NCBI GenBank assembly: GCA_964017065.1
Contig: OZ024788.1
Coordinates: 10,972,457-11,036,456 of the forward strand
Length of the DNA stretch: 64,000 bases
Source: Haliclona indistincta
Lineage: Eukaryota; Porifera; Demospongiae; Haplosclerida; Chalinidae
Direction: 5' to 3'
A program made the translations under genes and the position numbers. Below, in pieces: positions 1 to 64,000 of this stretch. The number at the start of each line of letters is the position of its first letter. Positions within the stretch are counted from its first letter, which is position 1. The notes beneath the pieces are model-generated. The model had not been told where the DNA came from. It saw only the letters and a program-made list of their open reading frames with translations, and searched no databases.

Positions 1-255
1 ATCATCATAATAGTAATTGTGCAAGTATTAAACATAAAATCAGGTCTAATTCCATGTCATCATGATCTTCATCATCTACTTCAGTTTCATCACAATTCAT
101 TTGAGAATATTCATCTATTCACTACAGTAGCTATTGTAGCCGCCACATTGCCCATCATCATCATCATCGCTAATGTAACTTGAGGTTCTTCAACACTCCC
201 ACACATACTCTAGAGTTTTATGGGGTAACCATGGGGTAACCACATGCATGTACAC
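1..255. other. AT-rich flank, no gene recognised
   Basis: AT-rich sequence with short runs of ATC/CAT triplets (around 1-15, 60-75 and 150-170). I see no coding exon of my own recognition here. The finger gene on the minus strand could continue leftward through it or beyond the window. Confidence 0.4.
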
Positions 256-498
256 TTAGTGGTTAGCATCATAAACAAACCTGTTGTAATATAATGAAAT
301 GCTTGTTGCCTCAGAATAAACTCTCCTCTTGGACAATCTTTCTAATAGCTTGTGGTTCATTGCTTGTTTATGGCGCTTTAGTTTGGATTCCAATTGAAAA
401 ATCTCGTTGCAAGTTTCACAGTAGCACTGATCTACGACGTGACAAAAAACCATCGTCGACGTGTAAATCACTTTTTCCGTTGACCTTGATGAAGCCAT
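256..498 (-). CDS. C2H2 zinc-finger exon (partial gene model)
   Basis: This minus-strand open frame starts at the ATG at 498 (an upstream in-frame ATG exists at 513). It contains one C2H2-type finger with spacing C-x2-C-x12-H-x5-H (CETC...KRHKQAMNH), followed by a basic stretch (LLERLSKRR). Single fingers of this spacing usually bind DNA or RNA, but no family can be named from one finger. The frame stops at 256 and may really be spliced before that, so the 3' end is uncertain and the gene may extend left. It lies head to head with the hypothetical gene starting at 566, leaving under 70 bp between the start codons, which suggests a shared promoter. Confidence 0.45.
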   Translation of the reverse strand: MASSRSTEKVIYTSTMVFCHVVDQCYCETCNEIFQLESKLKRHKQAMNHKLLERLSKRRVYSEATSISLYYNRFVYDANH

Positions 499-565
499 AG
501 TTTCACACGTCACGTGTGCACAAAAATTATTATGAAAATCGACTTGAATTGCACGTGTGGGCAGA

Positions 566-1836
566 ATGAGTTCCTTGCCTTATACGTCCTACAGACCATC
601 TCGTCGTTCTAATGCTCAGCGTAGTGGAGGTATGTTCAAAGCTATAATTATAATGTAGTTGCAGCTAAGAAGGGGTGTATTATGATCATGGCAATGCTCT
701 TTGCTATTTTAGCTCATCAATCAAGGTTGCATCCATATACACGACCCCACAACCCACCAAGTAGCTCTTCTGATGACGAACCAGTGATTCTTGGGGTAGA
801 GTACGAAGATCCACTATTAAACTCATCTCTGGACCCAGAAAACCTCTCATTAGTAGTACAACGATGCTACACATCCATCCAGGCAAATAGCAGACGGCTG
901 CATAAATTGCAGACTGAACTGGCTGCTGTGGCGGGGCAGGTGTCTGCTATTTTGTCAAAACTGAATGAGGAAGAGAAACGAAAGTTTACGCTCAAGTCAG
1001 CCAATAGTGAAATAAGTACATTGTTCATGTTTTCATGTTTTCTTGTTTTTGTACATAGAGACCTGTGCGAGTACCACTCGCTAATGAGTTCGGTCACACG
1101 GGACACGGGACCCCATCCACCAGCAAGGCAACTATCTCCCGAACTGCCAGAGCAGCCAGGTCAAGCCAATTCAGGGAGAGCTTCGAAACCATCTTCGGTG
1201 GATCTTCCTTCTGCTCCTCTTCCATCTGCTCCTCTTCCTTCTGCTCCTCTTCCGTCTGCTCCTCTTCCTTCTGCTCATCTTCCTTCTGTTCCTCTTCCTT
1301 CTGCTCCTCTTCCTTCTGCTCCTCTTCCTTCTGCTCCTCTTCCTTCTGCTCCTCTACCTTCTGCTCCTCTTCCATCTGCTCTTCTTCCTTCTGCTCCTCT
1401 TCCATCTGCTCCTCTTCCTTCTTCTAGTTCTTCCGTCCCGGCAGTGAAAGTTTCCAGGACCACTGAATGGAGACGCAGGAAGGCAGCCGTCCACCAAGCT
1501 GCCACCCAACCAGCTCCCTCCTTGGAAAGCACAGGTGTGTTAATGTTAATTCAAAACAAACGATCGTTCATTATTAATTTTTTGTTCAATATTATTTGTT
1601 TAGAAAAATCAACCAACGATGCACAGCCAGCGAACAGGAGTGAGAGGAAAGTGTATTCATGTCGGGTGTGTGGCCAACCCATGTCATCCGAAGGCCACTC
1701 ACAGTTCCAGGGTTATCGCTACTGTCCTAAAACGCCTGGACAATTGCCGTTGGCTGAGTGGAAAGCTAAAACGAAGGAGGCAATGAGGAGGAGGAAAGAA
1801 GCTCAGGCTGCACAAGGAACATCCAGTCAATCTTAA
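566..1836 (+). CDS. hypothetical protein with LPSAP pentapeptide repeats and C-terminal Cys motif
   Basis: Four exons give a continuous 357-codon frame: 566-629, 713-1015, 1061-1534 and 1604-1836, all joined in phase 1 with GT-AG introns of 83, 45 and 69 nt. The last two introns are multiples of three and stop-free, so unspliced RNA also stays open. The N-terminal part is Ser/Pro rich, then comes a helical, coiled-coil-like stretch (around residues 60-110). An uninterrupted 15-bp tandem repeat encodes about 15 copies of LPSAP-like pentapeptides. The C-terminus carries a C-x2-C motif (CRVCGQPM) with a later H and C, possibly a small zinc site, followed by a basic tail. I do not recognise the family. 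It could be a lineage-specific or transposon-associated gene. Confidence 0.5.
1200..1430 (+). repeat. 15-bp coding minisatellite
   Basis: Tandem copies of a 15-bp unit (CTTCTGCTCCTCTTC with single-base variants). Because the unit is a multiple of three, all three forward frames and the reverse frames stay open, which produces several shadow frames. In the spliced frame that connects to the last exon it encodes LPSAP repeats. Confidence 0.85.
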
Positions 1837-3020
1837 CTATAACGTACCTTCCTAAAGTATTTTCCTCTCTTAGCAGAGGTTTTTTGACTTATATTATTGT
1901 TCATTGCTTAAAATGTTTTTGACAATAACATGGACAATTGTGGCAACTAGTTAGTTTCAACTGTAGTAGCTGCGTTCTTCATTGAACAATGGCTGGAGAG
2001 AGGAAGTATATTTGATGGATGAGTAAGACAATGCCTTGTAGTCACCTAATTGGTCGCCTAAACCTACACTTAACATTGGTTACAGATATTGTATCTACTT
2101 CACTGCTTGTTACAGAAATGGGACATACTTACCCACACATTGCCGAGGGGGCCTACATATCTACCACTTTTGCACACTGATACCCAGTGTAGAAGACATG
2201 GCACACTGTTGTGAGCCTACATGCATGAACCAGCTGCAGGCTAATTTTCACCTTCTTACAGCTCTTTCTTTCCTACTGCCATTTTTTCTTTCTTCCCCAC
2301 CATGGGAAAGATTGACTCAACTTGCTAGTGATGTGTCAGGAGTACTTTCCGATTATTTGCGTGATCCAACCCGGACAAATTTTGTTCATCCTTACTTAAA
2401 CTTCATGTTAACAATACCAATACACAACCTTTTGTGCAACACATGAATTTCTATACACTGTCGAAGTTAATTTATAGACCAGTCACAAGCAGCTACTGTA
2501 AGCACTTTAATGACAATAGACACAAAGTACTATATTTGCAGTTTCAATGAAGTCTCGTGCAAACCTTTATTTTTTGCTGGACCAAGCATCCCCCAGCCTG
2601 ACGCATCATACTATGAAGTGGACCCGATCACAAAGAGAAGGTAACTTGACAGAAAGCACAAGAAAGGAGTACAGTTGCTAGAATTATGGTACAGTTGCCT
2701 TTTCATGCACACAAGATTGTCGAGATTGTTGACTCAAGATATAATTTTATTGAGTTGTTATTAAAGTCCAGTAGCTATGTAGTATCCAATACAATTTTAT
2801 TTTAACAAAACTCATGATAAAATAATAGCATTATAATAATTGGTTATGTTTGTAGTGTGCTGGTTGGTTGGTTGGTAAATCAAAAATCCAGATCTGTGTG
2901 GAAACAAAAAAATCAATGTTATAGCATTTCGAAGATTAATACAATAATTTTAGTGTGGCGGAATATCATATAAAAAGTATTAATATAATTATTTCAAGAA
3001 CATGGGCATTTATTTTCAAA
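1837..3020. other. intergenic, no gene recognised
   Basis: AT-rich spacer between the hypothetical gene and the tRNA-like/U6 region. A short frame at 2198-2446 has no recognisable domain or splice context. I see nothing else I can support. Confidence 0.4.
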
Positions 3021-3024
3021 AGTA

Positions 3025-3112
3025 AAAAACTCTACCACTGGGATCGGATCCTCTGACCTTCAGGTTACAAAAGCAAGCACTCTGCAATTACACCACCATG
3101 GTAACCAGCTGA
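3025..3112 (-). repeat. tRNA-like sequence, probable SINE head
   Basis: Read on the minus strand, the segment has a D-arm-like stretch, a B-box-like GGATCCGATCCC and then a T run (the + strand shows an A run near 3025), as in Pol III transcripts. I cannot pair a clean acceptor stem, so I prefer a tRNA-derived SINE or decayed tRNA to a functional tRNA. Confidence 0.35.
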
Positions 3113-3314
3113 TGCCTACACTTTTTTGTCTATACTGGATGTTTATCAAAGACCCAAATGTTGGTACAATACTGCCGTAGGTTATATTTTATGATAAAGG
3201 ATCAATTTTTGATCATTTTATGACCTTGCTTACACTGTAAGTGAACTTTTACACAAAAATATGGTCAGATGCTCCTAATTAGAGTCTAAAATAAAAAAAA
3301 TGGGTTCGAAATGG

Positions 3315-3365
3315 AAAAAATTTGGAACGCTTCACGAATTTGCGTGTCATCCTTGCGCAGGGGCC

Positions 3366-3401
<36 letters not shown>

Positions 3402-3420
3402 GTGTAGTGCTTTGCACTAC
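3315..3420 (-). ncRNA. U6: U6 spliceosomal snRNA
   Basis: The minus strand reads as a U6 snRNA. It has a 5' hairpin (GTAGTGC-AAA-GCACTAC), then the ATACTAAAATTGGAACG segment, the invariant ACAGAGAAGATTAGCATGG box, CCCTGCGCAAGGATGACACG, and the end GTGAAGCGTTCC followed by a T6 run at 3315-3320, which serves as Pol III terminator. Length is about 106 nt, as in animals. A TATA-like TATAAG lies about 25-30 bases upstream (3445-3450), the position expected for a Pol III type 3 snRNA promoter. It sits just downstream of the PRIM1 stop codon on the same strand. The 5' hairpin differs from vertebrate U6, which is common between phyla. A functional copy is likely, though U6 pseudogenes are frequent in animal genomes. 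Confidence 0.92.
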
Positions 3421-3439
3421 ACTAGTGTATAGGTCAGGA

Positions 3440-3452
3440 CCCTACTTATAGT
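3440..3452 (-). promoter_or_regulatory. TATA-like box of the U6 gene
   Basis: On the minus strand TATAAGTAGG begins 30 bases upstream of the U6 start. Pol III snRNA promoters use a TATA element here together with a PSE further upstream, which I cannot define from sequence alone. Confidence 0.55.
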
Positions 3453-3539
3453 AGAATATCAAATAGACTTCCTAGTAGTGGGCCCAGCTCGCGCCAGTAT
3501 TGATAACAACCACAGTTTACACAGTGTCATTTTCTGTGG

Positions 3540-6500
3540 TCACCAACCTTGTTTACACTGCCTTCTCTGAGTTGGGTCATTCTTGAGTTGGAGTACGAAC
3601 TGTGAGAACTGGCTCACATACTGACTCAGAGCAGTCCTGGTGTACCCTGATAGAAGAAATAAATTAGATTAGGATATTACCCTTTATCTGAGGCTACTAA
3701 CACTTAATATTTGCACCAAAAGTGAGGATTAGGCTCGGTATTAGGGTGTTAGCAAAGACACTGTTTGAACAGTACTTCAGTTTATCCCCACAAAAAAATC
3801 TGAACAAGCTTGTACTGAAAACCAGTCGGATTAGTAGATTTGTATGGATTCATGTAGCTGAAGACCAATGCTAATGAGATTTATAAATATTAGAATGAAT
3901 TCACAACCGAATCGTAGGACTGCACTGAATCGAAGCAATGCACTAAATCAGGGTACAAAGGTTCGAATCCAGTATACGACACAATTTTGCTCAATCAAGT
4001 TTTTAGCTGTTGAACTTCAGCTCAAGACTAGAATCAAGTTTTTTAAAGTAAGCCCACTGTCTATAAATAAAGCAGAGTTTGACAGTATGAGAAGTTTTCC
4101 CATGGTACTCTAGCTGTATGACTTTAAATTTGTAAAAAGCTCACTGGAGTCACTGCCCAATCTACTTCAAGAAATGTGATGTATTTCCTACTAATACAAG
4201 AGCCATACCACCAACTAATAATTGAGATTTTAGCACACATGACTACACTCACCTGGTTGCTTGCTTTCTGTCTTGCCTGACTGGTCAAACTCGTTGCACA
4301 AGTCGTTGACAACAGGTACGGTGAACGGACTGAATCTCTCGACATTAGTTACATCGATCGGTACACACACTCGTCCTGCACACAACAAACAGTGACATAA
4401 GTGAGAGAGTTAGTCTGGTACAGACATGGACGACTAGAAGAGAACTAGAGCATTGAATAATTGAACATCAGCAGTGCCTTAGTGAGAAGATATCATTGAT
4501 TACTCAAAAATACAAAAGCTATATGCATTTTTCTTTAACAGTTTCAGCTCAATACACATTTAACATGACCCAAAATTTCTAACGAGACTCATGAGTAAGA
4601 TAGCACTTGACTATTTTTTCAAATTGCACAGAGACTTCTTTTTATATCACTGTTATCGTTAGATTGTCACCTGTTTTTGGATGGACACAGAATGGGCTCT
4701 TGAGCAAGTGGTTGATTCCTTTGCTGACGTTCACGTCCAGTCTTGGGTAAGCCCACTGCACCTTGATCTCCATCAGCAGCGATCGACAGTCCTTCCTTCT
4801 CTCTACCTCACTCACTAGCCGCTTCCATCTATCCACCGAGCTTGTCTCTCGTTCTTCCCACTCCTTGTCAAGGTCTTGTTGAAGTTGCTTCGGGAGTAGA
4901 GCTAGAATCTTGCTCCATCTCTCTGGCGTTGACAGAAGGTCTTGTTCTTGCATGATCTTCATGAAGTGTTTGTCAATGACCTTAACAGCATGTCTGAGAG
5001 AGAGAGAAAGCAATAGTACAACGATATTGATGACTAATGACTATAGCGATATTGATAATTCACTACATGCAGCGTGTTGTCATACAGGGCATAATAGTGT
5101 ATTGACAAAAATCGAAAAGCATCGCAAGTGAGCCTGAATATACCAGTGCACACTTAGTGTGGTGGACCGGTAACTGGTAGCCACATGGACCATGAAGATA
5201 GACCATCCACTGGTTACCGGTAGGTTGGTAACCAAACGGACCATGCCGTCCACCGGTGACCGGTAGGTTGGTAACCAAATGGACCATGAATATACACCAT
5301 CTACCGGTGACTGGTAACCAAATGGACCATCCACCGGTGACTGGTAGGTTGGTGGTAGGTCGGTAACCAAATGGACCGTGAATATACACCATCCACCGGT
5401 GACTGGTAGGTTGGTAACCACATGGACCATCACTGTACGTAACCAAAATGGACCATGAATATACACCATCCACTGGTGACTGGTAGGTTGGTAACCACAT
5501 GTACTCACTGTACATGACTGCAGCCATTGTATGGGTGGCTGGTGACCAAATGGTCTATCCGTGGTACAACACTGGTAACCTGATAGTCTACTGGATGTGG
5601 TCACCACATGGTCCTTCTGGTGTTATCCGAAGTACAAGGCTGATGACCATGGAGCACAACTCTACCATGGGAGTACGAGTAAGAATGCAATTTCTCATCA
5701 ACTGGAAGCGAACGCAATTTCACATTTTACATGGTAGCGAATGCAATTGGCACATGTCCCAATTGGTAGTGTGGGCACATGTCCCAATTAGTAGTGTGAG
5801 CACAACTCTACCATGGGAGTATGAGTAAGAATGCAATTTCTCATCAACTGGAAGCGAACGCAATTTCACATTTTACATGGTAGCGAATGCAATTGGCACA
5901 TGTCCCAATTGGTAGTGTGGGCACATGTCCCAATTAGTAGTGTGGGCACATGAAGAGTCGAGAGGAGTTAGGAGGCATGCAACAGTTCCAGCATGCCGAA
6001 CCAGTGTAGGTTGAAATATTCGTTCTTCATTGCTGTACAACCCTTGTGGTGGGCTGGTGGAACTTTCTTCATTCTTTTTCATTTCCTTACACTGGGATTT
6101 GAACCAGTGTCCTCTGGGCTATAGCCCCAATACTCTACCACATGAACCATCATGACATCTACCCTTGCTATTGTCAATACAAGTGATTGTATTCTCCCAT
6201 TGTACATGTTTACAAGGGTGGATTGTAGCCTAGGGCAGTCACCTTATTGATGGGTGGACAGGATGTCTGATAGTGACCTTTCTCACTTGCTGTTCTCCGC
6301 CCTACAACACAGAGAAAAATAGATCAACATTAGAAGACAAAAAATGAGCACATGTACTTAATTATACGAATAACTAATGGATCATTTTTAGAGAATCAGC
6401 AGATTCATCTCAGTTACAGCACAATCAAAATTGTTAGAACCACTTTGAGGTACACAATTGAGTACCAAAGCCAAGAATTCGCTGCAACTAATTATCATGT

Positions 6501-6733
6501 CAAAATTTGACTTGATCTTCCGTATGCAAATTTTGATGGTCTCAAAAGTTTCACTTTATTAATAACTGACCTTGATAAGAGTGAGGTATTCAACGATAGC
6601 GATACGAGCCTCCTGTGAGAGGAGTCTAGCTTGTACGTCACACACCCAGCAATGGACGCCACGACGACCACTGTACACCCACAACAAGTGCTTGAAACCA
6701 AAATCATCTATTGACAGACAGAGAAAGAGAGAG

Positions 6734-6781
<48 letters not shown>

Positions 6782-8836
6782 GAGAGAGGGGATGGAAAAA
6801 ATTTAAGGTCAAAGGATTATCATCGGCAATAATTATCTAAGGCTCCTAACCCAAATTTCTACCACTTTATTTAGCCCGAGAATACTGTGTGTGCATAGTC
6901 ATTTTTCATCCAATGATCATGAGTATGGGCACTCCCCATATTATGTGACATAATTTGCAAAAATGACTATGTGCCTTATTTTAATGCTTCGAGAATTGTC
7001 CAAATATATTCAGCTAACTGGCACCTTACCAAAGCTGTAATCTGTTTAGTTTCATAAATAACGATCCTTTAGTCATCGTTTAGTTGCTAAGGTACCAGTT
7101 ACATGTAGCTGCATATTTTTGGGGCAATTCTCGTAACATTAAAATAGGGCACATGGTCCTTTTTGCAAATTAGGTCACATTATGTAGTGCTAGTATGTGT
7201 ACTTCACTAACCTCGTAATGCTTGATCCAGTATTTGGATAGCTATGATCATGAACCGCCAGCACTTGTCACAGATATTAGCCTCTCTGAGTGGTGGAATA
7301 TGAACATGACACCACGGTTACAGCACAGATACAACACACACACACACACACACACGAAAACTAGCAAGCTGTACGTAACACTAGACAGAATGTAAAATAT
7401 TGACACAAGAGGAGAGACACACCACTAGATCTCAATAACATTATCGTGACTCAAACTAATGATAACGTTGAGAAGATCATAGTGACTTTTTTCTGAGATA
7501 TAGCAACAAAGCTACTCATTAGCAAATTTAGTGTTTTAATCGACAAAGATCACTACTTGTGTTTGTGAGCTGACTGTGAATCGGCCCTAAGACAAACTAG
7601 CAAAAATAGATATGTACACTCAGAGACAGAGGAAAACGATGAATAAACATTTATTTGTCAGTATGACTCACTTGCAACATGTCCTCACTTCATCATAGTC
7701 AGTCATGTCGATATCGAACACAAGCTCCTTCTTCTCTGCTTTGAAATTTCCTGGCATGATCTTCTTGTGTTCACATGGCTGAGAGAGGGAGAGAGGGAGA
7801 GAGAGGGGGAGGAAGAGAGAGAGAGAGGAAGAGAGAGAAGATAGGAGTCATTGTTTACATTGCACAGATTTGGATGGGCTCAAGTGTAAATAAAGCAGAG
7901 TTAGAAAATGGAAACTCAAAATCTGATTAGTTATAATCCTCAACTTAAATCAAGAACCACAATCTAAAAGAGAAACTGTTCCTGCCGATAAATTATACTA
8001 CAGGTTTGATACTTTTGTCCTTACGTAGAAAAATCTACTGACTGACCTTGTGGTTAAAAATAGCTCCAATATCAATCTTGTGCGGAATGGTTGTCTTGAT
8101 GGAATCCTCGAGAGCCTCTCGATTAGTGAACGACTGATATCGAACATAAATATCATCTTGCAACGTGTAGGAGAACTCCCTGTTAGCAAAACTATCTTTA
8201 TCTAAAGGAAGAGAAAGGAGAGGTCAGTGAGGAGACGATATTATCATAAGACATTTTTCTTTCAATCCTTTAGAGTTTTGAGTACATACTCAGTCTCTAC
8301 CAATAATAGGAAAAGAAGAAAAGTATTCGACAACAATTATTTTGGAATAAGTTTAGCAATAATGATTTTGAAGTACACATCGACCGAACTATTGATCAGA
8401 GAAGCTATAACCTTTAGTTTCGCAGACCTGACTAAATTTGTTATTAATTTTGAATGCATAGTAAAAACCCAGAAAGCATCCCACAAGGGGTCAGTAGCAT
8501 TCACATCGTAGAATTTTATGAACATCTCACTTAAATTGTACTATCTCTTTGCAAGGTGTACATATTAGCATGCCTCTAGGCTAGAACCACAACCCACTAC
8601 TAGTCGTTCTCTCTCCCTGCTCATAGAGACCCACACGTACCATAGCACAGCCATTTGAAGTAGTGGTCGAACGGGAACAACCATCTGTAGTAGACTCTCA
8701 GCAGATCTGGTAGGTGCGAGCGTTCGTACACGTTACCAAACACCGCCTTCGGTTGCTCAGAAACCTCCATCCCTTCCTCTCCATCTTGATCTACCGCCTC
8801 CTCTTTCTCCACCTTCACGTTGTTGTCTTCTTCCAT
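3540..8836 (-). CDS. PRIM1: DNA primase small catalytic subunit, nine exons
   Basis: Nine exons on the minus strand (8641-8836, 8047-8201, 7672-7778, 7212-7285, 6571-6707, 6243-6301, 4671-4993, 4253-4375, 3540-3646) join with consistent phases to 1281 nt, 426 residues. The human protein has about 420. Recognised segments in order: [15 protein letters not shown] near the N-terminus, [17 protein letters not shown], the catalytic metal-binding [13 protein letters not shown], the zinc-binding CC...[21 protein letters not shown], and [19 protein letters not shown]. The protein makes RNA primers for polymerase alpha in the nucleus. An acidic N-terminal extension of about 40 residues precedes the conserved start. 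An in-frame ATG at 8875 would add 13 residues, and I chose 8836. Intron 6 carries minisatellites and a tRNA-like element, and intron 4 a MITE. The gene looks intact and shares its promoter with the PCTP-like gene. Confidence 0.93.
5160..5515. repeat. degenerate minisatellite in PRIM1 intron 6
   Basis: Irregular tandem copies of a roughly 40-60 bp motif built from ACCGGTGACTGGTAGG, TTGGTAACC and AAATGGACCATGAATATAC. It is entirely intronic. Reverse-strand frames through it are repeat artefacts. Confidence 0.75.
5655..5946. repeat. 146-bp tandem duplication in PRIM1 intron 6
   Basis: Two near-identical copies, the second starting 146 bases after the first (CACAACTCTACCATGGGAG at 5655 and 5801). 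Each contains an internal duplicated CACATGTCCCAATT segment. Confidence 0.75.
6080..6158 (-). repeat. tRNA-like sequence in PRIM1 intron, probable SINE head
   Basis: The minus strand shows a D-arm-like TGTGGTAGAGTATTGG, an anticodon-arm-like TTGGGGCTATAGCCCAG and a perfect B box GGTTCAAATCCCAGTG. The acceptor stem does not close and the position before the putative anticodon is C rather than U. I therefore call it a tRNA-derived repeat rather than a working tRNA. Confidence 0.4.
6718..6780. repeat. (GA)n microsatellite
   Basis: Nearly pure GA dinucleotide run just upstream (in gene sense) of PRIM1 exon 5. On the gene strand it is a CT-rich polypyrimidine tract next to the 3' splice site. Confidence 0.9.
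6937..7184. mobile_element. fold-back MITE in PRIM1 intron 4
   Basis: Two inverted arms (about 6937-7040 and 7083-7184) share, in reverse complement, the blocks ATTCTCG, CATTAAAATA, GGCACAT, TTTTTGCAAATTA and CATTATG, with substitutions. There is no coding capacity. This is a non-autonomous inverted-repeat element lying between exons 7212-7285 and 6571-6707. Confidence 0.6.
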
Positions 8837-8977
8837 TGTGAGTTTGATTTGGCGCGTATATTTCCCGCGATTCATTACTACGCATGCGTTGATTTCAAAT
8901 TTTGAACAAGCTTAACTTCAAATTTTCAAAAAAATGTTAAGAAACGGGTTATTAGCGATTAATACGGTAAATACAAC
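8837..8977. promoter_or_regulatory. bidirectional promoter PRIM1/PCTP
   Basis: Only 141 bases separate the chosen PRIM1 start codon (8836, minus) from the PCTP-like start codon (8978, plus), or 102 if PRIM1 starts at 8875. Such short head-to-head spacing implies overlapping core promoters. I see no clear TATA box. Confidence 0.6.
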
Positions 8978-11900
8978 ATGGCGGAAGGTCAAGAAGAAAT
9001 CAAGTGGGAGCCCTTGGACATGAAAGTGGAAGGGATCTATACCAAACCAACTGGATTTTTCAAAGACGAGGAGTTTGTGGCTGCAGCGAAGCAAGTGCTG
9101 AACCCGGATCTCGAGGGATGGGAGTTCTTCGTTGAATGCATGGATGTGAAGGTGCATCGTCGCTACAAAGAGGTGGGCGTAGCTAGAACCCTATAGAGCT
9201 AAGCTCCTGCTGTGCAAGTGTAGCAACACTAGCATTTTATCATTAAAGCTAATCGTGTGTGTGCTGGATCACTTATGGTTGTGCTCTGGAGGTTAACTTA
9301 TACACAAGTGATAGGACTGTTTATTGAGGAGCAGCTAGCTAGCATATAGATCAGCTCCACTACTTACTGTTCATGTGTTATAAATTTGGTTCGTGCATTC
9401 TCTTCTCGTGAGCATGTCCTGATTCTGCAGCACACATCAGCTGCTATGTGGTCTTGTAGAACTAAAAGAATACCAACTACAGCATCTTGCCATTGACCAC
9501 CAGAATCACTACAAACCAGTCCATTGTCAGAGTTGATAGAAAATCTGTTTCTGATCAAGGAATAGATAGAGCGACTAACTGAGCAGTGAATACATAATCG
9601 ATACATACCATAATCGTATCTTTACAACATGTTCATAGCTAGTCAGTTGTAGTCCTATGACTTGGCTCTTTCTTTGTGTTTCTGTTGTACCATACCACTA
9701 GGTACTGTCTCTCACACTAAATTGCTTTTTGAGTTACTACGCTGTTAAACATGGGGTGTTAAGACTCCATTTAAATCCCTATAGAGATGTAAAGAGATAA
9801 TTTGTTTTATTATTTGGCTTTTAAAGTATAAGATTTGTCAACCCAAATGTTATTGTATTCATAGGATGTTGGAAGACACTATTGTAAGACAGAAAGACCT
9901 CAACACCTGTTGAAAGATACCTATTGTTTTTCTGCAAACGGAGTTTAAATTTAAACAGATCATAGGTTTCCATGGCAACCATAGCACCTTTTAAGGAAAG
10001 GGTGTTTAACACTGCTTCGTGTACAGTGTTTCAATTGCCTGTAAGCATCTTCCTTTACATGGGGCATACAGTATTTCCTACTCAGCTATAGGCTTGATAC
10101 GTAATATTAACTGGGCTAGTCTGTTTGATTTTTCTGCTAGCAAAAGACAAATATTCTAGCTTAATATTTTTTTCTAGGCATCTGGTTTGTATGAGTACAA
10201 GGTTCATGGTGTGATGCCTGACCTCGATCCAGAGGAGAGTGCTAGAGTGTATGTTGACTGGGAATATCGGAAAATATGGGACACCTATGTTCTTGGTAAG
10301 TGTGTATCATGTGGTCTGTACATTAGTGTTGCTACTAGCTCGAGTTGTCAGCATTGAATAATAACTGTGCACTTATATAGCCAACGTACAACATACATTT
10401 ATACGCAGCCATAATAGCTTGTACAAAATATTAATAATTACATACTATTTGAAGTTTGTGGTCTTTGGAATAATAACTTCCTGGCTTGTGCTATGTACAT
10501 GGTTATTTATAATTTCACAACTTTTGACTGAGTAGTGTATTTTCTGAGCATGTGTGACTAAAGTTGATGTGCAATGACATAAGGTTTTCCCAGCGTATAC
10601 ATGTAATGACACTCGGATAATTCGAGGTCATCCCTACATATCATTGCCGAGCGGCGATGATAATACTTTCAGTTGTGGTACATTTTCACTCTCCATGCAG
10701 AAATGCATCCAGTGACTGATGAATCGACTGGTATAGAGGGACTCTACTGGTGTGTGGACTACCCCTGGCCCATGTCAGACAGAGACGTATCCTCATACCA
10801 TACCACTAGACTCATACCCAGATCTGATACCCACACTACCTCATACCCAGGTCTTGTACAATACCACTAGCCTGATACCTGATACCATCACTAGCCTCAT
10901 GCCCAGTCCTCATACCACATAGGCAGAGTGCATTCCTTTGATTTTTCTAACTGAGCCTCTCTTGAAATACCTTACATGAGAGACCAAGGAACTCTTTTCA
11001 GTTCAAGCAGTGCATTCTTATCTATCACATCATCCATGTGTTGTTCTTAACTGATGTTGTACTCTCTCAGTACACGTTTGTACGAGAGGGTCGTATATTA
11101 TGGATTGATGGAGTCAGAACGTGTGTAGTGCTAGCAAGGAGCCATGTGTTCCCTGGAGTGGGTGAGAAGGATGGTATCATACGAGTGGATGATCTGGAGC
11201 AGTGCTGTGCTATGCAGTCCGATGGAAATGTAGGCTCCAAAGGTATGTGTGTGTGCGTGTGTGTCTGTCACTCTTCACCTTCTCTGCAGCCTTCATGCAT
11301 TACTATGATAACCCAAAGGGCATGATACCATCATGGTTGATCAACTGGGCAGCTAAGGTAAACACCTCATATCACATTCTTGAAACTTTATCTGAACTAA
11401 CCTTGAATATTATTTTCTTTAATGTGGTGGTATGCCGTTACGCGCATTATAGGCAGTGTATATGACGTCACCGTGTGTTACCGTAAATGAAATTTTGAAA
11501 TAAAATGAATAATAAATTATCATGCAGCGCACTGTACTGCTGGATTTAGTCTTTCTGTTCAAAGATTCTCTGTCGAGCCACTCTGAAGGTTCTCTTATCC
11601 CTCCGTTGTGAATTCAGGGAGCCGCTAGTTCAGGAAGGATTGCAGTGGCGTAGCATTGCTTTTGGGGTAATGTATGCTGCCACCATTCACCAAAATAACA
11701 CTACGGGTGCATTTGCTTGATGCAATGAAGACCGGCGCATCTTCTACAGTAGCAAACGGAGGGCCACACGAAGAGATTTTTTAATATCGACTCGTTTTGC
11801 AGTTTTATGTTCGAGAACACACAATTGTTGGTGCAGCTCAGCGTCTTGTTTTGCAGTATTTTGCGTTTTTAGAAAAAATCAAAGAATTTATCACGAAAAA

Positions 11901-12367
11901 GTCTTCGTCTGGCCCTCGGGAAAACTGTTTAAAGCATCGTGAATAATGTTTTACCTTGCTCGAAGACTCCCATGGAGAGATTTTTGATGAATGGATCATC
12001 GATTTTGATGGGCTGTGTATCTGGCGATGGTATGAGGTGCGTTCGAAATACTTGCAAAACAGGTTTGTTTACCTATCTTCTCGACATGTAGCTGGTTTTT
12101 GGCGCTTAGTTTTGTCTTCTAGCTGGATAGCAAGCTGTTTTCGAAACCACTGCAGCCACGCCCAGACGGTATACTGCCACCTTCTGTATACTATATCTTG
12201 AAGTTACTATTAATTGTAATTTCTTTTTCTCATAGACTGGTATGCCTACATTCCTGGACACCATGAGAACAGCTGTGAAGGGATACCAGCAATACATTGA
12301 AGAGTTAGAAGCTAACAAGAAGAAACAAGAACGGCTAAAACAGAAAAAGCTAGAACAGGCATCATGA
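8978..12367 (+). CDS. PCTP: PCTP-like START-domain lipid transfer protein, six exons
   Basis: Exons 8978-9172, 10178-10295, 10701-10786, 11071-11242, 11290-11357 and 12236-12367 join in phase to 771 nt, 256 residues. The START domain runs from about residue 45 to 235. Recognisable blocks are GLYEYKVHGVMPDLDP, the DWEYRKIWDTYV segment, GLYWCVDYPWPMSDRD, GVIRVDD-like GIIRVDDLEQ, SDGNVGSKAFMHYYDNPKG and IPSWLINWAAKTGMPTFL. The family (PCTP/STARD2 and relatives) carries phosphatidylcholine between membranes in the cytosol. The protein is longer than mammalian PCTP (about 214) through an N-terminal stretch and a lysine-rich, coiled-coil-like C-terminal tail. No signal peptide is visible. A 0.76 kb element sits in intron 5. 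A broken copy of exon 5 recurs at 63863, at the right end of the window. Confidence 0.92.
11425..12182. mobile_element. 0.76-kb insertion in PCTP intron 5
   Basis: The duplicate of this intron at 63830-64000 runs directly from TTTCTTTAA into a short AT stretch and then GTATACTTTATCTTGA, the equivalent of 12190-12200. So this segment is absent there: an empty site. The insert has imperfect inverted ends (GGTGGTATGCCGT at the left, ACGGTATACTGCCACC at the right). A frame at 11956-12201 has no recognisable domain. A non-autonomous DNA element is the simplest reading. Confidence 0.55.
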
Positions 12368-12604
12368 ATTTTTATACCAAAATTAGAGAGTGAATTGACA
12401 TTAATTTATAATAATCATGCACTTTAACAGTGCTTTTATTGTGCAACACCATTTCGTCAGATGAATTGCGGTAGGAGCTTAGGCTCATGAATATCTCTTC
12501 AGTCACACCTTAAATTATATGAGCCGCGCCCACGCGCAAAGATTCGCTCTTGACTTGAACTCTGTAGGCCGAGTAGTACTCTAACTATTCAACAATCTTC
12601 GGTT

Positions 12605-15600
12605 ATGGCGGAAAGCATTTCAGGAGAGGTCGCCAAAGTACCGCTACAACCAGCTGGCTGGAATCAGCCGTGCTCAGACGAGCATTTGGCTAAGATTGCC
12701 ATTTTGATTACTGATTGGCGAGCAGTCTCTCCTTTCCTGGGTCTAACAGAAGCTGACGAGATTGCTATACTAGAATCAACACATTCTGTACCAGCTAGAA
12801 AGATGGCGATGCTGAGAAAATGGAAGCAGAAACGAGGAACAAAGGCCACATACAAGCGACTGTGTCGGGTATTCAGAGATTGTGGTTCGCTTGATCTAGA
12901 AGAGAAAGTCACAGAACTGCTGGTAGCAGAGAGTAGCAGCTCTTCAGACGAGGAAGGTGAGAAACAGAAAATTAATTTTAATAGGAAAACATGGGCGAAG
13001 CTCGTAAACAAGATAGCTTGTATTGTGGACTAACTGCATGGTATGATTCCGAGTATGATTCTGTCTTTGTTATGACTCACTGCAGGTGTGGAAGGAGCCA
13101 TCAAACAGCCTGTGAGAGGAGACCAAGGTATGATACACATTCCTGCACTAATTGATTGTTAATTGTGTTAGTGACTCCATTATCATTACTCCTCTCACTA
13201 CACAGGTACATCACTCACTGTGTATGTGGACAGACTCAAGAGAGTCTACCAAAATCCACCTACAACATGGCTTCCACTACCGAATTGCAAGCACATCAAA
13301 CTGGCAGTGACTAAGAAGAAGGGAATGAGACACGGACGAGAACCTGATGCACAGATCGAGTGTAGAGTTAAAGGCGAGATAGAGCCACTCATGGATAGTA
13401 AGGTGCTGGTAGATATGGATAGCATCTTTGACGATGGCACCTTTGAGAATGCTCGTAGACCGATGGTAATTCTTGTAGAAGGAGCATTAGGGTCAGGCAA
13501 GACCAGCCTGGCCTATCACTACTGCCAGAAATGGGCAGAAGGTAACCTGAGCATGTTTGACGTTGTGGCTCTTGTCTATCTGCGTCACCCAGCTGTTCAT
13601 TCAGCAGGGTTGGACTTGACCTTACACCAGCTTCTCCTCCTGGCCAGTGCAAGTGATGGCGAGAAAGAGATTGAAGATATCGTGAGCAATATTGTCCAAC
13701 ATGTCAAGAATGGCTTGAAAATGCTTTTGCTACTAGATGGGTGGGATGAAGCACCGGCTTGCTTTCGAAATCTTCCGGATCCAAAATGTCCTCCCGACAA
13801 TTCATACCTCGGGAAACTCCTTCGTTCTGCTTCATCCAACACTACCATCCTCATCACTTCTCGACCAGACTCCTCACTGGACCTACACAACAGAGCCAAT
13901 GTTAACCGAGTGGAAATTCTTGGGTTCACCAAGGAGAGCATTCATGACTACTTCCAGGAAGCATTGTCTACTCAGCTATCCTCTGATGAAGTAAAAGATG
14001 GAATTGTGAAATTGAGAGATCATTTCCTGAAATACCCAGCCATTGAAAGCAGCTGTTATATACCACTCAATGCTGCCATTCTTATACTCGTGTATCTGGA
14101 ACACAACCGTACTCTACCCACCACCCACTATGAGCTACTCTATCAGCTTCTCCTGTGCTGTATCAACCTTGAGGTGACAACTCGTCATTCACAAACCTTG
14201 TCCACAGTATCCTCACTTGATGACCTTCCTTGTGACCTCAAAGAACAGCTAGACAGCATCTGCACACTTGCATACGAGGGAATCATGCAAAACAAAGTTG
14301 TTTTCACACAAGATGAGCTTCCATCTATCTTGCCTACACCTGCACAAGAGGATCTCCCCGCCATGGGAGTGCTTCAGAGGGTTCAGTGGTTCAGTATTAG
14401 CAGCAAAACAATGTCCTACAACTTCATTCACCTCTCAATACAAGAACTGCTTGCTGCTTATTGCATCTCTAAGAAGGAAGAAAGTGATCAGGTGAGAGTG
14501 TTCCAAACCCTACTTGGTGAGCCTCGGTTCTCTGCTGTACTACAGTTCTATGCTGGGTTCACCAAGCTCACCAATCAAGGTGTACGAAACATCATCACTG
14601 GAACAGATTTCACTAACGACGACTCTTCACAGCTTTCTCTGCTCAGTTACATGAGATGCTTCTTTGAGGCTCAAGTTTGCGATCAATCATTCTATCAGCA
14701 AATTGTACCAAAATTGAATGGAAAAGTGAATCTTCTACTCGTCACTTTGACTCCACTTGACTGTGCAGCTTTTGGGTATTTTTTGGCATTAGTTCTCAGG
14801 AACACTAGTGAACTACGTGTAGTCCTCCGTAGCTGCAGTATTGATGACCACTCATTGTGTGTACTGATGGGAGAGCTCTCCAAGCATGCTCAGGCATCTC
14901 GAGAAAGTGTCTTACATGGAGTGAAAGAACTGGATATCAGTTTCAACAAGATTAGAGACAAAGGAATAGCTTACATTGCCACTGCTCTTCACACAAACAC
15001 CACCATGAGAACACTGGATGTGAATGGTTGTCACATATCTAACATGGGTGCAGAGTCACTAGCTAGAGCACTTGCTGTTAACACGTCACTGCAGAAGTTA
15101 GATATGAGTAGTAACAATATTGGGTACAATGGAATATGTGAATTAGCGACTGCTCTTCAAACTAACACTACTTTAAAAGAACTGTCTTTCGATTTTTGTC
15201 GTGATTGGATGACAGACCAGGAAGTGCTGTTACTATCATCAGCTATAAGACACTGCTCCATGAAACGATTGAAATTAAACTGGTTATGTACAGATCCGGG
15301 CAACACACTAAAGGAGATCGGAGAGAGTGTCAGGAGGAGCAAGTTAAGAGTACTAAAACTAACATGTTCATCACCACAAGGATTTGTACTACCACAATCG
15401 CAAGATATGAAGAAAGCGAGAGAGTGGGCGGAGTGTCTGGAGATCGGTGGTAAAGACCTGATACAGTCTCAGGAGAACAGTCTGCTTGAATTATTTCTAT
15501 TGACTATTTATTGTAATGAATCTAACATACAACCACTTCTGAAACAAGTACAACAAACACTCAAAGTAACAGCAGCAACAGTCAACACGGCAAGACAACA

Positions 15601-15643
15601 GAAAGGACTACCACACATTGTGTTTTTCATAGTAATTAGTTAA
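12605..15643 (+). CDS. NLR receptor 1 (Death-NACHT-LRR), intact
   Basis: Three exons, 12605-12956, 13086-13127 and 13206-15643, join in phase 1 to 2832 nt, 943 residues. Exon 1 encodes a Death domain (about residues 28-105, with ITDWRAVSPFLGLTEADEI and MLRKWKQKRG) and ends in an acidic Ser cluster (SSSSSDEEG). The 14-codon exon 2 is a linker. Exon 3 carries a NACHT NTPase with Walker A GALGSGKTS (about 225), Walker B LLLLDGWDE (about 304) and a sensor-like TSRPDSS, then a helical region and ribonuclease-inhibitor-type LRRs (about 700-930). This is the architecture of animal NLRs: cytosolic sensors that oligomerise through NACHT and signal through Death-domain partners. Ligand and output are unknown. 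It is the first of five tandem copies, type A (with intron 2). Confidence 0.92.
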
Positions 15644-15723
15644 TACAATAACAACATAATTATTTAATATCAAAGTTGTTGTATTGCAACATTAACGTTA
15701 TTTTGTCTGCTTGTGTCTCTAGC

Positions 15724-18090
15724 TCACTCTGTTGTGATATTATTGTCTACATCAGTGAAATTGTTGAAGTAGCTCTGGAGTAGTGAAAACAATGTATTGT
15801 ATCAGTTGCTCTACTCACATCATATACTTACCTCAAACAGCATAGTGGCTTGTATCACTCCTGTTGTACAACACATTTCACGAATCGAGTGCATACTCAA
15901 TTGAGGAGTACCAATATCTGAGACAGAGAATAAAGCCACAATGTAACATTTCTGTGCAATCGTGTTTGTGAACACATTGTTCTTCCGGACAACTAGCATG
16001 TGTATAGGGCAACACCCAAATACACTAATTTACTGAATTGAGCTGGATTGGGTGATTTTTAGTGAGCCCATAATTAGTGAGAAGTGCTTGACCTGAGGGT
16101 GCATGAAGGTATGTACAACTGGGGAATACAATGTGGGTGCAATGAAGTGGAGGTGATGAAGCTTTCTCAAAAGACTGTCAGATACAGATGAGAATTGTGA
16201 TACCAGCAACCCATAAGGACACTAGGAACAGTATATTGGTAAACACAGCAGCTCAATCAACAGGCTAGGCACGCTAAGCCAGCTTGATGCTCCACCACTT
16301 CTGAGCTGGGTCATGCAGCATCATCATCTGTTATTAATGCTTTATCCACACCAGCCTCTCAATACTGACATTGAAATTATGACACTATCAGTGCTCAGGC
16401 TAACCCCACACAATGACAATACATGTAGTTCTTGTGTATACAGAAATCATGTCCACTCACCCACAGTCCTCATTCCTAGTTTAGCCGACATCATTTATAG
16501 AAAGCATATAGGACAACATACATGTGTTTCTCTATAATGTTGGGACTGAATTCTTTGTGTACATCAGCATGAGCCAGGTGGATACAGATATTGGGAACCT
16601 TTAGTATCGGCTTATCAATGTGGACTAGACCTTGAGGAGTCTGAGAGAGAACATAATTTTATAATCTCAAGGGTGAGAATATTATCTACAGCTAGCTTTT
16701 ATAGGTTAGGCTATAGGTTGTTAGGTTGTTCATCATAGAGCTGTTAGTAAATCTGTGACATAACATTTCCCTTATACACACAGCGGCGTCACTGGTTGCC
16801 AGGTGCCTAATCACCAACAGGCAAAACAGAGCAGATCACACATGATGCAACACATAGTTCGATATTGAAAAAGCAGATATGACAGTGTAAATAATTCGAC
16901 ACACAGAAACTTTTGAGCAAAATTTGAGCACCACTAGTGCAAAAATATTAACTTTCCAGCTCATGTTCACATTAACTGGTCTGCTAGTTGGTAGATCAAT
17001 GTTTGCGATAATAATTATCACAACAATTTAAAATGCGCTGTATTGCATTACAACTGCAGATTCCTACTGTGATGCTAGGTTAAACAATACACAGCTAACA
17101 GTATTTTAACAAGCCTTTTTTCAGACATGCACCTAAAAAACACTTTAAGTTTGATGTAGTCGCTACATGACAGCTGGCTTCACATCAAATTTCTATAAAA
17201 CGACAAACATTTACACCACCACACCACTGATACCAGTGGTAGTGCGACTGGTTTGAAAGGTCATGTAACATGACTGGACGTCTCAGTCTCAGTGTAGCAG
17301 TACAGCTGTTACAAGGGGCACTATGATGACTGATTTGGGTCATAGACGGCTATACATTGTAACACCTGGTTCACATTAACTATAAGTAAACCCTCTTATC
17401 AGTGAAGCAAGTGTCACACGAGGTGGATGCACTCTTTAATGACACGCCCGGAGCATATAGGTCTACGCAAACGCCGGCATTTGAGTCGTATCGGCACCAG
17501 TGCTTGCTGATTGGACCTATTCACTTTAATACCAAGATAGCTATAAGCCTGTGTTAAGCCTTTAAACAACCTATCCACTAGAATGAACAAGTGGACATGT
17601 GGACACACTATCAACCAGTACATTGTGCAAGTATCTAACCTTGACAATAACTCGTCCAGCTAGTTTGAGATCCCTGTCAAACCAGGTATGCCATATTCCT
17701 CCACCATAGCACTCCACCCTTACACTGATATACCCACAGCGTTGCCGTGATGACCGTGGCTTCACCTGCAATGAATACAGCAATGAATGCTCAGAATACA
17801 GCAATGATACTAACATGCTTGATGGAACCAGTTTGTTCAACAAATTGTATAACTATGTACCACACAGACGTCAGTATAAAATATTTTAGGATAATCAAAA
17901 CTGCTGACGACACAGGTTTGCCCTAGCACTTCAAAAGCTTGATGTTGCACAAAATAATTACACCAACTGTTGTACCACACATGTGCATGTACATGTACTT
18001 TGAGACAATACAATAGTGAATCCATTGCCTGGAGTGCACTTACCACCAACAGCAAACACTATGATAGTAGAGAAGTTATTGGTGAAGACT
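15724..18090 (-). pseudogene. DNPEP: DNPEP remnant 1 (aspartyl aminopeptidase)
   Basis: Convergent to NLR 1. The terminal exon (15724-15774, ending NNITTE*) and penultimate exon (15832-15917, [13 protein letters not shown]) are intact with good splice sites. The next exon breaks off after GTCGGCTAAA (near 16491) and is fused directly to intron sequence next to the [13 protein letters not shown] exon (about 16530-16640). All central exons, with the metal ligands LDN, DNEE and SADQAHGVH, are therefore missing. Upstream exons [21 protein letters not shown] (about 17641-17768) and [16 protein letters not shown] (about 18010-18088) remain. In the latter a roughly 20-base deletion removes the first zinc-ligand motif GAHTDSP. 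It cannot encode an active M18 peptidase. Confidence 0.85.
16655..17600. other. expanded intron of DNPEP remnant 1
   Basis: About 0.9 kb lies between the LVHIDKP exon and the GYISV exon. Remnant 2 has the homologous sequence (23120-24020), but copies 3 and 5 join these exons by only about 80-130 bases. I see no coding sequence or clear terminal repeats in it. Confidence 0.5.
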
Positions 18091-18875
18091 GAGTAATAGA
18101 GGAGAGAAGGGAGGGAGGAAGGAGAGAGGCATAGGTAGGTATAAGGAAGAGGGAGAGAGGAAGGGAGAGAGAGCGAGCGAGGGAGAGAAAGTGAGCTGAA
18201 AACAATATGGAGTTGTAACTGAGGAGAGAAGCTTGTCCTTTTCAACCTGAGATGACTTTATCCATGGAATGTAGACGTAACGAAACAAAAATCCATGCTA
18301 ACTAAAGTCCATGCTTTGTCCAAACTGGTGTGTCATGAATCAACTTTTTTCTACTACACTAAAGTGAACCTTTGCTAATACTTATGTTGCTACAGTATAG
18401 CTCAACTACTCTATTCAATCCAGCAATGAGCTACTAGTCACATGTAGTCAATATTTTAAGCATGACTATAAAAATCACAGGTGAATGTTAAACACTGGTT
18501 CACAGTATCTCATCAATGATACCTACCTGGATTAGTGCAGTGAAATTAAATGAGCTAGAGACCATAGTTGAGACCACATCATCTTAAAGTAAGTCCTGCA
18601 GGCCTAAACGGTTAAACCCCACCATGCATGATGCAGGATAAAATTATTACTAACTACCAACTTATTAATAAATCATGTAGTCACAACAAGAAATTGACTT
18701 GATATAATGAACTCAACTAACAGACGCCGCGGTTATCCAAGGACAGATCAGCAGAGCAAACCTTTAAACACATGAATAAAATTAAAAATGGTAATGAATG
18801 TTAATCCAGTATTAACTTACCACACCCACAATAGTTAGTATTCTCACAGTAGCTTGCTCGGTTTATACTTCATTG
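18091..18875. other. inter-unit spacer between DNPEP remnant 1 and NLR 2
   Basis: A GA-rich tract (18100-18190) is followed by AT-rich sequence homologous to the spacers at 24525-25320 and, in pieces, 31254-37080. No gene is seen. Its repetition before each of NLR 2-4 defines the duplicated unit. Confidence 0.6.
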
Positions 18876-19170
18876 CAGTGGCGGATCTAGGATTGGAGAA
18901 GAGGGGTTCTCGACCGACTACGCAAATTTTTGAACACCACGCCCACTTTTGGTCAAAATCTATTCTATTCTACGTTGAATTCATTTTCACTTGTTAATTT
19001 AGCCAGCTGACTGCAGTCTTGCAAGTGGTGAATGTGGGACAAACCCTAGTTATGATTGTGTAAACTAAATTCCTCATAAGGTATGGCAATTAATGTAGCT
19101 TGTGAATATCATTATTGAGCGCAAAGGGGGGTTCGCGAGCACCTCTGGATCCACACTAGATCCGCCACTG
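18876..19170. mobile_element. MITE with CAGTGGCGGATC termini
   Basis: The inverted ends CAGTGGCGGATCTAGG and ...CTAGATCCGCCACTG bound 295 bp. The 5-bp CATTG is repeated on both sides (18871-18875 and 19171-19175). The homologous spacer before NLR 3 lacks it. It is non-coding. A larger relative lies at 35751-36136. Confidence 0.85.
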
Positions 19171-19233
19171 CATTGTACTTCAAGGCTGTGCTACTAGCAC
19201 ACTTTGCCCGCTCTCTAATATTACTACTCGGTC

Positions 19234-22158
19234 ATGGCGAAAAGTATTTCAGGAAATACCACAGCAGTGCTACAACCAGCTGGCTGGAACCAGCCGTGCT
19301 CAGAGGAGCATTTGGCTAATATTGCCATGTTGATTACTGATTGGCGAGCAGTCTCTCCTTTCCTTGGACTAACAGAAGCTGAGGAGATTGCTATACTAGG
19401 GTCCAATCCTCATTCTGTGCCTGCCCAAAAGATTGCAATGCTGAGAAAATGGAAGCAAAAACGAGGAGCAAAGGCCACGTACAAGCGATTGTGTCGAGTA
19501 TTCACAAATTGTGGATCGCGTGATCTAGAAGAGAAAGTAGCAGAACTGCTGGTAGCAGAGAGTAGCAGCTCTTCAGACGAGGAAGGTGAGAAACAGAATT
19601 GGGAAGACTAGTTATGGGCGGGGCTCGTAAACATCTTGTATTGTTATAATTCCGTCTTATTATCACTCACTGCAGGTATGGAAGGACCAACCAAACAGCA
19701 CTCACCTCACTCACTCACTGTGTATGTGGACAGACTCAAGAGAGTCTACCAAAATCCACCTCCAACATGGCTTCCACTACCGAATTGCAAGCACATCAAA
19801 CTGGCAGTGACTAAGGAGAAGGGAATGAGACACGGACGAGAACCTGATGCACAGATCGAGTGTAGAGTTAAAGGCGAGATAGAGCCACTCATGGATAGTA
19901 AGGTGCTGGTAGATATGGATAGCATCTTTGATGATGGCACCTTTGAGAATGCTCGTAGACCGATGGTAATTCTTGTAGAAGGAGCATTAGGGTCAGGTAA
20001 GACCAGCCTGGCCTATCACTACTGTCAGAAATGGGCAGAAGGTAACCTGAGCATGTTTGATGTTGTGGCTCTTGTCTATCTGCGTCACCCAGCTGTTCAT
20101 TCAGCAGGGTTGGACTTGACCTTACACCAGCTTCTCCTCCTGGCCTGTGCAAGCGATGGCAGTCAAAAGATCATTGATATCGTAGAAGAGATGGTCCAAT
20201 GTGTTGAGAATGGCTTAAAATTGCTTTTACTTCTAGATGGATGGGATGAAGCACCGGCTTGCCTTCGAAAACCTCCAGATCCAAAATGTCCTCCCGACAA
20301 TTCATACCTCGGGAAACTCCTTCGTTCTGTTTCATCCAACACTACCATCCTCATCACCTCTCGACCAGACTCCTCACTGGACCTACACAACAGAGCCAAT
20401 GTTAACCGAGTGGAGATTCTTGGGTTCACCAAGGAGAGCATTCATGACTACTTCCAGGAAGCATTGTCTACTCAGCTATCCTCTGATGAAGTAAAAGATG
20501 AGATCGTGAAATTGACAGATCATTTCCGAAAATACCCAGCCATTGAAAGCAGCTGTTATATACCACTCAATGCTGCCATTCTTATACTCGTGTATCTGGA
20601 ACACAACCGTACTCTACCCACCACCCACTATGAGCTACTCTATCAGCTTCTCCTGTGCTGTATCAACCGTGAGGTGACAACTCGTCATTCACAAACCTTG
20701 TCTACAGTATCCTCACTTGATGACCTTCCTTGTGACCTCAAAGAACAGCTAGACAGCATCTGCACACTTGCATACGAGGGAATCATGCAAAACAAAATTG
20801 TCTTCACACAAAATGAGCTTCCATCTATCTTGCCTACACCTGCACAAGAGGATCTCCCCGCCATGGGAGTGCTTCAGAGGGTCCAGTGGTTCAGTATTAG
20901 CAGCAAAACAATGTCCTACAACTTCGTTCACCTCTCAATACAAGAACTGCTTGCTGCTTATTGCATCTCTAAGATGGAAGAAAGTGAGCAGGTGAGAGTG
21001 TTCCAAACCCTACTTGGTGAGCCTCGGTTCTCTGCTGTACTACAGTTCTATGCTGGGTTCACCAAGCTCACCAATCAAGGTGTACGAAACATCATCACTG
21101 GAACAGATTTCACTAACAACAAGTCATCACAGCGTTCTCTGCTCAGTTACATGAGATGCCTCTTTGAGGCTCAAGTTTGCGATCAGTCATTCTATCAGCA
21201 AATTGTACCAAAATTGAATGGAAAAATATATCTTCTACGCATTACTTTGAGCCCACTAGACTGTGCGGCTTTTGGGTATTTTCTGGCATTAATTCTTAGG
21301 TCGAACACTAGTGAATTACGCTTAGTCCTCCATAGCTGCAGTATAGATGACCACACATTGTGTGTACTGATGGGAGAGCTCTCCAAGCATGCTGAGGTAT
21401 GCAGGGAAGGTGTCTTTCACGGAGTGACAGAACTGTCGATCAATTTCAACAATATTGGAGACAAAGGAATAGCTTACATTGCCACTGCTCTTCACACAAA
21501 CACCACCATGAGAAAACTGAATGTGAATGGTTGTCACATATCTAACGTGGGTGCAGAGTCACTAGCTAGAGCACTTGCTGTTAACACGTCACTGCAGAAG
21601 CTAGATATGGGTTCTAACAATATTGGATACAATGGAATATGTGAATTAGCGACTGTTCTTCAAACTAACACTACTTTAAAAGAACTGTCTTTCGATCATT
21701 GTCATAATTGGATGACAGACCAGGAAGTGATGCTACTATCATCAGCTATAAGACACTGCTCCATGGAACGATTTATTTTAAACTGGTCGTGTACAGATCC
21801 AGGCAACACATTAAAGGAGATCGGAGACAGTGTCAGGAGCAGCAAGCTAAGAGAATTAACAATGATAATATGGTTGATACCTCCATCACAAGTAAAACCA
21901 GATATGAAGAAAGCGAGAGAGTGGGCAGAGTCTCTGGAGATCGGTGGTAAAGACCTGATACAGTCTCAGGAGAATAGTCTGCTTCAAACAATTCAATTGA
22001 TTATTTATCATAATGATTCTGACAATAAACCGCTTCTGGAACAAGTACAACAAACACTCAAAGTAACAGCAGCAACAGTCAACACAGCAAGACAACAGAA
22101 AGGATTTTGTTTTTCATACATGTTTAATACAATAACAACATCTTTAATATCAAAGTAG
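19234..22158 (+). CDS. NLR receptor 2 (Death-NACHT-LRR), intact
   Basis: Two exons, 19234-19585 and 19676-22158, join in phase 1 to 2835 nt, 944 residues. The Death domain, acidic Ser cluster, NACHT (GALGSGKTS, LLLLDGWDE) and LRR region match copy 1. However, the linker reads MEGPTKQHSPHS and runs straight into TVYVDRLKRV. The intron that interrupts this point in copies 1, 3 and 5 is absent (type B). NACHT is almost unchanged from copy 1, while LRR beta-strand residues differ. An upstream block (AGCACACTTTG, then TACTACTC(A/G)GTCATGGCG) is shared with copies 3 and 4 and may include the promoter or 5' UTR. Confidence 0.92.
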
Positions 22159-22197
22159 TTGTATTGCAACATTATTTTGTCTACTTGTGTCTCTAGC

Positions 22198-24524
22198 TCA
22201 CTCTGTTGTGATTATTATTGTCTACATCAGTAAAATTGTTAAAGTAGCTCTGTAGTAGTGAAAACAATGTATTGTATCAGTTGCTCTACTCACATCATAT
22301 ACTTACCTCAAACAGCATAGTGGCTTGTATCACTCCTGTTGTACAACACATCTCACGAACCGAGTGCATACTCAATTGAGGAGTACCAATATCTGAGAGT
22401 GAGAAGAAAGCCACAATGTAACATTTCTGTGCAATCGTGTTTGTGAACACATTGTTTTTCCGGACAACTAGCATGTGTATAGGGCAACACCCCTAATACA
22501 CTAATTTACTGAATTGAGCTGGATTGGGTGATTTTTAGTGAGCCCATAATTAGTGAGAAGTGCTTGACCTGAGAGTGCATGAAGGTATGTACAACTGGGG
22601 AATGCAATGTGGGTGCAATGAAGTGGAGGTGATGAAGCTTTCTCAAAAGACTGTCAGATACAGATGAGAATTGTGATACCAGCAACCCATAAGGACACTA
22701 GGAACAGTATATTGGTAAACACAGCAGCTCAATCAACAGGCTAGGCACGCTAAGCCAGCTTGATGCTCCACCACTTCTGAGCTGGGTCATGCAGCATCAT
22801 CATCTGTTATTAATGCTTTATCCACACCAGCCTCTCAATATTGACATTGAAATTATGACACTATCAATGCTCAGGCTAACCCCACACAATGACAATACAT
22901 GTAGTTCTTGTGTTTACAGCAGTCATGTCCACTCACCCACAGTCCTCATTCCTAGTTTAGCCGATATCATTTATAGAAAGCATACGTAGAACAACATACA
23001 TGTGTGTCTCTTTGTTGGGACTGAATTCTCTGTGTACGTCAGCATAAGCCAGGTGGATACAGATATTGGGAACCTTTCGTATCAGCTTATCAATGTGGAC
23101 TAGACCTTGAGGAGTCTGAGAGAGAGAGAGAGAACATGATTTTATAATGTTCTCAAGGGTGAGAACATTATCTAGAGCTTATGGCTTTAAAGGTTAGGGT
23201 ATATAGGTTGTTAGGTAGATTCATCATAGAGCTGTTAGTAAATCTGTGACATAACACTTCTCTTACACACACAGCGGCATCACTGGTTGCCATGTGCCTA
23301 ATCACCAACAGGCAAAACAGAGCAGATCACACATGATGCAACACATAAATTGATATTGAAAAAGCAGATAAATTATGACAGTGTAAATAATTCGACGCAC
23401 AGAAATTTTTGAGCAAAATTTGAGCACCACTAGTGCAAAAACAATAACTTTCCAGCTTATGTTTACATTAACTGGTCTGCTAGTTGGTAGATCAATGTTT
23501 GCGATAATCTCACAACAATTTAAATTGTGCTGTATCGCATTACAACTGTAAATTCCTAAAGAGCACTTTAAGTTTGACGCAGTCGCTACATGACAGCTGG
23601 CTCAATGTCAAAGTTTCTATAAAAAGACAAACATTTACACCACCACCACCACACCACTGATACCAGTGGTAGTGCGACTGGTTTGAGAGGTCATGTAACA
23701 TGACTGGACATCTCAGTGTAGCAGTACAGCTGTTACAAGGGGCACTATGATGTTGGGTCATAGACAGCTATACATTGTAGCACCTGGTTCACATTAGCTA
23801 TAAGTAAACCCTCTTATCAGTGAAGCAAGTGTCACACGAGGTGGATGCACTCTTTATTGACACGCCCGGAGAATATAGGTCTATATGCAAACGCCGGCAT
23901 TTGAGTCGCATCGGCACCAGTGCTAGCTGATTGGACCTGTTCACTTTAATGCCTAGATAGTTATAAGCCTAAGTTAAGCATTTAAACAACCTATCCACTA
24001 GAATGAACAAGTGGACATGTGGACCCACTATCAACCAGTACATTGTGCAAGTATCTAACCTTGACAATAACTCATCCAGCTAGTTTGTCAACCCAGGTAT
24101 GCCATATTCCTCCACCATAGCACTCCACCCCTACACTGATATACCCACAGCATTGCCATGATAATCGTGGCGTCACCTGCAATGAATACAGCAATGAATG
24201 CTCAGAATACAGCAATGATACTAACATGTTTGATGGAACCAGTTTGTTCAACAAAGTGTATAACTATGTACCACACAGACCTCAGTATAAAATATTTAGG
24301 ATAATCAAACTGCTGACGACACAGGTATACCCTAGCACTTCAAAAGCTTGATGTAGCACAAAATAATTACACCAACTGTTGTATACACACATGTGCATGT
24401 ACACATGTACCTTGAGACAAGGACTGTCAGTATGTGCTCCTACAATAGTGAATCTATTGCCTGGAGTGTACTTACCACCAACAGCAAACACTATGATAGT
24501 AGAGAAGTTATTGGTGAAGAAATA
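22198..24524 (-). pseudogene. DNPEP: DNPEP remnant 2
   Basis: It carries the same truncated exon set as remnant 1, including the identical deletion junction in the [13 protein letters not shown] exon (near 22965-22980), so the two descend from one already deleted copy. Terminal exons, the LVHIDKP exon (about 23000-23115), the GYISV exon (about 24060-24180) and the [21 protein letters not shown] exon (about 24411-24524) are present. The GYISV exon has lost most of FDRDLK. The first zinc-ligand motif survives, but the central catalytic exons are gone. It cannot encode an active enzyme. Confidence 0.85.
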
Positions 24525-25362
24525 CTATGTAATAGAAGAAGGAGGGAGGAGGGAGGGAGGGAAAGAGAGAGAGAGAGAGGGAAGGAGGTGAGAGAGAGAA
24601 AAGAATAATTATGGAGTTGTAACTCAGAAGAGAAGTTAGTCATTTTCAATCTGAGATGACTTTATGCTAATGCAATTTAGACGTAACGAATCAAAAATCC
24701 ATGCTAACTAAAGTCCAGCTTTATCCATGCAAACTGGTGCGCTATGAATCAACGTTTTCTAGTACACTAAAGTGAACCTTTGCTAATAATAATTATTATG
24801 TTACTACAGTATATAGCTCAACTACTCTATTCAATCCAGCAATGAGCTACTAGTCACATGTAGTCATATATTAATTTTAAGCATGTCTGCAAACCCCGTC
24901 CTTACCCTCTAATTTATGTAATCCGATGGTTTGTTCTAAGTATAAATAATCACAGGTGAATGTTAAACACTGGTTCACAGTATCTCATCAATGATACCTA
25001 CATGGATTAGTGCAGTTATGATAAATCAGAGCTAGATACCATAGTTGAGACCACATCACCTTAAAGTCAGGCCTAAATCCCACCATGCATGATGCAGGAT
25101 ATATTACTAGCTACCAACTTATTAATAAATCATGTAGTCACAACAAGACACTGACTTGATATAATGAACTCAACTAACAGACACCACGATTATCCAAGAC
25201 CAGATCAGCAGAGCAAACCTGAACGAGCCTGAACACGTCGGAGTTATGAATAATTAAACTACTTCCACATATTTCCTGTACACAGCGCTTCCTCGGTTTC
25301 TTCAAGGGCTGTGCAACTAGCACACTTTGTCCGCTCTCTAATAATCTGACTACTACTCAGTC
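24525..25362. other. inter-unit spacer between DNPEP remnant 2 and NLR 3
   Basis: A GA-rich tract (24535-24602) is followed by AT-rich sequence homologous to 18190-18860. There is no gene. It serves as the uninterrupted reference for the insertions found in the next spacer. Confidence 0.6.
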
Positions 25363-28328
25363 ATGGCGGAAAGTATTCCAGCTGGCTGGAACCAACCGTG
25401 CTCAGAGGAGCATTTGGCTAAGATTGCCATGTTGATTACTGATTGGCGAGCAGTCTCTCCTTTTCTGGGACTAACAGAAGCTGAGGAGATTGCTATACTA
25501 GAATCAACACATTCTGTACCAGCTAGAAAGATAGCGATGCTGAGAAAATGGAAGCAGAAACGAGGAGCAAAGGCCTCATACAAGCGATTGTGTCGAGTAT
25601 TCAGAGATTGTAGTTTGCGTGATCTAGAAAAGAAAGTCACAGAACTGCTGGTAGCAGAGAGTAGCAGCTCTTCAGACGAGGAAGGTGAGAAAGAGAAATA
25701 GGAAAACATGGGCGGGGCTCGTAAACATGATAGCTGTATTGTAATTCTGTCTTTGTTATGACTCATTGCAGGTGTGGAGGGAGCCATCAAACAGCCTGTG
25801 AGAGGAGACCAAGGTATGATACACATTCCTGCACTAATTGATGTTGTGTTAGTGACTCCATTATCATTACTCTTCTCACTACACAGGTACATCACTCACT
25901 GTGTATGTGGACAGACTCAAGAGAGTCTACCAAAATCCACCTACAACATGGCTTCCACTACCGAATTGCAAGCACATCAAATTGGCAGTGACTAAGGAGA
26001 AGGGAATGAGACACGGACGAGAACCTGATGCACAGATCGAGTGTAGAGTTAAAGGCGAGATAGAGCCATGCACTCATGGATAGTAAGGTGCTGGTAGATA
26101 TGGATAGCATCTTTGAAGATGGCACCTTCGAGAATGCTCGTAGACCGATGGTAATTCTTGTAGAAGGAGCATTAGGGTCAGGCAAGACAAGCCTGGCCTA
26201 TCACTACTGCCAGAAATGGGCAGAAGGTAACCTGAGCATGTTTGACATTGTGGCTCTTGTCTATCTGCGTCATCCAGCTGTTCATTCAGCAGGGTTGGAC
26301 TTGACCTTACATCAGCTTCTCCTCTTGGCCTGTGCAAGCGATGGCAGTCAAAAAATCATTGATATCGTAAAAGAGATGGTCCAATGTGTTGGGAATGGTT
26401 TAAAATTGCTTTTAATTCTAGATGGGTGGGATGAAGCACCACCTTGCCTTCGAAATCTTCCAGATCCAAAATACCCTCCCGACAATTCATACCTCGGGAA
26501 ACTCCTTCATTCTGTTTCATCCAACACTACCATCCTCATCACCTCTCGACCAGACTCCTCACTGGACCTACACAACAGAGCCAATGTTAACCGAGTGGAG
26601 ATTCTTGGGTTCACCAAGGAGAGCATTCATGACTACTTCCAGGAAGCATTGTCTACTCAGCTATCCCTTAATGAAGTAAAAGACGAGATCGTAAAATTGA
26701 GAGATCATTTACTGAAATACCCAGCCATTGAAAGCAGCTGTTATATACCACTCAATGCTGCCATTCTTATACTCGTGTATCTGGAACACAACCGTACTCT
26801 ACCCACCACCCACTATGAGCTACTCTATCAGCTTCTCCTGTGCTGTATCAACCGTGAGGTGACAACTCGTCATTCACAAACCTTGTCCACAGTATCCTCA
26901 CTTGATGACCTTCCTTATGACCTCAAAGAATATCTTGACAGCATCTGCACACTTGCATACGAGGGAATCATGCAAAACAAAGTTGTTTTCACACAAGATG
27001 AGCTTCCGTCTATCTTGCCTATACCAGCTGCACAAGAGGATCTCCCCACCATGGGCGTGCTTCAGAGGGTCCAGTGGTTCAGTATTAGCAGCAAAACAAT
27101 GTCCTACAACTTCATTCACCTCTCAATACAAGAACTGCTTGCTGCTTATTGCATCTCTAAGATGGAAGAAAGTGAGCAGGTGAGAGTGTTCCAAACCCTA
27201 CTTGGTGAGCCTCGGTTCTCTGCTGTACTACAGTTCTATGCTGGGTTCACCAAGCTCACCAATCAAGGTGTACGAAACATAATCACCGAAACAGATTTCA
27301 CTTACGACACGTCATCACGGCTTTCTCTCCTCACTTACATAAAATGTATTTTTGAGGCTCAAATTAGTGATCAGCCATTGTATCAGCAAATTGTACCAAA
27401 ATTGAATGGAGAAGTTGATCTTGAAGACGTCACTATGAGTCCACTGAACTGTATGGCTTTTGGATATTTCTTGGCATTTGTTCTCAGGAACACAAGTGAA
27501 TTACGTGTAGTCCTCTGTAATTGCAGTATTGATGACCACTCATTGTGTGTACTGAAGGGAGAATTCTCCAAGCATGCTGAGGCATCCCGAGAAGGTGTCT
27601 TACATGGAGTGACAGTACTGGATATCAGTTTCAACGAGATTGGAGACAAAGGAATAGCTTACATTGCCACTGCTCTTCACACAAACACCACCATGAGAAC
27701 GCTGGATGTGCGTCATTGTCACATATCTAACGTGGGTGCAGAGTCACTAGCTAGAGCACTTGCTGTTAACACGTCACTGCAGGACCTAAATATGAGTAAT
27801 AATAATATTGGGTACAATGGAATATATGAATTTGTGATTGCTCTTCAAACTAACACTACTTTAAAAGACTTGTCTTTCTATCATTGTCGTCATTGGATGA
27901 CAGACCAGGATGTGCTGTTACTATCAGCAGCTATAAGACACTGCTCCATGGAACGATTGAGATTAGATTGGTCTTGTACAGATCCAGGCAACACACTAAA
28001 GGAGATCGGAGAGAGTGTCAGGAGGAGCAAGCTAAGAGTACTAGGACTAGGATGTGTACCACCACAATCACAAGTAAAACCTGATATGAGGAAAGCGAGA
28101 GAGTGGGCAGAGTGTCTGGAGATGGGTGGTAAAGACCTGATACAGTCTCAGGAGAACAGTCTACTTCAAACACTTTACTTGAAGATTTATCGTGTTGATT
28201 CTAACAAAGAACCACTTCTGGAACAAGTACAACAAACACTTAAAGTAACAGCAGCAACAGTCAACACAGCAAGACAACAGAAAGGACTACCACTACTCCA
28301 TCATGATTTTTATATACTTTCATATTAA
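25363..28328 (+). pseudogene. NLR 3 (Death-NACHT-LRR) with a frameshift before NACHT
   Basis: The exon layout is that of type A: 25363-25684, 25772-25813 and 25887-28328. Relative to the other copies, a 4-base insertion (TGCA, about 26069-26072) in GEIEPLMDSK shifts the frame and stops it nine bases on, at 26081-26083. The Death domain is also 10 residues shorter at its N-terminus. Downstream everything is open: from the ATG at 26076 a 750-residue NACHT-LRR frame (GALGSGKTS, LLLILDGWDE) runs to the stop. It is either a recent pseudogene, or it makes a Death-only peptide and/or a separate NACHT-LRR protein. A sequencing error is also possible. LRR surface residues again differ from all other copies. 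Confidence 0.8.
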
Positions 28329-28412
28329 TTGTTTAATACAATAACAACATCTTTAATATCAAAGTTCTTTTATTTGAACATCAACGTTATTTTGTCTGCT
28401 TGTGTCTCTAGC

Positions 28413-31253
28413 TCACTCTGTTGTGATATTATTGTCTACATCAGTGAAATTGTTGAAGTAGCTCTGGAGTAGTGAAAACAATGTATTGTATCAGTTGCTC
28501 TACTCACATCATATACTTACCTCAAACAGCATAGTGGCTTGTATCACTCCTGTTGTACAACACATCTCACGAATCGAGTGCATACTCAATTGAGGAGTAC
28601 CAATATCTGAGAGAGAGAATAAAGCCACAATATAACATTTCTTTGCAATTGTGTTTGTGAACACATTGTTTTTCCAGACAACTAGCATGTATATAGGGCA
28701 ACACCCAAATACACTAATTTACTGAATTGAGCTGGATTGGGTGATTTTAGTGAGCCCATAATTAGTGAGAAGTGCTTGACCTGAGAGTGCATGAAGGTAT
28801 GTACAACTGGGGAATGCAATGTGGGTGCAATGAAGTGGAGGTGACGAAGCTTTCTCAAATGACTGTCAGATACAGATGAGAATTGTGATACCAGCAACCC
28901 ATAAGGACACTAGGAACAGTATATTGGTAAACACAGCAGCTCAATCAACAGGCTAGGCACGCTAAGCCAGCTTGATGCTCCACCACTTCTGAGCTGGGTC
29001 ATGCAGCATCATCATCTGTTATTAATGCTTTATCCACACCAGCCTCTCAATACTGACATTGAAATTATGACACTATCAGTGCTCAGTCTAACCCCACACA
29101 ATGACAATACATGTAGTTCTTGTGTTTACAGCAGTCATGTCCACTCACCCACAGTCCTCATTCCTAGTTTAGCCGACATCATTGGACCAATAGTGGAGCC
29201 ACAGTGACTATCATTACGTACTATCACCTCCTGCATGGGGACCCCGCCCCTACTGGCTACCTCACGTAGTATAGCTGCTGTGATAGCTGTTGTGGCATAT
29301 CGCTGGTTAGCATTGAACTTGAGTACAACACCCTACACATGGTGATAATAGATACCAACTATGAACTTGTAGCTTCCGAATGCGTAAAGGCGGTAATAAA
29401 CATCCATGACATATAGTCGCTCCATGTATAGGTGTAAAGTATGTAAAGGTGTATTACAGTAGTATCTCTATCTTACCTCATGTAGCATTGGTTGATGATT
29501 CTGTTCATGCTTCTCTCTATAAACGCAGATATACATGGTATATGGTAATTGTGTACATGATCATCATGTGTTGCAGTGGAGCATGAACTATTTTACATAC
29601 AAATAATATGGTCGTATGACCAGTGACTCACGGGTATAGTTAGGGTGTACTCCGTGTGCCTGATCAGCACTGACCAGAAATGATTTAGACATTGCCTCTT
29701 CAAATGCAGTAGCTGAACCACCTGTATACCAGTATGACAGATCATATGACATGTACTAAGTCATGTGATAGTCATGTGATCATGTGACAATCACCTGCTG
29801 ACAGTCTCCTGAGAGCATATGTCACCGATGAAGAATTAGCACTTTGAGCACTTGTGGAACCGACCTGGTCACATGATAAACACATGATAGTCACATGATA
29901 ACAATACACTGTACCTCTTCATTGTCAAACAAAGTCAATATTAGTATCGTCATTGAGAGTATTGAAATTTCAGATTAATCCCTAATATGTGTAAAATAAT
30001 TTCTTCTAAATTAAATGTGCAATTGGAACTAATAATGGTATTACAATGTATGATACCTCAATACCAGTTAAACAGTTCATTAAGTTGTCAATACGAGAAG
30101 CAAGTTATCTTACGCCAGGAAAGGACACAGCTCAAGGCCCATGATGTCAGTAGATTGACAGTTTAGTAAGTCTGCTAGCATCTTGCTAAGGAAAGAGTGA
30201 TGATTGTGAGACTAAAATGGAGAGGAGAGAGAGATACTTTCACTATAATTATAGAGTATCACCATGCAGAGGTTTTTAGATGCACGATGCATCCGCAGTT
30301 AACTGTAGTGACTATAATTTATTACACCACTGAACGAGGAGAGCATTCTTTAGCAGCTGATGTACAAGATCCTCCTACGGGGTGGAGTGAAAAGCAGAAA
30401 GCGGCTTATTTCTTCTCCTCACTAAATTATGTACTGTACTAGCGCCTGCATGGGTACGATCCCTCTAACTGGACAGCAGCTTGAGTAAACTGAGAGGAAA
30501 GAAAATCCTAGTTAGAGATCTCCGTAAGACTGCAGGCCCAGTAAAACTATAATAAATTTATGTAGTCCTGTGGTCGGCATAGGACAACATGCATATGTGT
30601 CTCCTTGTTGGGACTGAATTCTCTGTGTACGTCAGCATGAGCCAGGTGGATACAGATATTGGGAACCTTTAGTATCGACTTATCAATGTGGACTAGCTTG
30701 TGAGCTAGACCTTGAGGAGTCTGAGAGAAATCAGAGCATGAACAAGTGGACATGTGGACACACTATCAACCAGTACATTGTGCAAGTATCTAACCTTGAC
30801 AATAACTCGTCCAGCTAGTTTGGGATCCCTGTCAAACCATATTCCTCCACCATAGCACTCCACCCCTACACTGATATACCCACAGCGTTGCTGTGATGAC
30901 TGTGGCTTCACCTGCAATGAATACAGCATTGAATGCTCAGAATACAACAATGATACTAACACGTTTGATGGAACCAGTTTGTTCAACAAAGTGTATAACT
31001 ATGTACCACACAGACCTCAGTATAAAATATTTAGGATAATCAAGCTGCTGACGACACAGGTATACCCTAGCACTTCAAAAGCTTGATGTCGCACAAAATA
31101 GTTACACCAACTGTTGTATACACACATGTGCATGTACACATGTACCTTGAGACAAGGACTGTCAGTATGTGCTCCTACGATAGTGAATCCATTGCCTGGA
31201 GTGCCACCAACAGCATACACTATGATAGTAGAGAAGTTATTGGTGAAGAAATA
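28413..31253 (-). pseudogene. DNPEP: DNPEP remnant 3, most complete broken copy
   Basis: It retains both terminal exons and the [13 protein letters not shown] exon (about 29145-29330), [25 protein letters not shown], a remnant of DNEE, the SHNHH exon (about 30113-30190), VLATQ, LVHIDKS, GYISV and [10 protein letters not shown] exons. Lesions: a deletion joins the SHNHH exon donor to the middle of the [10 protein letters not shown] exon. [12 protein letters not shown] lost 14-15 bases and shifts into a stop. About 95 bases flanked by GATCC are inserted in the VLATQ exon (about 30366-30460). The donor GTATGT after THI is mutated. So it is a pseudogene although most catalytic motifs can still be read. 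Confidence 0.85.
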
Positions 31254-32030
31254 CTGTGAGGGAGGAAGAGAGTTAGGGAGGGAGAGAGGGAGTGAGAGAA
31301 AAAAATATGGAGTTGTAACTCAGAAGAGAAACTTGTCCATTTCAATCTAAGATGTCTTTATGAATGGAATATAGAAGTAACGAAACAAAAATCCATGCTA
31401 ATGAAAGTCCATGCTTTATCCAAACTGGTGTGTTAAGAATCAACTTTTTTCTACTACACTAAAGTGAACCTTTGCTAATAATTATGTTACTACAGTATAG
31501 CTCAACTACTCTGTTCAATCCAGCAATGAGCTACTATAGTTACTGGCTTCTCTCCAGTGGTCCTCTCTTGAATCCCGCCGTAAGACTCAGTCTCTTAAAG
31601 TTTGTTTTAATATTGTAAATAATCTTTCTATTATTACATAGTACGTCATCTTTCACCAATCAGATTGCTCTATTCGAGGGCATTAATGTAGGTTATTGAC
31701 CGCGCGTAGCGTCTTCTATAGCAACAGACCGTTGCGTCTTTGCGAGTTTGAAAAATTCGCGATGTTATTGCGCTCACAGAGATGATCTATGTACTAATAA
31801 ATCATTTATTGGCCTCGTGTGAGGGCAATAACTAACACAGCTAAGCGATGTTGACCAATCAGGTTGCGTAGCTGCGGGTCCATAAATCTCATAATGGAAT
31901 CCCGCCACTGCCGCGACTTCATAATGGACTCCCACCACACGGCGCAGATTACGGTTCTGTGCGCGGAGTTCTACTGAATAATTGGGGCGAGCCTGAGCGA
32001 GCCCCATACTGGTCGAAAACGTCCCCCGCG

Positions 32031-32086
<56 letters not shown>

Positions 32087-32115
32087 GTATGTATGTATGT
32101 ATGTATGTATGTATG
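32031..32115. repeat. (TATC)n / (ATGT)n microsatellite
   Basis: A pure tetranucleotide run changes from TATC to ATGT near 32086, inside the sequence nested in the LINE. Confidence 0.95.
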
Positions 32116-32475
32116 CGTACGTCATTCCGTAAATGCCCGCGCGTTGTAATTCACCGGATGGTTTCAATTTTGCTTAACTGAGACTGAGCAAGCGCGCGCG
32201 AAGAGAAGTAGCATGAGCTCGATGCAGAGACTAAAGAACAAAGAGAGGTTAGGCTTGAGAGAAGCAGCATGAGCGACGTGATGCCAGAGAGACTGAAGAA
32301 CAGAGAGAGGTTAGGCCAGAGAGAAGGAGCATGAGTGATGTGATGCACCGAGAGACTAAAGAACGTTAGGCTACAGCACAGAATGAAGAAAGAACTAGAG
32401 CATGAGCGACGTGGTGAAGAGACCAAAGAACAGAGGGAGGACAGGCTGCAGCAAATGAGAGAGATGCAGCATGAA

Positions 32476-32765
32476 CGACGTGGTGCAGAGACTGAAGAAC
32501 AGAGAGAGGACAGGCTGCAGCAGATGAGCCTTCACTAGACTGCGGCACGACGTGGTGCAGAGACTGAAGAACAGAGAGAGGACAGGCTGCAGCAGATGAG
32601 CCTTCACTAGACTGCGGCACGACGTGGTGCAGAGACTGAAGAACAGAGAGAGGACAGGCTGCAGCAGATGAGCCTTCACTAGACTGCGGCACGACGTGGT
32701 GGAGAAACTGAAGAACAGAGAGAGGACAGGCTGCAGCAGATGAGCCTTCACTCGACTGCGGCACA
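32476..32765. repeat. 72-bp minisatellite
   Basis: About four tandem copies of a 72-bp unit (starting GCACGACGTGGTGCAGAGAC) lie inside the sequence nested in the LINE, preceded by degenerate relatives from 32150. The unit is a multiple of three, which explains the long reverse-strand frames, which I do not consider genes. Confidence 0.8.
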
Positions 32766-33394
32766 ATCAGTTCTCAAATGCACCTCCTCGGCTAAATACC
32801 TACTTATGGCTACCAACACTACTCTCTCAGGCTCGCCCCACAAATGTCCTGCATTTCACTAGTTTTAACAGCGCTCGCGTGTCCTTGCTCGTGCGCCCTC
32901 GCTACGCTCGGACGCTCGGACGCTATATAGCAACGGCTCTCGGGCTTCTAAATCGCGTAGATCCTCGGATGCGCTCTCTACTGAACTATTATTTATTCCA
33001 CCTTCTTATTTTTCATTCCACCCTCATCCTTCTCCTCGTCGTCCTCATAATCTTATTCTGTATAAACCCTTTGCTCGGACTAACTCATACTTCTTTTCTT
33101 TTTTGTTAATGTTGTTTCATTGTGGAATCAGTTGCCTAACCATGTTGTATCTAGTTTTTCTTCTTCTGCTTTTAAACATCAGTTATCTTCTATTTATCTT
33201 TAGTTTTATTTATTAATTTTTTTCCTTTCTTATATAGGGCTGTCTGTTTATTAGCTCTGCTAGCTAGTCAGTCCTGCATTGTCTCTGCAAATCAGTATAA
33301 AAAAAATATGTAGTCAACATTTTAAGCATGTATGGAAACCCCGCCCTTACCCTCTAAATGCTGTAATCTGATGGTTCATTCCAACTATAAAAAG

Positions 33395-33797
33395 AAAATA
33401 AAAAAGATTTCTATCGAAATCAAAAGGATGTAGGGTTGTGAAATCTACCACTGGTCCACAATGTAATCTAACAAGGAACAAGCATGGAATGGTAACACGA
33501 TTGACTTGCTAACAGACCATAGATCCCTACATCAGTGGCTGCTGTGGTTGGCTATAGCTAGTTCAGCTAGTTGCTGTTGACTGACACCAGACATGTATTA
33601 AATTGAATTGGATTCAGCTTGTGACAAAACAATTATTGATCTTATGTACAGCCACTGATGTAGGGATCTATGGTCTGTTAGCAAGTCAATCGTGTTACCA
33701 TTCCATGCTTGTTCCTTGTTAGATTACATTGTGGACCAGTGGTAGATTTCACAACCCTATACATCCTTTTGATTTCGATAGAAATCTTTTTTATTTC
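33395..33797. mobile_element. fold-back element with ~145-bp arms
   Basis: The left arm (33395-33540) and right arm (33650-33797) are reverse complements with few mismatches, for example TGATGTAGGGATCTATGG against its complement. The spacer is 109 bp. The element is non-coding. It lies at the point where the spacer homologous to 24890-24950 stops. Confidence 0.85.
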
Positions 33798-34104
33798 CTT
33801 GTTTGTGTCCTTTTTTCATTTTCAGTGAAGTGCAGTTCAATATCATGCATGTACTGAGTCGTCTTTGTCATGGTTTCCACCATTGGTTTAGTTTTCCAAT
33901 TATTAACAATTTTAAACTTGTAGCTAAAAATATTTATTATGTGGCACATACCAGCTCGCCTACGCATTCATGCATGCATACAGTGCATACGAGCCCCGCC
34001 CACACTTATTTGTAGACCTGTACGCCGGTTATAATTATCTGGCAAGCGCAGAATGGCGATCCTACACGAGCTTGCCGTTATTCGAAGACTCCAGACAAAT
34101 ATGT
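33798..34104. other. unassigned inserted sequence
   Basis: AT-rich sequence between two fold-back elements. It is absent from the paralogous spacers. No gene is seen. Confidence 0.4.
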
Positions 34105-34113
34105 GTTCTCCAT

Positions 34114-36141
34114 GGTGGTGACTAAAACCCGGGACGGGACATGCGCGGGACGTCCCGCCGGGACAGGGTCATCCAATCCCGTCCCAGGCTGAAATCAGGA
34201 AGCTCCTGCAAGCAGCGCAATGTTTAAGACAGCACTCTTCTAGCTTTGGTTGACTTTCTATGCCACCAAAGATAAAAATTATTATCAATGCCATTGAGAA
34301 GTGAGTGCTGCAGATCAAGAAGCCTGCAGTTACGTACGTTCATGACTTTTTGAATTATGAATGGAACATCAAAACTATGTGGTGTCAGCATGCTATTGAT
34401 CGTCTATGGACAGTGATAACTTTGTCTTTGCCTTCAAGTAGTACACCATCCTATGCGTAAAAATGCAGTAGTTATAGACACTACTCCCAACAGTACCGTG
34501 ACAGTTATAACAAGACGATCTACAGTAGAACAATGTGCTGTTCATTCTTCATTGTTCACAAACCATTTTATAAGACCACTGATCTCTTCTTATTATAATG
34601 CTTGCACGTTCATGCCTATGCATTAATACTCACCTTTCTCATTATAATAATACTCCACTTTCTCATTATAATTATTAATACTTACCTTTCTCGGATAAGT
34701 TAGTAGCAATACTGCATATATTCATAACTGCATAAGTGTACACTGAACTGTTCCGTCTCCAATGAATTTCCATCTCTGGCTATCAACTCAAAAGGGAATC
34801 TCTTATTTTCAGCTGTTCGACAGCAGTCATGTTCATCTTTCACAAAATCAAATTGACAACCTTATTGATTGGGTTGATCAATTGAGATACACAGTCGACA
34901 AACAAGGAAGAAGAGCTTTAGAATATTTAGCACATAAAAAGGTAATTACACTCTACAGTGTTTTTATTAGATATGGTAGCTACAGTGATATGGTATGGTA
35001 GCTATGGTAGATGAGATATGGTAGCTACAGTGTAGTACATAAAAGTGAGAAGTAGTGAAGTGAATTTGTGTGTACGTAAATGATCTTAACTATACATTTC
35101 CAGCATGAGTCGAATGCTACCAGTGATCATAATAAATATTATGTCGAACATAACCATACAAGAACAAAAGGTTGACACTAAAGTGCAATATAATCAGTAT
35201 TGCTTATCCGATTTCTTCGGTCTATCGAGAAAGGTGAGTATTAATGCATAGGCATGAATGTGCAAACATTATAGTAAGAAGAGATCGGTGGTCTTATAAA
35301 ATGGTTTGTGAACACTGAAGAATGAACAGCACATTGTTTCTATTGTAGATCGTCTTGTTATAATGGTAACGGTATTGCTGGGAGTAGTGTCTATAGCTAC
35401 TGCATTTTTACATAGGATGGTGTACTACTTGAAGCAAAGTTATCACTGTTCATAGACGATCAATAGCATGCTGACACCACATAGTTTTGATGTTCCATTC
35501 ATAATTTAAATAGTCATGAACGTACGTAACTGCAGGCTTCTTTATCTGCAGCACTCACTTCTCAATGGCATTGATAATAATTTTTATCTTTGGTGGCATA
35601 GAAAGTCAACCAAAGCTAGAAGGGTGCTGTCTTAAACACTGCGCTGCTTGCAGGAGCTTCCTGATTTCAGCTTGGGACGGGATTGGATGACCCTGTCCCG
35701 GCGGGACGTCCCGCGCATGTCCCGTCCCGTCCCGGGTTTTAGTCACCACCCAGGGGCGGATACAGGATTCGAAAAAGGGGGGGCCAAACAATGGAGGGAA
35801 ATGTTTGGAGGAGGCAATAAATGCGCGCGCTTGCGCGCGCGCGATTTTTTTTTGGAAAAATAGCTAATTAATATTCATTAGAATACGTCATTTTAAACTG
35901 CGTTCGCGGTAGCCTGTAGCTGTTGGAGAGCAAGACAGACCGCGAAACATGGTTATAGACTTGATACTACAGTACTAGTAGTCCCCAGCTAGCTGCTCGT
36001 CGTGTATATGTATGAGCTCGTGCGCGTGTTAACGATCGAGAGGCGTGGCAATCAATAAAATAGTCTATGAATTAATTAAACGTGCTCGCGAAGGGGGGAA
36101 TTGGCCCCCGATTCCCCCCCCCTGGATCCGCCACTGCCACC
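34114..36141. mobile_element. Mutator-like fold-back element with captured exon-like core
   Basis: Arms of over 500 bp (34114 to about 34650 and about 35220-35750) are inverted copies beginning GGTGGTGACTAAAACCCGGG. The 9-bp direct repeat GTTCTCCAT flanks the element (34105-34113 and 36142-36150) once the nested MITE at 35751-36136 is allowed for. Long inverted repeats with 9-bp target duplications are the hallmark of Mutator-like elements. The core (34700-35215) has no transposase. It holds an exon-like frame preceded by CAG and followed by GTAATT (about 34814-34941: QLFDSSHVHLSQNQ...LAHKK), and a second exon-like piece after 35103. This resembles gene-fragment capture (Pack-MULE-like). The source gene is not recognised. 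Confidence 0.75.
35751..36136. mobile_element. MITE nested in the fold-back element
   Basis: The ends CAGGGGCGGATACAGG and CCTGGATCCGCCACTG are inverted. The 5-bp CCACC flanks both sides (35746-35750 and 36137-36141). It is non-coding and belongs to the same family as 18876-19170. It inserted into the last bases of the host element's right arm. Confidence 0.85.
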
Positions 36142-36150
36142 GTTCTCCAT

Positions 36151-36690
36151 GATCCGTACGGCATGGCGATACTCAAGCTAGTGCTTGGTCACATGCGCTA
36201 GCCACTGCTTGGTCACGTGCGTGTTGCGCAATCGCAATAATGGCGTCTAACACTTAGCTGACAATGGATCACGATCGAGAACTCGCGGAATTCAGATCGC
36301 CGTTTCGCTAAAAACAATGTTCAAAAGGCACCTGCCAGGAGAATTTCACGAATGTTCGTGGATGTTTTGGTCTCGGCACTGCTCGCGTAAAGGCGCTAGG
36401 CGAGTTGAAGAAAGAAAGAAGAAAGAAAGAAAGAAGAAAGAAGAAAACGAAGATGACGAAACTCGATTTTCACCGTTACCAGGTTCGTCACTTAGGCAAC
36501 AATTTCGAGCAATCTCCTTGCTACTGTAAGATGGGGCAACGCCAGAGAGCAGATCTAAGTGTCTTTGGACGTATAAAATTCATCACCAGGCGAAATATCA
36601 GCGTTTGAACGCTAATACATGTATGTAGCCGCCATCTTGTTTTCTCGTTCAACCCTACATAGGGAGACACTACCGTGTCTCCCTAATAAC
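36151..36690. other. unassigned inserted sequence
   Basis: CpG-containing sequence with a GAAA-rich run (about 36408-36450) and, at its right end, a short hairpin (GGGAGACAC-TACC-GTGTCTCCC, about 36661-36682). It is absent from paralogous spacers. Homology to them resumes at about 36690. No gene is seen. Confidence 0.45.
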
Positions 36691-37133
36691 CACATGTGAA
36701 TGTTAAACACTAATTCACAGTATCTCATTAATGATACCTACCTAGATTAGTGCAGTGACGATAAAGCAGAGCTAGAGAGTCGTAGTAGAGACCATAGTTG
36801 AGACTACATCACTTTAAAGTTAGTCCAGGCAGGCCTAAACCCCACCATGCATGATGCAGGATATTATTACTAGCTACCAAATTATTAAAAATTATTAATA
36901 AATCATGTAGTAACACTGACTTGATATAATGAAATCAACTAACAGACGCCACTGGCACAGTTATCCGAGACCAGCAGACCCGAGAGGAAACCTGAACACA
37001 TGAATAATTTTATTGGCAATGAATGTTTATAATCAAGTCTATTAACCACTCCCACATACTTCCCCGCTCTTCAAGGGCTGTGGAACTAGCACACTTTGTC
37101 CGCGCTCTAATAACCTCTGACTACTACTCAGTC

Positions 37134-40018
37134 ATGGCGGAAAGTATTTCAGGAGATACCACAGCGCTACAACCAGCTGGCTGGAACCAACCGTGCTCAG
37201 AGGAGCATTTGGCTAAGACTGCCATGTTGATTACTGATTGGCGAGCAGTCTCTCCTTTCCTGGGACTAACAGAAGCTGAGGAGGTTGCTATACTAGAATC
37301 AACACATTCTGTACCAGCTAGAAAGATGGCGATGCTGAGAAAATGGAAGCAGAAACGAGGAGCAAAGGCCACGTACAAGCGATTGCGTCGAGTATTTGGA
37401 AAATGTGGCTCGCGTGCGCTACAAGAAAAAATCACTAGACTGCTGGAAGCAGAAAGTAGCAGCTCTTCAGATGAGGAAGGTGAGAAATAGGAAATAATAT
37501 GGGCGGGGCTCGTAAAACATACTTCTTGTTATGAGGAGTGACTCTCTATCACTCACTGCATGCAGGTATGGAAGGACCAACCAAACAGCACTTACCTCAC
37601 TCACTCACTGTGTATGTGGACAGACTCAAGAGAGTCTACCAAAATCCACCTACAACATGGCTTCCACTACCGAATTGCAAGCACATCAAACTGGCAGTGA
37701 CTAAGGAGAAGGGAATGAGACGCGGACGAGAACCTCATGCACAGATCGAGTGTAGAGTTAAAGGCGAGATAGAGCCACTCATGGATAGTAAGGTGCTGGT
37801 AGATATGGATAGCATCTTTGACGATGGCACCTTTGAGAATGCTCGTAGACCGATGGTAATTCTTGTAGAAGGAGCATTAGGGTCAGGCAAGACCAGCCTG
37901 GCCTATCACTACTGTCAGAAATGGGCAGAAGGTAACCTGAGTATGTTTGACGTTGTGGCTCTTGTCTATCTGCGTCACCCAGCTGTTCATTCAGCAGAGT
38001 TGGAATTGACCTTACACCAGCTTCTCCTCCTAGCTTGTGCAAGCGATGACTGTCAAAGAATCGATGGTATCACAAGAGAGATAGTCCAATGTGTTGAGAA
38101 TGGTTTAAAGTTGCTTATAATTCTACAGATGGGTGGGATGAAGCACCGGCTTGTCTGCGAAATCTTCCAGATCCGAAACGTCCTCCTGATAATTCGTTTC
38201 TCGGCAAACTCCTTCGTTCTGTTTCATCCAACACAACCATCCTCATCACCTCTCGACCAGACTCCTCACTGGACCTACACAACAGAGCCAATGTTAACCG
38301 AGTGGAGATTCTTGGGTTCACCAAGGAGAGCATTCATGACTACTTCCAGGAAGCATTGTCTACTCAGCTATCCTCTGATAAAGTAAAAGATGATATTGTG
38401 AAATTGAGAGATCATTTCCGAAAATATCCAGCCATTGAAAGCAGCTGTTATATACCACTCAATGCTGCCATTCTTATACTCGTGTATCTGGAACACAACC
38501 GTACTCTACCCACCACCCACTATGAGCTACTCTATCAGCTTTTCCTGTGCTGTATCAACCGTGAGGTGACAACTCGTCATTCACAAACCTTGTCCACAGT
38601 ATCCTCACTTGATGACCTTCCTTGTGACCTCAAAGAACATCTAGACAGCATCTGCACACTTGCATACGAGGGAATCATGCAAAACAAAGTTGTCTTCACA
38701 CAAGATGAGCTTCCATGTATCTTGCCTTCACCTCCACAAGAGGATCTCCCTGCCATGGGAGTGCTTCAGAGGGTCCAGTGGTTCAGTATTGGCAGCAAAT
38801 CAATGTCCTACAACTTCATTCACCTCTCAATACAAGAACTGCTTGCTGCTTATCGCATCTCTAAGATGGAAGAAAGTGAGCATGTGAGAGTGTTCCAAAC
38901 CCTACTTGGTGAGCCTCGGTTCTCTGCTGTACTACAGTTCTATGCTGGGTTCACCAAGCTCACCAATCAAGGTGTACGAAACATCATCACTGGAACAAAT
39001 TTCACTTGCGAGAAATCATCAAAGCTTTTTCTGCTCAGTTACATGAGATGTTTCTTTGAGGCTCAAGTTTGCGATCAGTTATTCTATCAGCAAATTGTAC
39101 AAAAACTGAATGGAATAGTGTCATTTTGGGGCGTCCCTATGAGTCCACTAGACTGTATGGCTTTGGGATATTTCTTGGCATTTGTTCTCAGGAACACTAG
39201 TGAACTATGTGTATACCTATCTCAATGCAGTATTGATGATCACTCATTGTGTGTACTGATGGGAGAGCTCTCCAAGCATGCTGAGGCATCCCGAGAAGGT
39301 GTCTTACATGGAGTGAAAGAACTGGTAATCTGTTTCAACGAGATTGGAGACAAAGGAATAGCTTACATTGCCACTGCTCTTCACACAAACACCACCATGA
39401 GAACACTGAATGTGTGTGCTTGTCACATATCTAACGTGGGTGCAGAGTCACTAGCTAGAGCACTTGCTGTTAACACATCACTGCAGAAGCTAGTTATGGA
39501 TTCTAACGATATTGGGTACAACGGAATATGTGAATTAGCGACTGCTCTTCAAACTAACACTACTTTAAAGGAACTGTCTTTTGATAATAGTCGTTTTTGG
39601 ATGACAGACCAGGAAGTGCTGTTACTATCATCAGCTATAAGACACTGCTCCATGGAACAATTGAAGTTAAGCTGGTCTTGTACAGATCCAGGCAACACAC
39701 TAAAGGAGATCGGAGAGAGTGTCAGGAGGAGCATGCTAAGAGAACTACTACTAAGATGTTTCCTACCACAATCACAAGTGGAACCAGATAATGAAGAAAG
39801 CGAGAGAGTGGGCAGAGTGTCTGGAGATGGGTGGTAAAGACCTGATACAGTCTCAGGAGAATAGTCTGCTTCAAAAACTTACTTTGGATATTCATTGTAA
39901 TGATTATGACATAAAACCATTTCTGGAACAAGTACATCCAAGTAACAGTAGCAACAGTCAACACAGCAAGACAACAGAGAGGACTATCACACATTCGTTT
40001 GGACATAGTTTAATATAA
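37134..40018 (+). pseudogene. NLR 4 (Death-NACHT-LRR), frameshifted
   Basis: Type B layout: exon 1 is 37134-37479 and exon 2 starts at 37566 with no second intron. A 2-base insertion (CA, 38126-38127) lies exactly in the Walker B codons (other copies read LLLILDGWDE), so the frame is lost in the NACHT core. The correct frame resumes and stays open from about 38290 to 39837, with all LRRs. A 1-base insertion near 39790 shifts it again. The last 230 bases also carry a deletion in the conserved EQVQQTLKV segment. Without correction no full receptor can be made. Part of the Death domain C-terminus also differs (ALQEKITRLLEAE). Confidence 0.85.
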
Positions 40019-40094
40019 TAACTACATGACATCTGTAACATCACAGTTGTTGTATTGCAACATGATCATTATTTTGTCTGCTTGTGTCTCTAGC

Positions 40095-40806
40095 TCACTC
40101 TGTTGTGATATTATTGTCTACATCAGTGAAATTGTTGAAGTAGCTCTGGAGTAGTGAAAACAATGTATTGTATCAGTTGCTCTACTCACATCATATACTT
40201 ACCTCAAACAGCATAGTGGCTTGTATCACTCTTGTTGTACAACACATCTCACGAATCGAGTGCATACTCAATTGAGGAGTACCAATATCTGATGAGAGAG
40301 AATAAAGCTACAATGTAACATTTCTGTGCAATCGTGTTTGTGAACATATTGTTTTTCCAGACAACTAGCATGTGTATAGGGCAACACCCAAATACACTAA
40401 TTTACTGAATTGAGCTGGATTGGGTGATTTTTAGTGAGCCCATAATTAGTGAGAAGTGCATGCTTGACCTGAGTGCATGAAGGTATGTACAACTGGGAAA
40501 TGCAATGTGGGTGCAATGAAGTGGAGGTGATGAAGCTTTCTCAAAAGACAGTCCGGTTACAGGTGATAATTGTGATACCAGCAACCCATAAGGACACTAG
40601 GAACAGTATATTGGTAAACACAACAGCTCAATCAACAGGCTAGGCACGCTAAGCCAGCTTGATGCTACACCACTTCTGAGCTGGGTCATACATCATCATC
40701 TGTTATTAATGCTTTATCCACACCAGCCTCTCAATACTGACATTGAAATTATGACACTATCAGTGCTCAGGCTCACCCCACACAATGACAATCCCTAGTT
40801 TAGCTA
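40095..40806 (-). pseudogene. DNPEP: DNPEP remnant 4, 3' exons only
   Basis: The terminal exon (40095-40145) and penultimate exon (about 40203-40290) are preserved with their splice sites. Of the preceding exon only about 11 bases (CCTAGTTTAGC) remain, after a deletion that also removes its donor. Homology to the other copies ends at about 40806, so this unit is truncated by whatever was inserted or recombined at 40807. Confidence 0.85.
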
Positions 40807-42540
40807 CAATGATTTTATTGTAGCTATGCATTCATCGATCATGTCTGCTGCATGGTGTTGTTCTTGTGCATAAAAGTACATTAAACATTTCAACTCATGG
40901 TGCACTGCAGAAGTGTTCAATTTTTTTCAAGCACGTGTGAGTGCAGAATTTGTCAGGAAACTCACATAATGGTTCCTGGATCACATGATCAGGAAATTAG
41001 AAGTTTTTGCAGTGCAGCAGGTGCGTGACAAAATAGTGACCTTGCATTCATGCATAAAATTATACCACGATGTAATCATTGTGTAGGTGGTTACTACAAA
41101 TCAAGCAACATGGAGTCTCCTTGCTAAAGGACATGCCTACAGAGAGGGAGCACTTACTGTAGGTGAGGCTGATGTGCATGCCTTGCTATACATGGTGTGG
41201 ATCTTTCTATATTTTGTGTCATAGTAACCTGATTGGTTTGTGTTCTGTTTACTTGTTCACTATGTGTAACAAGAGCATGATATTTGTGCCATCAATGGGG
41301 CACATGAGTAGTATTGTCAATACGAGATTCTGTACTTCTACAGCATGCGCTGGGATAGCACTCAAGATATGAGTCAATTACACATTATTCAGTTAAATTT
41401 CACATAATTCAGTTACACATAACATCACTTTTAACAGTGTACAACATCATCTCTCTCTGTCTAAAGTAAGTCTGCCTCACAAAATTTCAGAACATTACAT
41501 TTGCACACTAAAATTTAATTGATTCACACTTATTGAATTGATTCACCGTACTGTATAAAATTGACTGATGAATATTACATGTTTGTGATAATACATATCA
41601 CACCATACAGCTGTTTTGCAAACCTTGCAGTAATTATGCTGATATAGCACTATATAACCATTGTTTCAACATAAGTCATCTGAACGAATTTTACAAGACG
41701 CGACTCGATAGATAGATATGGTGTACATATACTCCACTCTATATATGCCTGATCAGAAATAATTATTTTATAGACAGATGCTGTACATGCATGTGTATCT
41801 AAACAACTAGTAACAACTATTATACATATAACTCTGACACACACTATCATTATTATGTAGACTATTGTTGGTTGATCAAGAATTAAGGATTCGGAAGTGG
41901 ACAATCATGATTGCATGCATGGTTACTTTGCTAAGGCACATCATGGAAGAGACAATTGGATTGCTCACTCAACCCAGATCGGAACTGATTTGGACCGACT
42001 GCAAGTTCCTGTTCTAGCTACAACCAATGACTTACTCTTGAACAATAGGATTGCGTTCTCATTGTACATAGTAGGGCAGATTTTTGGACTATTTTGGAGG
42101 AATAAAGGTAGGCAATAAAGGTGGTTACAGTTCCATCGGACTAGAACCCCATAATCTAACTTGTGCTATGCAGACGTACATTGCCCTTGACACTGAACTC
42201 CATGCACCACCCGGGCTTAGCTGTAAGTACATTCATGCACACTCTTAACTGCAGAAATTTTATTATAATTGGGAGGTTGCCAGGCACCAAGGAGTGATAC
42301 ATTAGCAACAGAAATCAAACAAGGTGACAGTGATAAGCATGAAGTGCATACATCAACAGCAGATAGGATGAACAGGGCAGCAGTGTTAAGCCTGTAAGTG
42401 ATACAATATCAGCGGATATAATGAAAAGGGGGCTGTGCTAGATAAGTCAGGGGTTAAACATAGTGATGAGTAGTTATAGGCTACTTGTGCAATCTGCACG
42501 TTCTGTCAGATGAATCCTGCAGCACTCTGAACTTGTCCCA
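40807..42540. other. unique sequence, no gene recognised
   Basis: AT-rich sequence with no homology to the other units. Small frames (41163-41372 +, 41650-41904 -, 41897-42118 +) have no recognisable domain or splice context. Confidence 0.4.
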
Positions 42541-42541
42541 G

Positions 42542-44878
42542 TCAGGGCCGCTTGTCAGCACTTGATCCGGGCCTGTCTTGCGCTCTCATCTCTGGCTGAC
42601 GGCCCCTTGGGCGACTCCTGGCTTCAGGGCAGTTTGGCTCTGAGTGACCTGGAAGAGAGCAGCCTGAGCACACATGTTCGAAGCGGCAGCTGGAACTGTG
42701 ACAGCCTCTGTTACTGTTGTAACGGTAGCACGGGCCAGTGGTACGGTACGGAACGGGGCGCCGAGTTGACCGCACGGGGTGGGAGGAAGGGCGTGGGGCC
42801 GACAGGGGTTGCAATGGTCTTTGGTGCTCCAGAGAGGCCAGCGCACAATCCTCACGTGTGTGGTCCGGTGCCATGGCACAGATTACATGGGCGGTACACT
42901 CTATCGGTTACCTGACCCAGTACTGTTGCTGCGAGCAATGAAGGATTAATCTCTACCCAGGGGAGGCCAGCCCCTGCTGCAGCCTGAACTGTTTGTCATA
43001 CAGCAACCATCCGCTCCCACCATGCTTACGAACAAGTTGCAGAATTATCATACCATATGCCGCTAGGCGGCGAGTTTCTTCATGGTCAGTTTTGGCAGCC
43101 ATAAATGCCAAGAAGCATGATACCCAAGTTAGTGGGTCGGACACTTCCCTCAGCCGGGAACCCGACAGCAGTGGTTGTGCTGCGGCCGGGATCGCCCCTG
43201 CTTGGCTGAGCTCTTGGATGCGCTGCAAGAGGAGGTTAATATCAACCAATAACTCTTTGAAATCCACGAAGGTTCCCTTATGAGCCTTTTCTACCACTTT
43301 AGCTGGCACCGGCGGCAAGGCTGGAGAGAGTATCAGTGGTGAGGCAAGGAGAGCAGTGGGTTCTGTTAGTGGAAACAGGGTTGACAGCAGGGTCGCCAGG
43401 GATGGCAGATGCGGACTAGCTGTCGATGCCAAGGTGGAGGAACTGGTTAACGTGCTGCTGTTGCATGGTCCTGAACCAGGCAGGAGAGACGAGGACAGGA
43501 GTGGGATGCTCGCAATTGAGGCTGCTGCCGGCAGAGATGAGACGACTGTGGATGCACTGCTCCCTGTATGGCATTGGGGAGAGTTATAGAGAGACCGTCA
43601 GTAACAGATAGGGACCAGGGGCTCAGTAAAGCCCTGTACATCACTCTAATACAGAAATACGGCTACCTCCCTGGTCACACGAGAGAGAAACAGAAAGGGA
43701 AGGAGAGAGAGGAAGAGAGGAGGGGAGTGAGAGAGGAGGAGTATGTGGAGACCGAGGCAGCCATGCATACCACTGTGGATGTAGCCCCACCTGCACTATG
43801 TGAGCAGTATAAAGAGACAGGTGCTCAGCCACAATATTGATTGACTGGGGCTATCGTGCCGGAGACCTGTGGCCTTTCACGTAACCATTACAACGGGACA
43901 CTACGGTCCTTTGAACATGAACCCATCGCCATCTGGCGAGTCGCCTGGGATGCCGGGAGACTGCGGTCTCCTAGAACACGGAGACTGCTGTCTACTATTA
44001 TGCACATGAATACCGGGAGACTGCGGTCTCCAGTCACACTTTGCATCCGGGAGATGGTCCTGCGATCTCCCAAGAGAGAGACCAGAAGACCAGGGTCTCT
44101 TAAAACACGCGCAGGGCCGGGAGACAGCGGTCTCCTAAGACATATGAGAACCGGGAGGCAGCGGCCTCCTCTCCTTGTACGTATACTATGAGTAAAATGT
44201 GCCTATAATGCGCCTGTGGATAGATAATACCTACCCCCGGCGAGTGTACACGTACCCATGCCCGAATACAGACACACATCTATGAGGACCGGGAGACGGC
44301 GGTCTCCTACATGTGAGAATTCCACGGCTGCAACAGACCACGGCGCATCTTGCGGCAGAGCGACAACATAACACCAGTACCGGGGGCTACGTACTGCCTC
44401 TTACAACGCATTACCAGCGAGCCATTGCAGGCTGCCAAAGCACAAGACCGGCGACACGGCGTATGAGAGTGAGAGGTCGGGGGATGTGTGCGCAGAGATA
44501 GCTGCCCATTCGGTTCAACGAGTCGCGCGAGTAACCCGGGCTGGAGTAATTTGCTGGCGGGAGGAAGCAATCTAGTTATCTGGGCCCGGGAAAGCCGTAA
44601 AATTTTTACGCCCGCGGGACTGAATTATACATTATGGCAAACACATTACAGTATTACCACGAACCTGGACTAGATCCTGATGAGCTCGGGATAGATGAGG
44701 GGAGGGCAGCCGCGATAGCCGCCTGAACGGCGACTAAGATCTGTTCCTGGAGCGACGGACCAGATGCCACCGATGAGGCGGATGCCTTGGAGGATCCAGA
44801 TCTCGAAGTCGCGGTAGATGTCGCTGGTGACGCGAGAGAGATAGCGGCTGTTGTTGACGCTGTACCCGAGGTTGACAT
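42542..44878 (-). pseudogene. gag-like ORF of a DIRS/tyrosine-recombinase-type retrotransposon, degenerate
   Basis: Exon 1 (44665-44878, Ser/Ala-rich, then SLQEQILVAVQAAIAAALP) and exon 2 (from 43563) join in phase 1. The body carries QLVRKHGGSGWLLYDKQFRLQQ, a block I associate with gag-like proteins of DIRS-type elements. The C-terminal part has a CCCH-like C-x8-C-x4-C-x3-H and a zinc knuckle C-x2-C-x4-H-x4-C. A stop after GLASPG and a second frame change before REDCALASLE break the frame (42860-42960). No reverse transcriptase or recombinase is found downstream, so this is a truncated remnant. The family name is inference. Confidence 0.55.
43920..44312. repeat. cluster of short GGAGAC/GTCTCC hairpins
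   Basis: At least seven interspersed copies of a palindromic motif of the form GGGAGACnGCGGTCTCC (for example near 43956, 44013, 44049, 44119, 44151 and 44289), some with compensating or degenerate arms. They lie inside the intron of the gag-like gene. Confidence 0.7.
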
Positions 44879-45644
44879 GATGAAGATCACAACTAGAAAA
44901 AGAAAAACGATTGGAGGCGACAAGCTAAGCCGCTAGCTCGGCAGCGCGTGCAAACCAGAAAGTAATCTCCGCACTGCGCCTGCGTAGGCACCATGAGGTC
45001 GATTGGGGCGCGCGCTCAGGTAGGAGGGCTGCCGCCTGAAAGCTCAAAGGGCGGTTAACCTTACTTAAAGGCTGCGCTCTAAGTATCAATTAAAATATCC
45101 CAAAATTAAGCTAAATTGAAAAATACAAATAACCGTAAAAAATCCAGCGATTTTCGGCGCGCGCCCTCAGCTGAACGTTATGGCGCTGGCATTTTGTATG
45201 GATTCAGTGCAAATTTCACAACATTTTTAAGAAAAACAAAACGGCCGCCAAGAAAATTTGAACATTTATGGCTTCAGGTTGCTCGGAAAACACATTTTTC
45301 CACATTCTCTATGATCTGGGCTACATTTTGCACTCACCAAAACCACTGCTATTTGTATGTACTTTTTGAGTAGCCAGCCGCAAAGTACTAACTTTGAGCA
45401 AAATTTGACGAGGTCGTTGCACTTTATCGGCTTCACGTTCGAAGTGGGAGGGGCATATCGACCGACTTGAGTGTGGGCAATAGCGGCTACTCACTGGCGT
45501 AAAAGGACGAAAATTTGAGACCAGTAGCACAAAAGACACACGAGATATTCACGAGAGAAGTGGTCAGCATTTACGAGGTTAAAATTTCAGCAGGATAATT
45601 AATTTGAGTAATTAAAGGGTTAACTCGTGTAGTACTCTCGGTTT
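44879..45644. other. upstream region of NLR 5
   Basis: No gene is recognised. The last 45 bases (GTAGTACTCT...CGGTTTATGGCGG) resemble the NLR 1 leader, not the leader shared by NLR 2-4. Confidence 0.45.
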
Positions 45645-48600
45645 ATGGCGGAAAGTATTTCAGGAGACGTCACCACAGCAGCGCTACAACCAGCTGGCTG
45701 GAATCAGCCGTGCTCAGAGGAGCATTTGGCTAAGATTGCCATGATGATTACTGATTGGCGAGCAGTCTCTCCTTTCCTGGGACTAACAGAAGCTGAGGAG
45801 ATTGCTGTACAAGGGTCCAATCCTCAATCAGTGCCAGCCCAAAAGATTGCAATGCTGAGAAAATGGAAGCAGAAACGAGGAGCAAAGGCCACGTACAAGC
45901 GATTGTGTCGAGTATTCAGAGATTGTGGTTCGCATGATCTAGAAGAGAAAGTCACAGAACTGCTGGTAGCAGAGAGTAGCAGCTCTTCAGACGAGGAAGG
46001 TGAGAAACAGAAATAGAAAAACATGGGCGGGACTCATATACATGATAGCTTGTATTGTGGACTAACTGCATGGTATGATTCTGTCTTTGTTATGACTCAT
46101 TGCAGGTGTGGAAGGAGCCAACAAACAGCCTGTGAGAGGATACCAGGGTATGATACACATTCCTGCACTAATTGATTGTTGTGTTAGTGACTCCATTATC
46201 ATTACTCCTCTCACTACACAGGTACATCACTCACTGTGTATGTGGACAGACTCAAGAGATTCTACCAAAATCCACCTACAACATGGCTTCCACTACCGAA
46301 TTGCAAGCACATCAAACTGGCAGTGACTAAAGAGAAGGGAATGAGACACGGACGAGAACCTGATGCACAGATCGAGTGTAGAGTTAAAGGCGAGATAGAG
46401 CCACTCATGGATAGTAAGGTGCTGGTAGATATGGATAGCATCTTTGATGATGACACCTTTGAGAATGCTCGTAGACCGATGGTAATTCTTGTAGAAGGAG
46501 CATTAGGGTCAGGCAAGACCAGCCTGGCCTTTTACTACTGCCAGAAATGGGCAGAAGGTAACCTGAGTATGTTTGACGTTGTGGCTCTTGTCTATCTGCG
46601 TCACCCAGCTGTTCATTCAGCAGGGTTGGACTTGACCTTACACCAGCTTCTCCTCCTGGCCTGTGGAAGCGATGGTAGTCAAAAGATGATTGATATCGTA
46701 GAAGAGATGGTCAAATGTGTTGAGAATGGTTTAAAATTGCTTTTAATTCTAGATGGGTGGGATGAAGCACCGGCTTGCCTTCGAAAACCTCCAGATCCAA
46801 AATATCCTCCCGATAATTCATACCTTGGCAAAGTCCTTTGTTCCATTTCATCCAACACTACCATCCTCATCACCTCTCGACCAGACTCCTCACTTGACCT
46901 ACACAACAGAGCCAATGTTAACCGAGTGGAGATTCTTGGGTTCACCAAGGAGAGCATTCATGACTACTTTCTGGAAGCATTGTCTACTCAGCTATCCTCT
47001 GATAAAGTAAAAGATGAGATCGTGAAATTGAGAGATCATTTCCGAAAATACCCAGCCATTGAAAGCAGCTGTTATATACCACTCAATGCTGCCATTCTTA
47101 TACTCGTGTATCTGGAACACAACTGTACTCTACCCACCACCCACTATGAGCTACTCTATCAGCTTCTCCTGTGCTGTATCAACCGTGAGGTGACAACTCG
47201 TCATTCACAAACCTTATCCACAGTATCCTCACTTGATGACCTTCCTTGTGACCTCAAGGAACAGCTAGACAGCATCTGCACACTTGCATACGAGGGAATC
47301 ATGCAAAACAAAGTTGTCTTCACACAAGATGAGCTTCCATCTATCTTGCCTACACCTGCACAAGAGGATCTCCCCGCCATGGGAGTGCTTCAGAGGGTCC
47401 AGTGGTTCAGTATTAGCAGCAAAACAATGTCCTACAACTTCATTCACCTCTCAATACAAGAACTGCTTGCTGCTTATTATATCTCTAAGATGGAAGAAAG
47501 TGAGCAGGTGAGAGTGTTCCAAACCCTACTTGGTGAGCCTCGGTTCTCTGCTGTACTACAGTTCTATGCTGGGTTCACCAAGCTCACCAATCAAGGTGTA
47601 CGAAACATCATCACTGGAACAGATTTCACTGACGACAAGTCATCAGGGCTTTCTCTGCTAAGTTACATGAGATGTTTCTTTGAGGCTCAAGTTTGCGATC
47701 AGTCACTCTATCAGCAAATAGTACCAAAATTGAATGGAAAAGTGAATCTTCGACTCATCTCTATGAATCCACTAGACTGTATGTCTTTTGGGTATTTCTT
47801 GGCATTTGCTCTCAAGAACGCTCGTCAATTACATGTAAGCCTTTCCGACTGCAATATTGATGACCACTCATTGTGTGTACTGATGGGAGAGCTCTCCAAG
47901 AATGCTGAGGCATCCCGAGAAGGTGTCTTACACGGAGTGACAGAACTGGATATCAGTTATAACAAGATTGGAGACAAAGGAATAGCTTACATTACCACTG
48001 CTCTTCATACAAACGCTACCATGAGAACTCTTGTTCTGAGGGATTGTCACATATCTAACGTGGGTGCAGAGTCACTAGCTAGAGCACTTGCTGTTAACAC
48101 GTCACTGCAGAAGTTAGTTATGGGTCGTAGCAATATTGGGTACAATGGATTATGTGAATTAGCGACTGCTCTTCAAACTAACACTACTTTGAAAGATCTG
48201 TCTTTCTTATATTGCCATGATTGGATGACAGACCAGGAAGTGTTGTTACTATCATCAGCTATAAGACACTCCTTCATGGAACGATTGGTACTACACTGGT
48301 CATCTACAGATCCTGGCAACACACTAAAGAAGATCGGAGAGAGTGTCAGGAGGAGCAAGCTAAGAGGACTAAGACTAGCATGTTCATCACAACAATCACA
48401 AGTGAAACCTGATATTATGAAGAAAGCGAGAGAGTGGGTAGAGTGTCTGGAGATCGGTGGTAAAGACCTGATACAGTCTCAGGAGAACAGTCTGCTTCAA
48501 ACACTTACATTGAATATTTATTGTATTGATTCTAACATACGACCACTTCTGGAACAAGTACGACAAACACTTGAAGTAACAGCAGCAACAGTCAACACAG

Positions 48601-48650
48601 CAAGACAACAGAAAGGACTACCACTACTGCATCATGTTGTTTATGTTTAA
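45645..48650 (+). CDS. NLR receptor 5 (Death-NACHT-LRR), intact
   Basis: Three exons, 45645-45999, 46106-46147 and 46222-48650, join in phase 1 to 2826 nt, 941 residues. It is type A, like copies 1 and 3. The Death domain, acidic Ser cluster, NACHT (GALGSGKTS, LLLILDGWDE, TSRPDSS) and LRR block are all open. Conserved LRR framework residues match the other copies, but exposed positions differ (for example RTLVLRDCHIS against RTLDVNGCHIS in copy 1). It is followed tail to tail by the only DNPEP copy that retains all catalytic exons, so this unit may be closest to the ancestral arrangement. Ligand and partner are unknown. Confidence 0.92.
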
Positions 48651-48731
48651 TACAATAACAACATCTGTAATAATTTATCAAAGTTGTTGTATTGCAACAT
48701 GAACGTTATTTTGTCTGTTTGTGTCTCTAGC

Positions 48732-51700
48732 TCACTCTGTTGTGATATTATTGTCTACATCAGTGAAATTGTTGAAGTAGCTCTGGAGTAGTGAAAACAA
48801 TGTATTGTATCAGTTGCTCTACTCACATCATATACTTACCTCAAACAGCATAGTGGCTTGTATCACTCCTGTTGTACAACACATCTCACGAATCGAGTGC
48901 ATACTCAACTGAGGAGTACCAATATCTGAGAGAGGGAATAAAGCCTCAATATAATGTAAAATTTCTGTGCAATCGTGTTTGTGAACACATTGTTTTTCCG
49001 GACAACTAGCATGTGTTTAAGGCAACACCCAAATACACTGATTTACTGGATTGAGCTGGATTGGATTTTTAGTGAGCCCATAATTAGTGAGAAGTGCTTG
49101 ACTTACAACTGGGGAATGCAATGTGGGTGCAATGAAGTGGAGGTGACGAAGCTTTCTCAAAAGACTGTCAGATACTAATTAGAATTGTGATACCAGCAAC
49201 CCATAAGGACACTAGGAACAGTATATTGGTAAACACAGCAGCTCAATCAACAGGCTAGGCACGCTAAGCCAGCTTGATGCTCCACCACTTCTGAGCTGGG
49301 TCATGCAGCATCATCATCTGTTATTAATGCTTTATCCACACCAGCCTCTCAATACTGACATTGATAATATTATGACACTATCAGTGCTCAGGCTCACCCC
49401 ACACAATGACAATACATGTAGTTCTTGTGTTTACAGCAGTCATGTCCACTCACCCACAGTCCTCATTCCTAGTTTAGCCGACATCATTGGACCAATAGTG
49501 GAGCCACAGTGACTATCATTACGTACTATCACCTCCTGCATGGGGACCCAGCCCCTACTGGCTACCTCACGTAGTATAGCTGCTGTGATAGCTGTTGTGG
49601 CATATCGCTGGTTAGCATTGAACTTGAGCACAACACCCTACACATGGTGATAATAGATACCAACTATGAACTTGTAGCTTCCGAATGGGTAAAGGCGGTA
49701 ATAAACATCCATGACGTATAGTCGCTCCATGTACGTAAAGGCGTAATATATATAAAGGTGTATTACAGTATTATTTCTTACCTCATGTAGCATTGGTTGA
49801 TGATTCTGTTCATGCTTCTCTCTATAAACACAGATATACATGGTATATGGTAATTGTGTACATGATCATCATGTGTTGCAGTGGAGCATGAACTATTTTA
49901 CATACACATAATTTGGTCGTATGACCAGTGACTCACGGGTAGTTAGGGTGTACTCCGTGTGCCTGATCAGCACTGACCAGAAATGATTTAGTCATTGCCT
50001 CTTCAAATGCTGTATCTGAACCACCTGCATACCAGTATGACAGATGATATGACATGTACTACGTGTCACACTATGATCATGTGACAGGTCATGTGACAAT
50101 CACCTGCTGACAGTCTCCTGAGAGCAAATTCAACCAATGAAGAATTAGCACCTTGAGCACTTGTGGAACCGACCTGGTCACATGATAAACACATGATAGT
50201 CACATGACAATAATACACTGCACCTCTTCATTGTCAAACATAGCCACCATTCGAATGTTAGTATCGTCATTGAGAGTATTCAAACTGCGAATTAATCCCT
50301 ATTATATAATTATGTGTAAAAGCAACTACTTCATACCTGTAATTAGAATCAATATGGTATTATTCCTCAATACCGGTATAACAGTTCATTAAGTTGTCGA
50401 TACGAGGAGCAAATATGAACTCATCCAAAGCTCCACCAATGACCTGAAAGAGGAGAAAGAACAACAGTGAACTCTTGATGAATGAGTTAAAACAATGGGC
50501 GACAGACTTGGACAGAGAGGCAGCTACACGCCAGCACAAGAAGATTGTTATGCAACTAGAGCGGGCTCAATGTAAATTAAGAAGCTTGCTGTTATATATG
50601 ATATGCATTGTGTGTTGCTGGCATTGATGTTCATAAATCAGCTCAAGCATTCATTGACAGTACTAGTATCTTACAGCAGGGAAGGTATTCATTGAATGTA
50701 CTAGTATCTTACAGCAGGGAAGGTATTCATTGACAGTACTAGTATCTTACAGCAGGGAAGGTATTCATTGAATGTACTAGTATCTTACAGCAGGGAAGGC
50801 ATTCATTGAATGTACTAGTATCTTACAGCAGGGAAGGCATTCATTGAATGTACTAGTATCTTACAGCAGGGAAGGTATTCATTGAATGTACTAGTATCTT
50901 ACAGCAGGGAAGGTATTCATTGAATGTACTAGTATCTTACAGCAGGGAAGGTATTCATTGAATGTACTAGTATCTTACAGCAGGGAAGGCATTCATTGAA
51001 TGTACTAGTATCTTACAGCAGGGAAGGTATTCATTGAATGTACTAGTATCTTACAGCAGGGAAGGCATTCATTGAATGTACTAGTATCTTACAGCAGGGA
51101 AGGTATTCATTGACAGTACTAGTATCTTACAGCAGGGAAGGCATTCATTGATGTACTAGTATCTTTCAGCAGGGAAGGCATTCATTGAATGTACTAGTAT
51201 CTTACAGCAGGGAAGGTATTCATTGACAGTACTAGTATCTTACAGCAGGGAAGGTATTCATTGAATGTACTAGTATCTTACAGCAGGGAAGGTATTCATT
51301 GACAGTACTAGTATCTTACAGCAGGGAAGGTATTCATTGAATGTACTAGTATCTTACAGCAGGGAAGGTATTCATTGAATGTACTAGTATCTTACAGCAG
51401 GGAAGGTATTCATTGACAGTACTAGTATCTTACAGCAGGGAAGGTATTCATTGAATGTACTAGTATCTTACAGCAGGGAAGGTATTCATTGAATGTACTA
51501 GTATCTTACAGCAGGGAAGGTATTCATTGAATGTACTAGTATCTTACAGCAGGGAAGGCATTCATTGACAGTACTAGTATCTTACAGCAGGGAAGGTATT
51601 CATTGAATGTACTAGTATCTTACAGCAGGGAAGGTATTCATTGAATGTACTAGTATCTTACAGCAGGGAAGGCATTCATTGAATGTACTAGTATCTTACA

Positions 51701-54700
51701 GCAGGGAAGGTATTCATTGACAGTACTAGTATCTTACAGCAGGGAAGGAATTCATTGAATGTACTAGTATCTTACAGCAAGGAAGGTATTCATTGAATGT
51801 ACTAGTATCTTACAGCAGGGAAGGCATTCATTGAATGTACTAGTATCTTACAGCAGGGAAGGTATTCATTGACAGTACTAGTATCTTACAGCAGGGAAGG
51901 CATTCATTGAATGTACTAGTATCTTACAGCAGGGAAGGTATTCATTGACAGTACTAGTATCTTACAGCAGGGAAGGTATTCATTGAATGTACTAGTATCT
52001 TACAGCAGGGAAGGTATTCATTGACAGTACTAGTATCTTACAGCAGGGAAGGTATTCATTGAATGTACTAGTATCTTACAGCAGGGAAGGTATTCATTGA
52101 ATGTACTAGTATCTTACAGCAGGGAAGGCATTCATTGAATGTACTAGTATCTTACAGCAGGGAAGGTATTCATTGAATGTACTAGTATCTTACAGCAGGG
52201 AAGGCATTCATTGAATGTACTAGTATCTTACAGCAGGGAAGGTATTCATTGAATGTACTAGTATCTTACAGCAGGGAAGGCATTCATTGACAGTACTAGT
52301 ATCTTACAGCAGGGAAGGTATTCATTGAATGTACTAGTATCTTACAGCAGGGAAGGTATTCATTGAATGTACTAGTATCTTACAGCAGGGAAGGCATTCA
52401 TTGACAGTACTAGTATCTTACAGCAGGGAAGGTATTCATTGAATGTACTAGTATCTTACAGCAGGGAAGGCATTCATTGACAGTACTAGTATCTTACAGC
52501 AGGGAAGGTATTCATTGAATGTACTAGTATCTTACAGCAGGGAAGGTATTCATTGAATGTACTAGTATCTTACAGCAGGGAAGGCATTCATTGACAGTAC
52601 TAGTATCTTACAGCAGGGAAGGTATTCATTGAATGTACTAGTATCTTACAGCAGGGAAGGTATTCATTGAATGTACTAGTATCTTACAGCAGGGAAGGTA
52701 TTCATTGAATGTACTAGTATCTTACAGCAGGGAAGGTATTCATTGAATGTACTAGTATCTTACAGCAGGGAAGGTATTCATTGTATGTACTAGTATCTTA
52801 CAGCAGGGAAGGTATTCATTGAATGTACTAGTATCTTACAGCAGGGAAGGCATTCATTGAATGTACTAGTATCTTACAGCATGGAAGGTATTCATTGAAT
52901 GTACTAGTATCTTACAGCAGGGAAGGTATTCATTGACAGTACTAGTATCTTACAGCAGGGAAGGTATTCATTGAATGTACTAGTATCTTACAGCAGGGAA
53001 GGTATTCATTGAATGTACTAGTATCTTACAGCAGGGAAGGTATTCATTGAATGTACTAGTATCTTACAGCAGGGAAGGCATTCATTGAATGTACTAGTAT
53101 CTTACAGCAGGGAAGGCATTCATTGAATGTACTAGTATCTTACAGCATGGAAGGTATTCATTGAATGTACTAGTATCTTACAGCAGGGAAGGTATTCATT
53201 GAATGTACTAGCATCTTACAGCAGGGAAGGCATTCATTGAATGTACTAGTATCTTACAGCAGGGAAGGTATTCATTGACAGTACTAGTATCTTACAGCAG
53301 GGAAGGCATTCATTGATGTACTAGTATCTTACAGCAGGGAAGGCATTCATTGAATGTACTAGTATCTTACAGCAGGGAAGGTATTCATTGACAGTACTAG
53401 TATCTTACAGCAGGGAAGGTATTCACTGAATGTACTAGTATCTTACAGCAGGGAAGGTATTCATTGACAGTACTAGTATCTTACAGCAGGGAAGGCATTC
53501 ATTGAATGTACTAGTATCTTACAGCTGGGAAGGTATTCATTGAATGTACTAGTATCTTACAGCAGGGAAGGCATTCATTGAATGTACTAGTATCTTACAG
53601 CAGGGAAGGTATTCATTGAATGTACTAGTATCTTACAGCAGGGAAGGTATTCATTGAATGTACTAGTATCTTACAGCAGGGAAGGCATTCATTGAATGTA
53701 CTAGTATCTTACAGCAGGGAAGGCATTCATTGAATGTACTAGTATCTTACAGCATGGAAGGTATTCATTGAATGTACTAGTATCTTACAGCAGGGAAGGT
53801 ATTCATTGAATGTACTAGCATCTTACAGCAGGGAAGGCATTCATTGAATGTACTAGTATCTTACAGCAGGGAAGGTATTCATTGACAGTACTAGTATCTT
53901 ACAGCAGGGAAGGCATTCATTGATGTACTAGTATCTTACAGCAGGGAAGGCATTCATTGAATGTACTAGTATCTTACAGCAGGGAAGGTATTCATTGACA
54001 GTACTAGTATCTTACAGCAGGGAAGGTATTCATTGAATGTACTAGTATCTTACAGCAGGGAAGGTATTCATTGACAGTACTAGTATCTTACAGCAGGGAA
54101 GGCATTCATTGAATGTACTAGTATCTTACAGCTGGGAAGGTATTCATTGAATGTACTAGTATCTTACAGCAGGGAAGGCATTCATTGAATGTACTAGTAT
54201 CTTACAGCAGGGAAGGTATTCATTGAATGTACTAGTATCTTACAGCAGGGAAGGTATTCATTGAATGTACTAGTATCTTACAGCAGGGAAGGCATTCATT
54301 GAATGTACTAGTATCTTACAGCAGGGAAGGCATTCATTGAATGTACTAGTATCTTACAGCATGGAAGGTATTCATTGAATGTACTAGTATCTTACAGCAG
54401 GGAAGGTATTCATTGAATGTACTAGCATCTTACAGCAGGGAAGGCATTCATTGAATGTACTAGTATCTTACAGCAGGGAAGGTATTCATTGACAGTACTA
54501 GTATCTTACAGCAGGGAAGGCATTCATTGATGTACTAGTATCTTACAGCAGGGAAGGCATTCATTGAATGTACTAGTATCTTACAGCAGGGAAGGTATTC
54601 ATTGACAGTACTAGTATCTTACAGCAGGGAAGGTATTCATTGAATGTACTAGTATCTTACAGCAGGGAAGGTATTCATTGACAGTACTAGTATCTTACAG

Positions 54701-57700
54701 CAGGGAATGCATTCATTGAATGTACTAGTATCTTACAGCAGGGAAGGCATTCATTGAATGTACTAGTATCTTACAGCATGGAAGGTATTCATTGACAGTA
54801 CTAGTATCTTACAGCAGGGAAGGCATTCATTGATGTACTAGTATCTTACAGCAGGGAAGGCATTCATTGAATGTACTAGTATCTTACAGCAGGGAAGGTA
54901 TTCATTGAATGAACTAGTATCTTACAGCAGGGAAGGTATTCATTGAATGTACTAGTATCTTACAGCAGGGAAGGTATTCATTGAATGTACTAGTATCTTA
55001 CAGCAGGGAAGGCATTCATTGAATGTACTAGTATCTTACAGCAGGGAAGGTATTCATTGACAGTACTAGTATCTTACAGCAGGGAAGGTATTCATTGAAT
55101 GTACTAGTATCTTACAGCAGGGAAGGTATTCATTGAATGTACTAGTATCTTACAGCAGGGAAGGCATTCATTGAATGTACTAGTATCTTACAGCAGGGAA
55201 GGTATTCATTGAATGTACTAGTATCTTACAGCAGGGAAGGCATTCATTGAATGTACTAGTATCTTACAGCAGGGAAGGTATTCATTGAATGAACTAGTAT
55301 CTTACAGCAGGGAAGGCATTCATTGAATGTACTAGTATCTTACAGCAGGGAAGGTATTCATTGACAGTACTAGTATCTTACAGCAAGGAAGGCATTCATT
55401 GATGTACTAGTATCTTACAGCATGGAAGGTATTCATTGACAGTACTAGTATCTTACAGCAGGGAAGGCATTCATTGATGTACTAGTATCTTACAGCAGGG
55501 AAGGCATTCATTGAATGTACTAGTATCTTACAGCAGGGAAGGTATTCATTGAATGTACTAGTATCTTACAGCAGGGAAGGCATTCATTGACAGTACTAGT
55601 ATCTTACAGCAGGGAAGGTATTCATTGAATGTACTAGTATCTTACAGCAGGGAAGGTATTCATTGAATGTACTAGTATCTTACAGCAGGGAAGGTATTCA
55701 TTGAATGTACTAGTATCTTACAGCAGGGAAGGCATTCATTGATGTACTAGTATCTTACAGCAGGGAAGGCATTCATTGAATGTACTAGTATCTTACAGCA
55801 GGGAAGGTATTCATTGAATGTACTAGTATCTTACAGCAGGGAAGGCATTCATTGACAGTACTAGTATCTTACAGCAGGGAAGGTATTCATTGAATGAACT
55901 AGTATCTTACAGCAGGGAAGGTATTCATTGAATGTACTAGTATCTTACAGCAGGGAAGGTATTCATTGAATGTACTAGTATCTTACAGCAGGGAAGGCAT
56001 TCATTGAATGTACTAGTATCTTACAGCAGGGAAGGTATTCATTGACAGTACTATAGTATCTTACAGCAGGGAAGGTATTCATTGAATGTACTAGTATCTT
56101 ACAGCAGGGAAGGTATTCATTGAATGTACTAGTATCTTACAGCAGGGAAGGCATTCATTGAATGTACTAGTATCTTACAGCAGGGAAGGTATTCATTGAA
56201 TGTACTAGTATCTTACAGCAGGGAAGGCATTCATTGAATGTACTAGTATCTTACAGCAGGGAAGGTATTCATTGAATGAACTAGTATCTTACAGCAGGGA
56301 AGGCATTCATTGAATGTACTAGTATCTTACAGCAGGGAAGGTATTCATTGACAGTACTAGTATCTTACAGCAAGGAAGGCATTCATTGATGTACTAGTAT
56401 CTTACAGCATGGAAGGTATTCATTGACAGTACTAGTATCTTACAGCAGGGAAGGCATTCATTGATGTACTAGTATCTTACAGCAGGGAAGGCATTCATTG
56501 AATGTACTAGTATCTTACAGCAGGGAAGGTATTCATTGAATGTACTAGTATCTTACAGCAGGGAAGGTATTCATTGAATGTACTAGTATCTTACAGCAGG
56601 GAAGGTATTCATTGAATGTACTAGTATCTTACAGCAGGGAAGGTATTCATTGACAGTACTAGTATCTTACAGCAGGGAAGGCATTCATTGAATGTACTAG
56701 TATCTTACAGCAGGGAAGGTATTCATTGAATGTACTAGTATCTTACAGCAGGGAAGGTATTCATTGAATGTACTAGTATCTTACAGCAGGGAAGGTATTC
56801 ATTGAATGTACTAGTATCTTACAGCAGGGAAGGTATTCATTGACAGTACTAGTATCTTACAGCAGGGAAGGCATTCATTGAATGTACTAGTATCTTACAG
56901 CAGGGAAGGTATTCATTGAATGTACTAGTATCTTACAGCAGGGAAGGCATTCATTGAATGTACTAGTATCTTACAGCAGGGAAGGTATTCATTGAATGAA
57001 CTAGTATCTTACAGCAGGGAAGGCATTCATTGAATGTACTAGTATCTTACAGCAGGGAAGGTATTCATTGAATGTACTAGTATCTTACAGCAGGGAAGCT
57101 ATTCATTGAATGTACTAGTATCTTACAGCAGGGAAGGTATTCATTGAATGTACTAGTATCTTACAGCAGGGAAGCTATTCATTGAATGAACTAGTATCTT
57201 ACAGCAGGGAAGGTATTCATTGAATGTACTAGTATCTTACAGCAGGGAAGGTATTCATTGAATGTACTAGTATCTTACAGCAGGGAAGGTATTCATTGAG
57301 TGTACATGTATCTTACAGCAGGGAAGGTATTCATTGAATGTACTAGTATCTTACAGCAGGGAAGGTATTCATTGAATGTACTAGTATCTTACAGCAGGGA
57401 AGGCATTCATTGAATGTACTAGTATCTTACAGCAGGGAAGGTATTCATTGAATGTACTAGTATCTTACAGCAGGGAAGGTATTCATTGAATGTACTAGTA
57501 TCTTACAGCAGGGAAGGCATTCATTGAGTGTACATGTATCTTACAGCAGGGAAGGTATTCATTGAATGTACTAGTATCTTACAGCAGGGAAGGTATTCAT
57601 TGAATGTACTAGTATCTTACAGCAGGGAAGGTATTCATTGAATGTACTAGTATCTTACAGCAGGGAAGGCGTCAGCTAGACACAGCTCAAAGTCCATGAT

Positions 57701-60700
57701 GTCAGTGGGTTGGCAGTTGAGTGAGTCTGCCAGCATCTTGATAAGCAGTGGGTGATGATTGTGAGACTATAATGGAAAGAGAAAAAATTGATGCTTTTTT
57801 CACCAAATAGTATTACAACGCCTATAGCGTAGATGAAGTTCAGAATTTTCTCACAATATTATTGATTCTGTGTAGAGAACAGTGTTTACTGACTAGTACG
57901 AACTTGTAGATAAACAACTTGCTTAGCAGCGTTTTTGAAAAATTCGCTGATGGGAGGCTGTTATGATCCATTATACACGGGTCACTAATGCACTCTCTCT
58001 GTTTATCGACGATAACTCACGATTCAAAGCAGGTAGCTTGAAAAGGCTGTGTCAATCTCTCGAGAATGTTGTTGGCTTGAAATCAGATGCTTTTCTTCAA
58101 CTAGCTAACGCTACACATTGCATATTCTTGCGAGAAAATGTACAGCATTTGTGGCGGAGAGTGTGCTTAGCGCTTTGTAGATTTCGACGAGAGTCATTGA
58201 CTATGTGAGGACGCACGTTATGATGCTTCACAGCAACTTTTGTACTATTCAGTAGGCTCTGTTGGATGAGACAACAAAAATAATTTTGCTCATTAATATT
58301 CATAAACGAACAGTAGCCCGCCACCTTAATCATTATTTTTAGTTTCTATCGGGATTTAGAAAATTTATGGTAGTGAATATTCCATACCACTGAAGGAGGA
58401 GAGCATTCTTTAGCAGCTGATTTACAAGATCCCTCTAACTGGACAGCAGCTTGAGTAGCAAGCACTGGAATACTGAGAGGGATAGAAAATCAGATCACCG
58501 TAAGACCATAGACCTACGTATAATGTGTAGTATAGCCAGCATAGGACAACATACATGTGTGTCTCCTTGTTGGGACTGAATTGTTTGTGTACGTCAGCAG
58601 AAGCTAGGTGGATACAGATATTGGGAACCTTTAGTATCGGCTTATCAATGTGGACTAGCTTGTGAGATAGACCTTGAGGAGTCTGAGAGAGAGAGAGAGA
58701 GAGAGAGAGGCGAGGGAGGGAGAGAGGGAGGGAGAGAGAACAAGTGCACATGTGGAACATACTATATTAACCAGTTCATTATGCAAGTGTGTATCTATAA
58801 CGATTCTGACCTTGACAATAACTCGTCCAGCTAGTTTGAGATCCCTGTCAAACCAGGTATGCCATATTCCTCCACCATAGCACTCCACCCCTACACTGAT
58901 ATACCCACAGCGTTGCCGTGACGACCGTGGCTTCACCTGCAAAGAACACAGCAATGAATGCTCAGATTAAAATAGCCAGCAACAAGAACTACTTGCAGCT
59001 TTTCATACTTCACGTGCAAGATACTCACTTGCCGAAAGCTAGAAGCATCGTATCAAAGCATGACAATACACAAACTATAGCTAGGACAATCAAACTACTG
59101 CCGACATACACATGTACCTTGAGACAAGGACTGTCAGTATGTGCTCCTACAATAGTGAATCCATTGCCTGGAGTGTACTTACCACCAACAGCAAACACTA
59201 TGATAGTAGAAAAGTTATCGGTGAAGAAATACTAATAGGAGGGAGAGAGGGAGAGAGGAGGGGAGACAGCAGAAAGGAGAGAGGGAGGTAGGGAGAGATG
59301 AGAGAGGGAGAGAGGAGAGGGAGAGAAAGAGGGGAGGGAGGAGAGGAATGGAGGGAGAGAGGGAGGGAAGAGAGGGTATGAAGAGGAGAGATAATATATT
59401 ATTGCATTCGTAGTGGTTCTATTATGTACTGTTCAATTTATAGACTGTGTATTTCAGAAGAAAATATTATTGTGGGCACACAAGTAATAACAAAAGACTG
59501 TGTCACACAAACCAAAGGACCAGATGCACTTAGTAAAAGAGTTTGTCACAATGAACAACGCATACAAATGTGTTGATACTGTAAAATGTCAAACCTTGTT
59601 TCCTGGCTCTATCTTCCAGGTGTCTCTCTCCTTCAGTTCAGTGAACCCAGCCCCCACTAACACACGCTTGCATTCCTCAACAACTAACAAACAAAAAAAC
59701 ACACCACGATAACTAGAGGGGTCCGACACGAGTGAAATCTCGTATGATGACTGGTGAAATCACAGTTGAAATCATCTCCGTATACTAACACACATGCTTA
59801 TATTTTATCAGTGCAATCACTCTGAAATTAGTGAAATCTTGTATGTGAAATCAATCCGTGTCGTACCCCTCGACACAACTCACTATGTCATTTAGCAGTT
59901 AGCAAAAGAATAAAGATTTCTTGTTATTTTCAACTACGTTCAAATAAGAAAATATTCGGACATTCTAACTCAGTAGGAGAGAAAACGTGTCCTCGAGAAG
60001 ATCCAAAACTGGTGTGCTGTGAGGAATCAACTACTGTATTAACACATGATTGTGTGTCTATTCAATGAAATACAGTACTTTGCTGTTATATCAGGTAATT
60101 TGGTGGTTGGTGAATTACAAGTTTTTGTCAAAATTTGCTTTTACAATAATGTGAACTAGGAACCAAAATTAAAATCAGATATTGGGAAGTTCGTCAAAAT
60201 TTTGGTATAGTACTAATATACCCACGTACCATGAAATGGTGATGGTATAGTACTAATATACCCAAGTACCATGAAATGGTGATGGTATAGTACTAATATA
60301 CCCACGTACCATGAAATGGTGATGGTATAGTACTAATATACCCACGTACCATGAAATGGTGATGGTATAGTACTAATATACCCACGTACCATGAAATGGT
60401 GATGGTATAGTACTAATATACCCACGTACCATGAAATGGTGATGGTATAGTACTAATATACCCACGTACCATGAAATGGTGATGGTATAGTACTAATTTG
60501 TATCATAGTAGCCTCTAAGATCAAAGGCACCGCCAGGGAAATATATCGTATGTATCCCTGCAATGGGGATTTTCCCTGTATATTCACCGGGTGGGTATAC
60601 AGGGAAAATCCCCAGCGGTAAAGCCACTAATAGAGTCAGATGACTCACTCCACACAGTAAACAGTAAGGTAACCGCGCCTAATTCCGGACGGTTCCTAAT

Positions 60701-62487
60701 TCCGGACACTCTACTTTTCAAGCTGCATTTCTCAAGAACGCGTTGACGTAGTTTAGCCATTTTTACTACGCAGGTAGAGCTATCATAGGAGCATCATCTC
60801 ACTGAGTTTTAAGTACTAAACTATTACCAGTGGTGCAGGAATACGGGTAGAACTAGCACTACTAAATAATTGATTGAAACCGCACCCAACGTGATTTGGT
60901 TTTGTCCACCAAGCTTAGCTACTGTTGCTTCGGCGAGTGATTTTGCACGCTGACAGACTTCAATATCACTACATCTAACTTTTTATGATAGCAATGAGCG
61001 GCAGTAAAATAGTTGAGTCAACTACTGCTGTAAATTTTAGTCAAAATTCAACCTACGTCGATTTCTATCTTATTTTGCACTGCAGTTCTGTTGAATACTT
61101 CAACTGTGGTTGATGTTACAGTGCTGAGTATGCAGCAGCAAGGTTGTTCAACCACTCTCTGGTAATTTCTGTCATGCAAACAGCAGTTACAGGCATTTTA
61201 CACAAAAATTTCGTTCCCAGCCTGATTCGGTTGCTCAATAATCTAAAGTCAAGCCTGGATTAGTAGTCTTGGGAACTGCAGTGAGTTGATTGAGTCTTTC
61301 ATCGCTTAACATCGAAAGTAATAGCTTTGGCAACTTGCACCATGCTTGCAGGGTTACACAGACCAACCTGTAGAAGTGTCCGGAATTAGGGTCCGCCCCC
61401 TAAAATTGAAGACTTCCAAAAAGCGGTAAACAAACCTGCCGCTCGTTTACAAATCGAACAATTACTGCTAGAATTGTACAGTGTCGTCAAGAAGAAGGCC
61501 CAAGGATTCTACTAAGGTATAACACTTGGAACTTTCGCCCGTAGAAATTACTGAAATTCCGATAATAGCACAACGTGTCCGGAATTAGGGGCGGTTACCT
61601 TATTGACTGCGGGAGAAGCTTCGGTGGGGAGTGGTTCACCCATACCGAAGGTGAGGCTGGGCTAGGTATGCTTGTTTCTTATACACAGCTTTCATGCTGA
61701 TACTAATGGGACCTCATAAACGATTTACCTCATTAATTATGTCAATGGTTGCTATGATACAAGTCACCTATTCCATGCCCACCTGGTATGTATACCATTT
61801 ACACTTGGTATTGTGCTAATAAACCCTCGGGCTACGCCCTCGGGTTTATTAACACAATACCTCATGCATATGGTATACACACCTGGTACGCATGGAATAA
61901 CTACTACATACCCACGTACCATGAAATGGTGATGGTATAGTACTAATATACCCACGTACCATGAAATGGTGATGGTATAGTACTAATATACCCACGTACC
62001 ATGAAATGGTGATGGTATAGTACTAATATACCCACGTACCATGAAATGGTGATGGTATAGTACTAATATACCCACGTACCATGAAATGGTGATGGTATAG
62101 TACTAATATACCCACGTACCATGAAATGGTGATGGTATAGTACTAATATACCCACGTACCATGAAATGGTGATGGTATAGTACTAATATACCCACGTACC
62201 ATGAAATGGTGATGGTATAGTACTAATATACCCACGTACCATGAAATGGTGATGGTATAGTACTAATATACCCACGTACCATGAAATGGTGATGGTATAG
62301 TACTAATATACCCACGTATCATGAAATGGTGATGGTATAGTACTAATATACCCACGTACCATGAAATGGAGGTTGGAGGTCAAATCATAGAACTCTGCAG
62401 GTCAAGTGCTAATGAAATATAAACTGTATCATTGATAAAGTCCACCAACTTCTTGGCTGCTTCACTGATCACTTTCTGAGCATGCAT
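48732..62487 (-). CDS. DNPEP: aspartyl aminopeptidase (M18), probable functional copy
   Basis: Exons on the minus strand: 59595-59683, 59118-59231, 58811-58936, 58555-58682, 58388-58472, 57659-57766, 50383-50443, about 50224-50298, 50104-50173, 49937-50024, 49782-49821, 49454-49637, 48840-48925 and 48732-48782. A probable first exon is 62425-62487 ([19 protein letters not shown]). All motifs of the M18 zinc peptidase are present: [56 protein letters not shown]. The enzyme removes N-terminal Asp/Glu in the cytosol as a dodecamer. Two points are unresolved. The SPFH-coding piece next to exon 1 lies within a minisatellite, and its joint to exon 1 is not in phase in my model. The joint after DNLMN is one base out of phase with the splice sites I can see. 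The rest joins in phase. Confidence 0.85.
50648..57670. repeat. 7-kb, 38-bp minisatellite in a DNPEP intron
   Basis: About 185 tandem copies of a 38-bp unit (CATTGAATGTACTAG and TATCTTACAGCAGGGAAGG, joined by TATT or CATT). Variants include T/C after AAGG, AATG/ACAG after CATTG, and a 37-bp unit with ATG. Read on the minus (gene) strand, every unit contains CCTTCCCTGCT|GTAAGAT, the last 11 exonic bases and the splice donor of the DNPEP exon at 57659-57766. The first unit is that real junction. Rare variants (AGCATCTTAC, CAGCTGGGAAG, GCATGGAAGG, GAATGAACTAG) recur periodically and mark higher-order repeats. Confidence 0.97.
57767..58387. other. DNPEP intron with unassigned sequence
   Basis: An intron of about 0.6 kb between the SHNHH and VLATQ exons. 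In DNPEP remnant 3 the equivalent is about 0.15 kb, so some 0.45 kb was gained here or lost there. A frame at 57963-58208 has no recognisable domain. Confidence 0.45.
59232..59395. repeat. GA-rich low-complexity tract
   Basis: Purine-rich (GGGAGAGA)n-like tract. On the DNPEP strand it is a long polypyrimidine run directly upstream of the GAHTDSP exon acceptor. Shorter versions lie at the same place in remnants 1-3. Confidence 0.85.
60204..60497. repeat. 40-bp minisatellite, part 1
   Basis: About seven copies of a 40-bp unit (GGTATAGTACTAATATACCC plus ACGTACCATGAAATGGTGAT). On the DNPEP strand each unit reads TCACCATTTCATG|GTACGTGGG: the codons for SPFH followed by a consensus donor, and an AG (ATATTAG) further on. 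It is continuous in sequence with part 2 at 61906. Confidence 0.95.
60565..60613. repeat. perfect hairpin, 17-bp arms
   Basis: GGGGATTTTCCCTGTAT and its exact complement ATACAGGGAAAATCCCC are separated by a short loop. It probably marks a short inverted-repeat element inserted in the minisatellite. Confidence 0.8.
60665..61603. mobile_element. 0.94-kb TIR element (non-autonomous)
   Basis: The termini AGGTAACCGCGCCTAATT (left) and the complement of AGGTAACCGCCCCTAATT (right) are inverted, extending to CCGGAC with one mismatch in 24. TA is present on both sides, as in Tc1/mariner-type insertions. A second, inner pair of CCTAATTCCGGAC inverted copies lies near 60690 and 61378. No transposase frame is visible. 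Confidence 0.7.
61769..61899. mobile_element. 131-bp hairpin MITE
   Basis: The whole segment is a near-perfect inverted repeat (TATTCCATGC...GTGCTAATAAACCC / GGGTTTATTAACAC...GCATGGAATA) with a CG-rich apex TCGGGCTACGCCCTCGG. It is inserted at the right border of the split minisatellite. Confidence 0.75.
61906..62369. repeat. 40-bp minisatellite, part 2
   Basis: About 11.5 copies of the same 40-bp unit as at 60204, ending at CCCACGTACCATGAAATGGAGG. The last unit diverges after ATGAAATGG, giving the gene-strand sequence CCTCCATTTCATG|GTACGTGGG. So this border carries another version of the exon end. Confidence 0.95.
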
Positions 62488-62975
62488 GTGAAAAGATATA
62501 TCACGTGATTATGTCAGACTCTCTCTCACTATACTCTCACTGAAAGAGACACCATAACAATATACTCATAAACTGTACCTTGCTGAGCTAGCTGAGACTA
62601 GAAATAACCAGACAAACAGATAGACGCATGTACTAGTGAAGATGGTCTGTCGCAAACTGCCCTGATTCTGAACTGCTCAGCAGTCAAGCATTGACAAGCA
62701 ATGTTGCACTCAGTTCACGACTCTCGCAGACTGCACCAGAAGTAGGTGCGGCTAATTTGCAGCACGCGCACGTGTGGTCAGGCTCCGCCCCTTTTGGAAT
62801 CATGGCCGATGTGCAGCTCGGGACTAATGCAAGGCAGGCGACACGGCGCGTGAACTTAAGCTGAACTCTGTTGAAATAAGCAGCAAGTGTAAGGTAGGAC
62901 GTATGCAACCAGTCCCGAGACGCTGTTCATATTTTTCTCACTTGATTTTCAGTGCTCAGGTTTAGAGCAATTATT
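62488..62975. other. presumed 5' region of DNPEP
   Basis: The sequence upstream of the probable DNPEP start includes a CG-rich portion (about 62740-62860). It may hold the promoter. I see no definite element or additional coding exon. Confidence 0.35.
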
Positions 62976-63257
62976 CGTGTATACATGGTTTCGCGACAGA
63001 GGCGTGATGGAATGTTCGCGCTGAATATAATGAGAAAAACGCGCTATGACGAGGTGACCGCCTACTGGTGGACAGGGTCCACGGATGAAATTCGCGAACG
63101 TATGCGAAGCTGACAGTAGATCAGTATAATTATTACCGCGAAATTCATCCGTGGACCCTGTCCACCAGTAGGCGGTCACCTCGTCATAGCGCGTTTTTCT
63201 CATTATATTCAGCGCGAACATTCCATCACGCCTCTGTCGCGAAACCATGTATACACG
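62976..63257. mobile_element. near-perfect palindrome with 121-bp arms
   Basis: The arms 62976-63096 and 63137-63257 are reverse complements with, by my reading, a single mismatch (GATGAAATTCGCG against CGCGAAATTCATC). The spacer is 40 bp. The ends read CGTGTATACATGG. It is non-coding. The frame on the minus strand through it is a by-product. It is a young fold-back MITE or a recent inverted duplication. Confidence 0.9.
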
Positions 63258-63829
63258 TGATAGTGCCTCGTGGCTGGCAGAGGCTACTGGAGGGAAACCG
63301 TATAGCCTATGTCAGGTAAGGCAGCCTGTGTGCACGTGGAAAGTGGCGCCCTAACATGCCTTGTTATATGTAACATCCCCTGCATGTTTTTATGTATGCA
63401 TCTGGGCATGAAATTTTTATGAATGAAATTTTGTTTACTTTTTTGCCTTGGCTGCCGTTACCACGATACAAAGCCAAATACTCCCTCTGTCTCATTCCCT
63501 CTCTCCCTCTGTCCCTGTCTCTGTGTATGAAATCTTTAGTGGGATTTGTTTAGCCCTTTCTGCAAACATGAGCTGAAATTACCAACTTTAGATACATGAG
63601 TAGTTTCTTTACTTCTCACATGAGTGTCACCTCGTGCGCTTTATCATGACGATCAGACTAAGCAGTTTGGTGCATAAGGTGCCGCTCTATACTGTCCACA
63701 CTATACTATTGCAAGGGACCACTGTGTTGTTTATTTAGCTTGTCAGAAACTGAAGGAGGTCATAAGGATTTAAGATTCAACCCATAAGCTGTTGTGTCAC
63801 TTTAGTTTAGTTTTGGTACTAACTGTTCC
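63258..63829. other. intergenic, no gene recognised
   Basis: AT-rich sequence with a CT-rich run (63481-63525). I see no exon or RNA gene that I can support. Confidence 0.4.
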
Positions 63830-64000
63830 ATTCTTGTCTGTCACTTTCCACCTTCTCTGCAGCCTTCATGCACTACTATGATAACCCGAAGGGCATGATA
63901 CCATCACGGTTGATCATATCACATTTTTGAAACTTTATCTGAACTAACCGTGAATATTATTTTCTTTAAATACATTTTTGTACTGTATACTTTATCTTGA
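63830..64000 (+). pseudogene. PCTP: duplicated PCTP exon 5 fragment
   Basis: The CTTCTCTGCAG acceptor and AFMHYYDNPKGMIPS codons (from 63863) plus flanking intron match 11270-11425. About 26 bases covering the exon end and its donor are deleted (GGTTGATCA joined to TATCACAT), so the copy cannot splice normally. It continues to the window edge without the 0.76 kb element present in the original intron. Confidence 0.9.

What the first reader, a model, noticed from the sequence alone, without database searches (positions are those of the whole stretch)
50648..57670. About 185 copies of a DNPEP splice donor arranged as a 7-kb minisatellite
The 38-bp unit is not arbitrary intron DNA. In the gene sense each unit contains CCTTCCCTGCT|GTAAGAT, the last exonic bases and donor of the DNPEP exon at 57659-57766, and the terminal unit is the real junction. 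Transcripts would carry about 185 near-consensus donors (GTAAGA) in a row before the next acceptor at 50443. Inference: this could act as a sink for U1 snRNP, produce many alternative exon ends, or slow splicing, so array length may tune DNPEP expression. Minisatellites that include a splice site are rarely described.
Basis: partly seen in the sequence, partly recalled or inferred. Interest (0 to 1): 0.9.

Follow-up and report, generated by a model that had tools for sequence, protein, structure and literature searches.

The report
Splice donor amplified into a minisatellite
In a sponge-like animal genome the end of one exon and its splice donor have been copied head to tail about 185 times inside an aminopeptidase gene, and sister genes carry 1 to 53 copies, which makes a natural test of how cells pick one splice site among many identical ones.

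Summary
A 38-bp unit repeats 185 times (window 50649-57669, minus-strand gene). Each unit is the last 11 bp of a DNPEP exon plus the first 27 bp of its intron; 184 of 185 units keep GTAAGA.

The surroundings change the reading. The window copy is one of five near-complete DNPEP paralogues lying among Death-NACHT-LRR (NLR) genes. Four carry the array (185, 35, 32, 53 units); the fifth has one unit in a 217-nt intron. Only the first donor can give full-length protein: the other intact donors lie beyond an in-frame stop. The donor pairs weakly with U1, tenth of 11, so 'near-consensus' overstates it.

The window copy has GA for GT at the next exon's donor; the 53-unit copy has a frameshift in exon 2. 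The 35- and 32-unit copies are intact in exons 2-15 as tested. Donor columns are not significantly more conserved than the rest (P = 0.12).

Best reading: a junction-spanning minisatellite grown by unequal exchange and tolerated because the first donor is used. U1 sink or expression tuner: untested. Human IFI6 is a precedent.

The parts
50649..57669 (-). 38-bp minisatellite, 185 units; each = last 11 bp of exon 7 + first 27 bp of intron 7, with donor GTAAGA in 184 of 185
57659..57766 (-). DNPEP exon 7 of this report's numbering (SHNHHPLL...LADAFPA), 108 nt, phase 0; its last 11 bp are the start of the first repeat unit
50366..50443 (-). DNPEP exon 8 ([26 protein letters not shown]), 78 nt, phase 0; acceptor tttcag intact
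50364..50365 (-). Donor position of exon 8: GA in the window copy, GT in the four other near-complete copies C, E, G and H
50444..57658 (-). Intron 7, 7215 nt, almost wholly the array; no AATAAA or ATTAAA in it
58388..59231 (-). DNPEP exons 3-6 (59231-59118, 58936-58811, 58682-58555, 58472-58388), all with AG/GT borders and no stop
49454..50298 (-). DNPEP exons 9-13 (50298-50224, 50173-50104, 50024-49937, 49821-49782, 49637-49454), AG/GT borders and no stop
48735..48926 (-). DNPEP C-terminal exons 14 and 15 with the intron between them ([11 protein letters not shown]... to ...NNITTE, then a stop)
45645..48650 (+). NLR gene (Death domain ORF 45645-46016; NACHT + LRR ORF 46236-48650), tail to tail with this DNPEP copy

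Best explanation
A stretch spanning the exon 7 / intron 7 junction of a DNPEP gene (11 bp exon + 27 bp intron) was tandemly duplicated and then grew by unequal exchange or slippage into a minisatellite, before or during duplication of the gene among NLR genes. The units stay nearly identical because they are young and turned over, not because donors are shown to be selected. In the transcript the first donor is the only productive one: the later intact donors lie past an in-frame stop. The most likely mode of working is that array-bearing copies splice mainly from the first donor, through exon definition across the 108-nt exon and the head start of the first-transcribed site, while some use of later donors yields stop-containing RNAs for decay. 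SHOWN: the array, the junction content, the paralogue series 1/32/35/53/185, the in-frame stops, intact tested frames in C and E, the lost exon 8 donor of the window copy B and the exon 2 frameshift of G. INFERRED: growth by unequal exchange (from block duplications inside the array), first-donor use (from the intact, apparently constrained frames of C and E), leakage and decay.
For: Unit content and position. The same unit at the same junction in three paralogues with 35, 32 and 53 units, and a single unit in H. The tail of array C equals the intron of single-unit copy H apart from one base in the unit. Duplicated blocks inside array B: 16 units at 0-based unit indices 79 and 95, 13 units at 29 and 55, as unequal exchange leaves. 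First in-phase stop 9 or 21 nt past donor 1; 183 of 184, 34 of 35, 30 of 31 and 52 of 53 GTAAGA donors of B, C, E and G lie beyond it, the remaining one being donor 1. No stop in exons 3-13 of 5 of 5 near-complete copies; exon 2 and exons 14-15 also open in C and E. Replacement changes are few between array-bearing copies: B-E 6 N to 8 S, P = 0.0066; C-E 5 to 8, P = 0.0036. [quoted passage not shown]
Against: No RNA data: use of any donor is unseen. Two of the four array-bearing copies are broken, and they hold the two longest arrays: B (185; exon 8 donor GA) and G (53; 5-bp insertion in exon 2). Of the six pairs among array-bearing copies, two (B-G P = 0.10, E-G P = 0.058) do not reject neutrality; the ten pairs are not independent, P values are uncorrected, and gene conversion could mimic constraint. 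SRSF1 can favour the intron-proximal 5' site (PMC5585400, abstract and passages), which would predict use of the last units; PMC8316553 also reports tethering of cryptic intronic sites, so later units could be held too. Copy H could be a collapsed array instead of the ancestral state.
Confidence: 0.58

Rival explanations
1. Decay only: the window copy is a pseudogene, the array grew freely because the copy no longer needed correct splicing, and nothing about its splicing matters.
For: Exon 8 donor GA in B; the two longest arrays are in the two broken copies B and G, the shorter ones (35, 32) in copies intact as tested (only four arrays); many neighbouring DNPEP copies are partial or broken.
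Against: Arrays of 35 and 32 units sit in copies C and E with tested splice sites and frames intact; the window copy has no stop in exons 3-13 and few replacement changes against H (6 N to 8 S).
Confidence: 0.23
2. The array is a regulatory element: many weak U1 sites downstream of a weak donor recruit U1 or SR proteins and raise, or compete with and lower, use of the first donor, so that unit number sets the DNPEP dose.
For: The real donor is weak (-4.3 kcal/mol, tenth of 11), 303 of 305 units in four arrays keep GTAAGAT, donors are somewhat more accessible than average in the predicted fold of a 12-unit piece (0.61 against 0.44 unpaired, no shuffle control), U1 genes with ACTTACCTG are present (4 of 4 read, of 5 hits).
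Against: Donor columns are not significantly less variable than the others (2 of 26 distinct variants in 7 of 38 columns, P = 0.12). Unit number differs widely between paralogues, and H does without an array. The two longest arrays sit in broken copies.
Confidence: 0.14
3. Assembly artefact in the number of units.
For: Long arrays are often mis-sized; no reads were available here.
Against: 20 unit types in an ordered pattern with resolved block duplications; no N in the window, the only N runs in the 242.5 kb held being at C6 11142392 and 11212592; three further arrays at paralogues.
Confidence: 0.05

Closest known systems
[quoted passage not shown] seen as citation and one citing passage; paper not held)
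   Same: A minisatellite at an exon end whose units carry splice donors; two downstream units are used as donors, giving three mRNA species, according to the citing passage in PMC4526556.
   Different: Here the unit is 38 bp, includes 11 bp of exon and 27 bp of intron, reaches 185 copies over 7 kb, exists as a paralogue series in one genome, and the later donors lie past an in-frame stop. Use of later donors is unknown here. That the IFI6 unit is short (12 bp) is recalled.
Intron gain by tandem genomic duplication (potato RdRp case, PMC4974935, search listing only)
   Same: Tandem duplication of a segment in a gene, leading to new splicing.
   Different: No new intron arises here: an existing donor is multiplied inside an existing intron. 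The comparison rests on the listing and on recall.
Intronic VNTRs such as hTERT VNTR2-2nd (PMC2915984, search listing and one reference-list passage)
   Same: Minisatellite in a protein-coding gene.
   Different: I did not read that paper's sections; whether splice junctions lie in its unit was not checked.

Membership tests
DNPEP / M18 aspartyl aminopeptidase gene | Sequence match to aspartyl aminopeptidases over the exons flanking the array | tested here: met
   4dyo_A E 9.5e-51, 7u5h_A, 3var_A; Amphimedon queenslandica protein 68% identical
DNPEP / M18 aspartyl aminopeptidase gene | All splice sites of the window copy intact | tested here: not met
   Of 11 exons modelled (3-13), 10 have GT donors; exon 8 has GA. 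Exon 1 not found; exons 2, 14 and 15 read by eye only
Minisatellite | Head-to-tail units of roughly 10-100 bp in many copies | tested here: met
   38 bp x 185
Minisatellite | Length polymorphism between individuals | not testable with these tools
   One assembly; paralogues differ (185/35/32/53/1)
Splice-donor minisatellite (IFI6 type) | Units carry a 5' splice site and the array is continuous with the real exon end | tested here: met
   303 of 305 units in four arrays keep GTAAGAT; first unit is the real junction
Splice-donor minisatellite (IFI6 type) | More than one unit is used as donor in RNA | not testable with these tools
   No RNA data

The most novel reading that the evidence does not exclude
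The array is a functional U1-binding rheostat: about 185 evenly spaced weak donors on one nascent RNA, with unit number in each paralogue setting how much productive splicing occurs. As a bolder variant, the pyrimidine tract CCTTCCCTGCT followed by GTAAG could act as an AAG acceptor, so that 38-bp units could be spliced in as 33-nt in-frame micro-exons ([11 protein letters not shown]) between exons 7 and 8.
Probability: 0.1. Interest if true: 0.85.

Novelty: new variant of a known kind. Interest (0 to 1): 0.5.

Why it matters
The units share positions -11 to +27 of the real splice site, so the sequence at the site itself hardly tells the first donor from its copies: position, order of transcription or the exon further upstream must. 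Five paralogues with 1, 32, 35, 53 and 185 units in one genome form a natural dose series for testing how a spliceosome picks one 5' splice site among near-identical ones. It also shows how an intron can differ between paralogues from about 0.2 to 7 kb by repeat growth (or collapse) alone.

Tried and rejected
Selection on the donors: tested by distinct variants per column, not significant. Full-consensus donor: rejected by U1 pairing energies, computed with a recalled U1 5' end (AUACUUACCUG); the U1 genes of this genome share ACTTACCTG but differ from that 11-mer by more than one base at its 5' end, which touches only positions +7 and beyond. Dispersed repeat: the whole-genome matches listed all lie on C6 at the DNPEP copies (301 matches, list cut, 8 candidates of the first look; a lower bound). 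Polyadenylation signals AATAAA and ATTAAA in intron 7: none in B, C, E and G. Seed of the first duplication: exon TTCCCTGC and intron TTCCTGC of H are a possible pair, but they lie 33 nt apart, not 38, so this is no more than a guess. Species: not identified. Crambe crambe (143.20 Mb, 124 scaffolds, longest 9.77 Mb) does not fit 144.03 Mb, 46 contigs, C6 of 14.29 Mb; the top named DNPEP hit is Amphimedon queenslandica at 68%, so 'sponge' is an inference. Literature on multiple-donor minisatellites and splice-junction repeats: searches; apart from IFI6 I saw no like case in those listings. Row drops: the last unit of each of four arrays was left out of the column test (301 of 305 units); exon 5 was left out of the N/S test because copy C has a 12-nt deletion there that shifts my model, and the dN/dS values still include it, so C values there are inflated and I do not use them. 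Copy H was read only over the 3166 bases of L005 (exons 3-13). Exon 1 was not found in any copy.

Full report
WHAT IS THERE. The gene reads on the minus strand. Exon 7 of this report's numbering (57766-57659) ends ...GACGCCTTCCCTGCT and is followed by GTAAGATACTAG; from there a 38-bp unit repeats 185 times down to 50649. The intron is 7215 nt and ends in tttcag before exon 8 at 50443. Each unit is 11 bp of exon plus 27 bp of intron. GTAAGA is intact in 184 of 185 units.

WHICH GENE. The translated exons match solved aspartyl aminopeptidases (4dyo_A E 9.5e-51) and, among named proteins in the listed best 120 of 640, best the sponge Amphimedon queenslandica (68% identity; an environmental protein, P0001, is 74%). 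The host is therefore probably a demosponge; the genome is 144.03 Mb in 46 contigs and I could not name it. The plus strand of the window carries Death, NACHT and LRR domains; a search with the NLR ORF finds 20 groups of hits in the 242.5 kb held, all on the plus strand by their first hit, at least two groups holding two copies. DNPEP copies lie between them on the minus strand, many of them partial; all 88 DNPEP matches of the whole genome lie on C6 (93 of 105 candidates scored).

PARALOGUES. Five copies are near-complete: B (window), C, E, G and H. Units: B 185, C 35, E 32, G 53, H 1. GTAAGAT is intact in 303 of 305 units of the four arrays. Intron 7 is 7215, 1492, 1446 and 2194 nt in B, C, E and G and 217 nt in H. 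Three other copies with this exon (A, D, F) are altered there: in A and D the donor runs straight into exon 8 sequence, so array and exon 8 start are missing; F has a short stretch beginning GTAACC. The end of array C runs into the same sequence as the single unit of H, apart from one base in the unit. H could be ancestral or a collapsed array; I cannot tell.

INTEGRITY. Exons 3-13 of B, C, E, G and H have no stop. Donors of exons 3-13 are GT in C, E, G and H; in B ten of eleven are GT and exon 8 has GA at 50365-50364. In C the exon 5 acceptor was displaced in my model by a 12-nt deletion. Exon 2 is open in B, C and E; G has a 5-bp insertion there that shifts the frame, and exons 14-15 end in the same stop in B, C, E and G. 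So of four array-bearing copies, C and E (35 and 32 units) are intact as far as tested, and B and G (185 and 53 units) are broken. For B, retention of intron 8 gives a stop at once (GAG GAA TAA), and skipping of exon 8 (78 nt, in frame) would remove the APRID stretch, whose Asp is a metal ligand in this family (recalled). The copy in the window probably makes no working enzyme, whatever the array does.

CONSEQUENCE OF THE ARRAY. Translation past donor 1 meets a stop 9 nt (B, C, G: TAG) or 21 nt (E: TGA) into the intron; 183 of 184, 34 of 35, 30 of 31 and 52 of 53 GTAAGA(T/A) donors of B, C, E and G lie beyond it. Only donor 1 is productive. Since the units share -11 to +27, the site sequence hardly marks the first one.

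DONOR STRENGTH. Pairing with a recalled U1 5' end gives -4.3 kcal/mol for the unit donor, against -1.9 to -11.5 for the eleven donors of H; it is tenth of eleven. This genome has five U1 hits above the cut-off; four were read and all have ACTTACCTG, though their first bases differ from the recalled 11-mer. In the predicted fold of 12 units the donor hexamer is unpaired with mean probability 0.61 against 0.44 overall (no shuffle control).

SELECTION. Over 301 interior units, 26 distinct variants fall on 38 columns, 2 of them in the 7 donor columns (4.8 expected, P = 0.12). So the intact donors need no selection. Between copies, replacement changes are fewer than neutral in 8 of 10 pairs at P < 0.05 uncorrected (C-E 5 N / 8 S, P = 0.0036; B-E 6 / 8, P = 0.0066), not in B-G (0.10) and E-G (0.058). 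This suggests, weakly, that array-bearing copies have made protein. Pairs are not independent and gene conversion may contribute.

HISTORY. The order of unit types in B shows duplicated blocks (16 units at indices 79 and 95; 13 units at 29 and 55), the footprint of unequal exchange, and speaks against an artefact.

HOW IT MOST LIKELY WORKS. Exon definition over the 108-nt exon, and the fact that donor 1 is made first and may stay tethered to polymerase (human cells, PMC8316553, abstract and passages), favour donor 1. Later donors would give stop-containing RNA. Against this, the same paper reports tethering of cryptic intronic sites as well, and a bias towards intron-proximal sites is documented for SRSF1 (PMC5585400, abstract and passages), so RNA data are needed. 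That the two longest arrays sit in broken copies fits growth freed by loss of function, on four arrays only.

KNOWN KIND. A minisatellite that provides several splice donors was described for 6-16/IFI6 (Turri et al. 1995; title seen as a citation; content from one citing passage). The present case differs in unit size, extent, paralogue series and frame consequence; hence a new variant of a known kind.

Noticed in passing
window 60203-60497 and 61908-62369: A second, nearly perfect minisatellite (40 bp, 7.4 and 11.6 copies, 99% match) upstream of DNPEP exon 2 of the same copy.
   Followed up: no
C6 10985676-11210422 (window 46236-48650 is one of the loci): Tandem cluster of Death-NACHT-LRR genes, 20 groups of hits on the plus strand by one search, with many partial DNPEP copies between them on the other strand.
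   Followed up: partly
window 48650 and 48735: The NLR reading frame and the last DNPEP exon match end tail to tail about 85 bp apart, so their transcript ends probably overlap.
   Followed up: no
window 50649-57669, plus strand: On the opposite strand each unit reads ...TACTAGTATCTTACAG|CAGGGAAG|GTATTC, which looks like a branch site, an acceptor and a donor; an NLR transcript running on could meet about 185 acceptor-like sites.
   Followed up: no
C6 11041459-11042704 (copy C; L011): Intron 8 of copy C is about 1.2 kb instead of about 70 nt and holds inverted repeats, including an inverted copy of its own 5' end; it looks like an insertion.
   Followed up: no
C6 11193246 and below (copy G exon 2): A 5-bp insertion, a short tandem duplication of neighbouring bases by eye, shifts the frame of exon 2 in copy G.
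   Followed up: partly
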